From: Williamsia sterculiae
Lineage (GTDB): Bacteria > Actinomycetota > Actinomycetes > Mycobacteriales > Mycobacteriaceae
Direction of reading: 5' to 3'
DNA length: 64,000 nt
NCBI RefSeq assembly: GCF_900156495.1
Contig: NZ_FTNT01000002.1
Location: forward strand, 154,359 to 218,358
The first letter of the stretch is position 1; every line of letters starts with the position of its first letter. A program made the translations under genes and the position numbers. This document shows, in pieces, positions 1 to 64,000 of the stretch. Under the pieces are notes generated by a model. The model did no database searches. It was not told the origin of the DNA and saw only the letters and a program-made list of their open reading frames with translations.

Positions 1-37
1 ACGAGTCCTCTCGGTGCGTCGACCATGAGAGACGAGT

Positions 38-70
38 CGGGGCCTGACACCGCGATGGTGTCAGGCCCCG
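38..70 (-). terminator. Strong hairpin terminator closing the leftward BMC operon
   Basis: A perfect 14-bp inverted repeat (CGGGGCCTGACACC at 38-51, GGTGTCAGGCCCCG at 57-70) encloses a 5-nt loop. The stem extends past one mismatch to about 32-76. It starts 19 nt beyond the stop codon of the leftward BMC-H gene. No long T-tract follows, which is usual in high-GC actinobacteria. It suggests that the leftward operon contains only three genes. Confidence 0.8.
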
Positions 71-88
71 CCTCGTTGCCGGCCCGGC

Positions 89-370
89 TCAGGACGAGAA
101 CGCGTCGCCGATGACCGCGTCGGACTCGACGTGCGGGCGCGGTATGACTCGCCACCCGTAGAGCTCGCCGACGTTCTCGGCCGCCGACCGCCCGGCGTCC
201 ACGGCCGCCTGCACCGCGCCGACGTCACCGCGCACCAGGACCGACACCTGCCCGTTGCGGAGCGTGCGACATCCGATCAGGATGACATCGGCCGCCTTCA
301 CCATGGCGTCACCCGCCTCGAGGGCACCGACGAGCCCCCGACACTCGATCATGCCCACTGCGCTGGTCAT
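89..370 (-). CDS. BMC-H hexameric microcompartment shell protein
   Basis: A 93-residue single-domain BMC (Pf00936-type) protein that forms the hexameric tiles of a microcompartment shell. Visible hallmarks are the opening strand (GMIECRGLVGALEAGDAMVKAA), the [17 protein letters not shown] segment that shapes the hexamer centre, and the closing VIPRPH strand. The ATG at 370 is preferred over the ATG at 376 because GAGAGGA lies 6 nt upstream of 370 but abuts 376. It is the last gene of the leftward operon, directly after the HAD phosphatase (stop at 384). A second BMC-H lies in the rightward operon, so the shell probably mixes two hexamer types. Confidence 0.95.
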   Translation of the reverse strand: MTSAVGMIECRGLVGALEAGDAMVKAADVILIGCRTLRNGQVSVLVRGDVGAVQAAVDAGRSAAENVGELYGWRVIPRPHVESDAVIGDAFSS

Positions 371-383
371 ACCCATTCCTCTC

Positions 384-1319
384 TCATCGCATGGTCCTGA
401 TGATCGCTTCCGCGAGAACGGGGTCCGTCAGAAGGCCGGAAAGGGCCCCACCGTCGTCCGTCTCCGATGGTGGTGGCGTCCGCACCGCGTCGGACCTCTC
501 GGTGCCTCGGCGGCGTCGTTCGCGACGTCGCCGGGCCGCGGCGGCCACCACCGAGTCTGTTCCGCGATCCGCAGCGTGTTGCGTTGTCGCGCAGGGGCAG
601 TGATCATCGGGTCGACCGTAGAGATGGGCGAGGAGCTCCTGCGGCCAGATCGCCACGAATTCGGCGCCGGCGGCGAGCAGCTGTTCCTCGGTGTGCATCC
701 CCCATGCCACCCCGACCGCGCGGATGCCCGACCGTACCGCGGCCTCGACGTCTCCCACCGTGTCGGTGATCAGCACGACCGCGCGGGGGTCTGTCTTAGC
801 CCGGTCGGGTATCGTGTCAGCGATCGGCGGCTCGTCGTAGTACGCCCGGCACAACCGTCCGGACCCGGAGGCGGCATCGGAGAGAAATCTCGCGATCCCC
901 ACCGCCTTGTCGGGTTCCACATCCCCGCCGAACACGTGGGCGAAACAGTAGTGGAGGTCGTTCGCGCGCAGGACTCGTCGCACCACCACCGTGGTGTTGG
1001 ACGAGAGCACCGCCAGCGTCGAATACGGGACCATCGCCTTCACCACGTCGATGAGGCCGGGCACCATCGCGGGGGAGTAGTACTCGTCCAGTGCGGTCAT
1101 GAACTCTGAGGTCACGATGTCGGCGACGTCGGCGTTCGGGCAGGCGGCGCGAAGTGACGCGAAGAAGTTCTCGGCGAACAGTTGATAGAACTGTTCGGCG
1201 GCGTCGATCCCCAGACCGTGTCGCCTGCTGATGGGGGCGAAGACCTGCCACGACGCCTCACGCGTCTGCACGAGTGTTCCGTCGAGATCGAAGATGACCG
1301 CCGTCGGCGGCGAGCACAT
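384..1319 (-). CDS. HAD-superfamily phosphatase with putative C-terminal encapsulation peptide
   Basis: 311 residues. HAD motifs are clear: nucleophile region FDLDGT (D11, D13), motif II SSNT, motif III lysine in PDKAVG and motif IV ITDTVGDVEAA. This is the phosphoglycolate-phosphatase-like pattern with a helical cap. The catalytic domain ends near residue 240. A low-complexity Ala/Arg/Ser/Asp linker follows, then an amphipathic C-terminal helix SGLLTDPVLAEAIIRTMR (about 294-311). Linker plus helix is the architecture of BMC encapsulation peptides, so this enzyme may be shell cargo (inference). The ATG at 1319 has GAGG 9 nt upstream; the preceding gene stops at 1331. The substrate is unknown; a small phosphorylated metabolite is likely. 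Confidence 0.85.
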   Translation of the reverse strand: MCSPPTAVIFDLDGTLVQTREASWQVFAPISRRHGLGIDAAEQFYQLFAENFFASLRAACPNADVADIVTSEFMTALDEYYSPAMVPGLIDVVKAMVPYSTLAVLSSNTTVVVRRVLRANDLHYCFAHVFGGDVEPDKAVGIARFLSDAASGSGRLCRAYYDEPPIADTIPDRAKTDPRAVVLITDTVGDVEAAVRSGIRAVGVAWGMHTEEQLLAAGAEFVAIWPQELLAHLYGRPDDHCPCATTQHAADRGTDSVVAAAARRRRERRRRGTERSDAVRTPPPSETDDGGALSGLLTDPVLAEAIIRTMR

Positions 1320-1330
1320 GATCGCGCGCC

Positions 1331-2359
1331 TCAACGACCGGAACCCGCTGCGCGGTGAGGCGCACCGTCGTAGATCCTGCACAGGTGCTGCGGGCCGATG
1401 AAATCCTGGATCTCACCCCAACCCTGTGCGGTCGGGTCACCGTCGTACCGCCATTCCGCCAGCACGTTGTAACCCACCGTCCCCGGCCCCGCCTGCCACG
1501 GGAACGACGTCCGCCCCAGGCCGGTCAGCCGGTGCGTCCGTCCCCGGCTGTCCGTCACCTCGAGCTCCACCGACGTGGCGAAGAATCCGTGCCGGATTGT
1601 CCGGCCGGTGGCGTGCGACAGTCCGTAGAGTCGGCCGTGGTCCAGTACGTATCCGTGCGACAGCGTCAACTCGGTGGCCGCATCGGGGCCATTGTCCGGG
1701 TCGAAGTCGAGGATGGCGTGCACGGCGAAGTCCTCGGAGAAGTGGGCGTGCAACCAGCTCATGGTGTGGCCCTGATGTTCTGACCGCAGACCCCAGCTGT
1801 GGTCCATGGTCGAGACACAGTCGACGGGGTAACGGCGTCCGCGGACATTTACCTCGCCCTCGAATTTCCCGGTCTGATCGAAATGCCCCGCGTAGGCCTC
1901 ACCCCAGGCGAAGGTGTCGTCGTCGTCCGCCTGCGCCAAGGCCGCTGCCACGACGGGATCCTGTGCGGGGTCGTGGATGTCGAAGGCCTCGGCGAGAGCC
2001 GTGTACCGGAACGACAACGACACGTCGTCACCGTTGTCGAACTGCACATCCCACACCCGGTTCGGTTCGGGTGAGGTGACCGAGACACCGTTGGCGAGCC
2101 GGTAGTCGCGCAGGTTCTGTGGCTGCGGGATCGCGAGGTGGTGTTGGGCATCCCAATACTCGGCCTGCCAGGGTGCCTCGACGAACTTCGAGTTGATCGC
2201 GACGGTCGAGATCACCACGCCGACATTGGGACGGAACAGGGCGTACACGCCGACGTTCAGGAGTGCCTCGGGTACGTAGAAGCCGAAGAAGTTCGTCTCT
2301 GCCCAGGTCGGGTCGTCGCTGGTCGGCGTATGGAAATCGGCGTCGTGGTCGTTGATCAT
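1331..2359 (-). CDS. CrtC/AttH-lipocalin-like (DUF7064-type) protein in BMC operon
   Basis: 342 residues, no signal peptide. It has the look of the two-barrel CrtC/AttH-like family (DUF7064/7065): a conserved MDHSWGLR segment mid-protein and a C-terminal block with PWQAGPGTVGYNVLAEW and GWGEIQDF. Family members act on lipidic or isoprenoid substrates (CrtC is a hydratase) or are uncharacterised. It is the first gene of the leftward BMC operon, 11 nt upstream of the HAD phosphatase, so it is a serious candidate for the unidentified first enzyme of the pathway (inference). The ATG at 2359 has GAGGACC about 5-8 nt upstream; a longer reading to 2470 would run through the promoter region and lacks this support. 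Confidence 0.75.
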   Translation of the reverse strand: MINDHDADFHTPTSDDPTWAETNFFGFYVPEALLNVGVYALFRPNVGVVISTVAINSKFVEAPWQAEYWDAQHHLAIPQPQNLRDYRLANGVSVTSPEPNRVWDVQFDNGDDVSLSFRYTALAEAFDIHDPAQDPVVAAALAQADDDDTFAWGEAYAGHFDQTGKFEGEVNVRGRRYPVDCVSTMDHSWGLRSEHQGHTMSWLHAHFSEDFAVHAILDFDPDNGPDAATELTLSHGYVLDHGRLYGLSHATGRTIRHGFFATSVELEVTDSRGRTHRLTGLGRTSFPWQAGPGTVGYNVLAEWRYDGDPTAQGWGEIQDFIGPQHLCRIYDGAPHRAAGSGR

Positions 2360-2459
2360 CGGTGGTCCTCGATCACTGGTACTCCTCGGTGTGGCTTGCG
2401 GGTGCTTCCTACATCTCCCTGGCCAAGCGTGCCGGTGATCGGCGACGAGCGTCACCTCC

Positions 2460-2496
2460 CCGATGGACAAGCCGGGCGCCCAACATTGTCCATCGG
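2460..2496. promoter_or_regulatory. 11-bp inverted repeat in the divergent BMC promoter region
   Basis: Perfect arms CCGATGGACAA (2460-2470) and TTGTCCATCGG (2486-2496) with a 15-nt spacer lie roughly midway between the start codons of the two divergent BMC operons. Each arm contains TTGTCC pointing outward, so each could serve as a -35-like element for its own side or form a shared operator. The local PucR-type regulator (7761-9941) is the obvious candidate to bind. Its regulatory role is inference; the repeat itself is read directly. Confidence 0.6.
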
Positions 2497-2583
2497 TGAT
2501 AGGAGCCGGACCGGTAGCCGCTGCTTACTGTGTGCCCGGACCGGGATGACCCCGTGTCTCCCGACGAACCGACAGGAGTTCCC

Positions 2584-2880
2584 ATGCGGATCGCGCGGGT
2601 GGTCGGCCAGGTGGTCTCGACCGCCAAACCCGACTCCATCTCGGGACGGATCATCCTGTTGGTCCGCGACATCGACCCGGGCGACCCCGCCGATTCCGAG
2701 GACGACGGCGGAAGGCCTTATGCCGCTGTCGACCTGACCGGTGCCGGTCGCGGGGAGGTGGTGCTGGTGGTCAAGGGTACGGCCGCACGTGCCGCGGCCG
2801 ACGAGGCCCCACTCGACGCCGCGGCAATAGGGATCGTCGACAGTCTGGTCGTCGAGGGAAAGGTCACCTACGAGAAATGA
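2584..2880 (+). CDS. BMC-P pentameric shell vertex protein (EutN/CcmL family)
   Basis: 98 residues, the usual length of the EutN/CcmL/CsoS4 family that caps microcompartment vertices. Hallmarks are the N-terminal [15 protein letters not shown], the central LLVRDID strand, [18 protein letters not shown], and the C-terminal [13 protein letters not shown] with the near-invariant IGIVD. The ATG at 2584 follows AGGAG by 5 nt. It is the first gene of the rightward operon. Its TGA overlaps an ATG (2877-2880) that is in frame with the next BMC-H, so the two may be translationally coupled. Confidence 0.95.
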
Positions 2881-2966
2881 ACACCGCCGCAACCGAAACC
2901 CGGCACGACACGCAATCAACAGAGACCCCTGTCCAGGGACAGGAATCCGAGAAGAAGGGCACGACA

Positions 2967-3284
2967 ATGGCACCTCAGAACACCTCGACCCGCGGTCTGG
3001 GCGCGTTGGGACTGATCGAGACCAGGGGGTTGGTCGCCTCGATCGAAGCGGCCGATGCCATGGTCAAAGCCGCCAACGTCCAACTCGTCGGGCACCGTGA
3101 GATCGGCGGCGGCCTCGTCACGGTCATGGTGCGCGGTGATGTGGGTGCGGTGAAGGCCGCCACCGACGCCGGCGCCGTGGCCGCGGGCAAGGCCGGCGAC
3201 GTGGTGTCGGTGCACGTGATCCCGCGTCCCCACGAGGAGACCGAGACCGTGCTCACGGTGCTGACCCGCCCCAAGGGTGCCTGA
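2967..3284 (+). CDS. BMC-H hexameric microcompartment shell protein (second copy)
   Basis: 105 residues from the ATG at 2967, which has GAAGAAGGG 7 nt upstream. The BMC core starts at [20 protein letters not shown], continues through [17 protein letters not shown] and ends with VIPRPHEE. It closely resembles the leftward BMC-H (shared [20 protein letters not shown] and VIPRPH), so the pair probably arose by duplication. An in-frame ATG at 2877 overlapping the BMC-P stop would add a 30-residue hydrophilic, Thr/Glu-rich N-terminal extension. Both starts are plausible. The shell core is the same either way. Confidence 0.93.
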
Positions 3285-3344
3285 GACACTCCGCTTCCGG
3301 TCCTGCGGTGCACGCCGCGATGAGGACCGCGACCAGAAAGGCAG

Positions 3345-4727
3345 ATGGAGATGACAGCAGTCCTCGATGCTGATCTCGCGGCGTTGGCTGATGTCCGCGC
3401 GCAGGTGGCGGCGTCCAAGGCTGCCTTCGACGCGATCGACGGCGCCGACCAGGCGTTCTTGGACAACATAGTTCGTGCGATGGCCGCGGCCGGTTACGCC
3501 GCCGCCGAGGAACTCGCCCGGCTCGCGGCCGACGAGACCGGGTACGGGGTGTTCGAAGACAAGATCATCAAGAACCGATTCAACACCGGATTCGTGGCCG
3601 ACTGGATGCTCGAGCGGCGTGCGGTGGGTGTGCTCTGGGCGGACGAGGTCAACAAGGTGACGGCCATCGGCGCGCCGATGGGCCTGATCGCTGCGATCAT
3701 CCCGGTGACCAACCCCACGGCGACGGTGTTGTTCAAGAGTCTGGCGGCGGTCAAGGCGGGCAACGCCGTGGTACATGCCCCTCATCCGAGGGCCGCGCGG
3801 TGTTCTATCCGTGCTGCGGAGATCATGGCCGAGGCAGCGGTGCGTGCCGGCGCGCCGGAACATCTGGTGTCGTGCCTGCATGATCCGACACTGGCCGCGA
3901 CCCGGGAACTCATGTCGCATCGTGATGTGCGGCTGGTACTCGCGACCGGTGGGCCCGCGATGGTGGCTGCGGCCTACTCCAGCGGCAAGCCGACCATCGC
4001 GGTGGGCGCGGGCAACGTGCCCGCCTACGTGGATCGTTCCGCGGCCGACATCACCGAGGTCGCCGCGATGCTGGTCGCCTCCAAGTCATTCGACAACGGA
4101 ACCGCCTGTGTGGCAGAACAGTCGGTGGTCATCGACGCACCGGTCGCGGATCGGCTGGTCGCCGCCATGTCGCAGGCAGGCACCGCGTGGCTGACCCCCC
4201 AACAGCAGTCCGCGCTCGCGGCGACCCTGTTCGACGAGCGGGGAGGACTGCGTCCCAACGCGGTGGGGCAGTCGGCGATCGAGCTGGCCCGACTGGGCGG
4301 ATTCACCGTTCCGCCGAACACCACGGTGTTGGGTGCCGAGCTGGATGCGGTGGGTCCCGAGATCCTGCTGTCCCGGGAGATCCTCGGTCCGGTGCTCACC
4401 ATCTACCGGGAACCCGACGCCCAGGCCGGTAGACGGCGTGCGCGCGAGATCCTGGCGCTCGGCGGCGAGGGGCACACGGTCGCCGTGCACGCCACCGACC
4501 CGTCGGTCATAGCCTCGTTCAGCACCCTGCCTGCCGGTCGCATCATCGTCAACAGCCCGGCGTTGTTCGGTGGCATGGGTTACTCGTGCAACGTCGACCC
4601 GTCGTTCCAACTCGGTACCGGGACGTGGAGTGGGTCGATCTGCTCCGACAACGTCACCCCGCTGCACCTGGTGAACATCAAGCGGGTGGCACATCTCGCC
4701 CGACCGTGGCGCGGAGTCTATGAATGA
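3345..4727 (+). CDS. CoA-acylating aldehyde dehydrogenase of the BMC-associated EutE/PduP type
   Basis: 460 residues. It should oxidise an aldehyde to acyl-CoA with NAD+ and CoA, the defining core step of aldehyde-processing microcompartments. Evidence: the IIPVTNPTATVLFKSL nucleotide-binding segment, VGAGNVPAYVD, the catalytic cysteine in SFDNGTACVAEQ (Cys255, at 4107-4109) and the C-terminal TPLHLVNIKRVA block typical of EutE/PduP. No separate encapsulation peptide is obvious. The start at 3345 follows AGAAAGG; an ATG at 3351 is an alternative. It sits between BMC-H and BMC-T genes. No phosphotransacylase (PduL/EutD) is encoded nearby, so acyl-CoA itself may leave the pathway or be used elsewhere. 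Confidence 0.93.
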   Translation: MEMTAVLDADLAALADVRAQVAASKAAFDAIDGADQAFLDNIVRAMAAAGYAAAEELARLAADETGYGVFEDKIIKNRFNTGFVADWMLERRAVGVLWADEVNKVTAIGAPMGLIAAIIPVTNPTATVLFKSLAAVKAGNAVVHAPHPRAARCSIRAAEIMAEAAVRAGAPEHLVSCLHDPTLAATRELMSHRDVRLVLATGGPAMVAAAYSSGKPTIAVGAGNVPAYVDRSAADITEVAAMLVASKSFDNGTACVAEQSVVIDAPVADRLVAAMSQAGTAWLTPQQQSALAATLFDERGGLRPNAVGQSAIELARLGGFTVPPNTTVLGAELDAVGPEILLSREILGPVLTIYREPDAQAGRRRAREILALGGEGHTVAVHATDPSVIASFSTLPAGRIIVNSPALFGGMGYSCNVDPSFQLGTGTWSGSICSDNVTPLHLVNIKRVAHLARPWRGVYE

Positions 4728-4797
4728 GCCGGTCGAGGAGTTGGATTCGCGCCATGTCCCAGCCCGACGACCGGCGACCCACCCGAAGGATCTGCTC

Positions 4798-5433
4798 ATG
4801 AGCCACCAGGCGACGTTGCGTACCTATGCGTTCATCGACCGTATGCAGCCCCAGTGCGCGGCGCACGTTGCCGCCACGAGTCCCGGCGACCCGCCGCTGG
4901 CGGGGATGGCGGAACTGTTCGTCGAGATGGCACCGGGCAACGAGGTCTTCAAAGCGGCGGACATCGCATTGAAAGCGGCAGGCGTGCGTCCGGCGCTGCA
5001 GATCATCGAGCGGGAATTCGGCTTGCTGGAGTTGCATTCCGAGCAGCAGGCCGAGGTCCTCGCCGCAGGAGACGCGCTCCTCGCCGAACTGGGCATGGCC
5101 GAGTCCGACCGCATCAAACCGAAGATCGCGTCGACCCAGTTCATCACCAACGTCCACGGATACCAGGCCCAACTGCTCAACAAATGGCGCAAGGGTTCAC
5201 TTCTCATGCCCGGTGACAGCCTCTTCGTGCTCGAGGTCGCGCCGGCCGCCTACGTGGCCTTGGCGGCGAACGAGGCGGAGAAGGCCGCCGACATCAGCGT
5301 GATCGAGATCCGTGCGGTCGGTCGCTTCGGACGGCTCTTCCTCTCGGGAGGCGAGAGCGAGGTCGCCACGGCGCGCGATGCCGCAGTGGCGGCGCTCGAG
5401 CAACTCGACGGTGTGGACGAGGTCAGACGATGA
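4798..5433 (+). CDS. BMC-T tandem-domain trimeric shell protein
   Basis: 211 residues containing two BMC domains in tandem. Domain 1 covers roughly residues 15-100 (MAELFVEMAPGNEVFKAAD, REFGLLELHS) and domain 2 roughly 110-205 (GDSLFVLEVAPAAYVALAANEAEKAAD, RAVGRFGRLFLSGGESEV). Such proteins form pseudohexameric trimers, often with larger pores for metabolites or cofactors. The ATG at 4798 has GAAGGA 7 nt upstream. An in-frame ATG at 4720, overlapping the aldehyde dehydrogenase stop, would add 26 poorly conserved residues. Its stop overlaps the start of the next gene (ATGA at 5430-5433). By eye it resembles BMC-T proteins of actinobacterial loci. Confidence 0.92.
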   Translation: MSHQATLRTYAFIDRMQPQCAAHVAATSPGDPPLAGMAELFVEMAPGNEVFKAADIALKAAGVRPALQIIEREFGLLELHSEQQAEVLAAGDALLAELGMAESDRIKPKIASTQFITNVHGYQAQLLNKWRKGSLLMPGDSLFVLEVAPAAYVALAANEAEKAADISVIEIRAVGRFGRLFLSGGESEVATARDAAVAALEQLDGVDEVRR

Positions 5434-6719
5434 AAGTGCACGGTGCCGACGAGGTCGACGCGGTGGTCGCAGGCGGCGGCTCACGGTTGGTGGTCGGTGC
5501 CCGCGACCTGGTCACGCCGTTGGCTCGGGAACGGGCTCGCGACATCGGTGTCGTCATCGTCGTGGACGGCGCCGACACCGGCCCGGCGCCCGCGGAGGTC
5601 AGCACACCGAGATCGGCGCCCACCGTGGCCGTCCGGAAACCGTTGTCACAGGAACTCTCGGCGCCCCCGCCGTTGAGCCCACCGTCACCGGCACTGTACC
5701 GCCGCGGCGCCCCGCTCCCGGACGGCGTGCGGGTCGGGCTGCCGCGGCGAAACGGAGTCGTCCGAGGTCCCGCGCAGCGCGTCGGACGGGTGACCGTCGT
5801 CGGCGCGGGCAACGTCGGCATGATCGCGGCCATGCGACTGGCCGAGTCGGACCTCATCGACGAGGTGGTGTTGGTGGACATCGCCGGCCAACGTGCCGCG
5901 GGGATCGCCCTGGACATCTCCCACGCATCCCCGCTCCTGGGGTTCTCCACCAGAGTGCGCGGGGTGACGACCGTGGCCGAGGCCGGTCGTTCGGAATACG
6001 TGGTGATCACCGCCGGACGGGCGCGCACACCGGGTATGAGTCGCTCCGACCTCGTCGACACCAACGCCGCGATCGTGGGTGCCCTGACCGCCGACGCGGT
6101 GGCCGTGTCACCGGACGCGGTGTTGTTGGTGGTGACCAACCCGCTCGACGAGATGACCCAACACGCCTGGCAGGTGTCGGGATTGCCGACCGAACGGGTC
6201 ATCGGGATGGCCGGGGTGCTGGACTCGTCCCGTTTCCGTGCACTCACCGCGCTTGCGGCCGACACGTCACCCCGGCAGGTCTCCGCGTTCGCGCTCGGGA
6301 GCCACGGCGACGAGATGGTGTTGCCGCTGTCGCAGGTGACCGTCGACGGTGGGCCGATCACCGAGTCGTTGCCGGCATCGGAGGTGGACGGTTTGGTCGA
6401 CCGGACCCGCAACTCCGGTGCCGAGGTGGTGGGTCTGTTGGAGTCGGGTAGTGCGTTCTTCGCCCCAGGGTTGTCGGCGGCGCGGATGGTCTCGGCGATG
6501 ATCCGAGAGACAGGCGAGGTGCTCGCCGCCACGGTTGCTCCCCGCGGCGAGTACGGGATTCGTTCCGGTTACGTCGGTCTGCCGGTGCGGCTCGGTCGAG
6601 GTGGGCTCGCCGAGATCGTCGAATTGCCACTGACCGATGTCGAGCTCCGAGATCTGCGTACCGCCGCCGAGCGCATCGCCGAGCGGGTGGGGGCGCTCGA
6701 GGCGGTCGGTGCACGGTGA
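5430..6719 (+). CDS. Malate-dehydrogenase-fold enzyme with N-terminal BMC-associated domain
   Basis: 429 residues, about 110 longer than ordinary LDH/MDH. Residues 1-48 form a small domain with DLVTPLARERARDIGV, resembling the TP-x-A-R motif that I associate with several BMC proteins (EutQ-like N-termini). Residues 50-118 are a Pro/Arg-rich linker. From residue 120 the MDH fold is complete: GAGNVG with Asp150 (NAD+ choice), RARTPGMSR (Arg199, Arg205), TNPLD (Asn237) and catalytic His292 in GSHGDEM. Arg199 occupies the position where malate dehydrogenases have Arg and lactate dehydrogenases Gln, which predicts a dicarboxylic 2-oxo/2-hydroxy acid substrate. Likely lumenal, perhaps recycling NAD for the aldehyde dehydrogenase (inference). 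Overlaps both neighbours. Confidence 0.85.
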   Translation: MKVHGADEVDAVVAGGGSRLVVGARDLVTPLARERARDIGVVIVVDGADTGPAPAEVSTPRSAPTVAVRKPLSQELSAPPPLSPPSPALYRRGAPLPDGVRVGLPRRNGVVRGPAQRVGRVTVVGAGNVGMIAAMRLAESDLIDEVVLVDIAGQRAAGIALDISHASPLLGFSTRVRGVTTVAEAGRSEYVVITAGRARTPGMSRSDLVDTNAAIVGALTADAVAVSPDAVLLVVTNPLDEMTQHAWQVSGLPTERVIGMAGVLDSSRFRALTALAADTSPRQVSAFALGSHGDEMVLPLSQVTVDGGPITESLPASEVDGLVDRTRNSGAEVVGLLESGSAFFAPGLSAARMVSAMIRETGEVLAATVAPRGEYGIRSGYVGLPVRLGRGGLAEIVELPLTDVELRDLRTAAERIAERVGALEAVGAR

Positions 6720-7753
6720 GGGCGGTCGTGTACTCCGATCCCGGTGCGGTGTCGGTCACCGCGGTGACCGACGCCGCCGTGGTCGACCCGACGGACGCGG
6801 TGGTCGAGGTGGCGCGGGCGGGGATCTGCGGAACAGACCTGCACCTCGTCGCCGACGGGCACGGACTGCTCCCCGGGAACGTCATGGGACACGAGTTCGT
6901 CGGGGTGGTGGTGGATGTCGGGTCCGCGGTACGTGACGTGCACAGAGGTGATCGGATCGCGGGCACGGATTTCACCGCGTGCGGTTCGTGCTGGTGGTGC
7001 CGCGGCGGCAATCAGTGGGAGTGCGAGCAGCGGGCGTTCTTCGGCAGCGGTACCACATTCGGCGCCCGCCTCGACGGCGCGCAGGCCGAGTACGTCCGGG
7101 TCCCGTTCGCCGATGTCGCATTGCAGCGGCTGCCGGAGGAGCTCGACTGGGAGTCGGCGCTCTTCCTCGGAGACATCCTCGCCACCGGATACGGCGCCGT
7201 GCGACGCGCGCACTTCCGCCCCGGCGCGACGGTCGCGGTGGTCGGTGGTGGCCCGGTCGGACAGATGACCAGCCAAGCGGCGCAGGCGTGTTCAGCGGGT
7301 CCGGTGGTCGTCGTCGAGCCGGTGTCGGAGCGTCGGGAGCTGGCCGCGGACTGCGGAGCGGTCACCGCAACCCCGGAGACCGCCGTCGAGGTGCTCGCGG
7401 AGCTGACGGATGGTCGCGGGGCGGACGTGGTGATTGAGGCGGTGGGAGGCAGTCGCGGTCTGGAGACCGCGATGTCACTGGTCCGTCGCCGCGGGACCGT
7501 GGTCTCGGTGGGTGTGCACTCGGATCCCGCGTGGTCGCTTCCCGTCGCCCGCGCCTTCGCCGACGAGGTGACGCTCTCGTTCGCCATCGGCAACGCGATC
7601 CGCGATCGCGACGAGATCGTGTCGCTGCTGGCGGCCGGAGTCATCGACCCCACGGTCGTGATAGACAACCGGGTCGGGATCGAGGAGGCGCCGGAGGGTT
7701 ACAGCGCCATGGCGGCCCGGCGCAGCGTGAAGACGGTCGTGGTGTTCGATTGA
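6716..7753 (+). CDS. Zinc-dependent medium-chain alcohol dehydrogenase
   Basis: 345 residues, MDR superfamily. Catalytic-zinc ligands are in GICGTD and GHEFVG. The structural-zinc loop has the canonical C-x2-C-x2-C-x7-C spacing (ACGSCWWCRGGNQWEC). The nucleotide-binding motif is VVGGGPVGQM, followed by VVVEPVSERR. It starts with GTG at 6716, overlapping the stop of the MDH-like gene, so the last three genes of the operon are translationally coupled. In BMC pathways an alcohol dehydrogenase regenerates NAD+ by reducing part of the aldehyde, or generates the aldehyde from an alcohol. Which applies here is not visible. It ends 7 nt before the convergent regulator gene, with no hairpin between them. 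Confidence 0.9.
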   Translation: MRAVVYSDPGAVSVTAVTDAAVVDPTDAVVEVARAGICGTDLHLVADGHGLLPGNVMGHEFVGVVVDVGSAVRDVHRGDRIAGTDFTACGSCWWCRGGNQWECEQRAFFGSGTTFGARLDGAQAEYVRVPFADVALQRLPEELDWESALFLGDILATGYGAVRRAHFRPGATVAVVGGGPVGQMTSQAAQACSAGPVVVVEPVSERRELAADCGAVTATPETAVEVLAELTDGRGADVVIEAVGGSRGLETAMSLVRRRGTVVSVGVHSDPAWSLPVARAFADEVTLSFAIGNAIRDRDEIVSLLAAGVIDPTVVIDNRVGIEEAPEGYSAMAARRSVKTVVVFD

Positions 7754-7760
7754 CGGCACA

Positions 7761-9941
7761 TCATCGACCACCGCCCGATCGGTCCGCCTGTTCGGACACC
7801 TCCAACAACCGCAGGGCCAGATCGGCGCGCATCCGGTCGGAATGCTGAGAGAGGTCCAGCCCGGTCAACTTGCGGATGCGGTCGAGTCGGTAGGCAAGCG
7901 TCTTGTGGTGGATGTAGAGGATGTCCGCGGCATCCTTCTGCGAGCAGTTCGCATCGAAGTAGGCGCGGAGCGTCTTCATCAACGACCCGTCGCTGGCCTC
8001 GTCGTAATGTTGGAGTGGTCCGGTGATCTCGCGGACGAACGACTGGAAGTCCGCGTCCTCGTGGCCGAGCAACAGGCGCACGATGCCGAGGTCGTCGTAC
8101 AACGACACCGATCCGAGTCGGCGTGCGGCAGCAAGTGCGGTACGCGCCTCGGAGAACGCCTCCGGGTACTCACCGGGATGCTCGCGGGCGGTGGACAGCC
8201 CCCAGGCCATCGAGATCTCCGGGTATTCCGCGCCCAGTCGAACATTGAGGTTGCGCAGGAAGTCTCGCGATCGGTCGCGGTCCCTGACGGGGATCAGTGC
8301 GACCAGCCAGTTCCCCCTGACGCTGGCCAGGGTCGGTTGCACGGGGGTGGTGATCGCACGCACGGATTCCAGTATCGACCGGCGGGTCCGATCGGAGGTC
8401 GACAGGCTCCACTCCTCATGCTGTGCGACACTCTCGAGATTCTCCAGCGATCCGTAGAGCACCCGGTGCCAGCCCCGCAACCAGACCCCCATCTGTTGCG
8501 CGCGGCCGCGCGCACCGGATCGTTGTTCGGGTGACCCGTCCATGAGATCCCACAACACCTGATCAAGGGCCTCGGCGCGGGCGAGGCTGGCCGCCCGCTG
8601 CTGCAGATGGAACAGGGCGCACGCCAGAGCGGCCTGCGCACAGGCGACCTGGGTGCGTCCGGAGGTGATGCCCGCACCGAGGGCGCAGACCGCACCGAAC
8701 TGGTCGTCGCCGAGCTCGATGGGGTGGATCCAGACGGGTTCGCCACCGGGCGTGTGGACCATCCCGGTGTCGCGACTCAACGACTCGCGCTGTGCGGCAT
8801 AAGCGGCCTCGATGTCGACGTGTGCGGCGTCCCGCGGATACACCGCGTCGACGGCACCGTCGGCGGTCACGATCGCGACGGTGCATCCCGATTGTTCGGC
8901 CAGGGTCCGGGTCACGCGCGCGAACACCGCTCCGTTCTCCAGCACGATGTCGATCAGCGACTTCTGCAGTCGCGCGGTCTCGTCGAGTAAGGCGACCTGT
9001 GCCCGCAGGGTGGCCTGGGTGGCCTCGAGATCGTGCAACGCCGACCGTTGTGAGTCGTAGAGGCGTGCGTTGTCGATCGCGATCGTGGCGAGGTCGGCCA
9101 AGGACTCCAGACGCCGCACGTCGCGTTCGGTGAAGCTGGAGTACCGGCGACGCCACACCTCCAGAACGCCCACGAGATCGTCGCCCAGCAACAACGGGAC
9201 CGCCAGCGCCGACCGTGTCTCCTCCTGTTCGGCCAAGGACATGAAGTCGTTGCTGATCCGCAGATCCTGGAGGTAACTGTCGATCCGCGCCGCCGAGCGG
9301 TTCTGGAACACCATGCCGGCGACACCCTGGCCACGTACCATGCGTAAACGGGAGGTCTCCACCAATCGGTGACCCACACACGATTTCATCCGCAGTTCGT
9401 CCCCCTCGCGGAGGAACACGCCGCAGATGTCGGACTCACTCATCCGGAGGGTCTCGGTGGTGATGGTCAACAACACCTGGTCGAGATCGCTCACGCTCAA
9501 CACCTGCTTGGCCAGATCGCCGACCACCCGCGATTCGACCCGGTAGTCCTCCACCTCGACCCGAGCGGCGTGCAGAGCCCGGATCAACCCGAGCCAGACG
9601 CACATGCGGGTCAGCAGTGCGAGGTCCACCGGACCGCGGTGAACGGTCGACGGCGACGACGGCGGGGGATCAGTAGGCAGGACGATCGCGTAATCACCCG
9701 CGCAGACACCACGTCTGACCAGGATCCCGCTACCGCACTCCAGTGCGGTCAGGGCCGACTGGTCCGGTTCGTATCCCGAATACCTGCGAACCGGGGTCCA
9801 GGTGAGATCGTCGCGTCGGACGATCACCGTCCCGTCGTCTCCGAACACACCGGTCGCCGCCGACTCGGCCTGGTGCGGGTCCTCGGGGACGGTCGCGAGC
9901 AGGCGCTCGAGCCGTGACCGGATGTCGTTGTCGGGCATCAT
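7761..9941 (-). CDS. GAF-domain PucR-family transcriptional regulator
   Basis: 726 residues. An N-terminal region of unclear fold (1-140) is followed by a GAF sensor domain (about 150-300; VRGQGVAGMVFQNRSA, ALAVPLLLGDDLVGVLEVW), a coiled linker and a second ligand-like region, then a GGDEF-like CdaR/PucR middle domain and a C-terminal PucR helix-turn-helix (about 660-715; LRAYFDANCSQKDAADILYIHHKTLAYRLDRI). PucR regulators usually activate catabolic operons when their inducer is present. Being convergent with the rightward BMC operon and 31 nt downstream of the EutJ-like gene, it is the prime candidate to control the locus, possibly via the 2460-2496 repeat (inference). Confidence 0.9.
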   Translation of the reverse strand: MMPDNDIRSRLERLLATVPEDPHQAESAATGVFGDDGTVIVRRDDLTWTPVRRYSGYEPDQSALTALECGSGILVRRGVCAGDYAIVLPTDPPPSSPSTVHRGPVDLALLTRMCVWLGLIRALHAARVEVEDYRVESRVVGDLAKQVLSVSDLDQVLLTITTETLRMSESDICGVFLREGDELRMKSCVGHRLVETSRLRMVRGQGVAGMVFQNRSAARIDSYLQDLRISNDFMSLAEQEETRSALAVPLLLGDDLVGVLEVWRRRYSSFTERDVRRLESLADLATIAIDNARLYDSQRSALHDLEATQATLRAQVALLDETARLQKSLIDIVLENGAVFARVTRTLAEQSGCTVAIVTADGAVDAVYPRDAAHVDIEAAYAAQRESLSRDTGMVHTPGGEPVWIHPIELGDDQFGAVCALGAGITSGRTQVACAQAALACALFHLQQRAASLARAEALDQVLWDLMDGSPEQRSGARGRAQQMGVWLRGWHRVLYGSLENLESVAQHEEWSLSTSDRTRRSILESVRAITTPVQPTLASVRGNWLVALIPVRDRDRSRDFLRNLNVRLGAEYPEISMAWGLSTAREHPGEYPEAFSEARTALAAARRLGSVSLYDDLGIVRLLLGHEDADFQSFVREITGPLQHYDEASDGSLMKTLRAYFDANCSQKDAADILYIHHKTLAYRLDRIRKLTGLDLSQHSDRMRADLALRLLEVSEQADRSGGGR

Positions 9942-9972
9942 CGTCCGCGATCGTCGATGGTCGTTCGAGCCG

Positions 9973-10797
9973 TCATGTCGAGGACTGCGCGATGCCGAGC
10001 GGTGTGATCAGCTGCGCGTGGGGGTAGGTGTGGACCGGCCTGTGGAGGTAGGCGGAGATGATCTGTGCGGCACCGGGGTACATCAGCGCACCACCCGCGA
10101 GATGGACCTCGAGGTCGTCCGCGCCCCGGGTGAGATCGGCGATGTTGTGGGCTATTCGTTCGAATCCGGGGTGGAGGATCGCCGCGAAGGCGTCGTCAGG
10201 CTCTTCTCGTTTGCGTTGTTCGGCCTCCGCGATGTCCACGCCGAGTGCACCGGACAGGATCAGATCGAGGTGGTGTCCGCCCCCGGGACGATCATCGAGT
10301 TCGGTCAGATCACCGCCACGGAAGATGCCGACCCCGGTCGACCCGCCGCCCACGTCGACGACCACCCCGTCGATCACCTGCAGGGCATGGTTTGCCGCGC
10401 TCACCTCGTCCAGCAGAGTCACCTCATCGAATCCGGCGGACTCCAGAACGAATCGGCAGGCGCGGCTCTCTGCTTCTCCGACGCACGGAGGGTATGCGGT
10501 TGCCGCGGTGGACAACTCGACACCCAGAACATCCTCGGCCCGCTGTCTCAGCGTCGTCGCTGCCGCGGATGCCGCGGCGAAGTCGACGACCACCCCGTCG
10601 CGGACCGCGGCGGTCCGGATGGCGTCGATCCACACGGGTAGTCCGGTCGCATCGACCACGGTGACAACGCAGGTCGCGGTGCCCAGATCGACACCGGTGC
10701 GCAGGTCGGCACCGTCGGGAGAGCGAGGGTGACCGAACACCGAACCGGCCAGCTCCAGCACCTCATGAACACCGCGATGCGGCGCGTGCGCTGTCAT
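9973..10797 (-). CDS. eutJ: EutJ-like actin-fold (Hsp70-type) ATPase
   Basis: 274 residues. Actin/Hsp70 nucleotide-binding motifs are readable: phosphate-1 GVDLGTATCVV (about 35-45), phosphate-2 VVVDVGGGSTGVGIF and the adenosine motif AGGALMYPGA. The size and lack of a peptide-binding domain match EutJ, a putative chaperone found in ethanolamine and other BMC operons. Its role is not settled; help in assembly or reactivation of cargo is proposed. The start at 10797 is chosen because GAGG lies 8 nt upstream; ATGs at 10803 and 10875 fit less well. It lies between a zinc alcohol dehydrogenase and the PucR regulator, all on the same strand. Confidence 0.82.
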   Translation of the reverse strand: MTAHAPHRGVHEVLELAGSVFGHPRSPDGADLRTGVDLGTATCVVTVVDATGLPVWIDAIRTAAVRDGVVVDFAAASAAATTLRQRAEDVLGVELSTAATAYPPCVGEAESRACRFVLESAGFDEVTLLDEVSAANHALQVIDGVVVDVGGGSTGVGIFRGGDLTELDDRPGGGHHLDLILSGALGVDIAEAEQRKREEPDDAFAAILHPGFERIAHNIADLTRGADDLEVHLAGGALMYPGAAQIISAYLHRPVHTYPHAQLITPLGIAQSST

Positions 10798-10934
10798 GGT
10801 CATGTCCTCGGTGACGGTCGGCGGGTGACTCACGTCGAGGACGATACGCCCGCTCGGGTGATGGCAGGTTGTCATCGGTGGATAGTCGGGACCGGGGTGG
10901 CTGTCTCAGAAGGACAACGACCGGCACACAGTGC

Positions 10935-12041
10935 TCAGGGTGTGGGGAAGGTCAGGACGGCCTTGGTGACATCGCCGCGGTGGACGGCGTCGAGCGCGGT
11001 GTTGATGTCGGCGAAGTCGAAGGTGGTGATCAGCCGGTCGAACGGAAACCGCCCCTCGCGATGGAGTTCGATCATTCGCGGCACGAAGGCGCCCGGGATC
11101 GCGTCACCTTCGACGACACCCACGAGAGTCCGGCCAAACAGGAGGTGTCCCTGGTCGACCGTGACATCGTTGGGCATACCCTGGAATCCGACGGTCGCGC
11201 AGACACCTGGGGTCTGTAGGCATTCGAGGGCGGCACGGACGACGTCGGAGAACCCGATGCAGTCCACCGAGTAGTTCACACCCAACCCGCCGGTGATCTC
11301 CTGGATACGGGCTACGGGATCGGTGGTCGCCGAGTTGATGGCGTGCGTGGCACCCAGATCGCTTGCGGTGTCGAGCCGCGCATCCGACACGTCGACCGCG
11401 ATGATCGTGTCGCAGCCCGCGACGATCGCGGCCAACAGTGCCGACAGCCCCACCGATCCCATCGCGAAAATCGCGATCGTCGAACCGGGCTCCGGGTCGA
11501 GGGTGTTCAGCACGGCCCCGGCACCGGTCTGGATGCCGCAACCGAGCGGGCCGAGGATGTCCAGCGGGATGTCGTCATCCACCCTGATGGCGTTGTTCTC
11601 GGCGACGACCGCGTGCTGCGCCCACGACGACTGCCCGAACCACGCGCCGAGGACCGGGGTACCGTCGCGATGCAGCGGCGTGGAACCGTCGGTCCGCGCA
11701 CCGACCAGATTCAACGGCACGAACGCGCGACAGTGCTGCGGGAGATCGGCTGTGCAGTGGTCGCACTCACCGCAATGCGCGTAGGAGAGAACCACCGGGT
11801 CACCCACCGACAGCAGCGTCACCCCCGCGCCGATCCGTTCGACGACACCGGATCCCTCGTGTCCGAGCACGATCGGTGTCTGACCAGGTGCCGGTGCGGC
11901 GATCACCCCCAGATCCGTGTGGCAGATACCGACTCCGACCATGCGCACCAGTACCTCGTGGGGTCGAAGGTCGTCGACATCGACGTCGGTGACCTCCAAC
12001 TCGGTGTTCGCGTGGTTGAGAATTGCGGCGGTGGTCTTCAT
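10935..12041 (-). CDS. Zinc alcohol dehydrogenase, aryl/benzyl-alcohol dehydrogenase-like
   Basis: 368 residues, MDR superfamily, class-III-like. Zinc ligands are in GICHTD and LGHEGSGVVE. The structural loop HCGECDHCTADLPQHC has C-x2-C-x2-C-x7-C spacing. The segment LGPLGCGIQTGAGAVLN and the coenzyme motif AMGSVGLSA with Asp in AVDVSDARL indicate NAD(H) use. It most resembles benzyl-alcohol (XylB/AdhC-type) dehydrogenases. The start at 12041 has GAGGG about 10 nt upstream. It lies 137 nt upstream of the EutJ-like gene on the same strand, so it may belong to the BMC regulon, but that is not proven. A palindromic operator-like site lies about 190 nt upstream. Confidence 0.85.
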   Translation of the reverse strand: MKTTAAILNHANTELEVTDVDVDDLRPHEVLVRMVGVGICHTDLGVIAAPAPGQTPIVLGHEGSGVVERIGAGVTLLSVGDPVVLSYAHCGECDHCTADLPQHCRAFVPLNLVGARTDGSTPLHRDGTPVLGAWFGQSSWAQHAVVAENNAIRVDDDIPLDILGPLGCGIQTGAGAVLNTLDPEPGSTIAIFAMGSVGLSALLAAIVAGCDTIIAVDVSDARLDTASDLGATHAINSATTDPVARIQEITGGLGVNYSVDCIGFSDVVRAALECLQTPGVCATVGFQGMPNDVTVDQGHLLFGRTLVGVVEGDAIPGAFVPRMIELHREGRFPFDRLITTFDFADINTALDAVHRGDVTKAVLTFPTP

Positions 12042-12233
12042 CGTGGATGTCCCTCGGTACGTCGTCTGTTGCGCGGCGCGGAGAGGTCTGCGCCGTTCGG
12101 AGATCCGGTCCCGCCGGACGGGACGCCGAAACCACGTCACATCGTCGTGTTCCGATGATCTCGAGCTGTGTGTCTCTCCGCACGTGGCGACGCTAGTCAT
12201 CGAGAACCCCGCCGACACACCGATCACCGCACT

Positions 12234-12252
12234 GCTATCCGATCCGGATAGC
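12234..12252. promoter_or_regulatory. Palindromic operator-like site upstream of the aryl-alcohol dehydrogenase
   Basis: A perfect 19-nt inverted repeat GCTATCCG-ATC-CGGATAGC lies in the 285-nt gap upstream of the alcohol dehydrogenase gene. A third half-site, GGATAGC, follows about 35 nt away, near 12290. The symmetry and spacing look like a dimeric repressor site. The cognate regulator is unknown. The rest of the gap shows nothing I can assign. Confidence 0.45.
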
Positions 12253-12326
12253 ACCACGCCGGGGTCGTGGTCGACCAGGGATAGCCGCTCGACGCCGCGG
12301 GTGCCTTCGGGAGGCCGATGGCGGCC

Positions 12327-13010
12327 TCAACAGCCCAACAGGTCGGCCAACTCACCCAGATCAGTGACGTGGAACAGGTTCGCCGGGTCGCGCGCCTCTT
12401 CTTTGCGCTCCGGACCCCATTCGTGCGGGCGTTCGACGTAGGCGGTCTGCAGTCCGTACGAGCGGGCCGCGTCGAGGTCCCAGGAGTGGGTCGCGACCAT
12501 CAGCACCTCGTCCGGCGCGACGTCGAGAATCCGTGTGATCCCCAGATAGGTGTCGGCCGCGGGCTTGTAGTGACCCCAGATGTCGGCGCCACCGATGAAA
12601 TCCCAAGCGAGGTCACTGTGTTTCGCCATCTCGACCAGCAGCGCGACGTTGCCGTTGCTCAATGTGCCGACGATGTAGCGGCTCCGCAGCCGTCGCAGGG
12701 CCGCCGAGACATCGGGCCATCCGGGGATCACATGCCAGGCGTGAACCGCCGCATCCAGTTGTCCGTCGGTGGGGGTGACACCACGATCGTGGAGCAACAC
12801 GGTCAGCGATTCCCGATGCAGGTCGTCGAGCAGGGCCCACGGCCGCCGGCCCGCCTCCACGTCGCGCAGGGCCGGGCTGTAGGCGCGTCGCCAATCGCGG
12901 GTCAGTGCGTGCGCATCGACCTCGGGAAAGATGCCCGCCATCGCGTCGCCGACACCGGTGTGCCAGTCGGTGACGGTGCCGAAGGTGTCGAAGGCGAGAA
13001 CCTTGATCAT
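12327..13010 (-). CDS. Haloacid dehalogenase type II family hydrolase
   Basis: 227 residues. It starts with the nucleophile motif LAFDTFGTVTDWHTGVG (Asp in FDTFGT, as in L-2-haloacid dehalogenases), then motif II LSNGN, the lysine motif GHYKPAADTYLG and the C-terminal MVATHSWDLDAARSYGL block typical of type II dehalogenases. It should hydrolyse 2-haloacids or similar substrates in the cytoplasm. The ATG at 13010 has GAGG 8 nt upstream. Open reading continues upstream past 13010, but that part is antisense to the neighbouring protease gene and has no homologous features, so it is excluded. It is on the same strand as the protease, 50 nt away. Confidence 0.88.
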   Translation of the reverse strand: MIKVLAFDTFGTVTDWHTGVGDAMAGIFPEVDAHALTRDWRRAYSPALRDVEAGRRPWALLDDLHRESLTVLLHDRGVTPTDGQLDAAVHAWHVIPGWPDVSAALRRLRSRYIVGTLSNGNVALLVEMAKHSDLAWDFIGGADIWGHYKPAADTYLGITRILDVAPDEVLMVATHSWDLDAARSYGLQTAYVERPHEWGPERKEEARDPANLFHVTDLGELADLLGC

Positions 13011-13060
13011 GGTGGTGGCCTCACGGTTGCGGACGAGGTGCACCGCCGACTCTAGAGCGG

Positions 13061-13792
13061 TCAGCAGTCCGACTGTGGCTCCGGCGCGACGTCGCTCGGT
13101 CCGTGGGCTTCGGCACGGGCGATCACCTCGTGTAGATCGCTCCCGAACACGGGTGAATGCGACACGTCGGTGATGCAACCACCCTGGTGATATCCACCGA
13201 CGATGCCGATCGCGCTGCGTCCGGCGATCCACGGTGACCCGCTGGTGCCGTCGACGAGTCCACGACAGCTGATCGTCGGGACGCCGCGGACGGTACGCGT
13301 CCGTCCACGGCATCCCACCGGGTCGTCGGCCACCCCGCCGTACCCCACCACGCGGACTCGGGAACCCGGTGTGGTGGAACCCACGGTGAATCCGCGACCC
13401 GTCACGGTCTCGAGAGGGTGCTGCGGCGATCCCGGGTCTGGTGCCACGCGCATCACCGCGAAGTCGTCGTCGACGTTCAGCCCACGCACCCACGATGAGG
13501 CCAGGTACACGGCGGTCACCCGCCAGATCCCGTAGGGCTTGATCCGGTCGTGATAGCCGGGAGCGAAGCGGATGTCGTCGGCGGCGCCGGTCACGCAGTG
13601 CGCGGCCGTGAGAAGCAGGTCTCCGGTCCGGCTGTGGATCACCGTCGCCGTGCAGTCGTGCTCGTCGGACGTCCCGATGAACAGTGGTCCCACCCGTCGG
13701 TCGGCCAACACACTCGGCTGCGGGGTCGAGGCGCTGCCGCCCACGAGTGAAGCACCGACCACCACCGCGAGGAACATCAGGACCTGACGCAC
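13061..13792 (-). CDS. Secreted trypsin-like serine protease
   Basis: 243 residues. An N-terminal signal peptide (MRQVLMFLAVVVGASLVGG) precedes a chymotrypsin-fold domain. The triad is visible: His in LLTAAHCV, Asp in VDDDFAVMRV and Ser in GTSGSPW. Paired cysteines (DCTATV with AHC; CRGRTRTV with SCRGLV) suggest disulphides and export. The family acts outside the cell on peptides or envelope proteins; the substrate is unknown. It is divergent from the membrane-protein gene at 13858 with a 65-nt gap. Confidence 0.88.
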   Translation of the reverse strand: MRQVLMFLAVVVGASLVGGSASTPQPSVLADRRVGPLFIGTSDEHDCTATVIHSRTGDLLLTAAHCVTGAADDIRFAPGYHDRIKPYGIWRVTAVYLASSWVRGLNVDDDFAVMRVAPDPGSPQHPLETVTGRGFTVGSTTPGSRVRVVGYGGVADDPVGCRGRTRTVRGVPTISCRGLVDGTSGSPWIAGRSAIGIVGGYHQGGCITDVSHSPVFGSDLHEVIARAEAHGPSDVAPEPQSDC

Positions 13793-13857
13793 GCCCTGAC
13801 TGTAGAAGCGAAACCTGGACGCCGAGCGACCGGCGGAGTGCAGGGCACACTGTTGTG

Positions 13858-14565
13858 ATGGCCGACGAGACCGACCGCGCGGTAGGGCCCACCGACGACG
13901 CCGCGGTGCCCGCGTGGCGGCGGCACACCGTGGCAGAGCAGCGGTGGCCTGCGGCGCTCGCGGTGTTGGTGGTCATCGGACTGCAGATCTCCCTGCCCGA
14001 CCATCTCAACCTCTCGTCGCGGTACCTGTTGCCGATCATCGAACTGGCCCTGTTGGTGGTGCTCGTGGCGGCCAATCCGCGGCGGATGGAGAGCACCTCC
14101 GCGCCGCTGCGACTGTGCGGACTCGCCCTCATCGCGCTGGCCAGCCTGGCCAATGCGTACTCGGCAGTCCGGATCGTCATCGACATCGTCACCAGTTCGT
14201 CGCGGGCAGGCGCCGGCGAACTGCTGCTGTCGGGCGCCACCGTCTACCTGACCAACGTCATCATCTTCGGACTCTGGTACTGGGAGCTCGACCGCGGTGG
14301 ACCCGTCGACCGCGCCTGCGGTGTCGCGCAGTACCCGGACCTGCTGTTCCCGCAGATGACGTCGCCCCCGGAGTTGTCACCGCCCGAGTGGGAACCCCGG
14401 TTGATCGACTACCTGTACGTCGCCTACACCAACGCCACCGCGTTCAGCCCCACCGACACCATGCCGATGACCCGCTGGGCCAAGGCGGCGATGGCCCTGC
14501 AGTCGGCGGTCGCGCTGATCACCGTGGCCATGGTGCTCGCCCGGGCCATCAACATCCTCAAATAG
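13858..14565 (+). CDS. Conserved multi-pass membrane protein
   Basis: 235 residues with an N-terminal cytoplasmic segment and about four hydrophobic helices (around 35-55, 60-75, 85-110, 130-150, plus a last one near 215-233). A conserved-looking loop WYWELDRGGPVDRA and YTNATAFSPTDTMPMTRWAK precede the last helix. I recognise the pattern from uncharacterised actinobacterial membrane proteins, but no function can be assigned. The ATG at 13858 is chosen because hydrophilic coding sequence begins there; earlier in-frame codons are antisense to the protease gene. Confidence 0.75.
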   Translation: MADETDRAVGPTDDAAVPAWRRHTVAEQRWPAALAVLVVIGLQISLPDHLNLSSRYLLPIIELALLVVLVAANPRRMESTSAPLRLCGLALIALASLANAYSAVRIVIDIVTSSSRAGAGELLLSGATVYLTNVIIFGLWYWELDRGGPVDRACGVAQYPDLLFPQMTSPPELSPPEWEPRLIDYLYVAYTNATAFSPTDTMPMTRWAKAAMALQSAVALITVAMVLARAINILK

Positions 14566-14628
14566 GCGCTGGGGCCAGCCTTCCCGAACGGGCCCGAGGA
14601 GGCGCGTGACGGAGACTATGGTCACTAC

Positions 14629-16164
14629 ATGGAGGATGAGAATCGGGTCGGTGGCACCACCGCACTGCCCGAGGCCGTCGACATCCTGGTCGTCGGCGCA
14701 GGCTTCGGTGGACTGGCCGCAGTCCACCGGCTGCGCCGCGAACACCCCGGACTCAGCCTGCACGTGATCGACCGCGGACCCACGGCCGGCGGGGTGTGGC
14801 GGGACAACACCTACCCCGGCTGTGCCTGCGATGTGCCGACTGCCTTGTACTCGCTCTCGTTCGCCGACAACCCGGGGTGGTCGCATTCCTACGGTCGTCA
14901 GCCCGAGATCCGCGACTACCTCGAGGGCGTCGCCGGCGCGATCGGCGGACCGACCACTTACGACTGCGCGCTGACCGGTGCACGCTGGGACCCCGGCCGC
15001 TCGGTCTGGGTGGTGCGGACCGACCACGGATCCGTCGAGTGTCGGTTCCTGGTGCTGGCCACCGGAACGCTGTCGACACCGGAACTGCCCGACGTCCCTG
15101 GCCTTGATCGGTTCCGTGGTCACGTTTTCCACAGTGCGAGCTGGGATCATGATCGCGACCTCACCGGCAGGCGGGTCGCCGCGATCGGTACCGGCGCGTC
15201 CGCGATCCAGTTCGTCCCGGAGATCGTCGACCGAGTCGCACATCTGACGGTGTTCCAGCGGACCCCCGCGTGGGTCATTCCCCGGGTTGACCGGGTCATC
15301 TCGGCGTCGGAACGGCGCCTGTATCGTCGAATCCCGTTCGCCCACAAACTGATGCGCGCCCTGATCTACGCCTACCGCGAGGTGTACGTGGTGCTGATGG
15401 CGCTGCGACCGGGATTGCTGCCGATCGCCGCGGCGATGGGACGGCTGCACCTGCGCCGTCAGGTACGCGACCCCGGGCTCCGCCGTCGGTTGACCCCGAC
15501 CTTCACCATCGGCTGTAAGCGGATGCTGCTCAGCAACGCGTGGTTCCCGGCCCTGCAGCGGCCGAACGTCGAGCTGGTCGGTGGTCTGCGCGAGCTCACC
15601 GAATCCGGCGCGGTGGACGACGACGGAACAGAACACGAGGTGGACACCGTCATCTTCGGCACCGGTTTCACCCCGACGGAGCCACCGGTCGCACGACTGG
15701 TCGTCGGGCGCGACGGCCGGACTCTGGCCGCACGTTGGGACGGGTCGCCGAGCGCCTACCGCGGGGTCAGTGTCAGTGGCTTCCCCAACATGTTCCTGAT
15801 GTACGGACCCAACACCAATCTCGGTCACAGCTCGATCGTGTTGATGCTGGAGGCGCAGGCCGGATATCTCAGCCGGATGCTCGACCATCTCCATTGCCAC
15901 GGGTATGGCGAAGCCGACGTCCGCATCGCGGCAGAGAAGCGGTATCGCGACGAGGTGGACACCCGATTGCGTGGCACGGTCTGGAACATCGGCGGGTGTT
16001 CGAGTTGGTACATCGACTCCGCGGGCCGCAACTCCGTGATGTGGCCGACCTTCACCTGGCGGTACAAGCAGATGATGGGCGAATTCAACCCGGCGGCATA
16101 CGACTTCGACTCGGCGCCCGATGTCGACCGACCAGCCCACGATCGGTTGGAGCGGACGGGATGA
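14629..16164 (+). CDS. Flavin-containing Baeyer-Villiger-type monooxygenase
   Basis: 511 residues. The N-terminal FAD motif is VVGAGFGGLAA (about 21-31), followed by the CDVPTALYS segment. The Baeyer-Villiger fingerprint FRGHVFHSASWD (about 161-172, FxGxxxHxxxW) directly precedes the second Rossmann motif AAIGTGASA used for NADPH. The C-terminal part contains VSVSGFPNMFLMYGPNTNLGHSSIV, as in cyclohexanone- and acetone-type monooxygenases. It inserts oxygen into ketones or S/N-oxygenates; the substrate is unknown. Its stop overlaps the start of the TetR gene (ATGA), so the two are almost certainly co-transcribed and the regulator probably controls this enzyme. Confidence 0.9.
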   Translation: MEDENRVGGTTALPEAVDILVVGAGFGGLAAVHRLRREHPGLSLHVIDRGPTAGGVWRDNTYPGCACDVPTALYSLSFADNPGWSHSYGRQPEIRDYLEGVAGAIGGPTTYDCALTGARWDPGRSVWVVRTDHGSVECRFLVLATGTLSTPELPDVPGLDRFRGHVFHSASWDHDRDLTGRRVAAIGTGASAIQFVPEIVDRVAHLTVFQRTPAWVIPRVDRVISASERRLYRRIPFAHKLMRALIYAYREVYVVLMALRPGLLPIAAAMGRLHLRRQVRDPGLRRRLTPTFTIGCKRMLLSNAWFPALQRPNVELVGGLRELTESGAVDDDGTEHEVDTVIFGTGFTPTEPPVARLVVGRDGRTLAARWDGSPSAYRGVSVSGFPNMFLMYGPNTNLGHSSIVLMLEAQAGYLSRMLDHLHCHGYGEADVRIAAEKRYRDEVDTRLRGTVWNIGGCSSWYIDSAGRNSVMWPTFTWRYKQMMGEFNPAAYDFDSAPDVDRPAHDRLERTG

Positions 16165-16751
16165 CCGGTCGCGCGCAGCTCGGGCGCGGCAGCGAGACGC
16201 GCGCTCGCATCCTCGACGCCACCATCGACGTGTTGGTGCAGGCGGGGTATGCGCGAACCACCACACAGGAGGTGACCCGGCGATCCGGTGTGTCGCGCGG
16301 TGCGCAACTGCACCACTTCCCGACGCGGGAGTCGTTGGTGATTGCCGCGGTGAGCAGACTGGTGGACCGCCGATTGGCCGAGCTGGTGGCGTCCGCCCCG
16401 GAGCTGTCGGGCCTGGACGTACTGCTCGAAGCATTCTCCGGGCCACTGTTCGATGCCACCCTCGAAGTGTGGGTGGCGGCTCGGACCGACTCGGTGTTGC
16501 GGGCGGCGATGGTTCCGCTGGAACAGACTGTCGCCGACAAGGTGCGTGCGGGCTGCCACGAGTTGTTCGGGGAACAGCTGACGGCGGAGCAGATGGAGTT
16601 GAGCGTGGAGATCGCTCGCGGTCTTGCTGTGTCCCGCATCTTCCGCGACGAGGCGGGTGAGCGAGCCATCCGGGCACGGTTGCTCCCGGCCTGGGAATCG
16701 ATGGTCGGGCTGTCCGGATCCGGTTCGTCGACGCCGATGGCAGACGACTGA
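16161..16751 (+). CDS. TetR-family transcriptional regulator
   Basis: 196 residues. The N-terminal helix-turn-helix is typical of TetR (ATIDVLVQAGYARTTTQEVTRRSG, then SRGAQLHHFPTRESLV). The C-terminal ligand domain is all-helical. It overlaps the upstream monooxygenase by 4 nt, an arrangement common for repressors that sense the enzyme substrate. The operator site was not identified. Confidence 0.9.
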   Translation: MTGRAQLGRGSETRARILDATIDVLVQAGYARTTTQEVTRRSGVSRGAQLHHFPTRESLVIAAVSRLVDRRLAELVASAPELSGLDVLLEAFSGPLFDATLEVWVAARTDSVLRAAMVPLEQTVADKVRAGCHELFGEQLTAEQMELSVEIARGLAVSRIFRDEAGERAIRARLLPAWESMVGLSGSGSSTPMADD

Positions 16752-16769
16752 CACCGCCCGGTAGGGGAG

Positions 16770-16807
16770 ACGAATCCGGGCGTGGTGATCACCACGCCCG
16801 GATTCGT
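16770..16807. terminator. Perfect 38-nt palindrome between convergent genes
   Basis: Arms of 19 nt (16770-16788 and 16789-16807) pair perfectly with no spacer. The core is CGAATCCGGGCGTGGTGA with its exact complement. It lies between the TetR stop (16751) and the mscL stop (16820) of convergent genes, so it is probably a bidirectional terminator. Confidence 0.75.
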
Positions 16808-16819
16808 GCCCCGATCAGG

Positions 16820-17770
16820 TCACTGACTGTGACGGCCGTGCTCACCCTGCGGCGGCGGGGGCTGGCGGTACCCCGATCCCGGCGGCGGGGTCGGGGGGTA
16901 ACCCTCGGGCGCTGATCCCGGCGGGTAACCCTCGTAACCGGGTCCCTGCGGGAAACCGCCCTGGCCCGACGGGTTGGGCGAACCGGGCTGCTGACCCCCC
17001 TGGTAGGGCGGGTACCCGGGAGGCGGACCTGCCGGTCGGCCCTGCTGCGGCGGCGCACCCTGACCCGACGACTGCGGGGCAGGTCCGCCATAACCGCCAC
17101 CCTGCGCGGGCGGGAAACCACGCGGATCCGTGGTCGAACCGGCGGGCCGGTTCACTGCGGATGACGAACCCGAACCGGGTTGGTCGGAGAACGTCGTCGG
17201 TGGTGCGGTCGAACCCGCGGACGAGCCGGCCGTCGACGCCGCACCCGATCCGGTACCGCCCGCGACGCCCGCCGCAGCGAGGTTGCGGGTTCCCGGGGTG
17301 TCACCACCGGTGTAGTCCGGCTTGCGATCGAGATCGGGCTGGTCGGGCTTGCCTGCCTTGGGGTCCTTACCCGCCAACAGGTCGCGGATCTCCTCGAGGA
17401 GTTCGGCCTCGGTGAGGCCCTCGGCGTCGTCACCGCTCTGGGCACGCAGCTTCTTCAACTTCTCGAAAGGCAGAACGATGATGAAGTACACGACCGCGGC
17501 GACGATGAGGAAGTTGATCAGCGCCGTGATGATGCTGCCGAAGTCCACGAACGTGCTGTTCTTGCCGTTGATGATGAAGTTGGGAGACTTGCGGATCGCG
17601 AAGCCCAGTCCCGCGGCGGCGTTGCTCGAACCGACCGAATTGACCAACGGTTGGATGATGTTGTCGGTGAATGCTTTGACGATCGCGGTGAACGCGGCGC
17701 CGACGACGACCGCGGTCGCCAAGTCGATCACGTTCCCACGAAGAAGGAATTCCTTGAAACCCTTGAGCAC
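16820..17770 (-). CDS. mscL: Large-conductance mechanosensitive channel MscL with long Pro/Gly/Gln-rich tail
   Basis: 316 residues from the GTG at 17770; ordinary MscL is about 130-150. Residues 1-110 are a complete channel: N-terminal LKGFKEFLLRGNVIDLA, TM1 AVVVGAAFTAIVKAF, periplasmic loop, TM2 IITALINFLIVAAVVYFIIV, then PFEKLKKL and the charged cytoplasmic helix (TEAELLEEIRDLLAG). Residues about 150-316 are a disordered tail rich in Pro, Gly, Gln and Tyr with repeated PGYPP, GYEGYPPG and EGYPPTPPP. The channel releases solutes on hypo-osmotic shock. The tail should lie in the cytoplasm and may mediate interactions (inference). Convergent with tetR. Confidence 0.92.
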   Translation of the reverse strand: MLKGFKEFLLRGNVIDLATAVVVGAAFTAIVKAFTDNIIQPLVNSVGSSNAAAGLGFAIRKSPNFIINGKNSTFVDFGSIITALINFLIVAAVVYFIIVLPFEKLKKLRAQSGDDAEGLTEAELLEEIRDLLAGKDPKAGKPDQPDLDRKPDYTGGDTPGTRNLAAAGVAGGTGSGAASTAGSSAGSTAPPTTFSDQPGSGSSSAVNRPAGSTTDPRGFPPAQGGGYGGPAPQSSGQGAPPQQGRPAGPPPGYPPYQGGQQPGSPNPSGQGGFPQGPGYEGYPPGSAPEGYPPTPPPGSGYRQPPPPQGEHGRHSQ

Positions 17771-17964
17771 TGCTCGGGTGTCCTCTCCGGTCGGGGATAA
17801 ACGGCGTTCCGGTACACCGAGTGTGCTGATCGTAGCCAGACCACCTGGGTAACCGGCAGGTTTGACCACCACTTCGGGTGTTCGGGTGTGTCGTATTCAA
17901 CAGGGGAATGGTCCCCGGCGCATCCGCTGATCGAGCGGGTGCAGGACCCGTCGGTGGGCCGGTG

Positions 17965-18636
17965 TCAGTGCAGGACCACGGTGACCGCCTCGGTGAGGTT
18001 GGCCGCTGCCACGCGGTGGGCGTCGGTTTCGGGCATCGCGAGAAGGACGACGCCGGGGTCGGGTGAGGTGCGCAACGAGGCGGCCGCGCGGGTGGACACC
18101 ACAGCGACCACCGCGCCCCGGACCAGCACCGACGGTGGTGCCGAATCGTCACTGTCGTGCTGCGCGGCCAGCACATCCACCAGGTCACCTTCGCGGAGCA
18201 GAGCGGGGACTCCGGCGTCACCGATGTGTACGGGCACCAACCGTGCGTCCGGTCGCCGCAACAGTGCCGTGGGAAGACGCGGGGACAGCAGTCGGACGTC
18301 GGTCAGGACCTCGCCGCCCCGAATGGCCGCGGTGACCGTGCGCGTCTCGGTGTCGGCTCGGCGGCGCAGCGCACCGTCGGGTGCGGTACCGGTGGGGAGT
18401 TCGCGCGTTGCCACGTCGGCGGCGGTCAGCGGTGCACCGGGGGTCAGGTCGTGCGCGGCGACCAGCACGGTGTCCGTGCGGTCGGCGCGGTGTGCGGCGA
18501 GGGCCGACACCAGGGCCGCCACCACGAACGCACCGGCGATGAGTCGACGGACCAGCAGTGTGCGCGCCCATCCGGGTCTGGCCAGCTCGCGCAGGCGATC
18601 GGTGAGGGTGGGGACGAGACGGCGGTCGGCGGGCAT
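17965..18636 (-). CDS. SAF-domain (CpaB/RcpC-like) membrane-anchored protein
   Basis: 223 residues. A short cytoplasmic N-terminus is followed by one transmembrane helix (about 33-48, LIAGAFVVAALVSALAA), then an SAF domain (VLVAAHDLTPGAPLTAADVATRELP) and a second CpaB-like part. CpaB/RcpC proteins help pilus assembly, but no pilus genes are nearby. In mycobacteria a gene of similar size sits at this position between mscL and the FmdB-like gene, so its role may be unrelated to pili. Confidence 0.75.
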   Translation of the reverse strand: MPADRRLVPTLTDRLRELARPGWARTLLVRRLIAGAFVVAALVSALAAHRADRTDTVLVAAHDLTPGAPLTAADVATRELPTGTAPDGALRRRADTETRTVTAAIRGGEVLTDVRLLSPRLPTALLRRPDARLVPVHIGDAGVPALLREGDLVDVLAAQHDSDDSAPPSVLVRGAVVAVVSTRAAASLRTSPDPGVVLLAMPETDAHRVAAANLTEAVTVVLH

Positions 18637-18732
18637 GCCACAGACGCTAGAAGGCTCCCGCGCTCGTCATGACCGGCCCGCAGGTGTCTGTGGACACCGA
18701 TGCGATCTGTGCAGAGATGTCGTCGATGCAGG

Positions 18733-19101
18733 TCAGGACGCAGCTGCGGCCTTCGAATTCGAACCGGACCCGGACGAACCGGACCCGCTCGACGTCGAAC
18801 CGCTCGACGTGGAGTCACCCGACGACGAGGTGCTGGCGCCGCCCGCGCTCGTCGACTTCGACGGTGCGGACGAGTCGGACTTCTCGCTGCTCGACGACGA
18901 ACTGTCGGATCCCTTGTCGGCTCCGGTGCGACTGTCGGTGCGGTAGAAACCGCTGCCCTTGAACACGATGCCGACGGTGTTGAACAGCTTGCGCAGCCGG
19001 CCCGAGCATGCGGGGCATTCGGTCAGCGAGTCGTCGCTGAACGACTGCACGATGTCGAACTTGTTGTCGCACTGCGTGCAGGCGTACGAGTAGGTGGGCA
19101 C
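18733..19101 (-). CDS. ruc: Ruc/FmdB-type zinc-ribbon protein with disordered Ser-rich tail
   Basis: 122 residues from GTG at 19101, which has GGAGG 5 nt upstream. The N-terminus PTYSYACTQCDNKFDIVQSF and the CPAC pair make a four-cysteine zinc ribbon of the FmdB family. Then LRKLFNTVGIVFKGSGFYRTDSR precedes a tail of about 60 residues made almost only of Ser, Gly, Thr, Asp and Ala. This matches Ruc (Rv0991c), a redox-regulated chaperone whose cysteines bind zinc and whose C-terminus is disordered (family knowledge). Gene order also matches (next to 5-FCL and galU). Confidence 0.8.
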   Translation of the reverse strand: MPTYSYACTQCDNKFDIVQSFSDDSLTECPACSGRLRKLFNTVGIVFKGSGFYRTDSRTGADKGSDSSSSSSEKSDSSAPSKSTSAGGASTSSSGDSTSSGSTSSGSGSSGSGSNSKAAAAS

Positions 19102-19250
19102 GGATACCTCCGAAGACACGGGTCTGACGACCGGGGATGCGAGAAGATCGTAGCGCCGGCCTGGCACTCCGTGTATTCGAGTGCCAGATGATGTTCTGCT
19201 CAACCACGCAGAAGCCTCGAATATGCCCGGGTTCCGTCTCACTGGCAATG

Positions 19251-19853
19251 TCAGGTCAGCGGGGTGAAGCCTGTTCCGGGTCGCAGAACCCAGCCGACCC
19301 GGACGTCCAGCGGATCCTCGGGCAACTCGTCGAACAGTTCGTCGTCGTAGACCACCGCCACCAGTGCGGCGTCGGCAGCCGCGCCGAGGGTGCGGTCGTA
19401 GTACCCGGCTCCGCGGCCGAGCCGTACCCCGCGGCGGTCCACTCCGAGGGCCGGCACCAGAACCACGTCGGCTCCGCCCACGGCGTCGATTCCCACCGCA
19501 GCTCCTGCAGGCTCCCGTAGTCCGAAACGGGCGACGACGAGCTGCCCGGCGTCCTCATATCGCGCCCAGTCCAGCGGTGCGGGCGGCCCGGGTGCGACCT
19601 TCGGGACGATCACCGTTGCGCCCGTGGCGACCAGCGCGTCGAGCATGCCGGTGTCGCCGGGTTCGGGTGGCTGGGGTAGGTAGGCCGCGATGGTCGCCGT
19701 GCGCAGCGGCCGCCCGAGGGGTCCCGACTCGATCTCGCCGATCAGTGCGGTCAGGCGGACCGCCGCGGATGCCTGCTCGTCGCCGGTCCTGGCGATCCGG
19801 CGTGTCGTCAGCCGTTCACGCCACTGCGCCTTGCCGTGTCCCATGCGCTCCAT
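19251..19853 (-). CDS. 5-formyltetrahydrofolate cyclo-ligase
   Basis: 200 residues. It should convert 5-formyl-THF to 5,10-methenyl-THF with ATP. Evidence: the N-terminal KAQWRERLTTRR helix, the mid-protein VGIDAVGGADVVLVPALGVDRRGVRLGRGAGYYDRTL block (the glycine-rich nucleotide motif of the family) and VAVVYDDELFDELPEDPLDVRV. The length is normal. The ATG at 19853 is used; an ATG at 19844 is also possible. It is divergent from galU, as in mycobacteria. Confidence 0.92.
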   Translation of the reverse strand: MERMGHGKAQWRERLTTRRIARTGDEQASAAVRLTALIGEIESGPLGRPLRTATIAAYLPQPPEPGDTGMLDALVATGATVIVPKVAPGPPAPLDWARYEDAGQLVVARFGLREPAGAAVGIDAVGGADVVLVPALGVDRRGVRLGRGAGYYDRTLGAAADAALVAVVYDDELFDELPEDPLDVRVGWVLRPGTGFTPLT

Positions 19854-19961
19854 CGTCGTTCATCCTGGCTCTCCCGCGATCGATCAGGTCGATCGGAAGT
19901 GTCGGGGTGGTCACAGCATTCGGCCAGCGGATTGTCGGTTCGTCGCCCTAGGCTGATCCTC

Positions 19962-20939
19962 ATGAATCAGGCTGTCCCCAGTACCGAGGCCGGACCGACC
20001 TCCGGCGCTGCTTCGTTCCCCGGCGCCGAGTACGAGTTCGTGCCCAACACCCCGCCCATCCCGCGGACCGCGATCGTCCCCGCCGCCGGCCTCGGTACCC
20101 GGTTCCTGCCCGCGACCAAGACGGTGCCCAAAGAGTTGTTGCCCGTGGTCGACACCCCGGGGATCGAGCTGGTTGCCGAGGAGGCGAAGGCGGCCGGCGC
20201 CGAGCGATTGTTGATCATCACCTCGCCCGGCAAAGACGGTGTCGTCGCCCACTTCGTCGACGACCTCGTGCTGGAGAACACGCTGGAGAAGCGGGGCAAG
20301 GACGCGATGTTGGCGAAGGTCCGCAAGGCGCCGAACCTCATGCAGGTGGAGTCGGTGGTCCAGGACAAACCGCTGGGTCTCGGTCATGCGGTGGGCTGTG
20401 TGGAGTCCGAGCTCGCCGACGACGAAGACGCCATCGCGGTACTGCTGCCCGACGACCTGGTGTTGCCGGGCGGGGTGCTCGAGGTGATGGCCCGCACCCG
20501 CGCCAAGCGGGGTGGCACGGTGCTGTGCGCCATCGAGGTGCCCGGCGACAAGATCTCCGCCTACGGCGTCTTCGACGTCGAACCGCTGCCGGACGCCGTG
20601 AACCCCAACGTCATGCGGCTCAAGGGCATGGTCGAGAAACCGGACGCCGAGGATGCGCCGTCGAATCTGGCCGCCGCGGGCCGGTACATCCTCGACCGTG
20701 CGATCTTCGACGCGCTGCGCCGCATCGAACCGGGCGCCGGTGGAGAACTACAGCTCACCGACGCGATCGCGTTGTTGATCGCGGAGGGTCATCCCGTCCA
20801 TGTGGTGGTCCACCGCGGCAGTCGGCACGACCTCGGTAACCCGGGCGGATACCTCAAGGCGTGCGTCGACTTCGCGCTCGATCGGAAGGACTACGGGCCG
20901 GAGCTGCGCGCATGGCTGCAGGATCGGTTGAAACAGTAG
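19962..20939 (+). CDS. galU: UTP-glucose-1-phosphate uridylyltransferase
   Basis: 325 residues. It makes UDP-glucose from UTP and glucose-1-phosphate for cell-wall and glycan synthesis. Hallmarks are AIVPAAGLGTRFLPATKTVPKELLPVVDTP near residue 37 (nucleotide-binding loop and catalytic Arg/Lys), VQDKPLGLGHAV, LLPDDLVLP and GMVEKPDAEDAPSNLAAAGRYIL. The first 30 residues are a poorly conserved hydrophilic extension. The ATG at 19962 is the first after the divergent promoter region with the cyclo-ligase gene. Confidence 0.95.
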   Translation: MNQAVPSTEAGPTSGAASFPGAEYEFVPNTPPIPRTAIVPAAGLGTRFLPATKTVPKELLPVVDTPGIELVAEEAKAAGAERLLIITSPGKDGVVAHFVDDLVLENTLEKRGKDAMLAKVRKAPNLMQVESVVQDKPLGLGHAVGCVESELADDEDAIAVLLPDDLVLPGGVLEVMARTRAKRGGTVLCAIEVPGDKISAYGVFDVEPLPDAVNPNVMRLKGMVEKPDAEDAPSNLAAAGRYILDRAIFDALRRIEPGAGGELQLTDAIALLIAEGHPVHVVVHRGSRHDLGNPGGYLKACVDFALDRKDYGPELRAWLQDRLKQ

Positions 20940-20952
20940 GGGCCGCGCTCCT

Positions 20953-20972
20953 ACCGCGGTATTCGCCGCGGT
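20953..20972 (+). terminator. Short hairpin after galU
   Basis: ACCGCGG (20953-20959) pairs with CCGCGGT (20966-20972) around a 6-nt loop, 13 nt after the galU stop. It is a modest hairpin without a T-tract, so it could attenuate rather than fully end transcription into the next gene. Confidence 0.4.
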
Positions 20973-21064
20973 CGGCCGCGTGGTGCCGCCGTGGCGGGCT
21001 CGGCAAACGATAACGTCGTCGCAGGACCCGGGACCGTGGTCCGGGGATACGGCGAGGAGGCTTG

Positions 21065-22336
21065 ATGCGGTCGGTCGAGGAGCAGTTGACGCGGGTGACC
21101 GCGGCCGCGGTGGCGCCACGACCGGTTCGGGTCGCCATCTCGGAGGCCCAGGGCCTGCTGTGTGCCGAGGAGGTGATCGCCGAGCGACCACTGCCCGGAT
21201 TCGACCAGGCGGCCATCGATGGGTACGCCGTCCGCAGCGTCGACGTGATCGACGCCGGTGAGATCGTCGACGACCCCGAGGAGGGTGACGCCGACGAACG
21301 CATCGTGGTGGTGCTGCCGGTGGTCGGGGAGGTCCGATCCGGTTCGCGGACACCCACCCGTTTGCAGCCGCGTCAGGCGGTGCGGGTGGAGACCGGTGCG
21401 CCGTTGCCCACCCTCGCCGACGCGGTGGTCCCGCTGCGCTGGACCGACGGTGGACTGTCGAAGGTCCGCGTGGGACACGGCGTCGACACCGGTGAGTACG
21501 TGCGCCGCGCGGGCGACGACGTGCAGCCCGGTGACGTCGCGGTGCGCGCCGGAACGGTCATCGGTGCCGCTCAGGTGGGTTTGCTGGCCGCGGTCGGCCG
21601 TACGCGGGTGCTGGTGCATCCGCGCCCCCGGTTGTCGGTGATCACGGTCGGATCCGAACTCGTCGACATCGACCGCAACCCCGGCCCGGGGCAGGTGTAC
21701 GACGTGAACAGTTATGCGCTCGCGGCGGCCGCCCGCGACGCCGGTGCCGACGTCAACCGCGTCGGCATCGTCGACCGCGAGCCGTCGGCGCTGCGTGAGG
21801 TGGTCGAGGGGCAGCTCATCCGCTCCGAGATAGTGGTGATCTGCGGTGCGCTGGGCGGAGCGGCATCCGAGGCCATGGGGGAGGCGTTGACGGATCTGGG
21901 TGAGCTGACCATCGAGCGCATCGCCATGCACCCCGGATCGGTACAGGGGTTCGGGAAGCTGGGCCGCGACGAGGTCCCGACGTTCCTGCTGCCCGCCAAT
22001 CCGGTGAGCGCGCTGGTGGCCTTCGAGGTGATGGTTCGGCCGTTGATCCGTATCGCGCTGGGCAAGCGGCAGCCGATGCGCCGCATCATCCGCGCCCGCA
22101 CGGTGGGTCCGATCGCGTCGGTGGAGGGTCGTCGCGGTTACCTCCGCGGACAGTTGATGCGTGACGAGCAGACCGGCGAGTACCTGGTTCAGGTGCTGGG
22201 TAGTTCCGAGACCGGCACGTCGCATCTGCTGGCCGGGTTGGCCGAGGCGAATTGCCTGGTCATGGTGGATCCGGAGGATGTGGATCTGCGCACCGGCGAC
22301 GAGGTCGACGTGGCGTTCCTGGCGCAGCGTGGGTGA
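21065..22336 (+). CDS. glp: MoeA/gephyrin-family protein with degenerate active site (Glp-like)
   Basis: 423 residues with the MoeA domain order: N-terminal SVEEQLTRV and PLPGFDQAAIDGYAVR, then the molybdopterin-binding fold (STVGSEL-type VGSELVDIDRNPGPGQVYDVNSY) and a C-terminal barrel. The glycine/serine motif expected after the second strand (GGVSVGDYD in MoeA) reads ICGALGGAASEA, and the usual MxPGKP reads MHPGSV, so molybdenum insertion is unlikely. Gene order (galU, this gene, rimJ, membrane protein) matches Glp of Corynebacteriales, an FtsZ-binding gephyrin-like protein in cell division. Assignment to Glp rather than an active MoeA is inference. The ATG at 21065 follows GAGGAGG. Confidence 0.8.
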   Translation: MRSVEEQLTRVTAAAVAPRPVRVAISEAQGLLCAEEVIAERPLPGFDQAAIDGYAVRSVDVIDAGEIVDDPEEGDADERIVVVLPVVGEVRSGSRTPTRLQPRQAVRVETGAPLPTLADAVVPLRWTDGGLSKVRVGHGVDTGEYVRRAGDDVQPGDVAVRAGTVIGAAQVGLLAAVGRTRVLVHPRPRLSVITVGSELVDIDRNPGPGQVYDVNSYALAAAARDAGADVNRVGIVDREPSALREVVEGQLIRSEIVVICGALGGAASEAMGEALTDLGELTIERIAMHPGSVQGFGKLGRDEVPTFLLPANPVSALVAFEVMVRPLIRIALGKRQPMRRIIRARTVGPIASVEGRRGYLRGQLMRDEQTGEYLVQVLGSSETGTSHLLAGLAEANCLVMVDPEDVDLRTGDEVDVAFLAQRG

Positions 22337-22401
22337 GCATCCAAGTGATCGGACGGCACCCGTGCTGGTGTTCCTGGTGTCGCCGGTGTTGAGTATCTGA
22401 G

Positions 22402-23055
22402 GTGCGAATGTGGGCGTCCGGATCGTCGCGGCATCCGGGGTGGCCGGCGAAACTGGGCCCGTTGCGGACCTCGGCGGGAACGGTCACCCTGCGGCCGGTG
22501 CGTCTCCGCGACGCCCGGGTGTGGAGTTCGCTGCGCATCAAGAACCAGAACACGTTGATGCCGTGGGAACCGACCGGCAGCGACTACTGGGCGGAACGGC
22601 ATCACTCGTCGTCGTGGCCCGCCCTGCATGCGGTGCTGAGGTCCGAGGCCAAGTCGGGGTCGATGCTGCCGATGGTCATCGAGGTGAACGGTGACTACGC
22701 GGGTCAGTTGACGGTGGGGAACATCCAACGCGGCGCGTTGCGCAACGGGTGGATCGGATACTGGCTCGACGAGGACCTGTTCAACAGGGGCGTCGCGACG
22801 GCGGCGGTCGCCCTGGGGGTGGACCACTGCTTCGGGTCGGTGGGCCTGCACCGGCTGGAGGCCACCGTGCAACCCAGCAACCTGCCGTCCAAGGCGGTGC
22901 TGACCAAACTCGGGTTCCGGGAAGAGGGCCTGCTGCGCCGGTACATGGATGTCAACCACGCCTGGCGCGATCACCTGCTGTTCGCGCTGACCGCCGAAGA
23001 GGTGGTCGGGAGCGCGGTGGAAACGTTGGTGCGGTCCGGTCGCGCGTCGTACTGA
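22402..23055 (+). CDS. rimJ: RimJ-type GNAT N-acetyltransferase
   Basis: 217 residues. GNAT features: TVTLRPVRLRDARVW at the start, GQLTVGNIQRGALRNGWIGYWLDEDLFNRGVATAAV (acetyl-CoA pyrophosphate loop, here NRGVAT) and RLEATVQPSNLPSKAVLTKLGFREEGLLRRYM, as in RimJ/RimL. It probably acetylates a protein N-terminus, by family ribosomal S5. It lies between glp and glpR as in mycobacteria. It starts with GTG at 22402 or ATG at 22408. Confidence 0.85.
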   Translation: MRMWASGSSRHPGWPAKLGPLRTSAGTVTLRPVRLRDARVWSSLRIKNQNTLMPWEPTGSDYWAERHHSSSWPALHAVLRSEAKSGSMLPMVIEVNGDYAGQLTVGNIQRGALRNGWIGYWLDEDLFNRGVATAAVALGVDHCFGSVGLHRLEATVQPSNLPSKAVLTKLGFREEGLLRRYMDVNHAWRDHLLFALTAEEVVGSAVETLVRSGRASY

Positions 23056-23254
23056 CTGCCGGCGTATCACCCCGCCGAGCGTGCCGTCGTTCCCGTCGAG
23101 TGGGCCGTTGTCGACGTCGGCGGGCCGAAACCCCTCCCCGCTTCGTGTCCCGATGTGCACAGCGCTCGGCGCGTCTGCGCAGGCCCGGGCCCGTCGCGCC
23201 ATAGCCTGGTCACGGCACGTGTGACGGATGTGACCGGGAGGAGTGTTGCCAGCC

Positions 23255-24469
23255 ATGCCCAATTCGGTGTTGTGGGTCATCCTGGTGGTGATCTGGTTGT
23301 TCGTCCTGGTCCCCATGGTGATCAAGCGGCGTCCGGAGGTCCGTAAGACCACCGACACCACCCTCGCGACCCGGGTGTTGCACAAGGGTGGTCGGGCGAT
23401 GCGCTCGGCGCGCGGCGGGATGGCGTCCGGACGACACCCACACGATGCCGACTGGGAGCCGCCGGTACGCGAGCGACGCAAGGCCGCTGATCTGATCAAC
23501 GCCGACGACGATCACAAGGATGCGAAGGCACCGGTCGCGACCGACGTCGCCGACGACCTTCATGAGTCCGACGAAGCCGTTGAGGACACCGAGCAGACCT
23601 CGTCGGGGGATGACGCCTCGTCGGAGAACACGGCCGTGGAGGTGGCGGACGGGGCTGGCGTCGAGGAGTCCACGACCGGGACAACCGGCCCGGCCGTGGA
23701 GACCGTCGCGATCGGCACCACGGTTGCCGCGCGGGCGTTCAGCACCGACGACACGACCGAGATGCCCAAGGTGGATCCGGACGTCGATCCGGCGGACCTG
23801 CTGCGTGATGCGGAGTCCCAGCTGTCGGTCGAGAAGTCGGTGCCGGTGGCGACCGGCGTCGACAGCGACGACGACGCGACGGACGCCGCCGACGACGACC
23901 TCGACGACGATGCGTACGACGTCGACGACCCCGAGGACGAATACGACGACCTCGACGATGAGTACGACGACGATGCGTACGACGACGACTTCGACGACGA
24001 GCCGGGCAATGCGGACGTCGGTCGTCGCGGGCGTGGTGGTTACGACCCGGACGCCGATCTCCGGCGTAGCCAGAAGCGGTACCAGCGTCGTCGACGGGTG
24101 ATGGCGCTGCTCGCGGCTGTGACCGTGCTCGCCGTGGTGCTCGGCCTGCTTCTCGGGACCATCGGGTGGATCGTCACCGGTGTCGCAGGCGTGGCATTGG
24201 TCGGCTACCTGATGTACCTCCGTCGCACCGTGCGGATCGAGACGCGGATCCGTAGGCGGCGGATGACACGACTGGCCAGGGAGCGCCGCGCGGCTCAGGA
24301 ACGTGCGCAGCGGACCGAACCGGAGATGGTGCCACGGCGGTTGCGTCGACCTGGCGCCGTGGTGCTGGAGATCGACGACGAGGATCCGGTCTTCGACCAC
24401 CTCCCGACCTACCGTCGTGAGTGGGTCGAGCGCGATGACCTGGACCTTCGCCGGGCGGTAGGGCAGTAG
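23255..24469 (+). CDS. glpR: Membrane protein with acidic linker, GlpR/Rv0996-like
   Basis: 404 residues. An N-terminal transmembrane helix (about 4-22, VLWVILVVIWLFVLVPMVI) is followed by a basic stretch, then a disordered segment of about 190 residues rich in Asp, Glu, Thr and Val. This contains a run of DDD/YDD repeats near 215-255. Two more transmembrane helices follow (around 280-320), then a basic tail. The layout and position downstream of glp and rimJ match the membrane receptor of Glp (GlpR) described in Corynebacterium. The name does not mean the glycerol regulator. The ATG at 23255 is preferred; GTG at 23243 overlaps the GGGAGGA ribosome-binding site. Confidence 0.75.
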   Translation: MPNSVLWVILVVIWLFVLVPMVIKRRPEVRKTTDTTLATRVLHKGGRAMRSARGGMASGRHPHDADWEPPVRERRKAADLINADDDHKDAKAPVATDVADDLHESDEAVEDTEQTSSGDDASSENTAVEVADGAGVEESTTGTTGPAVETVAIGTTVAARAFSTDDTTEMPKVDPDVDPADLLRDAESQLSVEKSVPVATGVDSDDDATDAADDDLDDDAYDVDDPEDEYDDLDDEYDDDAYDDDFDDEPGNADVGRRGRGGYDPDADLRRSQKRYQRRRRVMALLAAVTVLAVVLGLLLGTIGWIVTGVAGVALVGYLMYLRRTVRIETRIRRRRMTRLARERRAAQERAQRTEPEMVPRRLRRPGAVVLEIDDEDPVFDHLPTYRREWVERDDLDLRRAVGQ

Positions 24470-24524
24470 AGAGTGCGATTTTCTGCCCCGGGACGCCCGG
24501 TGTAGAGTCGCAGAAGTTCGATCT

Positions 24525-24600
24525 GGGGCTATGGCGCAGTTGGTAGCGCGACTCGTTCGCATCGAGTAGGTCGGGAGTTCGATTCTCCCTAGCTCCACCA
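24525..24600 (+). tRNA. tRNA-Ala (anticodon CGC)
   Basis: A complete cloverleaf: acceptor GGGGCTA pairing with TAGCTCC including the G3-U70 alanine identity pair, D-arm GCGC-AGTTGGTA-GCGC, anticodon stem ACTCG/CGAGT with loop TTCGCAT (anticodon CGC), T-arm GGGAG-TTCGATT-CTCCC and discriminator A. CCA is encoded (24598-24600). There is no intron. Confidence 0.95.
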
Positions 24601-24913
24601 GAAGGTCAGCGGCCATTCTTGCTGATGCGGAGAGACTCTCCATGCGTCTCGGCTGTGGCCATGTCGCTGAGACAACGAAACTCGTGGTGGCAGTACGCAT
24701 AGCGGACGACCGGTGTCCGCGTTCGCGACTACGTACCCCGGATGACAGCAGTTTTCGGCCCGCGCGGCGCACCTCGCAGCGCAGCGGCCGTCACGTGCAA
24801 TTTGCGGATGAACGGTCGGCGCCGTGTCATGCTGCGTTCAGCATTGTCCGACGTCTGGAGCTTGTCATGTGTGATGCCCGATGTGATTCACGACGGCTCA
24901 TCAGCGGGCGACA
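24601..24913. other. Intergenic region after tRNA-Ala
   Basis: 313 nt with no supported gene. I saw no repeated copy of the tRNA 3' end, no integrase and no clear hairpin, so there is no sign of an integrated element. It presumably holds the promoter of the DUF6328 gene. Confidence 0.5.
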
Positions 24914-25486
24914 GTGAGCCGTCGCGACCGAGAGAGCGTCAGCTTCCACCCGACCGAATCGAGCGCGGGTCCGGAGCAGAGTGATGCGGTCGACCTCGAC
25001 GGTCGCGACCAACGTGAACGCCGCGAGACACCCACCGAGCGTTTGGATCGCAACTGGGGCGATCTGATTCAGGAATTGCGCGTGGTGCAGACGGGCGTGC
25101 AGTTCCTCACCGGGTTCTTGCTCACGCTGCCGTTTCAACAACAATTCGGACGACTCGACAGTGTCGACATCGATATCTACCTGACAACCATCTGTGCCTC
25201 CATCGCGGCGACCGTCTTCCTGCAGACTCCGGTGAGCGTGCACCGCGCCCTCTTCCGGCGCCATCAACGTCGCGAAGCGGTGGCGTTGGCTCATCGCATG
25301 GCGGTGGTCGGGCTGTTGCTCTTGTCGGTAGCGATCACGGGCGTCGCGGCGCTCATCTTCGACGTCGTCGTGAACCGCGTGAGCGGTGTCATCGCCGCGG
25401 TCATCACGGTGGGCACCGTCGCTGTCCTCTGGGTCGTGGTCCCGCTGGGTGTCCGCGGGCGGCCAACCAACACATCCGACATCTGA
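24914..25486 (+). CDS. DUF6328-family membrane protein
   Basis: 190 residues starting with GTG. The segment ERLDRNWGDLIQELRVVQTGVQFLTGFLLTLPFQQQFGRLD is the signature of DUF6328. About four hydrophobic helices follow (around 70-85, 90-110, 130-150, 160-175). The function is unknown; family members are inner-membrane proteins widespread in actinobacteria. It stands alone on this strand. Confidence 0.8.
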   Translation: MSRRDRESVSFHPTESSAGPEQSDAVDLDGRDQRERRETPTERLDRNWGDLIQELRVVQTGVQFLTGFLLTLPFQQQFGRLDSVDIDIYLTTICASIAATVFLQTPVSVHRALFRRHQRREAVALAHRMAVVGLLLLSVAITGVAALIFDVVVNRVSGVIAAVITVGTVAVLWVVVPLGVRGRPTNTSDI

Positions 25487-25529
25487 ATGTCGTCGCGCGG
25501 AACCGCGACACACCGATCACTCCGTTTGG

Positions 25530-25937
25530 TCACGGGTCGCTCTCGTGTCCCGGACGACCATGTGTGCGTCGCTTCTCTTTCATCCGAGCTTCGTGTGGGT
25601 GACGTGCCCCACCCACCAGATCCGTGCGGATCCGTGATTCGATCTCACGAAAAGGCGTCCAGTAAGAGTCATCGAATTCCTCCACCACCTGGAAAGTCCA
25701 CCTGCCCCGGAGGACGTTGCGTCCGACCATCTCGCCGTCCAGTACGTCGGCGGTGGTCACGTGACCGGCGTCGCGCAACGCCGTGACAGCGTCCCCCAAG
25801 GTGAGGTCGGCGTGGCCGATCAACTGGTGAAACGCGTACAGGTGCCCACGTGCGCGCTCCACGAACTCCAGAGCTTCGGATACCTTGCCCACGGCGGCAA
25901 CGGTGGAATCGGCCATGCGATCACGGTCATCGGTCAT
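25530..25937 (-). CDS. Conserved actinobacterial hypothetical protein
   Basis: 135 residues. It has a helical N-terminal half (VGKVSEALEFVERARGHLYAFHQLIGHADLTLGDAV), the segment VGRNVLRGRWTFQVVEEFDDSYW and a C-terminus ending RRTHGRPGHESDP. I recognise it as a family found in many actinobacteria, without known function. It has no membrane segment or signal. An internal ATG at 25916 is an alternative start. Convergent with the DUF6328 gene. Confidence 0.75.
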   Translation of the reverse strand: MTDDRDRMADSTVAAVGKVSEALEFVERARGHLYAFHQLIGHADLTLGDAVTALRDAGHVTTADVLDGEMVGRNVLRGRWTFQVVEEFDDSYWTPFREIESRIRTDLVGGARHPHEARMKEKRRTHGRPGHESDP

Positions 25938-26061
25938 GAGTCACGAATACACCTCCGGTGCCGGCGTCGACGGCGTTACCGGCATCCGACGACGACCGCT
26001 CTGGCGTCGTTCGCGGATCTGTGCACCCACCCGATCGCAGCTCCGGTACGAATGACTGGAC

Positions 26062-26886
26062 ATGGACATCGCACCGAGGCCGGACGACGAGCCGGATGAA
26101 CCGGTGGTCGACAAGGTCGGCGAGATGGCCAGTTCACCCGCGGACTCCGGCGGCGCACCGGTGCGGTGGATCGACCGTGTCAACGATGCGACCGGGCGCG
26201 GAATCGTTCTGGTCCGTCGGACGATGGGCGTCACCGTCCGCGAGGTCGCTGTCCCACGCCATCCACGACTCGCCGACCGGGGGCGCGAACTGGCCGACAT
26301 CGGCCTGGCGATCGCGTTCCGCCCGAGTTCACCCCGACGCGACACCACCGTTCGCAGCCCACGCCTGACGGCCCGCGTGGGGCTGATGCTCGGGGCGTGC
26401 GTGGTGGTGTGCTTCGCCACCGGACTGCTGAGCCACTGGATTCAGCACCCGCCGAGTTGGTTCTACTTCCCGTCGGATCCGCCGTGGCTGTACCGACTCA
26501 GCCAGGGCGTGCACGTCATCACCGGGACGATGGCGATACCGTTGTTGCTGATCAAACTGCAGATCGTCTACCCGCGCCTGTTCGCCCGACCCGTGGTGGG
26601 TACCCCGCTGCGTGCACTGGAGCGCCTGTCGATCGCGGTGTTGGTGAGTTCGATGATCTTCCAGCTCTTCACCGGGTTGATGAACACCGCGCAGTTCTAT
26701 CCCTGGAAGTTCTTCTTCACCACCACCCACTACGCGATGTCGTTCGTGATCGTGGCGGCCCTGATGATCCACATCGCCGTGAAACTGCCGGTCATCCAGC
26801 AGGCGTTCACCACACCACTGGAGTCGACCGAGCCGATCGACAACGAGCTCCACCACGACCACGTCCCCAACGAGGCGACGCGATGA
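26062..26886 (+). CDS. Cytochrome b/b6-like membrane subunit
   Basis: 274 residues. A hydrophilic N-terminal region (1-105) is followed by four transmembrane helices carrying histidines suited to heme b ligation: LLSHWIQHPPSW, SQGVHVITGTMA, FTTTHYAMSF and ALMIHIAVKLP. It probably passes electrons between the quinone pool and the exported molybdoenzyme encoded next, whose start overlaps this stop (ATGA at 26883-26886). Confidence 0.82.
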   Translation: MDIAPRPDDEPDEPVVDKVGEMASSPADSGGAPVRWIDRVNDATGRGIVLVRRTMGVTVREVAVPRHPRLADRGRELADIGLAIAFRPSSPRRDTTVRSPRLTARVGLMLGACVVVCFATGLLSHWIQHPPSWFYFPSDPPWLYRLSQGVHVITGTMAIPLLLIKLQIVYPRLFARPVVGTPLRALERLSIAVLVSSMIFQLFTGLMNTAQFYPWKFFFTTTHYAMSFVIVAALMIHIAVKLPVIQQAFTTPLESTEPIDNELHHDHVPNEATR

Positions 26887-27614
26887 CCGATTCGTCGGCC
26901 GGTGATCCGACGCCGGATCCCGATGTGGCTACCCACGACCAGCCCGATGACGGTGCGGTGCCCCGTGATCCACCGCCACCGCGATACGCGGCGTTCGCCC
27001 GACCCGACGAACCGGGACCGTCTCGCGGGGTGTCCCGTCGGGCCGTGCTGCTCTCCGCGGTGGGGGCGGCAGGCCTTGCGGGTCTCGCATTCGCCGGCCA
27101 GAGCGTGTCGTTCCTGCGCTGGATCTCGTTCCTCGCGCCGCGATCGGGTCACGGCCCACAGGGCGTCCCGGTGAATCGCACCGCGGCTGCCGCCGGGGTC
27201 GTCACCATGGCCCACGCCCCCGACTACCGGCTGACCGTGGTGGCCGGTCGCACGACCCGTGTGTTGTCGCTCGACGATCTGCGTCGTCTGCCGCAGCACA
27301 CCAGTGAGCTCCCCATCGCCTGTGTGGAGGGGTGGAGTGCGCAGGCGACCTGGAGTGGCGTCCGGGTGCGTGACCTGGTGGAGCTGGTCGACGGTGACCC
27401 CGACCGTGATGTTCGCTTCACGTCGCTGGAACGCGGGCTGTACGGAGTCAGCACCTTGCCCGCGAATTTCGCGCGCAACACGTCGTCGCTGGTCGCACTG
27501 GAGTTGCACGGGCAGACACTGACCACCGACCACGGGTACCCCTGCCGGCTCATCACTCCCAACCGACCGGGCGTCTTGCAGACCAAGTGGTTGTCGCGAA
27601 TCGAGGTGCTATGA
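26883..27614 (+). CDS. Tat-exported molybdopterin-dependent oxidoreductase (sulfite oxidase/YedY fold)
   Basis: 243 residues. A Pro/Asp-rich N-terminus leads to a twin-arginine signal (SRRAVLLSAVGAAGLAGLAFA), so it is folded with cofactor and exported. The catalytic domain has the molybdenum-ligating cysteine in PIACVEGWSAQATWSGV, the hallmark of the sulfite-oxidase/MsrP superfamily, and a C-terminal GYPCRLITPNRPG segment. The substrate is not visible. It is translationally coupled to the cytochrome b gene upstream and to a small membrane protein downstream. Confidence 0.88.
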   Translation: MTDSSAGDPTPDPDVATHDQPDDGAVPRDPPPPRYAAFARPDEPGPSRGVSRRAVLLSAVGAAGLAGLAFAGQSVSFLRWISFLAPRSGHGPQGVPVNRTAAAAGVVTMAHAPDYRLTVVAGRTTRVLSLDDLRRLPQHTSELPIACVEGWSAQATWSGVRVRDLVELVDGDPDRDVRFTSLERGLYGVSTLPANFARNTSSLVALELHGQTLTTDHGYPCRLITPNRPGVLQTKWLSRIEVL

Positions 27615-28036
27615 CGATCCGTGCCATCAGGCTCCTGCTGGTCCTCGGTGCGCTGCCCATCGGCTGGTACGGGGTGTCGCTGATCTGGGAGATGAACACC
27701 ATCGACAAGACGTCCATCGGGATCTGGCTGATCGGCGGTCTCATCGCTCACGACGCCATTTTCGCACCGTTGTGCATCGCCGCCGGGTTCGGCGCCCGCC
27801 GATTCCTTCCGCAACGATGGTGGCCACCCGTATTGGCCGCGTCGGCGGCGACCCTGCTGCTGGTCCTGCTCGCCGGTCCCGTGCTATGGCCCCGCAGCGC
27901 CGCGACGGCAGCACCCGGAAACAATGAGAGTGCAACCCTTCTCGACCGACCGTACGGTCTCGCTCTGGCCATCGCGGTTCTGGTGATCTGGGCTCTCGTG
28001 GTGGTCACGATCGCGCGGGGACGGCGGTCCCGATAG
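27611..28036 (+). CDS. Small membrane protein of the molybdoenzyme module
   Basis: 141 residues with about four hydrophobic helices (around 5-25, 38-60, 72-92, 115-135). It overlaps the molybdoenzyme stop (ATGA at 27611-27614), so it is probably an accessory membrane subunit. No motif gives a function. Confidence 0.75.
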   Translation: MTIRAIRLLLVLGALPIGWYGVSLIWEMNTIDKTSIGIWLIGGLIAHDAIFAPLCIAAGFGARRFLPQRWWPPVLAASAATLLLVLLAGPVLWPRSAATAAPGNNESATLLDRPYGLALAIAVLVIWALVVVTIARGRRSR

Positions 28037-28095
28037 CCAGAGCGGCAGAATGGCGCGTGGGACCACCACACCCCGCCGACGAAGGGCTCCCGCGC

Positions 28096-29262
28096 ATGTC
28101 CACACCTCGGACCGGCCGACCGACCACCGCCGACCCCATCGCCACACTGCGCCGCCGGTCCAGTGAGAAGTGGGTCGCGTATCCGTCTGAGGTGTTGCCG
28201 ATGTTCGTCGCCGAGACCGATTTTCCGCTGGCACCCGCCATCCGGGCGGCGCTGATCGAGGCGGTCGAGATCGGGGACACCGGCTACGTCGACTCGCACG
28301 ACCGCGGCGCGGCGGCGGCGTTCGCCGCGTATGCTGCCGACACCTGGGGCTGGGCCGCCGACCCCGACCGGATGCGCTGTACCACCGACGTGAGCGTGGT
28401 GATCGTGGAGGCGTTGCGTCGACTGATCGAACCCGGTGACGGCGTGGTCGTCACCCCACCCGTCTATCCACCGTTCTTCGACTTCATCCCGGAGGCAGGT
28501 GGGAGGGTCGTCGAGGTCCCGCTCCGTGACGACGGTCGCGAGTTCTCCCTCGACCTGATTGGCATCGACGCCGCGCTGGCGGATGGTGCCCGCGCGGTGC
28601 TGCTGTGCAACCCGCACAACCCCGTCGGCACCGTGCATTCCCGCGAGACGCTCATCGAGCTGGCGCGTATCGTCGCCGCGCACGACGGGGTGGTCGTCAG
28701 CGATGAGATCCACGCCCCGCTCACACATCACGCCACCATCTTCACGCCGTATCTGAGTGTGTCGGACGCTGCGCGCGAACACGGTATTACTGCTGAGTCC
28801 GGTAGCAAGGCGTTCAATCTCGCGGGCCTGAAATGCGCGATGTTCGCCACGGCCTCCGACCGGATGACCCAGGTGATGCGGTCGATGCCCGAGGAGGTCA
28901 CCGTCCGCACCGGGCTGTTCGGTGTCATCGCGACCCGTGCGGGTTTCGACGACAGTCGAGGCTGGTTGGACGACACCGTCACCGCGATCGAGGACAACGT
29001 CGCGGTGTTGGAACAGCAGCTCGCGACGAAGCTCCCGCAGGTCGTCCTGCGCCGTCCGGCGGCGAGTTATCTCGCGTGGTTGGACATGACCGCACTGGGA
29101 TGGGGTGACGATCCCGCGGACCACGCGTTGCGCCATGCGAAGGTGGCCCTGGTCCGCGGACTCGACTTCGGCGAACCGGGACGGGGATTCGCAAGGATGA
29201 ATATCGGCTGTGCTCCGGAGACGATCGTCGAGGCGGTGGATCGGTTGGCATCGGTGCGCTGA
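28096..29262 (+). CDS. PatB/MalY-type PLP-dependent C-S lyase (aminotransferase fold)
   Basis: 388 residues. N-terminal RRSSEKWVAYPSEVLPMFVAETDFPLAPAI matches MalY/PatB. TPPVYPPFFDFI, LCNPHNPVGTVHSRETL and DEIHAPLTH are class I/II aminotransferase motifs. The PLP lysine is in ESGSKAFNLAGLK. The C-terminal ARMNIGCAPETI carries the carboxylate-binding Arg. By family it cleaves cystathionine or cysteine conjugates to a thiol, pyruvate and ammonia. The ATG at 28096 fits the family N-terminus. Confidence 0.88.
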   Translation: MSTPRTGRPTTADPIATLRRRSSEKWVAYPSEVLPMFVAETDFPLAPAIRAALIEAVEIGDTGYVDSHDRGAAAAFAAYAADTWGWAADPDRMRCTTDVSVVIVEALRRLIEPGDGVVVTPPVYPPFFDFIPEAGGRVVEVPLRDDGREFSLDLIGIDAALADGARAVLLCNPHNPVGTVHSRETLIELARIVAAHDGVVVSDEIHAPLTHHATIFTPYLSVSDAAREHGITAESGSKAFNLAGLKCAMFATASDRMTQVMRSMPEEVTVRTGLFGVIATRAGFDDSRGWLDDTVTAIEDNVAVLEQQLATKLPQVVLRRPAASYLAWLDMTALGWGDDPADHALRHAKVALVRGLDFGEPGRGFARMNIGCAPETIVEAVDRLASVR

Positions 29263-29553
29263 TGATCGACCACCATCTGCACCGCGGGTGATCCCTCACC
29301 TGTGTTGGGGCGGTCCACACCGACCGCGACGCTGTTCGCTTCTCGCGGTTGTGGCGCCGGCGCACTCGGGTCTCGGACACGCTGAGGCCGCGCTCTCGGG
29401 TCGGTCCCGACCGACCCGTACCCGTGAGCTGACCGCGTGGCCGTGAGAAGCGGTGTCAGTCGATCGACCGACGTCGATGTCGGACAAGGAGGGTAGTTCT
29501 TGAGCGGGGTGTATCGAGAAGTATCGAAAGATGCTGTGAGATAACGCTATTAG
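29263..29553. other. Intergenic region upstream of an HNH remnant
   Basis: About 290 nt without a supported gene. It includes the hairpin at 29397-29418. Its last 100 nt are clearly more AT-rich than the surroundings (around TAGTTCTTGAG and AACGCTATTAGTATC), suggesting decayed or foreign sequence bordering the HNH remnant. Confidence 0.5.
29397..29418. terminator. Hairpin downstream of the C-S lyase gene
   Basis: CGGGTCGGT (29397-29405) pairs perfectly with ACCGACCCG (29410-29418) around a CCCG loop. It is 135 nt after the lyase stop, so its role as that gene's terminator is plausible but not certain. Confidence 0.45.
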
Positions 29554-29904
29554 TATCATGCACCGTTCGTCGATGTCGACGACGCGGCCGTGGCTGCAGC
29601 CAGGACCGAAGTCGTGGTGACCGTGCCGGTCGCAGATCGGAACACCGAGCGCCTGGGCTGGTCGGGCGCCGTCTCCGATCGGGCGGCAATGTTGGCTGCG
29701 GGGCACCGGCGTCGTAAACGGATTGTCCACCACGCCGACGGCGGCCCGGCGATCGTCGACAACGGGTGCCCGCTCTGTCGGTCGTGCCACACCGCGGTGC
29801 ATCACCAGGGGTGGGAGGCGATCATCGGCCACGACCGACACCCCTGGCTCATCCCACCCGCAACGGTGGACCCACGACGCCGACCCCAACCCGCCCACAC
29901 ATGA
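29554..29904 (+). pseudogene. Remnant of a DUF222/13E12-type HNH endonuclease
   Basis: The frame opens after a TAG at 29551. It reads TEVVVTVPVAD (the DUF222 VTVP motif), then WSGAVSDRAAMLA, and jumps directly to the HNH end: VHHADGGPAIVDNG, CPLCRSCHTAVHHQGWE and PPATVDPRRRPQPAH. A full family member has about 400 residues, a CxxxxC...CDAHH zinc part and a long DUF222 domain; most of this is missing. It looks like a gene with an internal deletion and a lost 5' half. Bordering sequence is AT-rich for this genome. Confidence 0.7.
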
Positions 29905-30087
29905 TGGGAACCGCCGCGTGAGCTGAGCCGTCACATCACCAGAAGGACCTCGAACCCCCGCGGCCGTACGAGCCGGACGCACAAGTACTTTGACAACTTC
30001 ACAGTGTGTGATGTTCACAACGAGGGGCTCGGCCACGCCCGTAGCGGGGTGGGCGTGGCTCTAGCCGGCGCGAGTACCGTGCGTCCG

Positions 30088-30867
30088 ATGGCCTACTTCA
30101 CGCGACTCGGACCGGGTACGTTTCGTCCGTCGGTACACGTCGGTGGTGCGTGGAACACCGATGAGCAGCACATCGCGCCGGCATTGGGCTTGCTGGTCCA
30201 CGCCGTCGAACAGGACCGTGATCGGCGACGTGACGATGGCCTGCTGATCGGACGATTGTCCTACGACATCCTGGGCACGGTGCCCATGGACGTCTGTGAA
30301 GTCGGCGTATCGGTGCTGCGAGCTGGCCGCACCATCGAATTGGTCGAGGCGGTGCTCCAGCACGGCGGGGGCGCGGCGGTGCGACTTCGGGCGTGGCTGA
30401 TGCAGGACCATGACACCGACGCTCTGGTGGCTTCGGCGCTGCCGTCCATCGATCCACCCGATGCGATGGAGCAGTGGGATCCGACGTCGGTATGGCCGGG
30501 TGGCTTCATCGCATCGGCCGAAGTTCGCCGTTCGCAACGGGAACCGGGACGGGCCACGTTCTGGGTGCGACCGACGGTCCCGCTGGTCGAAGGGGAAGAG
30601 GTGAGCACGCTCGCGAGTGCGGCAGGGGTCTTCGACATCGCGAACGGCATGACGGTGCGGGCCGACCCGCGACGTGTCGCCTTCCCCAACATCGACCTCA
30701 CCGCGCATCTGTTCGCCCAACCTGGCAGCGCCTGGGTCGGTTTCGACACAACGGTCTCGTTCGGCGCCGGTGGTTTCGGACTGACCAGCACCACGCTCCA
30801 CGACCTGTACGGGCCCATCGGTACGCAGGCCCAGATCCTGAGTGTGCGGCCGTTGCCGCCCGCCTGA
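30088..30867 (+). CDS. Acyl-CoA thioesterase-family (double hotdog) protein
   Basis: 259 residues. N-terminal AYFTRLGPGTFRPSVHVGGAWNTDEQHIAPALGLLVHAVEQ, the mid-strand RLSYDILGTVPMDVCEV and the C-terminal LTAHLFAQPGSAWVGFDTTVSFGAGGFGLTSTTLHDLYGPIG match the TesB-like thioesterase family common in mycolata. Probably hydrolyses acyl-CoA; the substrate is unknown. The ATG at 30088 starts the conserved part. The 180 nt upstream (29905-30087) hold no gene. Confidence 0.82.
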   Translation: MAYFTRLGPGTFRPSVHVGGAWNTDEQHIAPALGLLVHAVEQDRDRRRDDGLLIGRLSYDILGTVPMDVCEVGVSVLRAGRTIELVEAVLQHGGGAAVRLRAWLMQDHDTDALVASALPSIDPPDAMEQWDPTSVWPGGFIASAEVRRSQREPGRATFWVRPTVPLVEGEEVSTLASAAGVFDIANGMTVRADPRRVAFPNIDLTAHLFAQPGSAWVGFDTTVSFGAGGFGLTSTTLHDLYGPIGTQAQILSVRPLPPA

Positions 30868-30903
30868 CGTTGTCTGCAAGGCATTGGCCGGACACCGCCC
30901 GGG

Positions 30904-32049
30904 TCACGTCTCGCAGGCGATCCCGTCATCATCGTGGTCCAGGGCGGAACGATAACCCGGCTGTCCGGCGTAGATCGGTGCAGCGCCTGCGGCTCGAGCA
31001 GCCGTGCAGTTGGCGTAGTACACGGACGATCCACCGTTGTCGGCGACCGGCGGCGTCTGGGTGGGTGCGTACCGCTTCGTAGTCGGCGGCGGCGTGTACG
31101 GCGGGGTGGATGTGCGGCTGGTCGTCGTCGGTACGGGCGATGACGTGGACGGGGTGGTGTCCGGGGCGGTGCCGCCGCATCCGGTCAGCACTCGGGTCAT
31201 CGCCTCCTTCTCGGCCGGAGTCACCCACAGCGAGTACGCGGCCTTCACGTCGATCTGACGGGACACGTAGGTGCAGCGGTAGGCCGTGTTCGGCGGTAGC
31301 CAGGTGGCGGCGTCACCGTCACCTTTCTGCTCGTTCGTGGGTCCGTCCGTCGCCTGCAGGTTGATCGGATCGTTGGCGAGCGCCTGGCGCTGCTGCGTCG
31401 AGATCTGCTGCGCACCCTTCTGCCAGGCGTCCGACAACGCGACCACGTGATCGATCTGTACCGCAGACGATGTGGTCTCGCCCCGTGCGAACGAGATACT
31501 CGTGTCGGTGTATGGATCGGCGAGGGTTCCCGTCAGCACTGTGCACCCGTGCGTCCCCGCATTCAGTGTGACATCGGTGAGATCGCGACGAAGGATGTCG
31601 TTGCGGGTGTCGCAGCCGTTGTGACCCGACTCCACATCGACGTCATCGGTCCAGGACGGGCCGAACTGCGCTCGGCTGTAACCGGTCTTGGGTGCGCGAC
31701 CCTTCACCGCCAACGTGTCCAACATGGCCAGAGCGGCGTCGGCTGGACCGGGCGCTTCCACGGTCCGCGCGACGGGTGCCACGGCCAACGCTGTCTCGGA
31801 CGGCGTTGCAGCGGCGGTCGCGTCACGGGTGACGCTGACGGCCGGGCTGGTGGCAGACGCGAGCGCGGTCCTGGTGCTGGTATCGGGCGTGGTGTGCTCG
31901 GGCATCGCCAGGACGGCGACGGCGCCCGCGATGAGCGTGGCACCCGCGACGTACGGCCATTTCCTGCGTGTTCGACGGGGTGGGGTGCCGGGAGGTCCGG
32001 AAGGGCGTTCGAACTCGAAACCGGAGAGGTCGGGTGATGGATACGACAC
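30904..32049 (-). CDS. Secreted or anchored DUF1524 HNH nuclease with excalibur domain
   Basis: 381 residues. A short basic N-terminus and one hydrophobic helix (about 31-47) suggest export or a membrane anchor. After an Ala/Thr linker comes a DUF1524 (GmrSD C-terminal-like) nuclease domain with the HNH-type core QIDHVVALSDAWQKGA, ANDPINLQATDGPTNEQKGDGD and YRCTYVSRQIDVKAAYSLWV. A Pro/Thr-rich spacer leads to a C-terminal excalibur calcium-binding motif DHDDDGIACE. It probably degrades extracellular DNA. Convergent with the thioesterase gene, 36 nt apart. Confidence 0.88.
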   Translation of the reverse strand: MSYPSPDLSGFEFERPSGPPGTPPRRTRRKWPYVAGATLIAGAVAVLAMPEHTTPDTSTRTALASATSPAVSVTRDATAAATPSETALAVAPVARTVEAPGPADAALAMLDTLAVKGRAPKTGYSRAQFGPSWTDDVDVESGHNGCDTRNDILRRDLTDVTLNAGTHGCTVLTGTLADPYTDTSISFARGETTSSAVQIDHVVALSDAWQKGAQQISTQQRQALANDPINLQATDGPTNEQKGDGDAATWLPPNTAYRCTYVSRQIDVKAAYSLWVTPAEKEAMTRVLTGCGGTAPDTTPSTSSPVPTTTSRTSTPPYTPPPTTKRYAPTQTPPVADNGGSSVYYANCTAARAAGAAPIYAGQPGYRSALDHDDDGIACET

Positions 32050-32282
32050 GTGAGTCTCTGAGCTCCCTCATGATGTGGTCGGCGGCACGGTCACGCACCG
32101 TCACATGTATACGTGGCGCGGATCACGGTGTTACAGGGGGAACCACCCGAACTCCCCGAACGTCGGCGATGACCGCTGCCACAACGGCGCCGACGGCGTC
32201 GCCGCTGGATTATCGTGATCTGTTCATCGACTGTTCCGTCGCCGATCGATGCCCGGTCATCGGTCACCGGCAACACTGACGA

Positions 32283-33386
32283 GTGCGTATCGTGCAACTG
32301 GCGAATTTCTACGGCTCCCGGTCCGGTGGTCTGCGTACGGCGATCGATCGCTGGGGTGCCGGTTACGTGGCCGCGGGCCACGAGGTGGTGTTGGTGGTCC
32401 CCGGGTCGGGGTCCACCCACGGGACACTCGCGAGCGGTGTCGACCTGATCACCGTTCCCGCACCGCTGTTGCCTGCGACCGGCGGCTACCGGGTCATCCC
32501 ACCAGGTCGGGTGACCGACGTACTCGCCGGCCTACGACCCGACGCGGTCGAGGTCTCCGACCGGATCACCCTGCGCACCATCGGTCGTTGGGCGCGTGAA
32601 CACGACGTGCACTCGACGATGGTGTCGCACGAACGGTTGGATCGGCTGCTCGGGATGGCCATGCCGGTCCCGGCCGCCCGCCGGCTCGCCGATGTCGCCA
32701 ACGCCGACACCGCGGCCACCTTCGACACGGTGGTGTGCACCACCGCCTTCGCCGCGGTGGAGTTCACGCGGGTGGGCGCGCAGAACCTACGCAGGGCCCC
32801 GCTCGGTGTCGACCTCGCGATGTTCGCACCCGAACACGCCGACCCCGGACGGTTCCGCGCGGCCGGCGAGATCCTGATGGTCCACTGCGGTCGGCTGTCG
32901 GTCGAGAAGCGTTCGGGCCGCAGTGTTGCCGCGCTGCGACGGTTGCGCCGGTCGGGTGCACCGGTGCGACTGGTCATCGCGGGTGACGGCCCCCGACGCC
33001 CAGCCCTGGAGCGAGCCGCCCGCGGTCTGCCGGTCACCTTCCTGGGTCATGTCCCCGACCGCCGGACGATCGCGTCGCTGTTGGCCACCGCCGACGTGAG
33101 TATGGCTCCCGGACCGCATGAGACTTTCTGTCTGTCGGCATTGGAGTCGCTGGCATCCGGGACTCCTGTGGTCGGTTCTCGGACCTCGGCGGTGGGAGGG
33201 GTCATCGGCGACGAAGGCGGCACCGTGGCCGACAACGACGACGCCCAGTTCGCCGCGGCGGTGTCGCGGGTGCTCGACGTCCCGCGCGCATCGCGGGAGA
33301 CCGCCGCGAGGAGTCGCGCGGCGCGATACTCGTGGTCGGCCTCGGTGGACACGATGATCGACGTACACGCCGGAGCGGCCGGCTGA
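32283..33386 (+). CDS. mgtA: GDP-mannose-dependent alpha-mannosyltransferase MgtA
   Basis: 367 residues, GT4 family. The N-terminus RIVQLANFYGSRSGGLRTAIDRWG matches MgtA (Rv0557) of mycolata. The second domain has GRLSVEKRSG and VIAGDGPRR, and the nucleotide-sugar E-x7-E motif in PHETFCLSALESLASGTPVVG. By family it adds the first mannose to glycolipid anchors such as glucuronosyl-diacylglycerol in lipomannan-type biosynthesis. Its stop lies 5 nt from that of the convergent transporter gene. Confidence 0.88.
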   Translation: MRIVQLANFYGSRSGGLRTAIDRWGAGYVAAGHEVVLVVPGSGSTHGTLASGVDLITVPAPLLPATGGYRVIPPGRVTDVLAGLRPDAVEVSDRITLRTIGRWAREHDVHSTMVSHERLDRLLGMAMPVPAARRLADVANADTAATFDTVVCTTAFAAVEFTRVGAQNLRRAPLGVDLAMFAPEHADPGRFRAAGEILMVHCGRLSVEKRSGRSVAALRRLRRSGAPVRLVIAGDGPRRPALERAARGLPVTFLGHVPDRRTIASLLATADVSMAPGPHETFCLSALESLASGTPVVGSRTSAVGGVIGDEGGTVADNDDAQFAAAVSRVLDVPRASRETAARSRAARYSWSASVDTMIDVHAGAAG

Positions 33387-33391
33387 CCCGA

Positions 33392-34333
33392 TCAGCCGAC
33401 GGGTTCCAGGGCCGGCGCGGGTGCCCGACGCACCCGTCCACGCACCGCCACGGTCGCACAACCGATCACCGCGGCGGCGCCCACCGCCAGCGCGACGGTG
33501 AGGTGTTCGCCGAGGATCAGCGTCGACCAGATCACGGTCAGCACCGGTTGGACCAGCTGTGTCTGGCCGACGGTGGTGATCGGTCCGAGAGCGAGACCGC
33601 GGTACCAGGCGAAGAACCCCAGGAACGCGCTCACCACACACAGGTAGCCGAAAGCCGACCACTGCCCGACGGTCGCATGCGGGGGATGGGCGAGGTATGC
33701 GACGCCACTGATCGTGGCCATCAACGGGGATGACAGCACCAGCGCCCAACTGACCGTCTGCCAGGCCCCGATGTCGCGCGCGACCAACGCGCCCTGGGCA
33801 TAACCGACCGCCCCGAGTGCGACCGCGCCCAGCAGATACAGATCACCGAATCCCGGCGTCACCGCGCGACCGTGGCCGAACACCGCGAACAGCACCACCG
33901 CGATCGCACCGCCGCAGGCGCCGATCCAGAACATCCGCCCGGGCCGTTCCCTGGTGAGGACCACCGCGACCACCGCGGTACCGGCGGGCAACAACCCGAT
34001 GGTCACCGCCGAATGCGCGGAGTCGGTGTGCTGCAGGGCCAACGAGGTGAGCACCGGGAACCCGACCACCACACCAGCGGCCACGGGGATCAGTCGCAGA
34101 GCATCGCGCCGAGACGGACGTGGCACACGACAGGCGGCCAACGCCACGGCCGCCAGCACCGCGGCCACCACCGCTCGGCCGCAGCCCACGATCCACGGGT
34201 CGATCCCGTGCACGGCGATGCGCGTGAACGGCACGGTAAACGAGAACGCCGATACTCCCACGAAGCCCCAGCCGATGCCGGAGCCCGATAGCGAATGCGC
34301 CAGTGGACCGGTAGCGCTATTGTCTGAACTCAT
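33392..34333 (-). CDS. EamA-family drug/metabolite transporter
   Basis: 313 residues with about ten hydrophobic helices in two EamA repeats (about 28-150 and 170-300). Typical motifs are LLPAGTAVVAVVLTRERPG in the first repeat and GLALGPITTVGQTQLVQPVLTVIWSTLILGE in the second. It probably exports amino acids or similar metabolites. Its ATG at 34333 overlaps, on the opposite strand, the ATG of the MocR regulator at 34332, so both genes share the CATG and are probably controlled together. Confidence 0.88.
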   Translation of the reverse strand: MSSDNSATGPLAHSLSGSGIGWGFVGVSAFSFTVPFTRIAVHGIDPWIVGCGRAVVAAVLAAVALAACRVPRPSRRDALRLIPVAAGVVVGFPVLTSLALQHTDSAHSAVTIGLLPAGTAVVAVVLTRERPGRMFWIGACGGAIAVVLFAVFGHGRAVTPGFGDLYLLGAVALGAVGYAQGALVARDIGAWQTVSWALVLSSPLMATISGVAYLAHPPHATVGQWSAFGYLCVVSAFLGFFAWYRGLALGPITTVGQTQLVQPVLTVIWSTLILGEHLTVALAVGAAAVIGCATVAVRGRVRRAPAPALEPVG

Positions 34334-34344
34334 GTCCGACGATA
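34318..34344. promoter_or_regulatory. Paired -10-like elements flanking overlapping divergent start codons
   Basis: TATTGT (34318-34323, plus strand) ends 8 nt before the MocR ATG. TATCGT (34344-34339, minus strand) ends 5 nt before the EamA ATG. Both fit the actinobacterial TANNNT -10 at a distance that puts transcription start at or next to the A of the start codon, so both mRNAs may be leaderless. GATAGC copies at 34287 and 34341 and the palindrome TAGCGCTA (34312-34319) could be MocR operator half-sites. Read from sequence; function inferred. Confidence 0.45.
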
Positions 34345-35738
34345 GCAGTGCGCGCATTGCGAGTCACCTGCGTTCCCTGGTCGCCACCGCTCCACCCGGT
34401 ACCCGGTTGCCGTCCACGCGTTCGCTGGCAACCGACTTCGGCGCGGGTCCGGTCACCGTGCAACGTGCGGTGACGCAGGTGGTGGCCGAGGGGCTGATCG
34501 AGACGCGACCAGGCTTGGGCACTTTTGTCCGCACCCGCGACGCGGTGGCCGCACCCGTCGACGTTGGTTGGCAGACAACGGCTCTGGGTCCATGGCGCGC
34601 ATCGGGTGTGCGGATCGGCACCACACTGCGCCAGGTCACGCCCGACACCATCGCCCTGCACGGGGGGTACCCCGGACCCGACCTGATGCCGATGCGCGAG
34701 GTTCGGGCCGCCGTGTCGCGAGCGGCCAAGAACGCGGACGCATTCGTACGACCTCCGGTGGCGGGTGTGCCCGAACTGCGGCAGTGGTTCGTCACCGACC
34801 TGGGCGCCGACGGCTGGTTCGACGCCGACACGCTGATCACCTCCGGAGGCCAGGCCGCGTTGTCGGCCACCTTCCGGGCACTCGCCGCGGCGGGGGACAC
34901 GATCGTGATGGAATCACCGACCTACTGGGGTGCGATCGCCGCTGCCCGGCAGGCCGGGCTCGTCATCGCACCCATCACCCGGACCGACGGTGCCCCTGCG
35001 GCCGTCGATCTCGACCACACCCTGGCTGCCACCGGGGCGCGGTTGGTCTACGTGCAGCCGAACTTCGCCAACCCGACCGGCGATGTGTGGTCCACGCGGC
35101 AGCGAACGGAGGTGCTCGAGGTGGCCACAGCACACGGCGCCTTCGTGGTGGAGGACGACTGGGCGCATGACCTCGGCATCGACAGCCATCCGCTACCGCT
35201 GGCCGCGGCCGACTCCGGCGGACATGTCGTCTACATCCGGTCGCTGACCAAGAGTCTGTCGTTGACGCTGCGGGTGGCGGCCGTGCTGGCGCGGGGTCCG
35301 GCGCGGCGGCGGATCGAGGAGGCGTTGGCCGTCTCCGACCTGTACGTCTCGCCGCTGTTGCAGACCGCGACGCTCGATGTGGTGAGCCGACCCGGATGGC
35401 GGACTCATCTGCAACGGCTGCAACGGGATCTGCGTATCCGGCGTGATGCGTTGCTCGCCGCGCTGGCGGCGGAGGCACCGATGATCCGGGTGACGGCCAC
35501 ACCGCCCGGAGGGCTCAATCTGTGGGCTCAGCTACCCGAACGTCATCCCGACGGTCGGATGACCGACCCGGACGTGGTGACCGCACAGGCGCTGGCGGCC
35601 GGGGTCTCGATATCGGCCGGGTCCGAATGGTTTCCGGCAGAACCCACCGGTCCGCACATCCGACTCAACTTCGGTGCGGCCGGCCCGGACCGGTATCCCG
35701 AGGCAGCGCGAACCCTGGCCGAGGTGCTCGCGCGCTGA
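34332..35738 (+). CDS. MocR-type GntR regulator with aminotransferase-like domain
   Basis: 468 residues. The N-terminal winged helix (ARIASHLRSLVATAPPGTRLPSTRSLATDFGAGPVTVQRAV) is joined to a class I aminotransferase-like domain (SGGQAALSATFRALAA, YVQPNFANPTGDVWS, and the PLP lysine in RSLTKSLSLTLRV). MocR proteins bind PLP and a ligand rather than catalyse. The start codon overlaps that of the divergent EamA transporter, so this exporter gene is its likely target, as in many MocR-EamA pairs. Confidence 0.9.
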   Translation: MSDDSSARIASHLRSLVATAPPGTRLPSTRSLATDFGAGPVTVQRAVTQVVAEGLIETRPGLGTFVRTRDAVAAPVDVGWQTTALGPWRASGVRIGTTLRQVTPDTIALHGGYPGPDLMPMREVRAAVSRAAKNADAFVRPPVAGVPELRQWFVTDLGADGWFDADTLITSGGQAALSATFRALAAAGDTIVMESPTYWGAIAAARQAGLVIAPITRTDGAPAAVDLDHTLAATGARLVYVQPNFANPTGDVWSTRQRTEVLEVATAHGAFVVEDDWAHDLGIDSHPLPLAAADSGGHVVYIRSLTKSLSLTLRVAAVLARGPARRRIEEALAVSDLYVSPLLQTATLDVVSRPGWRTHLQRLQRDLRIRRDALLAALAAEAPMIRVTATPPGGLNLWAQLPERHPDGRMTDPDVVTAQALAAGVSISAGSEWFPAEPTGPHIRLNFGAAGPDRYPEAARTLAEVLAR

Positions 35739-35744
35739 TCCTCG

Positions 35745-36041
35745 TCATCCGCCGGTGAGCAACCCGAACGTGCTGCCGAGTGCGACCAGGAACAACACCA
35801 GCAAGAACCACATGGCGCCCTGCCACACCTGCCAGGCGCGCCCCTGCTGGTAGGCGCGGTAGGCGCGCAACCCTGCGCCCAGCGCCCCACCGAGGATCGC
35901 CAGCGGCCCGACGACACCGAAGATGGTGCGGATCCACCCGACCGACACGGCACCGGCCACCAACACGATCACCGCGGCGACCACCACGATCCCGGCGTAC
36001 CTCGCGGCCACCGGGAACTCGGGACCCTCGAACCCGGTCAT
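35745..36041 (-). CDS. Small two- to three-helix membrane protein
   Basis: 98 residues with hydrophobic helices near 15-37, 40-58 and 74-95, and the short loop RAYRAYQQGRAWQVWQ. No family with a known function recognised. Convergent with the MocR gene, 6 nt apart. Confidence 0.7.
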   Translation of the reverse strand: MTGFEGPEFPVAARYAGIVVVAAVIVLVAGAVSVGWIRTIFGVVGPLAILGGALGAGLRAYRAYQQGRAWQVWQGAMWFLLVLFLVALGSTFGLLTGG

Positions 36042-36256
36042 CGCCCACCTCTCGTTCGCGCTCGTCGTTCGCTGTTGTCGCTTCCCACGTTCACCCCCAT
36101 GTCAGACGCCGTCAACCCGGTTCCGCAGCGTGACCGATCCGACCGAAGGTGTGGCCGAACAGATAGCACCCGACCATTGACCGACGGCACGGGCGAGCGA
36201 AACGTGGAAGGTGATGAGCGACCTCGACGGGGTCGCCGGACAGAGAGGACGCCGAG

Positions 36257-37144
36257 ATGAACACAGCGGTCGTCGTGGCCGTCGACGGTTCCGAATCCGC
36301 GAACGAGGCGGTGCGCTGGGCAGCGCAGACAGCCGGACGCGAGAAGCGCCCGCTGACCGTGGTCAGCACGTTCCGCACCGAGCCGAGTGAGTTCGCGCCC
36401 GGGTTGGCGATCCCGCAGGACGTCGTCGACGCGGTGCGCCGCGAAGCCGCCGACGTGGTTGCCACCGCCACACAGTTGGCCCGTGAGACGGTCTCCGACC
36501 TCGACGTGACCGGCGAGACCTACGAGGGTCGCCCGACCACTGTGTTGCGCGAGTTGTCTCGATCCGCTCATCTCGTGGTGGTCGGGACACGCGGACTGGG
36601 CGGGGTGAGAAGCGTGCTCCTCGGCTCGGTGAGCACCGACGTCGCCGCACACTCCCACTGTCCGGTCGTCGTGGTCGCCGGGGCGGGAACGCCCGGAGGC
36701 CCGGTGGTCGTCGGAGTGGACGGTTCGGCGGTCAGCCAGACCGCGGTGGCGGAGGCGTTCGACCACGCGGATCAACTCGGCGTGCCGCTGATCGCGGTGC
36801 ACACATACTCCGACCTGGCCATCGACGCCATGTACGGCTATGGCGTCGACGAGCAGCGCGCCCAGCGGATGTCGGTGGAGGCCGAGGAGGCACTGGCTGA
36901 ACAGCTTGCGGGTTTCGGTGAGAAGCACCCCGATGTGCGGGTCCACAGGATCGTTGCCCCGGACGGGCCCGCCGACCGCCTGCTCGATGCCGCCCGCGAT
37001 GCTCAGCTGATCGTGCTCGGTACCCGCGGACGAGGTGGCTTCCGCGGTCTGTTGCTGGGATCGACCAGTCAGGCGGTGCTGCACGGGGCGCGGTGTCCGG
37101 TGTTGGTGGCCCGCTCCGACACCGACGTCGAGACGAACGTTTGA
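36257..37144 (+). CDS. Tandem universal stress protein (UspA x2)
   Basis: 295 residues made of two Usp domains. Each begins with the family strand (VVVAVDGSESANEAVRWA; VVVGVDGSAVSQTAVAEA) and ends with the ATP motif G-x2-G-x9-G-S (GTRGLGGVRSVLLGS; GTRGRGGFRGLLLGS). Such tandem proteins bind ATP and are common in mycolata, often induced in hypoxia or stationary phase. GAGGACGCCGAG precedes the ATG. Confidence 0.92.
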   Translation: MNTAVVVAVDGSESANEAVRWAAQTAGREKRPLTVVSTFRTEPSEFAPGLAIPQDVVDAVRREAADVVATATQLARETVSDLDVTGETYEGRPTTVLRELSRSAHLVVVGTRGLGGVRSVLLGSVSTDVAAHSHCPVVVVAGAGTPGGPVVVGVDGSAVSQTAVAEAFDHADQLGVPLIAVHTYSDLAIDAMYGYGVDEQRAQRMSVEAEEALAEQLAGFGEKHPDVRVHRIVAPDGPADRLLDAARDAQLIVLGTRGRGGFRGLLLGSTSQAVLHGARCPVLVARSDTDVETNV

Positions 37145-37210
37145 CACCGAACTGATCAAAACGCCGAAGTCGGTGGACCGCGGCCGGGTCGCAACCTATC
37201 TTCGTGAATT

Positions 37211-37753
37211 GTGCAGGTCATTTTCCGACGCATCGCGCTGGACCGTCATGTCACCGAGATCCGACTCGGCGGTCCGGCGGAGAGACGTGTCGAACTGTCC
37301 ACCGTCGTCGTCGGCGGTCCGGTCGATGACGACCTCGAACAGTTGCTGCCGGGCGACATGCTGCAACTGATCGTCGAGATGAACTGGTCCCTGGGGGACG
37401 GCGTCTACGGTGCGGTTGCGTTCGGTCGCGATCCGCGCACCGAACGACCCCTCGATCGGGCCTTCCGATCACACACCGCCCCGACGTCGCGGTCCGGCCG
37501 GACGGTACGTCACGTGGGCGGTCGGGATCTGGCACGTTCGTTGCAACTGGTCGACATCATCGACACCCGTTGGCGCCAGAGGCATGCCGGACATCTCCCG
37601 GTCTTGTACTCCGACGACGTCCTGGAGGCCGGGGGAGCGACCGAAAACGAGATCCAGACGTGCCTGCGGGCGGCTGATCTGGCCGCTGCGCGATGGCGCG
37701 AGGCCGGCGTCGGCGGCACGGTGAGCTATCACTGGCCCGCGCTGATTGCCTGA
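37211..37753 (+). CDS. Hypothetical protein
   Basis: 180 residues starting with GTG. It has a beta-rich N-terminal half (VIFRRIALDRHVTEIRLGG, QLIVEMNWSLGDGVYGAVAFGRD) and a helical C-terminal half (LARSLQLVDIIDTRWRQRHAGHLPVLYSDD, CLRAADLAAARWREAG). There are no membrane segments or known motifs. It was not recognised. Coding potential is supported by third-position GC and its clean fit between the stress-protein gene and the convergent VOC gene. Confidence 0.65.
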   Translation: MQVIFRRIALDRHVTEIRLGGPAERRVELSTVVVGGPVDDDLEQLLPGDMLQLIVEMNWSLGDGVYGAVAFGRDPRTERPLDRAFRSHTAPTSRSGRTVRHVGGRDLARSLQLVDIIDTRWRQRHAGHLPVLYSDDVLEAGGATENEIQTCLRAADLAAARWREAGVGGTVSYHWPALIA

Positions 37754-37763
37754 CCTCGTGCCG

Positions 37764-38240
37764 TCAGACCCGGTCCGCGGCACCCTCGAGTTCACTGACC
37801 ACCAATCGGCGCATGCCGAGCATCGCCTGCATGGTGCGGTTGGCGCGCTCGCGGTCGGGATCGGACAGCAGTTCCATCAACCGGCGAGGGACCACCTGCC
37901 AGCTCAGCCCGAAGCGATCCTTGAGCCACCCGCACTGTGACTCCACGCCGCCGTCGAGCAGTGCGTACCAGTAGTGGTCCACCTCGTCCTGGTCGGCACA
38001 GTCGAGCCGGAACGACACGGCTTCCGTGAACGGGAATTGTGGCCCGCCGTTGATCGCGTTGAACCGCGCACCGAGCAGTTCGAAGTCCGCGGCGAGCACG
38101 CTGCCCGGTTCACCACCTGGACTGTCCTCGGTATGACGGTGTACTTGGTGGACCGTGGTGTCGGGGAAGACGGACCGGTAGAAGTCGATCGCGTCTTCGA
38201 GGTCGTTGTCGAACCACAGGCTCGGGGTGATGGTCGCCAT
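37764..38240 (-). CDS. VOC-superfamily protein (PhnB/UbiG-like glyoxalase fold)
   Basis: 158 residues. ITPSLWFDNDLEDAIDFYRSVFPDTTV at the start, FNAINGGPQFPFTEAVSFRLDCADQDEVDHYW in the middle and CGWLKDRFGLSWQVVP at the end match the PhnB-like VOC family. Members are metal-binding or small-molecule-binding proteins of mostly unknown role. Confidence 0.88.
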   Translation of the reverse strand: MATITPSLWFDNDLEDAIDFYRSVFPDTTVHQVHRHTEDSPGGEPGSVLAADFELLGARFNAINGGPQFPFTEAVSFRLDCADQDEVDHYWYALLDGGVESQCGWLKDRFGLSWQVVPRRLMELLSDPDRERANRTMQAMLGMRRLVVSELEGAADRV

Positions 38241-38316
38241 GATGTCTCCTGCCGTCGGTGATCGGTCACCGGTATGGACCGTCGATGGCGGGAGAAGTCA
38301 TCGGTGCCGACTGCGA

Positions 38317-39213
38317 TCAGCCGCTGGCGGGTCCCCCCGGAGCGGGTCGATCCTGCCGACGACGCAGCAGACGCCGCACCGAGAACTCGTGATTATCCGG
38401 ATCGTAGGTACGGAACGGAATCCACATCACGAAGTAGAAAGGCAGGGCCACCAGCAACATCTGCGCGATCGCCTGTCCTCGCTCAGTGGGCCGACCGTGG
38501 AGTGCGAAGGTGCGTTGGTCGCGCAGGCAGTACCGCAGATACGACGTGGGTGAACTCAGATAGCGTCGCCCGGAGATGGTGGCTTCGGCGTCGGGCATCA
38601 ACCCCATCGGCACGCCCTCCTCGTGCAGAGTGAGGGTCAGATCGAGGTCCTCGAAGATGTCGGTGCGATGAGAGCGGCTCTGGCGCACTTTGTTCCAGGC
38701 GTCTCTGGTGATGGCCATGTTCGAGCCGAACAGTCGGGTGGCGTCGGCACCACGCCGGTCGCCCCCGGCCAGCGCGGCGCGGGCGTTTTCGGTCAGTCGT
38801 CTCTTGGTGCCACTGAACCGGTCCTGGAACGGGAGATCGTGACATGAGCACAGCCCTGTGGCGGCGCCGTAGTGTTTGCCGTGTTGGGCAAAGAAGTGAA
38901 TCACGCTCTCCGCCCAACCGGGCGGTACGTGCGAATCCGCATCGATACGGGCCAGCACGTCGCCGGTGGCCGCATCGAGACCCGCCGAACGTGCATTGAT
39001 CACTCCTTGCTCCTCGACTCGGAGAAGTCGCACCCGTTCATCTCGTAGGGCGATCTCCTCGACGATGAGCACGGTCTCGTCGGTGGAGTTGTTGTCTGCC
39101 ACCACGATCTCGTCCACGGGTCGAGTCTGGGTGAGCAGATTTTCGAGACAGCTCCGGATGTCTTCGGCCTCGTTGTAGGCGGGCACCACCACCGAAAGCG
39201 TGAGATCGGACAT
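38317..39213 (-). CDS. Family 2 glycosyltransferase, membrane associated
   Basis: 298 residues. GT-A core: LSVVVPAYNEAEDIRSCLENLL at the N-terminus, VVADNNSTDET, and the metal-binding DxD in ARIDADSHVPPGW. A histidine/aspartate segment (IFEDLDLTLTLHEEG) probably holds the catalytic base. One hydrophobic stretch near 255-272 suggests membrane association. It transfers a sugar to an unknown acceptor, perhaps a cell-wall lipid. The ATG at 39213 begins the conserved fold. Confidence 0.88.
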   Translation of the reverse strand: MSDLTLSVVVPAYNEAEDIRSCLENLLTQTRPVDEIVVADNNSTDETVLIVEEIALRDERVRLLRVEEQGVINARSAGLDAATGDVLARIDADSHVPPGWAESVIHFFAQHGKHYGAATGLCSCHDLPFQDRFSGTKRRLTENARAALAGGDRRGADATRLFGSNMAITRDAWNKVRQSRSHRTDIFEDLDLTLTLHEEGVPMGLMPDAEATISGRRYLSSPTSYLRYCLRDQRTFALHGRPTERGQAIAQMLLVALPFYFVMWIPFRTYDPDNHEFSVRRLLRRRQDRPAPGGPASG

Positions 39214-39264
39214 AAAAGAACGACAACACACCCCACACGCGTCCGCAAATCGGTCCACGTGAGG

Positions 39265-40632
39265 TCAGACCGTCGCATCCGCCGATCGGCCGGTGCTGCG
39301 GTGCCCGAGGGTCGCGACATCGACGATCAGCAGGCTCATCGCCACCGCGACCACCCCGAACACCGGACCCGAACCGTGGTCATCGAGCACCGGCAGCAGC
39401 AGGAACGGCAGCAATCCGGTCGCCAGCTTCGACAGCGAGTACGCCGCACCGGCGGCCGTCCCCCGCAAGCCGGTGGGATACGAGTCGGCGAGATAGACGT
39501 GGTACGCGTTGGAGAACAGATTGCTCACCATCGTGTACAGCACCCCGGCGACCACGATGGAGACCGCGTCGCCGGCCAATCCGAACCACAGCCCGAACGC
39601 CGCCATCGCCGCCGCGGACCCCATCACCAGGTACTTGCGTTCCACCCGTTCGACGATCGGGATGGCCAGCAACGACCCGACCGGGTAACCGACATAGGTC
39701 GCCGCGAGGAACCCCAGCGAGGTGACCAGGTCGAACCCCTTGGCATGCAGCACCAGTGGTGCCAACGTCCCGAACCCGTAATAACCGAACACCTCCAGTA
39801 CCGACAAAATCCACAACATCACCGTGCGCCTGCGGAACGGGGTGTGGAACAGGGTGGCAGGCGAGAAGGTGCTCGCCGGGATGACCCGCAGCTCAGGATC
39901 GGGGTCGGCGAGGGTGTGGCCCGCCGCCAGCGCATGTTCCTCGAACCGGCGGCAGATGGTGTCGGCCTCCTCCTGTCGGCCCTGTGTCTCCAACCAGCGT
40001 GGCGACTCCGGCAGACCTCGTCGCACCACCCAGATGACGAATGACCCGATCCCGCCGAGCAGGAACAACCATCGCCACCCGTCGAAACCCAGTGGTTGCA
40101 GCGGTACCAACCAGTGCGCCAACAACCCGACCGTCGGCACCCCGAGGAAGGCGACGGTGTACGCCCAGGAGATGAACTTGCCGCGTGCGTGTTTGGGCAG
40201 CAGGTCGGAGAGATAGGAGTCGGCGAGCGCGAACTCCGCACCGATCCCGACACCCGCGATGAAACGGGTGATGATCAGCACGGTGGCGTTGGGACTGAAC
40301 GCACCGAGCACCGAGAACAGCGAGTAGATGGCCAGGTTGATCATGAACGCACGACGTCGGCCGACCCGGTCGGCGAACCGCCCCATCACCAGCGCACCGA
40401 GGAACTGGCCCAGGAACGCCGAACCCAGCAGCAGATTCAGTCCCGTCCGCGACAGGTCGAGCTCATTCTTCAGCACCGAGGAGATGGTGGCGGCGAGGAA
40501 GTTCTCGTACAGATCGAAGAACAGTCCGAGGCCGATGACTGCGGTGGCCACCCAGTGCAGCCGTACGACCGGGAGCCGGTCGAGTCGGGCCGCGACACTG
40601 ACCGGTGATGCGACGGGCGCGGGGTCGTTCAT
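39265..40632 (-). CDS. MFS transporter
   Basis: 455 residues with twelve hydrophobic helices. The loop 2-3 MFS signature is GRFADRVGRRRAF. RFIAGVGIGAEFALADSYLSDLLPKHARGK is typical of sugar/acid porter (SP or AAHS-like) members, and RRGLPESPRWLETQGR follows helix 6. It imports an organic acid, polyol or sugar; the substrate is not assignable. It lies 51 nt upstream of the GT2 gene on the same strand. Confidence 0.9.
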   Translation of the reverse strand: MNDPAPVASPVSVAARLDRLPVVRLHWVATAVIGLGLFFDLYENFLAATISSVLKNELDLSRTGLNLLLGSAFLGQFLGALVMGRFADRVGRRRAFMINLAIYSLFSVLGAFSPNATVLIITRFIAGVGIGAEFALADSYLSDLLPKHARGKFISWAYTVAFLGVPTVGLLAHWLVPLQPLGFDGWRWLFLLGGIGSFVIWVVRRGLPESPRWLETQGRQEEADTICRRFEEHALAAGHTLADPDPELRVIPASTFSPATLFHTPFRRRTVMLWILSVLEVFGYYGFGTLAPLVLHAKGFDLVTSLGFLAATYVGYPVGSLLAIPIVERVERKYLVMGSAAAMAAFGLWFGLAGDAVSIVVAGVLYTMVSNLFSNAYHVYLADSYPTGLRGTAAGAAYSLSKLATGLLPFLLLPVLDDHGSGPVFGVVAVAMSLLIVDVATLGHRSTGRSADATV

Positions 40633-40688
40633 CCGGCCGACTATAGGTGGGTTGCGATTGGCGTGATCCGGCGCGTGGTCACCCGTCG

Positions 40689-40799
40689 CACGAAAACTGC
40701 GGGAGAATCGACTTTCCCGCTCTTTCGATGATCTGCCGCAGATGCATCATCGGGAACACACGAAAACTGCGGGAAATCGGTCTTCCCGCAGTTTTCGTG
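40689..40799. repeat. Tandem hairpin repeats between the ABC operon and the MFS gene
   Basis: CACGAAAACTGCGGGA occurs at 40689-40704 and again at 40759-40774. The second copy begins a perfect 17-bp hairpin (40759-40775 with 40783-40799, loop ATCGGTC). The first copy pairs only imperfectly with 40712-40727. A small ATCTG-CCG-CAGAT hairpin lies between them. The perfect hairpin is 14 nt from the stop of the leftward ABC operon and is probably its terminator. The duplicated arm suggests a REP-like palindromic element. Confidence 0.6.
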
Positions 40800-40813
40800 G
40801 AGCGAGCCAGGCG

Positions 40814-41986
40814 TCAGTTACCGCCCTCCGACAGGGTGACCGTGGTGGGCGCGAAACCGGCGCCCACCAGGTCGACACCTTGCTTCTTCAGCAGATCCTG
40901 GGCCGCGGTCACATAGGTGCCGGTCGTGGCATCGGCGTCGGGGGCCTTGGTCAGGACGGTCTTGCCGTCCTGGTTCTTGGTGCCGGTGGCGATGGCCACG
41001 GTCTGGTCGAAGGAAGACTTGTCGATGGTGCCGATTCCCGCGGACGGCGACGGCCAGATCAGTTTGTTCACCTCGTTGATCTGCCACAGTTGGTGACTGG
41101 CTCCCAGTTTGGATCCGGCCTTGACCGTCACGTCCCGACACTCGGTCAGATGATCGCGGCAGTAGACCCAGCCCTTCAGTGACGCGGCGACGAACTTGGT
41201 CGTCTGATCCTGGTACGCCTTGTCGCTCGCGAGCTTGTCACTGTTGGCCCAGAGCGCATCCTGCAGCATCCCCACACCGGCGTCCTGCCACTTGATGACA
41301 TTGAAGTCGGCCGGTTGGTACAGCTGACCGGTGGCCGGGTTCTTCGCCTCCAGCACCTGCGCGTACTCGTTGTAGGTCATCGCCTGTGCGGCATCGATGT
41401 CGCCGTTGAGCAAGGCGTTCATGTCGAACTGTTGCTGCACCAGGGAGATGTCACCACCGGGGTTCACCCCGGCCCTGGTCATGCCCGCGAACAGCTCGAA
41501 CTCGTTGCCGAACCCCCAGCTACCGATCTTCCTGCCCTTGAACTGCGCCGCGTCGGTGATGTTCTTGTCCTTGAACGACACCTGCGTGGTGCCGGACCGC
41601 TGGAAGACCTGGGCTATCTCGGTGATCTTGGCTCCCTGCTCGCGAGACTGCAGGGCCTTGGGGACCCAGGCGACGGCGTAGTCGGCCTGCCCCTGGGCGA
41701 GCACCGTCTGCGGCACGATGTCGGTGCCGCCGTCCTTCAGGGTGACGTCGAGCCCCTGCTCATTGTAGAACCCCTTGTCGACCGCGGCGATGTACCCGGC
41801 GAACTGCCCCTGCTTGAACCATTGCAACTGCAGGGTCACCTTGCCGCCGCTCGCCCCACCACCGCTGTCGGTCGTGGTGGTGCATGCCGTGGCGGTGGCG
41901 AGCGCTGCGGCCACCGCGAGCCCGACCACCGCGGCACGCCGGACCTTGCGGGTGTTCCCGTTGCCCATACCTCTGATACCTCTCAT
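40814..41986 (-). CDS. ABC transporter substrate-binding lipoprotein (NMT1/THI5-like)
   Basis: 390 residues. A basic N-terminus and hydrophobic stretch (VVGLAVAAALATATAC) end in a lipobox-like cysteine, indicating a lipoprotein. The mature part begins KVTLQLQWFKQGQFAGYIAAVDKGFYNEQGLDVTL, the pattern of ThiY/NMT1-like proteins that bind pyrimidine-type or other nitrogenous compounds. QRSGTTQVSFKDKNI and SWGFGNEFELFAG fit the same family. The ATG at 41986 has GAGAGG 5 nt upstream. It is the last gene of the cyclic-amide operon. Confidence 0.88.
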   Translation of the reverse strand: MRGIRGMGNGNTRKVRRAAVVGLAVAAALATATACTTTTDSGGGASGGKVTLQLQWFKQGQFAGYIAAVDKGFYNEQGLDVTLKDGGTDIVPQTVLAQGQADYAVAWVPKALQSREQGAKITEIAQVFQRSGTTQVSFKDKNITDAAQFKGRKIGSWGFGNEFELFAGMTRAGVNPGGDISLVQQQFDMNALLNGDIDAAQAMTYNEYAQVLEAKNPATGQLYQPADFNVIKWQDAGVGMLQDALWANSDKLASDKAYQDQTTKFVAASLKGWVYCRDHLTECRDVTVKAGSKLGASHQLWQINEVNKLIWPSPSAGIGTIDKSSFDQTVAIATGTKNQDGKTVLTKAPDADATTGTYVTAAQDLLKKQGVDLVGAGFAPTTVTLSEGGN

Positions 41987-42059
41987 GCGAACCTCTCTGG
42001 GGTGATGGCGGACGTCGGGGTGTCCGCACGTGTGACGAGTCGCCGGCAAACCGTGTCGT

Positions 42060-42884
42060 TCATCGCGAGGGCCGGTGGGGTGCCACCACCGTCTCGAGGA
42101 CCACCACGGCGACGAAGAACACCAGACCGAGCACGATCGAGGCGACCACGTAGCTCCACGCCGACGCGTAGTCGGTCGCGGCCGCCGCCGAGGTGATCCG
42201 GTAGCCCAACCCGTTCTGCAGGCCGCCGAAGTATTCGGCGACGATCTCGGCGATGACGGCGTTGGGGGCGGCGATGCGTAGGCCGGTGAACACGAAGCCG
42301 AGCGCTGCGGGTATGCGCACGGTCCGGGTCTCGGCCCACTTGCCGATTGCGTAGGACCGCATCAGATCCGCGTGGACGGCGGAGATGTCGCGAAGCCCGC
42401 GTGCGGCACTGACATAGATCGGGAAGAAGACGATCAGGGCGACGGTGAGAATCCGGGGCATCTCCTGGGTGGCGGAGTACATGCCGTAGAAGACCGGAGC
42501 GGTGGCGACGATGGGGATCGCGGCGGCCGCGGTCGCGAGGGGACCGAGGAGTTCGTCGAACGGGCGGATCCACACCGCGAGCATGGCGGCGGCGAGACCG
42601 GTGAGGATGCCGACGAGCAGACCGATCAGCGCGTTCCGCCCGGTGACCAGGGTCGAGTCGACCATGACCGAGACGTTGTCACCCGCCGCGGCCAGGATCG
42701 CCGACGGTGCGGGCAACAGGAAGGTCGGGATCCCGCCGACACGGCACAACAGTTGCCAGAGCAGCACCAGACCGACGCCGAAGGCGATGGGTGGCAACCA
42801 GGTTCGCGCCGACGGAGTCCTGCGGCGAGACGAGTCGGCAGGTGCCCGCGGGGCTGCGGTGGTGGCCGGGTCGATGACGGTCAT
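42060..42884 (-). CDS. ABC transporter permease
   Basis: 274 residues with six hydrophobic helices and the cytoplasmic EAA-type loop (SAARGLRDISAVHADLMRSYAIG, then PAALGFVFTGLRIAAPNAVIAEIVAEYF) of SsuC/TauC/ThiX-like permeases. Its ATG at 42884 overlaps the stop of the ATPase gene (ATGA). Together with the second permease it would form a heterodimeric channel. Confidence 0.9.
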   Translation of the reverse strand: MTVIDPATTAAPRAPADSSRRRTPSARTWLPPIAFGVGLVLLWQLLCRVGGIPTFLLPAPSAILAAAGDNVSVMVDSTLVTGRNALIGLLVGILTGLAAAMLAVWIRPFDELLGPLATAAAAIPIVATAPVFYGMYSATQEMPRILTVALIVFFPIYVSAARGLRDISAVHADLMRSYAIGKWAETRTVRIPAALGFVFTGLRIAAPNAVIAEIVAEYFGGLQNGLGYRITSAAAATDYASAWSYVVASIVLGLVFFVAVVVLETVVAPHRPSR

Positions 42885-43663
42885 ACCGGGGACCCCTGGC
42901 TGCGCAGGGCCTCCCGGACCCGGGTGATGGCGGTGAAGAACTCGGGACTCTCCCGGGTGTCGGGCAGGTCCCTGAGGGTGGAGTCGATGTCGACGATCTC
43001 GGTGATCCTCCCCGGACGTGGGCTCATGACCACCACGCGATCGGACAGGTACACCGCCTCGCCGATGGAGTGGGTGACGAACACCACCGCGGCACCCGTC
43101 TCCGACACGATGTTCAGGAGTTCGGTCTGCATCTTCTCGCGCGTCATCTCGTCGAGCGCGCCGAACGGCTCGTCCATCAGCAACAACTTCGGTCGAGGGG
43201 CCAACGCGCGGGCGATGGCCACCCGCTGCTGCATACCCCCCGACAACTCCGCCGGTCGATGGTCGGCGAAGTCGCGCAGTCCGATCATGTCCAGCAATTC
43301 GTCGCCGCGGGACCGACGCTCGGCCTTGGGGACCCGGTGCAACTGCAACGGCAGTTCGATGTTCTGGCGCACCGTGCGCCAGTCCAACAGCCCCGCCTGC
43401 TGGAAGGCGATCCCGTAGCCCTGATCCCTGCGGGCCGCGGCAGCGGGTTTGCCGCGCACCGTGACCGACCCCGCGCTGGGTGGTTCGAGGTCGGCGATCA
43501 ACCGCAACAACGTCGACTTCCCGCATCCCGACGGTCCGATGAGCGAGACGAACTCGCCATCGGCGATGCTCAACGAGACATCCTGCAGCGCCAGGGTGTT
43601 GGGGTACTCCTTGGCCACGTCACGCAGGTCCACCACAGCACCGGTCTGCTCGGAACGGGTCAT
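42881..43663 (-). CDS. ABC transporter ATP-binding protein (SsuB/TauB type)
   Basis: 260 residues. Walker A GPSGCGKST (43-51), Q-loop FQQAGLLDWRTV, signature LSGGMQQRVAIARAL, Walker B LLLMDEPFGALD and switch His in VTHSIGEAV are all intact. It powers uptake with the flanking permeases and the lipoprotein. Confidence 0.95.
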   Translation of the reverse strand: MTRSEQTGAVVDLRDVAKEYPNTLALQDVSLSIADGEFVSLIGPSGCGKSTLLRLIADLEPPSAGSVTVRGKPAAAARRDQGYGIAFQQAGLLDWRTVRQNIELPLQLHRVPKAERRSRGDELLDMIGLRDFADHRPAELSGGMQQRVAIARALAPRPKLLLMDEPFGALDEMTREKMQTELLNIVSETGAAVVFVTHSIGEAVYLSDRVVVMSPRPGRITEIVDIDSTLRDLPDTRESPEFFTAITRVREALRSQGSPV

Positions 43664-43689
43664 CGTCGTCGCTCTCCGTCTCGCATCGG

Positions 43690-44565
43690 TCACCGGGTGT
43701 TCCCCCGGAATCGCTTCAGCGCCAGCGACAGCAGCATCACCAGCACGGTCATCAGCAGTCCGACCGCCGCGGCGCCGATGACCGCACAGAACAACTTGCC
43801 CGCGTTCCCGGTGGACTGCTGGGCGTATTCGACGATCAGTCGTCCGACCCCGCCGCTGGTCGCCGTCGAGATCTCGGCGACGATGCCACCGACCACCGCG
43901 GCGGCCGCAGCCAACCGCAGGGCGGGTAGCAGGTAGCCGATCGCCACCGGCAGGCGAAGACGCAACAATGTGGGCAGCCACCCGGCGTCATAGCAGTGCA
44001 TGAGTTCCACCGCCTGGCGGCTGGGTGCGTGCAGTCCCCGCAGCATGCCGAGGGTCACCGGGAAGAACGCCAGGTACGCCGAGATGGCGATCACCGACGT
44101 CGTGGTGGTCCACGGTTGTCCGGCGATGGCGATCTTCCCGCTCCAGCCGTTGACCAGCGGGGCCAATGCCACCAGCGGAACCGTCTGGGAGGCGATGACA
44201 TACGGGGTCAGGGCTCGCTCGGCGAAGATGAATCGCTGCATCAGCACCGCCAACAGGACGCCCACCACCGTCCCGACGATCAGGCCGACGAGGGCGAGCC
44301 GGAAACTGAACCACCCGGCCGACAGCACGCCCGCCAGCACGGTCCGCGATCCCGGCACCGCGACCTCGGGATCACCGAAGGTGGTGAACACGGTCCAGAC
44401 ATGGGGTAGTGCGCCGTTGGTGGTGCGTGGCAGTACCCGCACCCCGGCGATGCTCACCCCGTCGGCCGGGACCACCGCCTTGACCAGTTCCCAGACGGCC
44501 AGGAACGCCACCAGCGACAACACCGCCATGGCCGGCGCGCGCAGAGGGATACGGTGACGCGTCAT
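43690..44565 (-). CDS. ABC transporter permease
   Basis: 291 residues with about six to seven hydrophobic helices and the EAA-type loop LRGLHAPSRQAVELMHCYDAGWLPTLLRLRLPVAIGYLLPALRLA, typical of NitT/TauT-family permeases. Its start overlaps the LLM oxidoreductase stop. A second permease lies two genes on, so this transporter uses two different permeases. Confidence 0.88.
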   Translation of the reverse strand: MTRHRIPLRAPAMAVLSLVAFLAVWELVKAVVPADGVSIAGVRVLPRTTNGALPHVWTVFTTFGDPEVAVPGSRTVLAGVLSAGWFSFRLALVGLIVGTVVGVLLAVLMQRFIFAERALTPYVIASQTVPLVALAPLVNGWSGKIAIAGQPWTTTTSVIAISAYLAFFPVTLGMLRGLHAPSRQAVELMHCYDAGWLPTLLRLRLPVAIGYLLPALRLAAAAAVVGGIVAEISTATSGGVGRLIVEYAQQSTGNAGKLFCAVIGAAAVGLLMTVLVMLLSLALKRFRGNTR

Positions 44566-45593
44566 CCGATTGCCGTCACCGGGGGCCGCAGAGCCGGGAT
44601 GATGTTCTCGCCGTACTCCTCGAGCGTCGCGCTCTTCGCGTTGTGCTGGAGGTACACCGCGAACTGGTCCACCCCCACCGAGCGCAGTTGCTCCAGCTTG
44701 GCGAGGTGGTCGGCGGCGGTGCCGATGATGCAGAAGCGGTCGACGATCTCGTCCGGGACGAAGTCGGTGTGCGAGTTGCCCACCCGACCGTGCTCGTTGT
44801 AGTCGTAACCGGCGCGACCTTCGACGTAGTCGGTCAGTGCCTGCGGTACCTCACCGGCGGAACCGTACCGCGACACGATGTCTGCGACGTGGTTGCCGAC
44901 CATGCCGCCGAACCACCGGCACTGATCGCGGGCCGCGGCGAGCGCCTCCGGTGAATCGTCCGCGGTCACGTAGGCGGGCGCGGCGACACAGAACGTCACC
45001 GACTCCGGATCGCGTCCGGCTGCTGCCGCCGCCGATCGCACCCGGTCGATCATCCACGCGGCGATCTCCGGATCACCGAGCTGCAGGATGAAGCCGTCAC
45101 CGATCTCCCCGGTGAGCTGCAGTGCTTTCGGTCCGTAGGCCGCCACCCACACCTCCAGCGACGAACCCTCGCTCCACGGGAACCGCAGACTGCGTCCGTC
45201 GTGATGGGCGACGCGGGAGTTCGCCAGATCGCGGATCACCTCGACGGATTCACGCAGGGTGGCCAGGGTCGTCGGCGCCCCGTTGAGCGTCCGCACCGCG
45301 GAGTCGCCGCGGCCGATCCCGCAGACGGTGCGGTTACCGTACATCTCGTTGAGCGTGGCGAAGGTCGACGCGGTCACCGTCCAGTCCCTGGTCGCCGGAT
45401 TGGTCACCATCGGTCCCACGACCACCTTGCGGGTCGCGGCGAGGATGGCCGAGTAGATGACGTAGGGCTCCTGCCACAACAGGTGCGAGTCGAAGGTCCA
45501 GACGTGCGAGAACCCCAGATTCTCGGCCCGCACCGCCAGCTCGACGACCCGTGATGCGGGTGGGTTGCACTGCAGCACCACACCGATGTCCAT
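44562..45593 (-). CDS. LLM-class (luciferase-like, possibly F420-dependent) oxidoreductase
   Basis: 343 residues, single luciferase-like barrel. DIGVVLQCNPPASRVVELAVRAENLGFSHVWTFDSH at the start, VGPMVTNPATRDWTVTASTFATLNEMYGNRTVCGIGRGDSAVR and LEVWVAAYGPKALQLTGEIGDGFIL are family hallmarks. I associate this subfamily with neighbourhoods containing dihydropyrimidinase, which fits the gene 12 nt upstream. It may perform a redox step on the cyclic-amide substrate; whether it uses F420 or FMN is not readable. Confidence 0.88.
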   Translation of the reverse strand: MDIGVVLQCNPPASRVVELAVRAENLGFSHVWTFDSHLLWQEPYVIYSAILAATRKVVVGPMVTNPATRDWTVTASTFATLNEMYGNRTVCGIGRGDSAVRTLNGAPTTLATLRESVEVIRDLANSRVAHHDGRSLRFPWSEGSSLEVWVAAYGPKALQLTGEIGDGFILQLGDPEIAAWMIDRVRSAAAAAGRDPESVTFCVAAPAYVTADDSPEALAAARDQCRWFGGMVGNHVADIVSRYGSAGEVPQALTDYVEGRAGYDYNEHGRVGNSHTDFVPDEIVDRFCIIGTAADHLAKLEQLRSVGVDQFAVYLQHNAKSATLEEYGENIIPALRPPVTAIG

Positions 45594-45605
45594 GCGCGCA
45601 GCCCT

Positions 45606-47027
45606 TCAGATCAGATTCTGCGCGAGCCCGCGCTTGACGAATTCGCCGTGACCCCTGCTGCCCAGGTAGGTGTTGTCGTCGACGATGACGCGGCCGCGCG
45701 ACAGCACGGTGTCGACGTGACCGTCGATCTCGAATCCCTCGTACGCCGAGTAGTCCAGGTTCATGTGGTGGGTCTTGTCGATTCCGATGCTGGTGTGCCC
45801 GTTCGGGTCGTAGACGACGATGTCGGCGTCGGCACCGGGGGAGATGGTCCCCTTGCGCGGGTACATCCCGAACGTCCTGGCCGGATTGGTGCAACAGATG
45901 TCCACCCAGCTCTCCTTGGAGATCTTGCCCTCGACCACGCCCTGGAACATCAGGTCCATCCGGTGCTCGACCGAGCCGATGCCGTTGGGGATCTTGCTGA
46001 AATCGCCGATACCCATCTCCTTCTGGTCGGTCATGCAGAAGGGACAGTGGTCGGTGGCGACCGACGCGACGTCACCGGTGCGGATGTAGCGCCACAGCTC
46101 GTCCTGATGCCCTTCGGCCCGCGCCCGCAACGGCGTCGAACACACCCACTTGGCGCCCTCGAACCCCGGGGCGCCGAGTTGCTCCTCCAGCGACAGGTAC
46201 AGATATTGCGGGCAGGTCTCGGCGAACACGTTCTGATCCCGGCCGCGCGCCTCGGCGATCTGGGCCAACGCCTGCTTCGCCGACACGTGCACCACGTACA
46301 ACGGCGCCTTGGTCAGATCGGCGAGCATGATCGCACGATGGGTTGCCTCCTCCTCGAGCTGCCACGGACGACTGGTGCCGTGGTAGTACGGCGACGTGTG
46401 ACCCTGGGCGAGAGCCTGTTCCACCAGCACGTCGATGGCGATGCCGTTCTCGGCGTGCATCATCAGCAGGGCGCCGAGATCGGCGGCTTCCTGCATGGCC
46501 CGCAGGATCTGCCCGTCGGTGGAGTAGAAGACACCCGGGTAGGCCATGAAGAGTTTGAAGCTGGTGATGCCCTCGGACACCAGTTCGGCCATCCCCTTGA
46601 GGGATTCGTCATCCACCCCGCCGATGATCTGATGGAAGCCGTAGTCGATGGCGCAGTTGCCGCGGGCCTTGTCGTGCCATCGGGCAACCGTGTCCTGCAC
46701 CCGCATCCCCGGGTTCTGGACCACGAAGTCGACGATGGTGGTGGTGCCCCCGTGGGCGGCCGCTCGTGTGCCGGTCTCGAAGGTGTCGGAGGCGAAAGTG
46801 CCGCCGAAGGGCATCTCCATGTGCGTGTGGCCGTCCACACCGCCGGGGATGACGTACTTGCCGGTCGCGTCGATGGTGACGTCGGCATCCGCCGCGAGGT
46901 CGGCGCCCAATGCGGTCGACCCGGGTGTGAGGAGCGCGGCGATCGTGCCACCGTCGACCAGCACGTCGAGCTGCTGGCTGCCGGTGGGGCAGATGACGGT
47001 GCCCCCATGGATGAAGGTGGTCGACAC
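45606..47027 (-). CDS. hydA: Dihydropyrimidinase/hydantoinase
   Basis: 473 residues, the usual length. Cyclic amidohydrolase family: metal ligands GHTHM (His67, His69), carboxylated Lys158 in ITSFKLFMAY, later histidines in MMHAENG and VVHVSAKQAL, and the Asp in ATDHCPF. It opens dihydropyrimidine or hydantoin rings to N-carbamoyl amino acids. It follows the ureidopropionase-like gene by 53 nt. No dihydropyrimidine dehydrogenase (PydA/PreA) is in the window, so the actual substrate could be a hydantoin or another cyclic amide. Confidence 0.93.
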   Translation of the reverse strand: MSTTFIHGGTVICPTGSQQLDVLVDGGTIAALLTPGSTALGADLAADADVTIDATGKYVIPGGVDGHTHMEMPFGGTFASDTFETGTRAAAHGGTTTIVDFVVQNPGMRVQDTVARWHDKARGNCAIDYGFHQIIGGVDDESLKGMAELVSEGITSFKLFMAYPGVFYSTDGQILRAMQEAADLGALLMMHAENGIAIDVLVEQALAQGHTSPYYHGTSRPWQLEEEATHRAIMLADLTKAPLYVVHVSAKQALAQIAEARGRDQNVFAETCPQYLYLSLEEQLGAPGFEGAKWVCSTPLRARAEGHQDELWRYIRTGDVASVATDHCPFCMTDQKEMGIGDFSKIPNGIGSVEHRMDLMFQGVVEGKISKESWVDICCTNPARTFGMYPRKGTISPGADADIVVYDPNGHTSIGIDKTHHMNLDYSAYEGFEIDGHVDTVLSRGRVIVDDNTYLGSRGHGEFVKRGLAQNLI

Positions 47028-47080
47028 TGTGATGTCTCCTCGTCGGGAGGTGGGTCAGGTACGGATGCGCCCTGGTGCGG

Positions 47081-47920
47081 TCACGGTGCGACCAGCGGCC
47101 CGTACGCGTCGGGTCGACGATCGCGGTAGAAGGCCCACCGGTCACGGACGGTGCCGATGAGGGCCAGGTCGAGATCGCGGACCACGAGCTCGGGTGCGGA
47201 GTCGGACGCGACCTCGCCGACGAACTTGCCCTCGGGGTCGACGAAGTAGCTGGTGCCGTAGAAGTCGTCGTCGCCGTACTCGGCTTCCACGCCGACCCGG
47301 TTGATCGCGGCGATGTAGTACTCGTTGGCCACCGCGGCCGCCGGCTGCTCCAGCTTCCACAGGTAGCTCGACAGTCCGCGACTGGTCGCCGACGGGTTGT
47401 AGACGATCTGCGCGCCCGCGAGGCCGAGAGCGCGCCAGCCCTCGGGAAAATGTCGGTCGTAGCAGATGTACACCCCCACCTTGCCGACCGCGGTGTCGAA
47501 GACCGGCCACCCGAGGTTGCCGGGGCGGAAGTAGTACTTCTCCCAGAACCCGTTGGTGTGCGGGATGTGGTGCTTGCGGTACTTGCCCAGAAGTGTTCCG
47601 TCCGCGTCGATCACGACCGCCGTGTTGTACAGGACGCCTTCCTGCTCCTTCTCGTAGATCGGCAGGACGATGACGATGTTCAACTCGGCGGCGAGTGCGC
47701 AGAAGGTGTTCGTTGTCGGTCCGGGGATGGATTCGGCGAAAGCGTAGAACTCGGAGTCCTGTTGCTGGCAGAAGTACGGGCCGTCGAAGATCTCCTGGAA
47801 CCCGATGATCTGTGCCCCCTGCGATGCGGCCTCACGGGTGTACTCGACGTGGGCCTTGATCATCGACTCTCGATCACCCGTCCACTCCGCCTGCACCAAT
47901 GCCGCCTTCACCACGGTCAC
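47081..47920 (-). CDS. Nitrilase-superfamily N-carbamoyl amidohydrolase (beta-ureidopropionase-like)
   Basis: 279 residues. The catalytic Glu-Lys-Cys triad is Glu43 (FQEIFDGPYF), Lys116 (KYRKHHIPH) and Cys153 (YICYDRHFPEGWR). GFWEKYYFRPGN and NPSATSRGLSSYLWKLEQPAAAVANEYYI match beta-ureidopropionase/N-carbamoyl-putrescine-type members. It hydrolyses the N-carbamoyl product of the next gene (hydA) to an amino acid, CO2 and NH3. It is the first gene of the seven-gene leftward operon. Confidence 0.92.
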   Translation of the reverse strand: MTVVKAALVQAEWTGDRESMIKAHVEYTREAASQGAQIIGFQEIFDGPYFCQQQDSEFYAFAESIPGPTTNTFCALAAELNIVIVLPIYEKEQEGVLYNTAVVIDADGTLLGKYRKHHIPHTNGFWEKYYFRPGNLGWPVFDTAVGKVGVYICYDRHFPEGWRALGLAGAQIVYNPSATSRGLSSYLWKLEQPAAAVANEYYIAAINRVGVEAEYGDDDFYGTSYFVDPEGKFVGEVASDSAPELVVRDLDLALIGTVRDRWAFYRDRRPDAYGPLVAP

Positions 47921-48153
47921 GGTCGACCACCACCTTCATTCGGGTTCTCGTGCGATCCGGCCATCGCACCGGGGATCTTTGTGATCCTGCTACGAGAATC
48001 GTTCCGGTGGTGTTACATCTGACGGGAAACAGTTTCGGCGTTGTAAACACTTCCGCCCGGCCCTGGCATGCTTCACCGTGCGACACACAATCATCCTGTG
48101 CCGCAACTGGATCGAGATCGTTCACCACGGTGTCGTGGCGCGGCCGGTACGCG

Positions 48154-49518
48154 ATGAGCACGGACTGGTCGCTCGGATACGACCTCACCGACCGCAGTGC
48201 CGTCGGCATCGCGGCGGCCATCACCCGTCGAATCGGCGCCGGTGAACTCGGCGTGGGTGACCGACTGCCGACGGTACGCACCATCGCCCGCGAACTCCGG
48301 GTCTCGGCCGCCACCGTCAGTCAGGCGTGGCAGGCGCTGGCGGCGAGCGGGGTGATCGTGTCCCGGGGGAGGGCGGGCACGTTCGTCGCCGAGGGAGCGG
48401 TCCGCCAGCCGATGCCGTCGTCCCGGTACTGGAGGGTGCATCCCGCCGATGGGCCCGCGTTCGGCCTCGACCTCTCGCGGGGGACCCCCGACCCCGCATT
48501 GTTGCCCGCGATCCGCCCGGCGCTGCAGCGTCTTTCCGATGCGGCACTGGACTCCGACTACCTCGGTGAGACGACCATCCCCGAGCTCGAGGAGTTGCTA
48601 CGGGCATCGTTCCCGGTGCCGGCGGAACGGATGGTGGTCCTCGACGGGGCGATGGACGCGGTGGATCGCGTTGTTCGCGAACGGGTCCGATTCGGCGATC
48701 GGGTCCTGATGGAGGACCCCGGCTTCCCGCCGTTCCTCGACCTGCTCAGTCGCGCGGGTGCGCAGGTGGTGCCCGTGGCGGTGGACACACACGGACCGGT
48801 GGTCGCGGAGGTGGCCGCCGGTCTGGAGCTGGACCCGACGATGTTAGTGCTGCAGCCGCGGGCACACAACCCGACCGGTGCGTCGATGACGGTACGGCGA
48901 TCCGGTGAGTTGGCCGACCTGCTGAGCGCGTCGTCGGTGCTGGTGGTGGAAGACGACCACTCGGGGCCGGTGGCGTCCGCACCCGACGTCACCCTCGCCG
49001 GTCGGTTGCCGGATCACGTGGTGCACATCCGGTCGTATTCGAAGTCGCACGGCGCGGACCTGCGGTTGTCGATGGTTGCCGGCCCTGCGGCCGTGCTCGA
49101 CCCCGTCGTCGACGGCCGCATGCTCGGTCCGGGCTGGACGAGCCGGTTGTTGCAACGACTGCTGCTGTTGATGCTCACCGACCGACGTGCCGTGTCCGCG
49201 GTCGACCGAGCGCGCCTCACCTACGCCCGGCGTGCGCAAGCGTTGCGGATAGCCTTGGCCGACAACGGGATCGATATAGCGCCCGCGGATGGCATCAATG
49301 TGTGGGTGCCGGTACGTGATGAGGCGGCCGCCCTGGTGTCGTTGGCCGCCGCCGGTATCACCGCGGCCCCCGGCACCCCCTTTCGGGTGGACGATGTCGA
49401 TGCCCAGCACCTCCGCATCACCATCGCCTGTCTCCGAGAGGATGACGCCGCACGGGTGGGCGCGGAACTCGCCGCCGCGGCGGGCGCCGAACCGTTGTAT
49501 CCGCGGCGCCGCGGATGA
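48154..49518 (+). CDS. MocR-type GntR regulator with aminotransferase-like domain
   Basis: 454 residues. N-terminal winged helix (AAAITRRIGAGELGVGDRLPTVRTIARELRVSAATVSQAWQ), then an aminotransferase-like domain with VLQPRAHNPTGASMT, VVEDDHSG and the PLP lysine in IRSYSKSHGADLRLS. It is divergent from the cyclic-amide operon across a 233-nt gap, so it probably regulates that operon, sensing PLP with a catabolic intermediate such as beta-alanine (inference). The ATG at 48154 begins the conserved domain; upstream in-frame codons lie in the intergenic region. Confidence 0.9.
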   Translation: MSTDWSLGYDLTDRSAVGIAAAITRRIGAGELGVGDRLPTVRTIARELRVSAATVSQAWQALAASGVIVSRGRAGTFVAEGAVRQPMPSSRYWRVHPADGPAFGLDLSRGTPDPALLPAIRPALQRLSDAALDSDYLGETTIPELEELLRASFPVPAERMVVLDGAMDAVDRVVRERVRFGDRVLMEDPGFPPFLDLLSRAGAQVVPVAVDTHGPVVAEVAAGLELDPTMLVLQPRAHNPTGASMTVRRSGELADLLSASSVLVVEDDHSGPVASAPDVTLAGRLPDHVVHIRSYSKSHGADLRLSMVAGPAAVLDPVVDGRMLGPGWTSRLLQRLLLLMLTDRRAVSAVDRARLTYARRAQALRIALADNGIDIAPADGINVWVPVRDEAAALVSLAAAGITAAPGTPFRVDDVDAQHLRITIACLREDDAARVGAELAAAAGAEPLYPRRRG

Positions 49519-49582
49519 TCCCCGGCCGGCTGAGTAATTCTGCGGTGTCACAGGCGCCGGTGGCGGACCTAGCGTCTCCGCT

Positions 49583-49936
49583 ATGACAACCACACAGCAT
49601 TCGTCTCGTAGTCTCCTGCGGTCGCTCGATCGCGTCGCCACCTCGGTGCTCGTCGTGCTGCACGCACTCGTCTTCGTCCGTTGCGTCCAGTTCAGCGGTT
49701 TCTTCGTGATGGCGACCGACAGTTGCGACTCATCCTGCGACACCGGCACTCTGACGGTCGCCTACATCATCGCTGACGGTGGTGGACTGGTGGTTCTGCT
49801 CGTCGGAGCCATCGCGGCGGCACGCCGTGCACGTCGCGGTGACACCGCATGGTGGGTGCCCTCGACGGGCATCGTCGTGCAGATTCTGTTGCTCGTGGCC
49901 GGCGGAGCCATGGCGAACAGCATCATGGCGTCGTGA
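49583..49936 (+). CDS. Small hydrophobic membrane protein
   Basis: 117 residues with about three hydrophobic helices (around 18-40, 58-80, 95-113) and a CDSSCDTG loop whose cysteines may form an external disulphide. No family or function recognised. It is convergent with the LysE gene. Confidence 0.65.
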   Translation: MTTTQHSSRSLLRSLDRVATSVLVVLHALVFVRCVQFSGFFVMATDSCDSSCDTGTLTVAYIIADGGGLVVLLVGAIAAARRARRGDTAWWVPSTGIVVQILLLVAGGAMANSIMAS

Positions 49937-49960
49937 TCGGGCCGAACGAGTGGTGATGAC

Positions 49961-50581
49961 CTACTCGGCGACCAACCGGGCGCCGAAGCCGAGCAGGGCG
50001 ATGCCGGTGATCGAGTCCATGACCCTGCGCACCCGTCTGCGGGCGAATACGGCGCGAGCCCGATCGACCCCGGTCACCAGCACCATCAGGTACAGCGACC
50101 CGAACACCGGCAGGCTGACGGCGTACAGCGCCGCGCCGGCCGGGGTGGGGTCGGAACCGAGGAACTGCGGCAGCACGGCCAGATAGAACGCGATGATCTT
50201 CGGGTTGGTGATGTTGCAGAGGAACCCCTGACGCATACCCGTCATCACCGAGGGACGACCCCCGGCCGCGTCGGACGAGGTGGCGACGTCACCACGCCAT
50301 GCGCTGCGCAGTGCCTGGAAGGCGAGGTAGCAGAGGTAGGCGGCACCGACCCATTTGATGGCGAGGAACACCGGCTCGGCCCTGGTCACCAACACCGACA
50401 GGCCGGTCGCGGCGGCGGTGCTCTGCACCAGGCTGGCGATCGCGATCCCGACGATCGCCGCCGCACCCTGACGCCGACCACCCACCAGGGTGTTCTTGAT
50501 GGTGACCGCGACGTCCGGGCCGGGGATCAGGATGATGATCGACACGAACGCGACGAATGCTCCGTAGGTACCCCAGTCCAT
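49961..50581 (-). CDS. LysE/RhtB-family amino-acid exporter
   Basis: 206 residues with six hydrophobic helices. FVSIIILIPGPDVAVTIKNTLVGGRRQGAAAIVGIA is the family signature (LIPGPD...GGRRQG). KWVGAAYLCYLAFQALRS and QGFLCNITNPKIIAFYLAVLPQF follow. It exports amino acids or derivatives. Confidence 0.93.
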   Translation of the reverse strand: MDWGTYGAFVAFVSIIILIPGPDVAVTIKNTLVGGRRQGAAAIVGIAIASLVQSTAAATGLSVLVTRAEPVFLAIKWVGAAYLCYLAFQALRSAWRGDVATSSDAAGGRPSVMTGMRQGFLCNITNPKIIAFYLAVLPQFLGSDPTPAGAALYAVSLPVFGSLYLMVLVTGVDRARAVFARRRVRRVMDSITGIALLGFGARLVAE

Positions 50582-50621
50582 GGCGCGACGCTAACCTGCG
50601 GCGAACCCGCCCGACAAACGC

Positions 50622-51374
50622 TTATCGACCGACCAGATCGTCGAGCGACCCGGTAGGCACGTGGATCCATCCCTCGACCCGCGCGGTCTCGGCGAGCTCG
50701 TCGTCCGGCCACGACGTGAGACCGAGGGCGACGGCCCGCGCGATCATCGCGGTGATGACCGCGTCCGCTGCGTCGTCGCTGTGCAGGCAGGCCGCGCGGT
50801 GATCTCCCAGCCGCAGCCACGGTGCCCGCGTGGTCAGATCGTCGATCAGTGCCGACCTGGCGTCCGCCTTGTCGGCACCTTTGTATCCGCGTGAGGTGAG
50901 CCCCCAGGTGTGCAGTGCCGCCGCGGGGTAGGCCTCGACGGCGAATCCGTCGACTCGGTCGGTGTGGAAACCGCGGATCTCGAGTTCGGCGAGCAGACCG
51001 GCCGACCGGAAGGCGACGTGTGCGATCCGGTCGGCGGACACACTCAGCGGGATCAGTCCCGTGCGCAACCGGATCTGTTCGTCGGTGATGCGGTAGGCGA
51101 GTGACCGTCGGTTAGCGCGATCGTCGAGGCGGAGTCCGGCGGGGGTCCGATGTCGTCGATGGCGGGTCACGAAGTCCACGAAGGCGCTCGGCCATCCGAT
51201 GGGCGCGTCGATCCCGCAGCGATCGGCGTGGCCGACCACGCGCAGCACCGCGTCGTCGTCCGCCGGGGTGACGAGTTCCTCGACCGTGGCGGTGCCGTCG
51301 TCGTGCCAGGCGATCAGTACGACGGCGGTCTTGTCGGGGGCGGCGGCGAGATCCACACCGGCGGTGAGCACCAT
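50622..51374 (-). CDS. DUF429-family protein
   Basis: 250 residues. AGVDLAAAPDKTAVVLI at the N-terminus, CGIDAPIGWPSAFVDFV, YRITDEQIR and VDGFAVEAYPAAALHTWG, with a C-terminal HSDDAADAVITAMIAR, match DUF429, a nuclease-like fold with conserved acidic residues but unknown function. It is divergent from the acyl-CoA ligase. Confidence 0.85.
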   Translation of the reverse strand: MVLTAGVDLAAAPDKTAVVLIAWHDDGTATVEELVTPADDDAVLRVVGHADRCGIDAPIGWPSAFVDFVTRHRRHRTPAGLRLDDRANRRSLAYRITDEQIRLRTGLIPLSVSADRIAHVAFRSAGLLAELEIRGFHTDRVDGFAVEAYPAAALHTWGLTSRGYKGADKADARSALIDDLTTRAPWLRLGDHRAACLHSDDAADAVITAMIARAVALGLTSWPDDELAETARVEGWIHVPTGSLDDLVGR

Positions 51375-51435
51375 GCGAGCCTAGGCGGGTGACGGCCGGT
51401 GGAGCGGCGCCACGGCCTCGTGACACAGTGAACGG

Positions 51436-52818
51436 GTGCTGTTTCCCCGGCTCACCCCGTCTGCTCCCGAGCGTCCTGACCTTGTCGTGGTCGGGGACGA
51501 CGCCCTGTCCGGTGGCGATCTCGTCGGCGCGGCGACGGCGGTCGCCGAGCGTATCGCCGGGGCTCGGGTGGTCGCGGTCTGGGCAGCCCCCTCGGTCGAG
51601 ACCGTCATCGCGGTGGTCGGTGCGTTGCGTGCCGGGGTGGCCGTGGTGCCGGTCCCCCCCGACTCCGGTCCCCGAGAGCTCGAGCACATCCTCGCCGACT
51701 CCGGCGCGCAGGCCTGGCTGGGTGCCGCGCCGAGTGAGTCGACGCTACCGGTCATCCCGGTCCGTCGTTACGCGCGGTCGTGGCACAGCCATCCCGAACC
51801 GCATCCCGACGCAGTGGCATTGATCATGTACACCTCCGGGACCACCGGTCTGCCCAAGGGCGTCCCGATCACCCGGAGGGCGGTCGCGGCGGGACTCGAC
51901 GCCCTGTCCGCCGCCTGGGGGTGGACCGCCGACGACGTGCTCGCCCACGGTCTGCCGCTGTTCCACGTGCACGGATTGATCCTCGGGGTGCTCGGTCCGC
52001 TGCGGGTGGGCGGACGATTGATCCACACGCTGCGTCCGACCCCTGCGGCCTATGCCGCCGCAGGCGCATCGCTGTACTTCGGGGTGCCGACCGTCTGGAA
52101 CCGGGTCGCGGCCGACCCGTCGGCGGCGCGGGCGCTGAGCGGTGCCCGGTTGCTGGTGTCCGGCAGCGCGCCGTTACCGGTACCGGTCTTCGAGCAGATC
52201 CGCGATCTGTCCGGACATCAACTCGTCGAGAGATACGGGATGACCGAGACCCTGATCACGGTGAGTACCCGGGCCGACGGAGAACGCCGCCCCGGGTGGG
52301 TGGGATTCCCCCTCGACGGTGTGCAGACACGGCTGGAAGAGGCCGGCGAGCCGGTCGCCCACGACGGTGAATCGGTCGGTGACCTGCACGTGCGCGGACC
52401 GATGGTGGGCAGCGGTTACCTCAACCGGCCCGAGGCGACCGCGGAGTCCTGGTCGTCGGACGGATGGTTCGCCACCGGTGACGTCGCGGTGATCGATCCG
52501 GCGGGTATGCACCGGATCGTCGGCCGTCGGGCCACCGACCTCATCAAATCCGGCGGATATCGCATCGGCGCGGGAGAGATCGAGACCGTGCTGTCGGCCC
52601 ACCCCGCGGTGGACGAGGTCGCGGTCGTCGGTGTCCCCGACGACGACCTGGGCCAGCGCATCGTCGCCTACGTCGTCGGGGACGGACGTGACGAACAGGC
52701 ACTCATCGACCTCGTCGCCCGCGAACTGTCGAATCACAAACGTCCACGCGAGATCAGGTTCGTCGACACCTTGCCCCGCAACGCCATGGGCAAGGTCCAG
52801 AAGAAGTTGCTGGGATGA
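51436..52818 (+). CDS. fadD36: Acyl-CoA synthetase, FadD36-like
   Basis: 460 residues from GTG. ANL superfamily: the phosphate loop YTSGTTGLPKG (about 132), VERYGMTET, the hinge FATGDVAVID...GRRATDLIKSGGYRIGAGEIE and the adenylation lysine in NAMGKVQKK. N-terminal LSGGDLVGAATAVAERIAG and RVGGRLIHTLRPTPAAYAAAGASLYFGVPTVWNRVAAD recall mycobacterial FadD36. It activates a carboxylic acid (short or malonyl-type by size) to acyl-CoA. The next three genes follow closely or overlap. Confidence 0.88.
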   Translation: MLFPRLTPSAPERPDLVVVGDDALSGGDLVGAATAVAERIAGARVVAVWAAPSVETVIAVVGALRAGVAVVPVPPDSGPRELEHILADSGAQAWLGAAPSESTLPVIPVRRYARSWHSHPEPHPDAVALIMYTSGTTGLPKGVPITRRAVAAGLDALSAAWGWTADDVLAHGLPLFHVHGLILGVLGPLRVGGRLIHTLRPTPAAYAAAGASLYFGVPTVWNRVAADPSAARALSGARLLVSGSAPLPVPVFEQIRDLSGHQLVERYGMTETLITVSTRADGERRPGWVGFPLDGVQTRLEEAGEPVAHDGESVGDLHVRGPMVGSGYLNRPEATAESWSSDGWFATGDVAVIDPAGMHRIVGRRATDLIKSGGYRIGAGEIETVLSAHPAVDEVAVVGVPDDDLGQRIVAYVVGDGRDEQALIDLVARELSNHKRPREIRFVDTLPRNAMGKVQKKLLG

Positions 52819-53798
52819 GGGTGCGGGCACGGGTGGCGGTCGCGCTGGGCAGCGGCGGAGCGCGGGGATACGCCCACATCGGCGCGGTGCAGGTCCTGCA
52901 GGAACGCGGTCACGAGATCGTCGCGGTGGCCGGTTCGTCGATGGGGGCGCTGGTCGGTGGCCTCGCGTGCGCGGACAAACTCGACGACTACGTGGCCTGG
53001 GTGCTGACGCTCAAACAACTCGACGTCATGCGGTTGATGGACGTGTCACTCACCGCACCGGGCGTCATCCACGCCGACAAGATTCTCGACAAGGTGCGCG
53101 AGATCGTCGGCGACACCCGCATCGAAGACCTGCCCATCCCGTTCACCGCAGTGGCCACCGACCTCACCGCCGGACGTCCGCTGTGGTTTCAGCGGGGTCC
53201 GTTGGACACCGCGATCCGTGCCTCCATCGCCATCCCCGGGGTCATCACCCCATTCGAGATGGACGACCGGGTGCTGGTCGACGGCGGGATACTGGATCCG
53301 TTGCCGGTGGCGCCGACCGCGGCGTCGTTGGCCGACTTCACCATCGGGGTGAGCATCGGCACCGGGAGCGGCGACGACCTCGACACCGAGAGTCACGCCG
53401 CCGACGGGCCGATCCGCAGGCTCCGTCGCACCGCGGGCCCGTTGCTGGAGAGCGACTTCGTCCGGTCGGTGGTCGACAGGTTCGCCGCCGATCCGCCGCG
53501 GACCACCACCGAGGCGGCGGTGGTGGAGGCCGCGGCGGACCTGACCGGTGAACTGCCTCCGGGCAAACAGTCGGTGGAGGTGGCCAAACGGTTGGGCCGG
53601 TTCGCGGTGATGAACCGGTCGCTGGATGTGATGCAGGAGGCGCTGGCCCGGCATCAACTGGCCGCCTACCCGCCGGACGTGCTGGTCCGGGTACCGCGAA
53701 ACGCCTGCCGAAGCATGGACTTCCATCGGGCGGGGGAGATGATCGCGTTGGGGCGCAGACTGACCGCCGAGGCGCTGGACACCCAGCTCCCTTCCTGA
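52815..53798 (+). CDS. Patatin-like phospholipase (RssA-type)
   Basis: 327 residues. Oxyanion-hole GSGGARGYAHIG (12-23), nucleophile elbow GSSMG (Ser42) and the catalytic Asp in LVDGGILDPLPV are present. A serine lipase or phospholipase probably acting on membrane lipids or acyl esters. Its ATG overlaps the ligase stop (ATGA), suggesting that fatty acids released here could be activated by the ligase. Confidence 0.92.
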   Translation: MRVRARVAVALGSGGARGYAHIGAVQVLQERGHEIVAVAGSSMGALVGGLACADKLDDYVAWVLTLKQLDVMRLMDVSLTAPGVIHADKILDKVREIVGDTRIEDLPIPFTAVATDLTAGRPLWFQRGPLDTAIRASIAIPGVITPFEMDDRVLVDGGILDPLPVAPTAASLADFTIGVSIGTGSGDDLDTESHAADGPIRRLRRTAGPLLESDFVRSVVDRFAADPPRTTTEAAVVEAAADLTGELPPGKQSVEVAKRLGRFAVMNRSLDVMQEALARHQLAAYPPDVLVRVPRNACRSMDFHRAGEMIALGRRLTAEALDTQLPS

Positions 53799-55021
53799 TG
53801 AGGCAGATTCCCCGGGAGATCTGGGTTCTGTTGGCCGCCAACGTGGTCATCGCCCTGGGTTACGGTTTCATCGCACCCGCCCTGCCGTCCTTCGCCCGCA
53901 GTTTCGACGTCGGAATCGGTGCCGCGTCGGTGATCATCTCCGCGTTCGCGGTGATGCGACTGGTGTTCGCGCCGGTGGGTGGTCAGCTGGTTCGTCGGCT
54001 GGGGGAGCGGCGCATCTATCTGACCGGTCTGCTGATCGTGGCCGCATCGACCCTGGCCTGCGCATTCGCGCAGTCGTACTGGCAACTGCTGGTGTTCCGT
54101 GCTCTGGGTGGGATCGGTTCGACGATGTTCACCGTGTCCGCGCTGGGTCTGCTGATCCGATTGGCGCCCAGCGACATCCGTGGGCGGGTGTCCGGCTTCT
54201 TCAGCGCCGGCTTCCTGATCGGCAACATCACCGGGCCGTTGATCGGATCGGCGTTGGTCGGCGCGGGCCTGCGGATGCCGTTCATCGTCTACGCCGCGGC
54301 CCTGCTGGTGGCCACCGCGGTGGTCGCGACGCAGTTGCGTGGAGTCGGTGGTCGCCCGGTCGCCGACGTCGAGGCCGAGCCGGCCATCGGTTTCCGGGCC
54401 GCCTTGCACGACCGCACCTATCGGGCCATCCTCGCCTCCAGCCTGACGCAGGGGTGGGTGTCGATGGGTGTACGGGTGGCCCTGGTTCCGCAACTCATCG
54501 TCGACCAGTTGCATCGTGGCGCGGCCTGGGCGGGTGTGGTTTTGGCCATCTACGCGGCGGGCAACGTGCTGGCCATCGCGGCGGCCGGACGGCTCTCGGA
54601 CCGGGTCGGTCGCAAACCGTTGATGCTGCCCGGGCTGGTACTCGCCGCGGCGTCGACGCTGGTCCTGGGATACAGCACCACGATCTGGGTGGCGGCGGTG
54701 CTGACCTTCGTGGGTGGTGTGGGTTCCGGGCTGTTCGCACCGACGCACCAGGCCGCGCTGGCCGACGTCCTCGCCGGACGGGGTGGCAACGGGCCGCGCA
54801 GGCAGGGCGGCACCGCGTTGGCCGCGTTCCAGATGAGTTCGGATGTCGGCGCGGTGAGCGGGCCCATCGTCGCCGGGTTCGTCGCCGGACGCTTCGGTTT
54901 CGGTCCGGCATTCGTACTCACGGGCCTCGTGGCTGTGATCGCCGTCATATTGTGGGTGTTCGCCGCGGAGACCGCACCCGCCCGCGTCGGAATCGGTGAG
55001 GAGAAAGTGACGCGTCCCTAA
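53798..55021 (+). CDS. MFS transporter (drug-efflux type)
   Basis: 407 residues, twelve hydrophobic helices. GGQLVRRLGERRIY in loop 2-3, RALGGIGSTMFTVSALGLLIRLAPSDIRGRVSGFFSAGFLIGNITGPLIG and GRLSDRVGRKPLML in loop 8-9 fit the DHA1 group. Its ATG shares the A of the patatin stop (TGATG), so it is translationally coupled. The substrate is unknown; export of a lipid or drug is likelier than nitrate uptake. Confidence 0.9.
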   Translation: MRQIPREIWVLLAANVVIALGYGFIAPALPSFARSFDVGIGAASVIISAFAVMRLVFAPVGGQLVRRLGERRIYLTGLLIVAASTLACAFAQSYWQLLVFRALGGIGSTMFTVSALGLLIRLAPSDIRGRVSGFFSAGFLIGNITGPLIGSALVGAGLRMPFIVYAAALLVATAVVATQLRGVGGRPVADVEAEPAIGFRAALHDRTYRAILASSLTQGWVSMGVRVALVPQLIVDQLHRGAAWAGVVLAIYAAGNVLAIAAAGRLSDRVGRKPLMLPGLVLAAASTLVLGYSTTIWVAAVLTFVGGVGSGLFAPTHQAALADVLAGRGGNGPRRQGGTALAAFQMSSDVGAVSGPIVAGFVAGRFGFGPAFVLTGLVAVIAVILWVFAAETAPARVGIGEEKVTRP

Positions 55022-55049
55022 CGCCGGCACAAACAGTCTTCAACAGGGC

Positions 55050-58000
55050 GTGGCCACCCTGGTCGGTGTGGTTCCCGAAGCAGCAGCACCCGCCGATACC
55101 CGGGTGACACGTACGGCGTGTTCGTACTGCGGTGTCGGCTGCGGTATCGAGGTGACCACACGTGTCGAACCCGGTCGCGGCCCGGTGATCGCGAAAGTGT
55201 CCGGGGACAAACTGCACCCCACCAATCACGGTCGACTCTGCACCAAGGGCGCCACCCACGCGGAACTGATGCGCGCCGACGAGCAGCGGATGCGTAGCGC
55301 CTACCTGCGTCCGGCCCGTGGGCGCCCCGCCCAGGCCGTCGCCGTGGACACCGCTGTCGGCGAGGTCGCGACCAGGATGCGGGCGATCATCGATGAACAC
55401 GGGCCCAACGCGGTGGCGGTGTACGTGTCCGGTCAGATGTCCACGGAAGCGCAGTACCTGGCCACCAAGCTGGCGAAGGGATATCTGCGCACCACCCACA
55501 TCGAGTCCAACTCCCGACTGTGTATGGCCAGTGCCGGTACCGGTTACAAGCAGTCGTTCGGGTCCGACGGTCCGCCCGGGTCGTATCAGGACTTCGACAA
55601 GGCCGATCTGTTCCTGGTCATCGGGTCGAACATGGCCGACTGTCATCCGATCCTGTATCTGCGGATGGTCGACCGACTCAAACAAGGCGCCAAGCTGATC
55701 GTCGTCGACCCGCGCCGCACCACCACCGCCGACCGCGCCGACCTGTATCTGCCGGTTCGGCCGGGCAGCGACCTGGCGTTGCTGAACGGATTGCTGCACC
55801 TGTTGGTCGAGTCGGGTGACATCGATGAGGAGTTCATCGCGGCCCATACCGAGGGCTGGGAGCAGATGCCGGGATTCCTGGCCGACTACCCGCCTGAGCG
55901 GGTCGCCGAGCTCACCGGACTGTCCTGTGACGACATCCGCACCGCGGCCGGGATGATCGCCGACGCGGGTGAGTGGATGAGCTGTTGGACCATGGGGCTG
56001 AATCAGTCCACCCACGGCACGTGGAACACCAACGCGATCAACAACCTGCACATGGCCACCGGCGCGCTCTGCCGGCCGGGTTCGGGACCGTTGTCGCTGA
56101 CGGGTCAACCGAATGCGATGGGTGGCCGAGAGATGGGCTACATGGGACCGGGATTGCCCGGCCAGCGAGTGGTGACGTCGGAGGACGATCGCCGGTTCTG
56201 CGAACAGCGGTGGGGATTGGACGCTGGCACCATCCGCTCCGACGTCGGGCCCGGTACCATCGAGATGTTCTCGCAGATGGCATCCGGTGACATCAAGGCG
56301 TGTTGGATCATCTGCACCAATCCGGTGGCGTCGGTGGCCAACCGCCGCACCGTGATCGCCGGTCTGGAGGCGGCCGAACTGGTGGTGGTGCAGGACGCCT
56401 ACACCGACACGGCCACCGCCGAGTACGCCGACGTACTGCTACCCGCCGCGCTGTGGGCCGAGTCGGATCAGGTGATGATCAACTCCGAGCGGAACGTGAC
56501 CCTGTTGCAGCAGTCGACGCAACCGCTCGGCGAGGCGAAACCGGACTGGCAACTGATCGCCGAGGTGGCCACCGCGCTCGGCTTCGGCGAGGCGTTCGCA
56601 CACACGTCCGCATCCGAGGTGTTCGACGAGATCACCGAGTTCTGGAACCCCCGCACCGGGTGGGATCTGCGCGGCGTCGATCACGATCGGCTGCGCTCCA
56701 CGCCCCTGCAGTGGCCGTGCCCGCCGCCGGGCGAACCGGGCGGTGACGACGATCGGCACCCGATCCGTTACCTCAACGACGGGGTGAGCCAGACCCTGTT
56801 CACCGACGACGACGGCACGGTCCCGGAGTTGGCCTTCGCGACGCCGAGCCGCAGGGCACAGTTCTTGCCGCGGCCGCACATGGACCCCGCAGAGCTTCCC
56901 GACGACGAGTACCCGATGGTGCTGAACACCGGTCGGCTGCAACACCAGTGGCACACCATGACCAAGACCGGCAAGGTGGCCAAGCTCAACAAACTCAATC
57001 CGTCACCGTTCGTGGAGATACACCCGGACGACGCCGAACGTCTCGGGATCCGCGACGAGCACGAGGTGGAGATCGCCTCGCGACGCGGCCGCGCGGTCTT
57101 TCCCGCGGTCATCACCGACCGCGTGCGGCCGGGCAACTGTTTCACCCCGTTCCACTGGAACGACGAACACGGTGAATACCTGACCGTCAACGCCGTGACC
57201 AACGACGCCGTGGACCCGGTGTCGCTGCAGCCCGAGTTCAAGGCCTGCGCGGTGTCGTTGCGGCCGGTCGCCGCGCGGCCCGAACCGGAGGTGACAGACG
57301 TGGATGCTCATCCGTTGGCGGCAGCTCTCGGTGTGCCGCAGACCGTTCCGGAGCTCGACGAGGGTGAGAAGGCCTATGTGGGCGGATTCCTGGCCGGCGT
57401 TCAATCGCGCGGTGGTCAGGTCTCGGACGGCACCGTCGCGACGGTGCCGGTGTTGCCGCCGTCGGCGCCGGTACGCGGTGTGGTGCGGATGTGGGTCGAC
57501 GGCATGTTGGCGGGTATGTACAGCGGTGCGGCCGGCGCGGTCGACGATCCGGTGGTCGAGAAGGGTGCCGGACAGGGGGCCGACGGTTCACTGATCGTCC
57601 TGTGGGCGTCGCAGACCGGGGGTGCCGAGGAGTTCGCCGGGACGGTCGAGGGTGCGTTGACTGCTGCGGGGTACGCGCCTCGACTGGTGGAGATGGATGG
57701 GTGCGGACTCGACCAACTGGCGGCCGCATCGCGGGTCGTGGTGGTGACGAGCACTTTCGGCGACGGGGGGCCGCCCGACGATGCTGCCGACTTCTGGGAA
57801 CGACTGTCGTCGGCGACCCCCGACCTGGGTGGCGTGTCCTTCGCCGTGCTGGGGATGGGTGACTCGTCCTACGACGACTTCTGCGGGTTCGCCGCGAAGG
57901 TCGACGACCGGTTCGCCGAACTGGGCGCCCGGCGGTTGACGGACATCGTGCGGTGTGAACCCGATGAGACCGACCGAGCCGACGAGTGGCTGCAGCGGCT

Positions 58001-59279
58001 CACGCCGCTCGTGGACGGTGGTGAAGGCGTCTCATCGTCGGGTGATCGGGACCGGGATGATGCGGTGTCACCGGAGGTCGCACCTCCCCACCCCGGTGGG
58101 GGCGGTGGTGGTTCTGTCACCGTGACCGAACCACGCGTGCAGACCGCTGGTGTCGAGGCGCCTGCGTCGGTCTTCACCCGGGCGAATCCTGTGCATGCCC
58201 TGCTGGTCCGCAACACGGTGCTCACCGGTGCGGGGTCGCAGAAAGAGGTGCGCACCTTCGGGTTCGACCTGGCCGACCACGATGTCGAGTACGAGGCCGG
58301 GGACTCGTTGGGGGTGATGCCCACGAATTCGACCCAGCATGTCGACGCGTTCCTGGTGGCGGCAGGGCTGGACGGTGACGTCGCCGTGGACGGGACCACG
58401 TCGATGCGGGAGGCCCTGCGCACCCGGCACGACATCTGTCGGCTCACGCCCGGATTGTTGAAGTTCGTCGCCGAACGGTCCGGGAACGGGCAGTTGGCGA
58501 CCTTGCTGCGTCGAGACAACAAGAACGAACTCGCCAAGTGGATGTGGGGTCGACACGCCGTGGATCTGTTGCGCGCCTTTCCGATCGAGGCGACCCCGAC
58601 GGAATGGACCGAGACACTCGGCGGTCTGCAACCGCGCCAGTACTCGATCTCGTCCTCGCCGAGGGAGTCGCCACAGGAGGTGCAGTTGACCGTGTCGGTG
58701 GTGCGATACGACGGGGACGACGGGACGCCTCGTGGAGGCGTCTGCTCGACCTTTCTGGCCGACCGTGCCGACGATGCCGGTGTGCCGATCTTCCTGAACC
58801 GATCGCCGCATTTCCGTCCGCCAGCCGACCCCGGAACCCCGATGATCATGATCGGGCCGGGCACCGGTATCGCCCCGTTCCGGGGATTCCTCCACGAGCG
58901 TCGTGCGCTCGGTCATCGCGGCGACAACTGGTTGTTCTTCGGTGACCAGCACGCCGCGGACAACTTCTACTACCGGAGCGAGCTGGAAGACATGTTCCGC
59001 GACGGGTTCCTCACCCGTCTCGACGTCGCGTTCTCCCGAGACCAGCGTGAACGCATCTACGTACAGGACCGTATGGTGGAACACGGTGCTCTGCTGTGGC
59101 GTTGGCTCGAATCGGGTGCCCACTTCTACGTCTGCGGTGACGCAACCCGAATGGCCAGGGACGTCGACGAGACGCTGCTCGGCATCATCTCCCACCACGG
59201 CAGGATGGGCGAGGACGAGGCCAAGGCCTACCGGAAGGAACTGGTCGCCACGAAGCGGTACGTCCGCGACGTCTACTGA
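55050..59279 (+). CDS. Fused assimilatory nitrate reductase and sulfite-reductase-type flavoprotein
   Basis: 1409 residues from GTG at 55050. Residues 1-750 are a NasC/NarB-type molybdenum bis-MGD reductase with a [4Fe-4S] site (Cys24, Cys27, Cys31, Cys64) and segments SNSRLCMASAG, CWTMGLNQSTHGTWNTNAI and NTGRLQHQWHTMTKTG. A bridge (750-840) leads to a flavodoxin domain (LWASQTGGAEEFA near 845; STFGDGGPPDDAADFW), then a CysJ-like FAD domain (RQYSISSSP near 1195) and NADPH site (GPGTGIAPFRGFLHER near 1270). All parts needed to pass electrons from NADPH via FAD and FMN to nitrate are in one chain. The first translated base is 28 nt after the MFS stop. Confidence 0.92.
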   Translation: MATLVGVVPEAAAPADTRVTRTACSYCGVGCGIEVTTRVEPGRGPVIAKVSGDKLHPTNHGRLCTKGATHAELMRADEQRMRSAYLRPARGRPAQAVAVDTAVGEVATRMRAIIDEHGPNAVAVYVSGQMSTEAQYLATKLAKGYLRTTHIESNSRLCMASAGTGYKQSFGSDGPPGSYQDFDKADLFLVIGSNMADCHPILYLRMVDRLKQGAKLIVVDPRRTTTADRADLYLPVRPGSDLALLNGLLHLLVESGDIDEEFIAAHTEGWEQMPGFLADYPPERVAELTGLSCDDIRTAAGMIADAGEWMSCWTMGLNQSTHGTWNTNAINNLHMATGALCRPGSGPLSLTGQPNAMGGREMGYMGPGLPGQRVVTSEDDRRFCEQRWGLDAGTIRSDVGPGTIEMFSQMASGDIKACWIICTNPVASVANRRTVIAGLEAAELVVVQDAYTDTATAEYADVLLPAALWAESDQVMINSERNVTLLQQSTQPLGEAKPDWQLIAEVATALGFGEAFAHTSASEVFDEITEFWNPRTGWDLRGVDHDRLRSTPLQWPCPPPGEPGGDDDRHPIRYLNDGVSQTLFTDDDGTVPELAFATPSRRAQFLPRPHMDPAELPDDEYPMVLNTGRLQHQWHTMTKTGKVAKLNKLNPSPFVEIHPDDAERLGIRDEHEVEIASRRGRAVFPAVITDRVRPGNCFTPFHWNDEHGEYLTVNAVTNDAVDPVSLQPEFKACAVSLRPVAARPEPEVTDVDAHPLAAALGVPQTVPELDEGEKAYVGGFLAGVQSRGGQVSDGTVATVPVLPPSAPVRGVVRMWVDGMLAGMYSGAAGAVDDPVVEKGAGQGADGSLIVLWASQTGGAEEFAGTVEGALTAAGYAPRLVEMDGCGLDQLAAASRVVVVTSTFGDGGPPDDAADFWERLSSATPDLGGVSFAVLGMGDSSYDDFCGFAAKVDDRFAELGARRLTDIVRCEPDETDRADEWLQRLTPLVDGGEGVSSSGDRDRDDAVSPEVAPPHPGGGGGGSVTVTEPRVQTAGVEAPASVFTRANPVHALLVRNTVLTGAGSQKEVRTFGFDLADHDVEYEAGDSLGVMPTNSTQHVDAFLVAAGLDGDVAVDGTTSMREALRTRHDICRLTPGLLKFVAERSGNGQLATLLRRDNKNELAKWMWGRHAVDLLRAFPIEATPTEWTETLGGLQPRQYSISSSPRESPQEVQLTVSVVRYDGDDGTPRGGVCSTFLADRADDAGVPIFLNRSPHFRPPADPGTPMIMIGPGTGIAPFRGFLHERRALGHRGDNWLFFGDQHAADNFYYRSELEDMFRDGFLTRLDVAFSRDQRERIYVQDRMVEHGALLWRWLESGAHFYVCGDATRMARDVDETLLGIISHHGRMGEDEAKAYRKELVATKRYVRDVY

Positions 59280-59341
59280 GGTGGCGCCCACCACGAATGC
59301 TCGCCCCAGAGGGGGCGCCCCGGCTTCGACGGTCGGCACCC

Positions 59342-60502
59342 CTACAGCGTGATCACACGCACGAAGCAGCGGGCGAACTCGACCCGATCGGCGTCGTAGC
59401 CCTCCCACTTCGCGGCGGGCACGTCCCGCTGTTCGACCTCATCGAATCCGCGCCTGACGAAGAAGTCGGCAGCTTGAGGACTGACGGTCACCGCGAAGAG
59501 GTTCGCTATACCCCGCGCGCGGCACATCTCCAGCAGTCCGTCGATCAACAGACCACCCGCGCCGAGCCCGGAGAACTCGGCGACCGTGATCAGCCCCGAC
59601 ACCTCAGCGAAACCGGTTCCCGCGTATCGGTACACCTCGAGTCCGACGATGCCCGCGAGGTGTCCTGTACGTAGGACCCGCGCGCCCAGTCCACCCGCCG
59701 CCATGCGGGCGATCTCGGTCCGGCTGCGCGGCTTCAGAACTCCTTCCCGCACTCCCTGGGTGACCAGTGCCTCGATCGCGGGGAAGTCGTCCACCCGAAG
59801 CGGGGCCGAGTGCAGGTATCGCCCCTGGGTGAGGACGGTTCCGCGGCCATCGAACGTCAGCAGCTCGAACTCGAGATCCTCGGCACAGCAGAGGTTGACG
59901 CTGTATGCGCCGCCCGCAAGCGCCTCCTGTGCGGCGGGCGCGAAGTCGTCGAGGCCACGGTCGGTCAGGTGCGTTTCCAGATGGACGCGGTGGATGTCGA
60001 TGTCTGCGAAGCTCCGCGCCGGAGTGCCCCAACCACCACCGGGGTCGGTGAGCACCATTTTCGATGCGCGGAGGCTCGCAGAGACGGCACCGGCGGTGCG
60101 GGCGACCGCTGACGGCCGAGCCGCGACCACCACACAACGGGAATCCACCGCTGACAGCCACAACGTGGTGACCGTCTCGTCGTCACACATCGTCGAACCG
60201 TCCACGATCAGGCCATCGATCACGGCAACCGCCATCGGGACCGAGTCGGCCGCCACGACGAAGACGAACCGGGTGTCTCCTGTTCGGAACTCATCGACGG
60301 TGCGTTTCGCCGCCGCCAGAGCAGCGGCACCCAGTACGGGAAGGGCGACGACAATGGTGACGCCACGGAATTCCTCGACGAAGAAGTCGCGCTCGGTGAG
60401 AGGCACCCCGCCTGGGGTCAGCGGGACCGCCGCCTCGGATGACACCGCAGTTCTCGGCCCCGGTTCGCGTGGCCTCGCCGGCGGGTGGTCGTCTGCCGTC
60501 AT
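59342..60502 (-). CDS. N-acetylglutamate-synthase-like protein (AAK-like domain plus GNAT)
   Basis: 386 residues. The N-terminal 230 residues resemble a degenerate amino-acid-kinase domain. The join [65 protein letters not shown] is like ArgA, and the GNAT domain ends with [35 protein letters not shown] and [12 protein letters not shown]. It would acetylate glutamate, the first arginine step. The start at 60502 begins after an unconserved stretch. Divergent from arginine deiminase. Confidence 0.78.
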
Positions 60503-60657
60503 GTGTTGAGTCTGGCCTACTCCTCGGCATGTGTGTGGTGTCGGCCCATCGTGATCGACGTCCGCAGCGTGACCGTCGTCCCCTGCCGGAGCGTCGCGCC
60601 GAGGGTGCGACAACTCGATCGTTGGCCGCCTCCGCCGACAAGCCATATTGTCGGAAC

Positions 60658-61872
60658 ATGACGGTGACACTGGGGTCGAACTCCGAAGTCGGCACGCTGC
60701 GATCGGTGATGTTGCATCGCCCGGGGGAAGAGTTGCGTCGCCTCACCCCGCGCAACAGCGACCAGTTGCTGTTCGACGGACTGCCCTGGGTGGATCGAGC
60801 CCAGGACGAGCACGACGCCTTCGCCGAGGTGATGCGCGACCGCGGTGTGGAGGTGCTGCTACTCGGCGACCTGCTCGCGGAATCGTTGCAGTCCAGTGGG
60901 GCCGCGCGGATGCAGGGCGTCGCCGCGTCGGTCAGCGCCAAACAGCTCGGTATCGCGCTGGCCGACGACCTGACCGCCCACCTGCGTGCGCTGCCCGGCG
61001 ACGAGTTGGCGACGGTGCTGATGGCGGGGATGACGTTCGACGAGCTCCCCGAGAGCTTGGCCGCCGCACGATCCTCCCTGGTCCGACGTATGCATCACGG
61101 CACCGACTTCGCCATCTCGCCGCTACCCAACCTGCTGTTCACCCGGGACAGTTCGTTCTGGATCGGGCCGCGCTTCGCGATCACCTCGCTGGCCTTGCCC
61201 GCTCGTGTGCGAGAGACGTCGCTGACCGACATCATCTACGCCCACCACCCGCGGTTCCGCGGCGCGCGGCGCGCATACGAATCACACACCGCTCCGGTCG
61301 AGGGCGGCGACGTGTTGCTCCTCGCCCCGGGTGTGGTCGCTGTCGGGGTCGGCGAACGGACCACACCTGCGGGTGCGGAAGCATTGGCGCGCAGCTTGTT
61401 CGACGACGACCTCGCCCACACCGTACTCGCCGTACCCATCGCGCAGGAGCGCGCATCGATGCACCTCGACACCGTCTGCACGATGGTCGACACCGACGCC
61501 GTGGTGATGTATCCGGCCATCCGCGACTCGCTGTCGGCCTATACCCTGCGCCGGCAGGACGGTGTCGTACGGGTCGCCGGACCGGCACCGTTCGTCGAGG
61601 CCGCCGCAGAGGCGATGCAGATCGAGAAACTGCGGGTCATCGACACCGGACTCCTCGACGCGGTCACTGCCGAACGCGAGCAGTGGGACGACGGCAACAA
61701 CACCCTCGCACTGGAACCCGGTGTGGTGATCGCCTACGACCGCAACGTCGAGACCAACCGTCGACTGGAGGACTCGGGTATCGAGGTCCTCACCATCGCG
61801 GGCAGCGAACTCGGTTCCGGGCGCGGCGGTCCACGGTGCATGTCGTGTCCGCTGTCGCGCGATCTGTTGTGA
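60658..61872 (+). CDS. arcA: Arginine deiminase
   Basis: 404 residues, the usual length. It hydrolyses arginine to citrulline and ammonia. Hallmarks are [36 protein letters not shown] (Asp), [31 protein letters not shown] (His and Asp) and the catalytic cysteine in [17 protein letters not shown]. No arcB, arcC or antiporter follows, so energy gain from the full ADI pathway is not supported here. A GntR regulator starts 10 nt downstream. Confidence 0.95.
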
Positions 61873-61882
61873 GTCGGGTGTG

Positions 61883-62266
61883 ATGGCCGGAGATGGCGAT
61901 GCCGTGACATCGTGGTCACGCATTGATCGCGACGCGGAAGTGCCCCCCTACGAGCAGGTCCGGCTCGGCATCATCGAGAAGATCACCGCCGGAGAGTTGT
62001 TGGTCGGTTCGAAGCTGCCGACCGTACGAGCCCTGGCCGCCACCATGGGGCTCGCGGTCAACACGGTGGCCCGCGTCTACCGGGAGTTGGAGGCCGATCA
62101 CTTCGTCGAGACGCGCGGCAGGCAAGGAACTTTCATCATCGCAGACAGTGGTTCCGCGACCGGCGCGGCGCAACGGCTCGCCGTCGAGTACATTGCCGCG
62201 ACCAGGTCGCTCGGTATCGCCGACGAGGCGGCGGTGGCGTTCGTCGAGAAGTCCGTCGGGTTGTAG
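61883..62266 (+). CDS. YtrA-type GntR-family regulator
   Basis: 127 residues: a winged helix (PPYEQVRLGIIEKITAGELLVGSKLPTVRALAATMGLAVNTVARVYRELEADHFVETRGRQGTFI) and a short helical tail of the YtrA subfamily, which lacks a ligand domain. It lies just downstream of arcA and 30 nt upstream of the transporter gene, so it may control either. GTG at 61880 is an alternative start. Confidence 0.9.
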   Translation: MAGDGDAVTSWSRIDRDAEVPPYEQVRLGIIEKITAGELLVGSKLPTVRALAATMGLAVNTVARVYRELEADHFVETRGRQGTFIIADSGSATGAAQRLAVEYIAATRSLGIADEAAVAFVEKSVGL

Positions 62267-62296
62267 CCCGCCGCCACTACTGCTTTGCTGTACGGC

Positions 62297-64000
62297 ATGG
62301 CAGTCAGCACGCATGGGACAGCGGACCAGGATGCGAAGGGTCGTGAGGAGGGCGAACAATCCTCGGCGTCAGGTGTATTGCGTGCCGGACTCGACAAGGT
62401 GGTCTTCGGGGTCACTGCCGCCATCGTCATCGCTTTCGTGGTCTGGGGCATCCTCGACAAGGAGTCGCTGAACAGTTCCACCCAGAGCGCGCTGGATTGG
62501 ATCACCGACAAACTGGGCTGGTTGTTCATCCTGTCGGCGACCGCATTCGTGTTGTTCGCCGTCTACCTGGCGGTCAGCAGGTACGGGAAGATCCCTCTCG
62601 GTCGTGACGGTGAGAAACCCGAGTACCGGACGGTCAGCTGGATCGCGATGATGTTCAGCGCCGGTATGGGCATCGGTCTCATGTTCTACGGTGTCAACGA
62701 GCCCCTGACCCACTTCGTCACGGCCCCACCGAACACCGACTCGCGCGATGTCTCGATCGCGATGGCGACAACCATGTTCCACTGGGGATTTCACCCGTGG
62801 GCCATGTACGCGGTGGTCGGTCTGGCCATCGCCTACAGCACCTATCGCTGCGGTCGGGGGCAGTTGCTCAGCGCAGTCTTCGCGCCACTGCTCGGTGACC
62901 GCGCGAACGGCGTGGGCGGGAAGATCATCGACATCCTGGCCATCTTCGCCACCCTGTTCGGCACCGTCGCGTCACTGGGACTCGGTGCCGCGCAGATCGG
63001 CTCGGGTTTCGAGGAACTGAACTGGGTGGGCGAGAGCGGCAAGCTGCTGCTGGTCGCCGTCATCGCGGTGCTGACCGCGGCCTTCGTCGCGTCGGCGGTT
63101 TCGGGGGTCGCCAAGGGTATCCAGTGGCTGTCCAACATCAACATGGTCCTCGCCGTCATCCTGGCGGTCTTCGTCTTCGCGGTCGGTCCCACCGTGTTCA
63201 TCATGAACATCATCCCGACCTCCATCGGGTCCTATCTCAACGACATCACCCAGTTCTCGGCACGCTCCGGGGCGACAACCGACGAAGCCGGCAAGGAATG
63301 GCTGGCCGGATGGACGATCTTCTACTGGGCGTGGTGGGTGTCCTGGACCCCGTTCGTCGGGATGTTCCTCGCCAAGATCAGCCGGGGTCGCACCATCCGC
63401 GAGTTCATCATCGGTGTGATGGTCGTCCCGACCACCGTCTCGCTCGTGTGGTTCGCGGTGTTCGGCGGTACCGCCATCCACCAGCAGTTGACCGGCACCG
63501 ATCTCGCCGCCAGCGGTGACTCGGAAGCCCAGCTGTTCGACATGCTCGGAAATCTGCCGTGGACCGGCATCGCCTCACTGCTGGTGATGATCCTGGTCGC
63601 GATCTTCTTCGTCTCCGGTGCCGACTCGGCGTCGCTGGTGATGGCGACGTTGAGTGAGCGGGGAGCCGAGGAACCAACCCGACGGGTCACGGTGTTCTGG
63701 GGTGTGCTGACCGGGGCGGTTGCCGCCCTGCTTCTCTGGGTGTCCGGCGACGACGCACTCAACGGCATCAAGACCATGGCGATCATCGCCGCTCTGCCGT
63801 TCGTGGTGGTCATGGTGGCCATGTGCGTGTCGCTGTATCTCGATCTCCGGCGGGACCCGCTGGTGCGCGCGCAACAGCACCTCGCCGACCAGACCGAGGA
63901 CAGGGTTCGGGCGCACGCGAACACCCTTGCCGCGTCGGGCGGTGACTCCGACGTGGTGCCATCGGACGAGCTGCCGATCGATTCGTCGCTGGTAAACGCG
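62297..64000 (+). CDS. BCCT-family betaine/carnitine/choline transporter (3' end outside window)
   Basis: 568 codons to the window edge, with no stop yet. After a hydrophilic N-terminus about twelve helices follow. BCCT hallmarks are MFSAGMGIGLMFYGVNEPLTHF, FHWGFHPWAMYAVVGLAIAY and FYWAWWVSWTPFVGMFLAKISRGRTIREFI, and FFVSGADSASLVM. It imports glycine betaine or related compounds with sodium for osmoprotection. The acidic C-terminal tail is incomplete, and osmosensing tails are common in this family. Confidence 0.93.
   Translation, partial: MAVSTHGTADQDAKGREEGEQSSASGVLRAGLDKVVFGVTAAIVIAFVVWGILDKESLNSSTQSALDWITDKLGWLFILSATAFVLFAVYLAVSRYGKIPLGRDGEKPEYRTVSWIAMMFSAGMGIGLMFYGVNEPLTHFVTAPPNTDSRDVSIAMATTMFHWGFHPWAMYAVVGLAIAYSTYRCGRGQLLSAVFAPLLGDRANGVGGKIIDILAIFATLFGTVASLGLGAAQIGSGFEELNWVGESGKLLLVAVIAVLTAAFVASAVSGVAKGIQWLSNINMVLAVILAVFVFAVGPTVFIMNIIPTSIGSYLNDITQFSARSGATTDEAGKEWLAGWTIFYWAWWVSWTPFVGMFLAKISRGRTIREFIIGVMVVPTTVSLVWFAVFGGTAIHQQLTGTDLAASGDSEAQLFDMLGNLPWTGIASLLVMILVAIFFVSGADSASLVMATLSERGAEEPTRRVTVFWGVLTGAVAALLLWVSGDDALNGIKTMAIIAALPFVVVMVAMCVSLYLDLRRDPLVRAQQHLADQTEDRVRAHANTLAASGGDSDVVPSDELPIDSSLVNA

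Follow-up and report, generated by a model that had tools for sequence, protein, structure and literature searches.

A malate dehydrogenase with a putative EutQ-like N-terminal anchor module in a BMC locus of Williamsia sterculiae

Results

Gene content of the BMC locus

The stretch of DNA analysed here (64,000 nucleotides from Williamsia sterculiae, hereafter the window) carries near its left end a BMC locus. Three BMC domains were found in the genome, each of them at this locus. Leftmost in the window, on the reverse strand, lie the genes for the second of its BMC-H shell proteins (89–376; Pfam BMC, 6e-27), a HAD-family hydrolase (384–1382; Pfam HAD_2) and a DUF7064/DUF7065 protein of unassigned function that is conserved in actinobacterial loci of this type (1331–2470). 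The hydrolase ends, after a long linker, in a short, helix-like and conserved tail (about 387–446 on the reverse strand; similar to DELLDAVRRV in relatives), which resembles an encapsulation peptide. On the forward strand follow a BMC-P vertex protein of the EutN/CcmL family (2530–2880; Pfam), an EutM-like BMC-H shell protein (2877–3284; Pfam, NCBIfam), a CoA-acylating-type, EutE/AdhE-like aldehyde dehydrogenase (3345–4727; Pfam, NCBIfam) on which no extension resembling an encapsulation peptide was seen, a CcmP-like BMC-T shell protein (4720–5433, probable start ATG 4798; Pfam BMC, with an NCBIfam CcmP score of 243 bits that lies below the family cut-off), the malate dehydrogenase (MDH) studied herein (5430–6719) and a zinc alcohol dehydrogenase that is conserved beside the MDH in actinobacterial loci (6716–7753; Pfam). 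The reverse strand then encodes a regulator of the GAF plus PucR type, conserved in this type of locus (7761–9941; Pfam), an MreB/Hsp70-like EutJ (9973–10875; PRK15080, 275 bits, over the cut-off) and a second, class III-like zinc alcohol dehydrogenase (10935–12257; NCBIfam). The latter is not conserved in loci of this type, nor is a haloacid-dehalogenase-like gene near 12327–12965 conserved in relatives, and both were for this reason left out of the reasoning about the pathway.

As to the type of the compartment, the MIC1 passages of Axen 2014 (PMC4207490) list a lactate/malate dehydrogenase and an MreB-like protein, with no PTAC and no signature enzyme. The same set is present here, namely an aldehyde dehydrogenase, a lactate/malate dehydrogenase, two zinc alcohol dehydrogenases, a hydrolase and the MreB-like EutJ, and neither a PTAC nor a signature enzyme was recognised at the locus. 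The locus fits a MIC1-like BMC, the match being one of gene content as described in that paper. As regards the separate phosphatase gene of MIC1, the locus has a second HAD protein, and a tyrosine-phosphatase-like gene seen in Pseudonocardia-type loci was not identified at it. An ARO-type identity was dropped, as the ARO paper mentions neither a malate/lactate dehydrogenase nor EutJ, and a review on ethylene glycol yielded no link to this locus.

Just to the left of window position 1 lies a cassette (locus L106, 13212–18387, on contig C8 of genome G000) that encodes a stand-alone PEP-utiliser mobile domain, proteins of 478 and 206 residues and a PPDK-like protein. The 478-residue protein gave no match in Pfam or NCBIfam. 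The PPDK-like gene occurs in 26 of the compared loci, the cassette is kept next to many BMC loci of the type, and we regard it as a possible signature enzyme system, of which the locus itself shows none.

The malate dehydrogenase and its catalytic core

The reading frame at 5430–6719 on the forward strand was confirmed, with an ATG start and a product of 429 residues, and its start overlaps the stop of the BMC-T gene by 4 nt (ATGA), as is likewise the case in most homologues. On the combined evidence of Pfam, NCBIfam, invariant residues and an AlphaFold2 model, we annotate the product as a malate dehydrogenase with a putative N-terminal BMC anchor module. The model falls into three zones, namely a confident one at residues 1–47 (pLDDT about 95), a mostly disordered one at residues 48–117 and, again confident, the MDH core, an LDH-like enzyme of the NAD type (residues 118–427; 5781–6710, forward strand).

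The earlier note on this DNA had proposed an MDH-fold enzyme that keeps all MDH residues, including Arg199 at the position that discriminates malate from lactate, and both proposals are borne out. In particular, Pfam places Ldh_1_N at residues 120–259 (1.7e-36) and Ldh_1_C at residues 264–416 (1.1e-22), the NCBIfam model PRK06223 for malate dehydrogenase scores 315 bits (cut-off 283), and the closest solved structures for the core are the LDH-like tetrameric MDHs of Thermaerobacter (7aob) and Chloroflexus (4cl3; Foldseek, E about 1e-37), which share its fold and active site and lack the 117-residue extension of the Williamsia enzyme. What is more, Arg199, Met203, Arg205, Asn237, Asp265, Arg268, His292 and Asp150 are invariant in 50 of 50 aligned MDHs. 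Arg199 corresponds to LDH position 102 and is of the malate type, Asp150 is of the NAD type, and the catalytic Arg109, Asp168, Arg171 and His195 in LDH numbering are present in all 50 sequences; the loss of NAD binding that would have spoken against the proposal was thus not seen. Judged by its domains and active-site residues, the product is a complete LDH-like, NAD-dependent malate dehydrogenase.

The N-terminal module and the linker

By alignment, the N-terminal extension comprises 117 residues and consists of a folded module, a Pro/Ala-rich linker and a conserved motif inside the linker. The module (residues 1–47; 5430–5570, forward strand) is modelled as a small beta-alpha-beta-alpha-beta domain and carries a VTPLARE motif within DLVTPLARERARDIG at residues 26–40; a small domain with a BMC-type motif, followed by a Pro-rich linker, had indeed been described in the earlier note. 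Residues 1–48 alone gave no match in Pfam, NCBIfam or PDB sequence searches. A profile built from the aligned N-termini of 20 relatives, on the other hand, matched residues 4–45 of E. coli EutQ with a moderate 23.2 bits, as compared with 15 bits for the best of 177,635 PDB sequences and, one stand-alone homologue aside, 12.3 bits for the best non-MDH reading frame among about 10,000 in the loci of relatives. E. coli EutT, also considered as a carrier of the module, reached only 3 bits. A comparison by hhalign gave a probability of 91% (9.5e-7) for homology of MDH residues 2–45 with the EutQ N-terminus. On the strength of these profile comparisons, the module is homologous to the N-terminal H1/H2 part of EutQ. 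A Foldseek comparison of the N-terminal model with PDB folds returned no significant match, and the relation to EutQ is therefore without structural support.

The correspondence is informative because residues 9–41 (H1/H2) of Salmonella EutQ associate with the shell, while its residues 62–99 (H3/H4) associate with cargo peptides, EutQ itself being an enzyme plus linker (PMC12487888). As the MDH module aligns to H1/H2, the extension would correspond to the shell-binding part of EutQ. EutQ and the MDH further resemble each other in that each has the homologous VTPxARE module, a flexible region after it, an enzyme domain and a place in a BMC locus (PMC12487888). They differ in the partner domain, a cupin acetate kinase in EutQ and an MDH here, as well as in the region between the domains, where EutQ has its cargo-binding helices and the MDH has a short LYRRGAP motif. 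Namely, no H3/H4 helices are predicted in the MDH extension, whose linker is disordered in the AlphaFold2 model, and the role of bridging shell and cargo may consequently be missing. A classical encapsulation peptide, i.e. a terminal amphipathic helix of 15–20 residues, was also considered and rejected, the N-terminus being a folded domain of 47 residues instead.

The linker (residues 48–117; 5571–5780, forward strand; pLDDT mostly below 50) varies in length between 39 and 145 residues across 43 homologues. Overlooked in the earlier note, a conserved short linear motif, PPSPALYRRGAPL, lies within it at residues 84–96 (5679–5717, forward strand). The pattern [LV][YFHLT]R[RN] is found in 42 of the 43 homologues (shuffled sequences: mean 0.7, maximum 4), Leu89 is invariant in all 43, and the motif is kept in proteobacterial relatives despite much shorter linkers.

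The module on other proteins

When 296 genomes of the phylum were scanned with the module profile, matches at E<=1e-4 were obtained in 11 genomes other than our own. In 10 of these a shell gene is close by, and in the eleventh the matching protein is PduL-like and has an aldehyde dehydrogenase gene as its neighbour. The carriers are EutQ, a PduL-type protein (at its C-terminus), a flavoprotein-like protein, the present MDH and short stand-alone proteins, all named from their sequences except E. coli EutQ. In seven loci (L123, L125, L127, L130, L132, L134 and L135), PduL-type proteins with a C-terminal VTPLARE module adjoin BMC-H genes; as in the MDH, the same module is fused to a BMC enzyme, with the difference that this enzyme is of the phosphotransacylase type and that the MDH carries the module at its N-terminus. 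Among the actinobacterial loci that were compared, only the MDH was found to bear the module, and the Acidimicrobiia loci L078 and L141 add a stand-alone copy. Of the short stand-alone proteins (L078, 12461–12814; L119; L120; L122), several have a C-terminal stretch resembling EutQ H3/H4, and it is possible that these proteins are separate shell-cargo adaptors. All in all, residues 1–47 match almost only proteins from BMC loci plus the shell-binding region of EutQ (PMC12487888), and the earlier proposal of an N-terminal BMC-type targeting or assembly module gains support from EutQ homology and gene context.

Co-occurrence of the extension and shell genes

Among the fetched loci, the MDH extension and shell genes occur together in 42 and are both absent from 50, with 3 discordant cases (42/1/2/50; Fisher p 2e-23, a value to be taken as a guide only, since the rows are related). 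For loci L002–L030 the available flanks span only about 1.5 kb, the BMC-T gene being normally the immediate neighbour of the MDH gene. Two of the discordant loci, L093 and L063, start at contig ends, and in the third, L039, the extension lies just upstream in another frame, the linker being frameshifted.

A maximum-likelihood tree groups the BMC-linked MDHs in one cluster, inside which two extension-less sequences, L049 from Gordonia jinhuaensis and L041, are nested. The genomes of these two (G400 and G566; G400 was equated with the species of L049 because the MDH sequences and their starts agree) contain zero BMC domains. Extension and BMC have thus been lost together, twice. That these two relatives keep the MDH without a BMC means that the enzyme can serve the cytosol. 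The Gordonia jinhuaensis protein (L049, 10076–11011), an MDH 70% identical to ours, without the extension and from a genome without a BMC domain, offers a natural control for separating targeting from catalysis.

In proteobacterial and Acidimicrobiia relatives, the aldehyde dehydrogenase, the BMC-T protein and the MDH are kept as a core and the other neighbours differ. The MDH would accordingly seem to meet a need that these loci have in common, and not that of a single pathway. In particular, the proteobacterial loci L086, L095, L097, L098, L100 and L102 combine this core with glutamine-synthetase-like, RidA, dehydrogenase and FAD-oxidoreductase genes, and some of them also carry a glutamate-synthase-like trio and a branched-chain-type ABC transporter. 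These loci would use a different substrate, perhaps an amine.

Discussion

The earlier note had considered an MDH cargo unusual and had concluded from it that a new substrate enters the lumen, a claim that we do not uphold. Namely, the passages on PVM and MIC1 loci in PMC4207490 already list lactate/malate dehydrogenases in both, and that of PVM, which belongs to the same Pfam families as ours and stands in a different kind of locus, is proposed there to recycle NAD+ for its compartment, so that ordinary oxaloacetate and malate suffice as an explanation. The surprise is therefore smaller than previously claimed, MDH genes in BMC loci being known. In another respect it is larger, since the putative anchor can be recognised as a module that other proteins share and whose binding role in EutQ is known. 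The MIC1 passages in PMC4207490 make no mention of an anchor module on its MDH, and no description of an EutQ-N-like module on a malate dehydrogenase was found in the literature searched, which has most subscription papers outside it.

Taken from sequence comparison, the MDH is quite probably a shell-anchored BMC cargo. In the mechanism that we propose, the EutQ-N-like module would tether the enzyme to the inside of the shell via the flexible linker, and the MDH, an enzyme that would likewise be tied to the shell, would do part of the job that EutQ does in the Eut compartment. In the lumen, oxaloacetate and NADH would be converted to malate and NAD+, and the renewed NAD+ would feed the CoA-acylating aldehyde dehydrogenase and perhaps also the alcohol dehydrogenase. 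On whether recycling of NAD+ is the main role of the enzyme we are evenly divided; the zinc alcohol dehydrogenase of the locus is an alternative candidate recycler, which counts against it. As to the fate of malate, no other Ldh_1, MalateDH-SF1 or Ldh_2 protein was found in the genome besides the MDH of the locus, and two malate:quinone oxidoreductases (Mqo) are encoded. From this we propose that oxaloacetate is reduced in the lumen and malate reoxidised by Mqo, whereby malate would leave through a shell permeable to it and its electrons would pass via the two Mqo to respiration. The recycling idea precedes this work, having been put forward for PVM in PMC4207490, while the Mqo shuttle is newly proposed here and should be regarded as tentative.

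Could the substrate of the MDH cargo instead be a 2-oxo or 2-hydroxy dicarboxylate that is specific to the pathway and arises in the compartment, the enzyme not being a general recycler of NAD+? The uncharacterised phosphotransfer cassette is present at many such loci, and an unusual acid is conceivable. That said, the same MDH with the same invariant Arg199 site stands beside very different gene sets, with the PPDK-like cassette in actinobacteria as opposed to glutamine-synthetase-like, RidA and ABC-transporter genes in proteobacteria, and a shared cofactor role fits better; we consider the specific acid unlikely. One can also argue that assembly is the main function of the MDH, whose tetramer would display four anchors and four linker motifs and cross-link shell and cargo, catalysis being secondary. 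The MDH is after all the only bearer of the module in most compared loci, the linker motif hardly varies, no encapsulation-peptide-like extension is seen on the aldehyde dehydrogenase, and EutQ, an enzyme plus linker, provides a precedent (PMC12487888). However, catalytic residues invariant in 50 of 50 sequences argue for selection on catalysis, which makes this alternative rather improbable. Finally, a housekeeping NAD-malate dehydrogenase that merely sits in a BMC operon, as its being the sole Ldh/Mdh-superfamily gene in the genome and the retention of the 70% identical MDH in Gordonia jinhuaensis might suggest, is very unlikely, given that two Mqo genes can fill this role in the TCA cycle, that the extension is gone in both relatives without a BMC and that the gene overlaps that of the BMC-T protein.

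We therefore lean, with some reserve, towards the explanation in its entirety: a malate dehydrogenase of a MIC1-like BMC, fixed to the inside of the shell through an EutQ-N-like module and renewing the NAD+ of the lumen. A broader generalisation, doubtful at present, would see in the VTPLARE module a general, swappable metabolosome shell anchor on cofactor-recycling enzymes (the acetate kinase EutQ, the PduL-type phosphotransacylase and the MDH), which here would give rise to a malate/oxaloacetate redox shuttle across the shell. The sole dehydrogenase of the Ldh/Mdh family in the genome would then be restricted to the organelle, and Mqo would take up the electrons outside.

For MIC-type metabolosomes, whose loci do not have the usual core of alcohol dehydrogenase and PTAC (PMC4207490), the malate shuttle, if true, would be a new answer to the question of how cofactors are recycled inside the shell. 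What is more, a portable folded anchor that several enzymes of unrelated kinds share would usefully complement the short encapsulation peptides as a targeting tag, and would provide a marker for BMC cargo.
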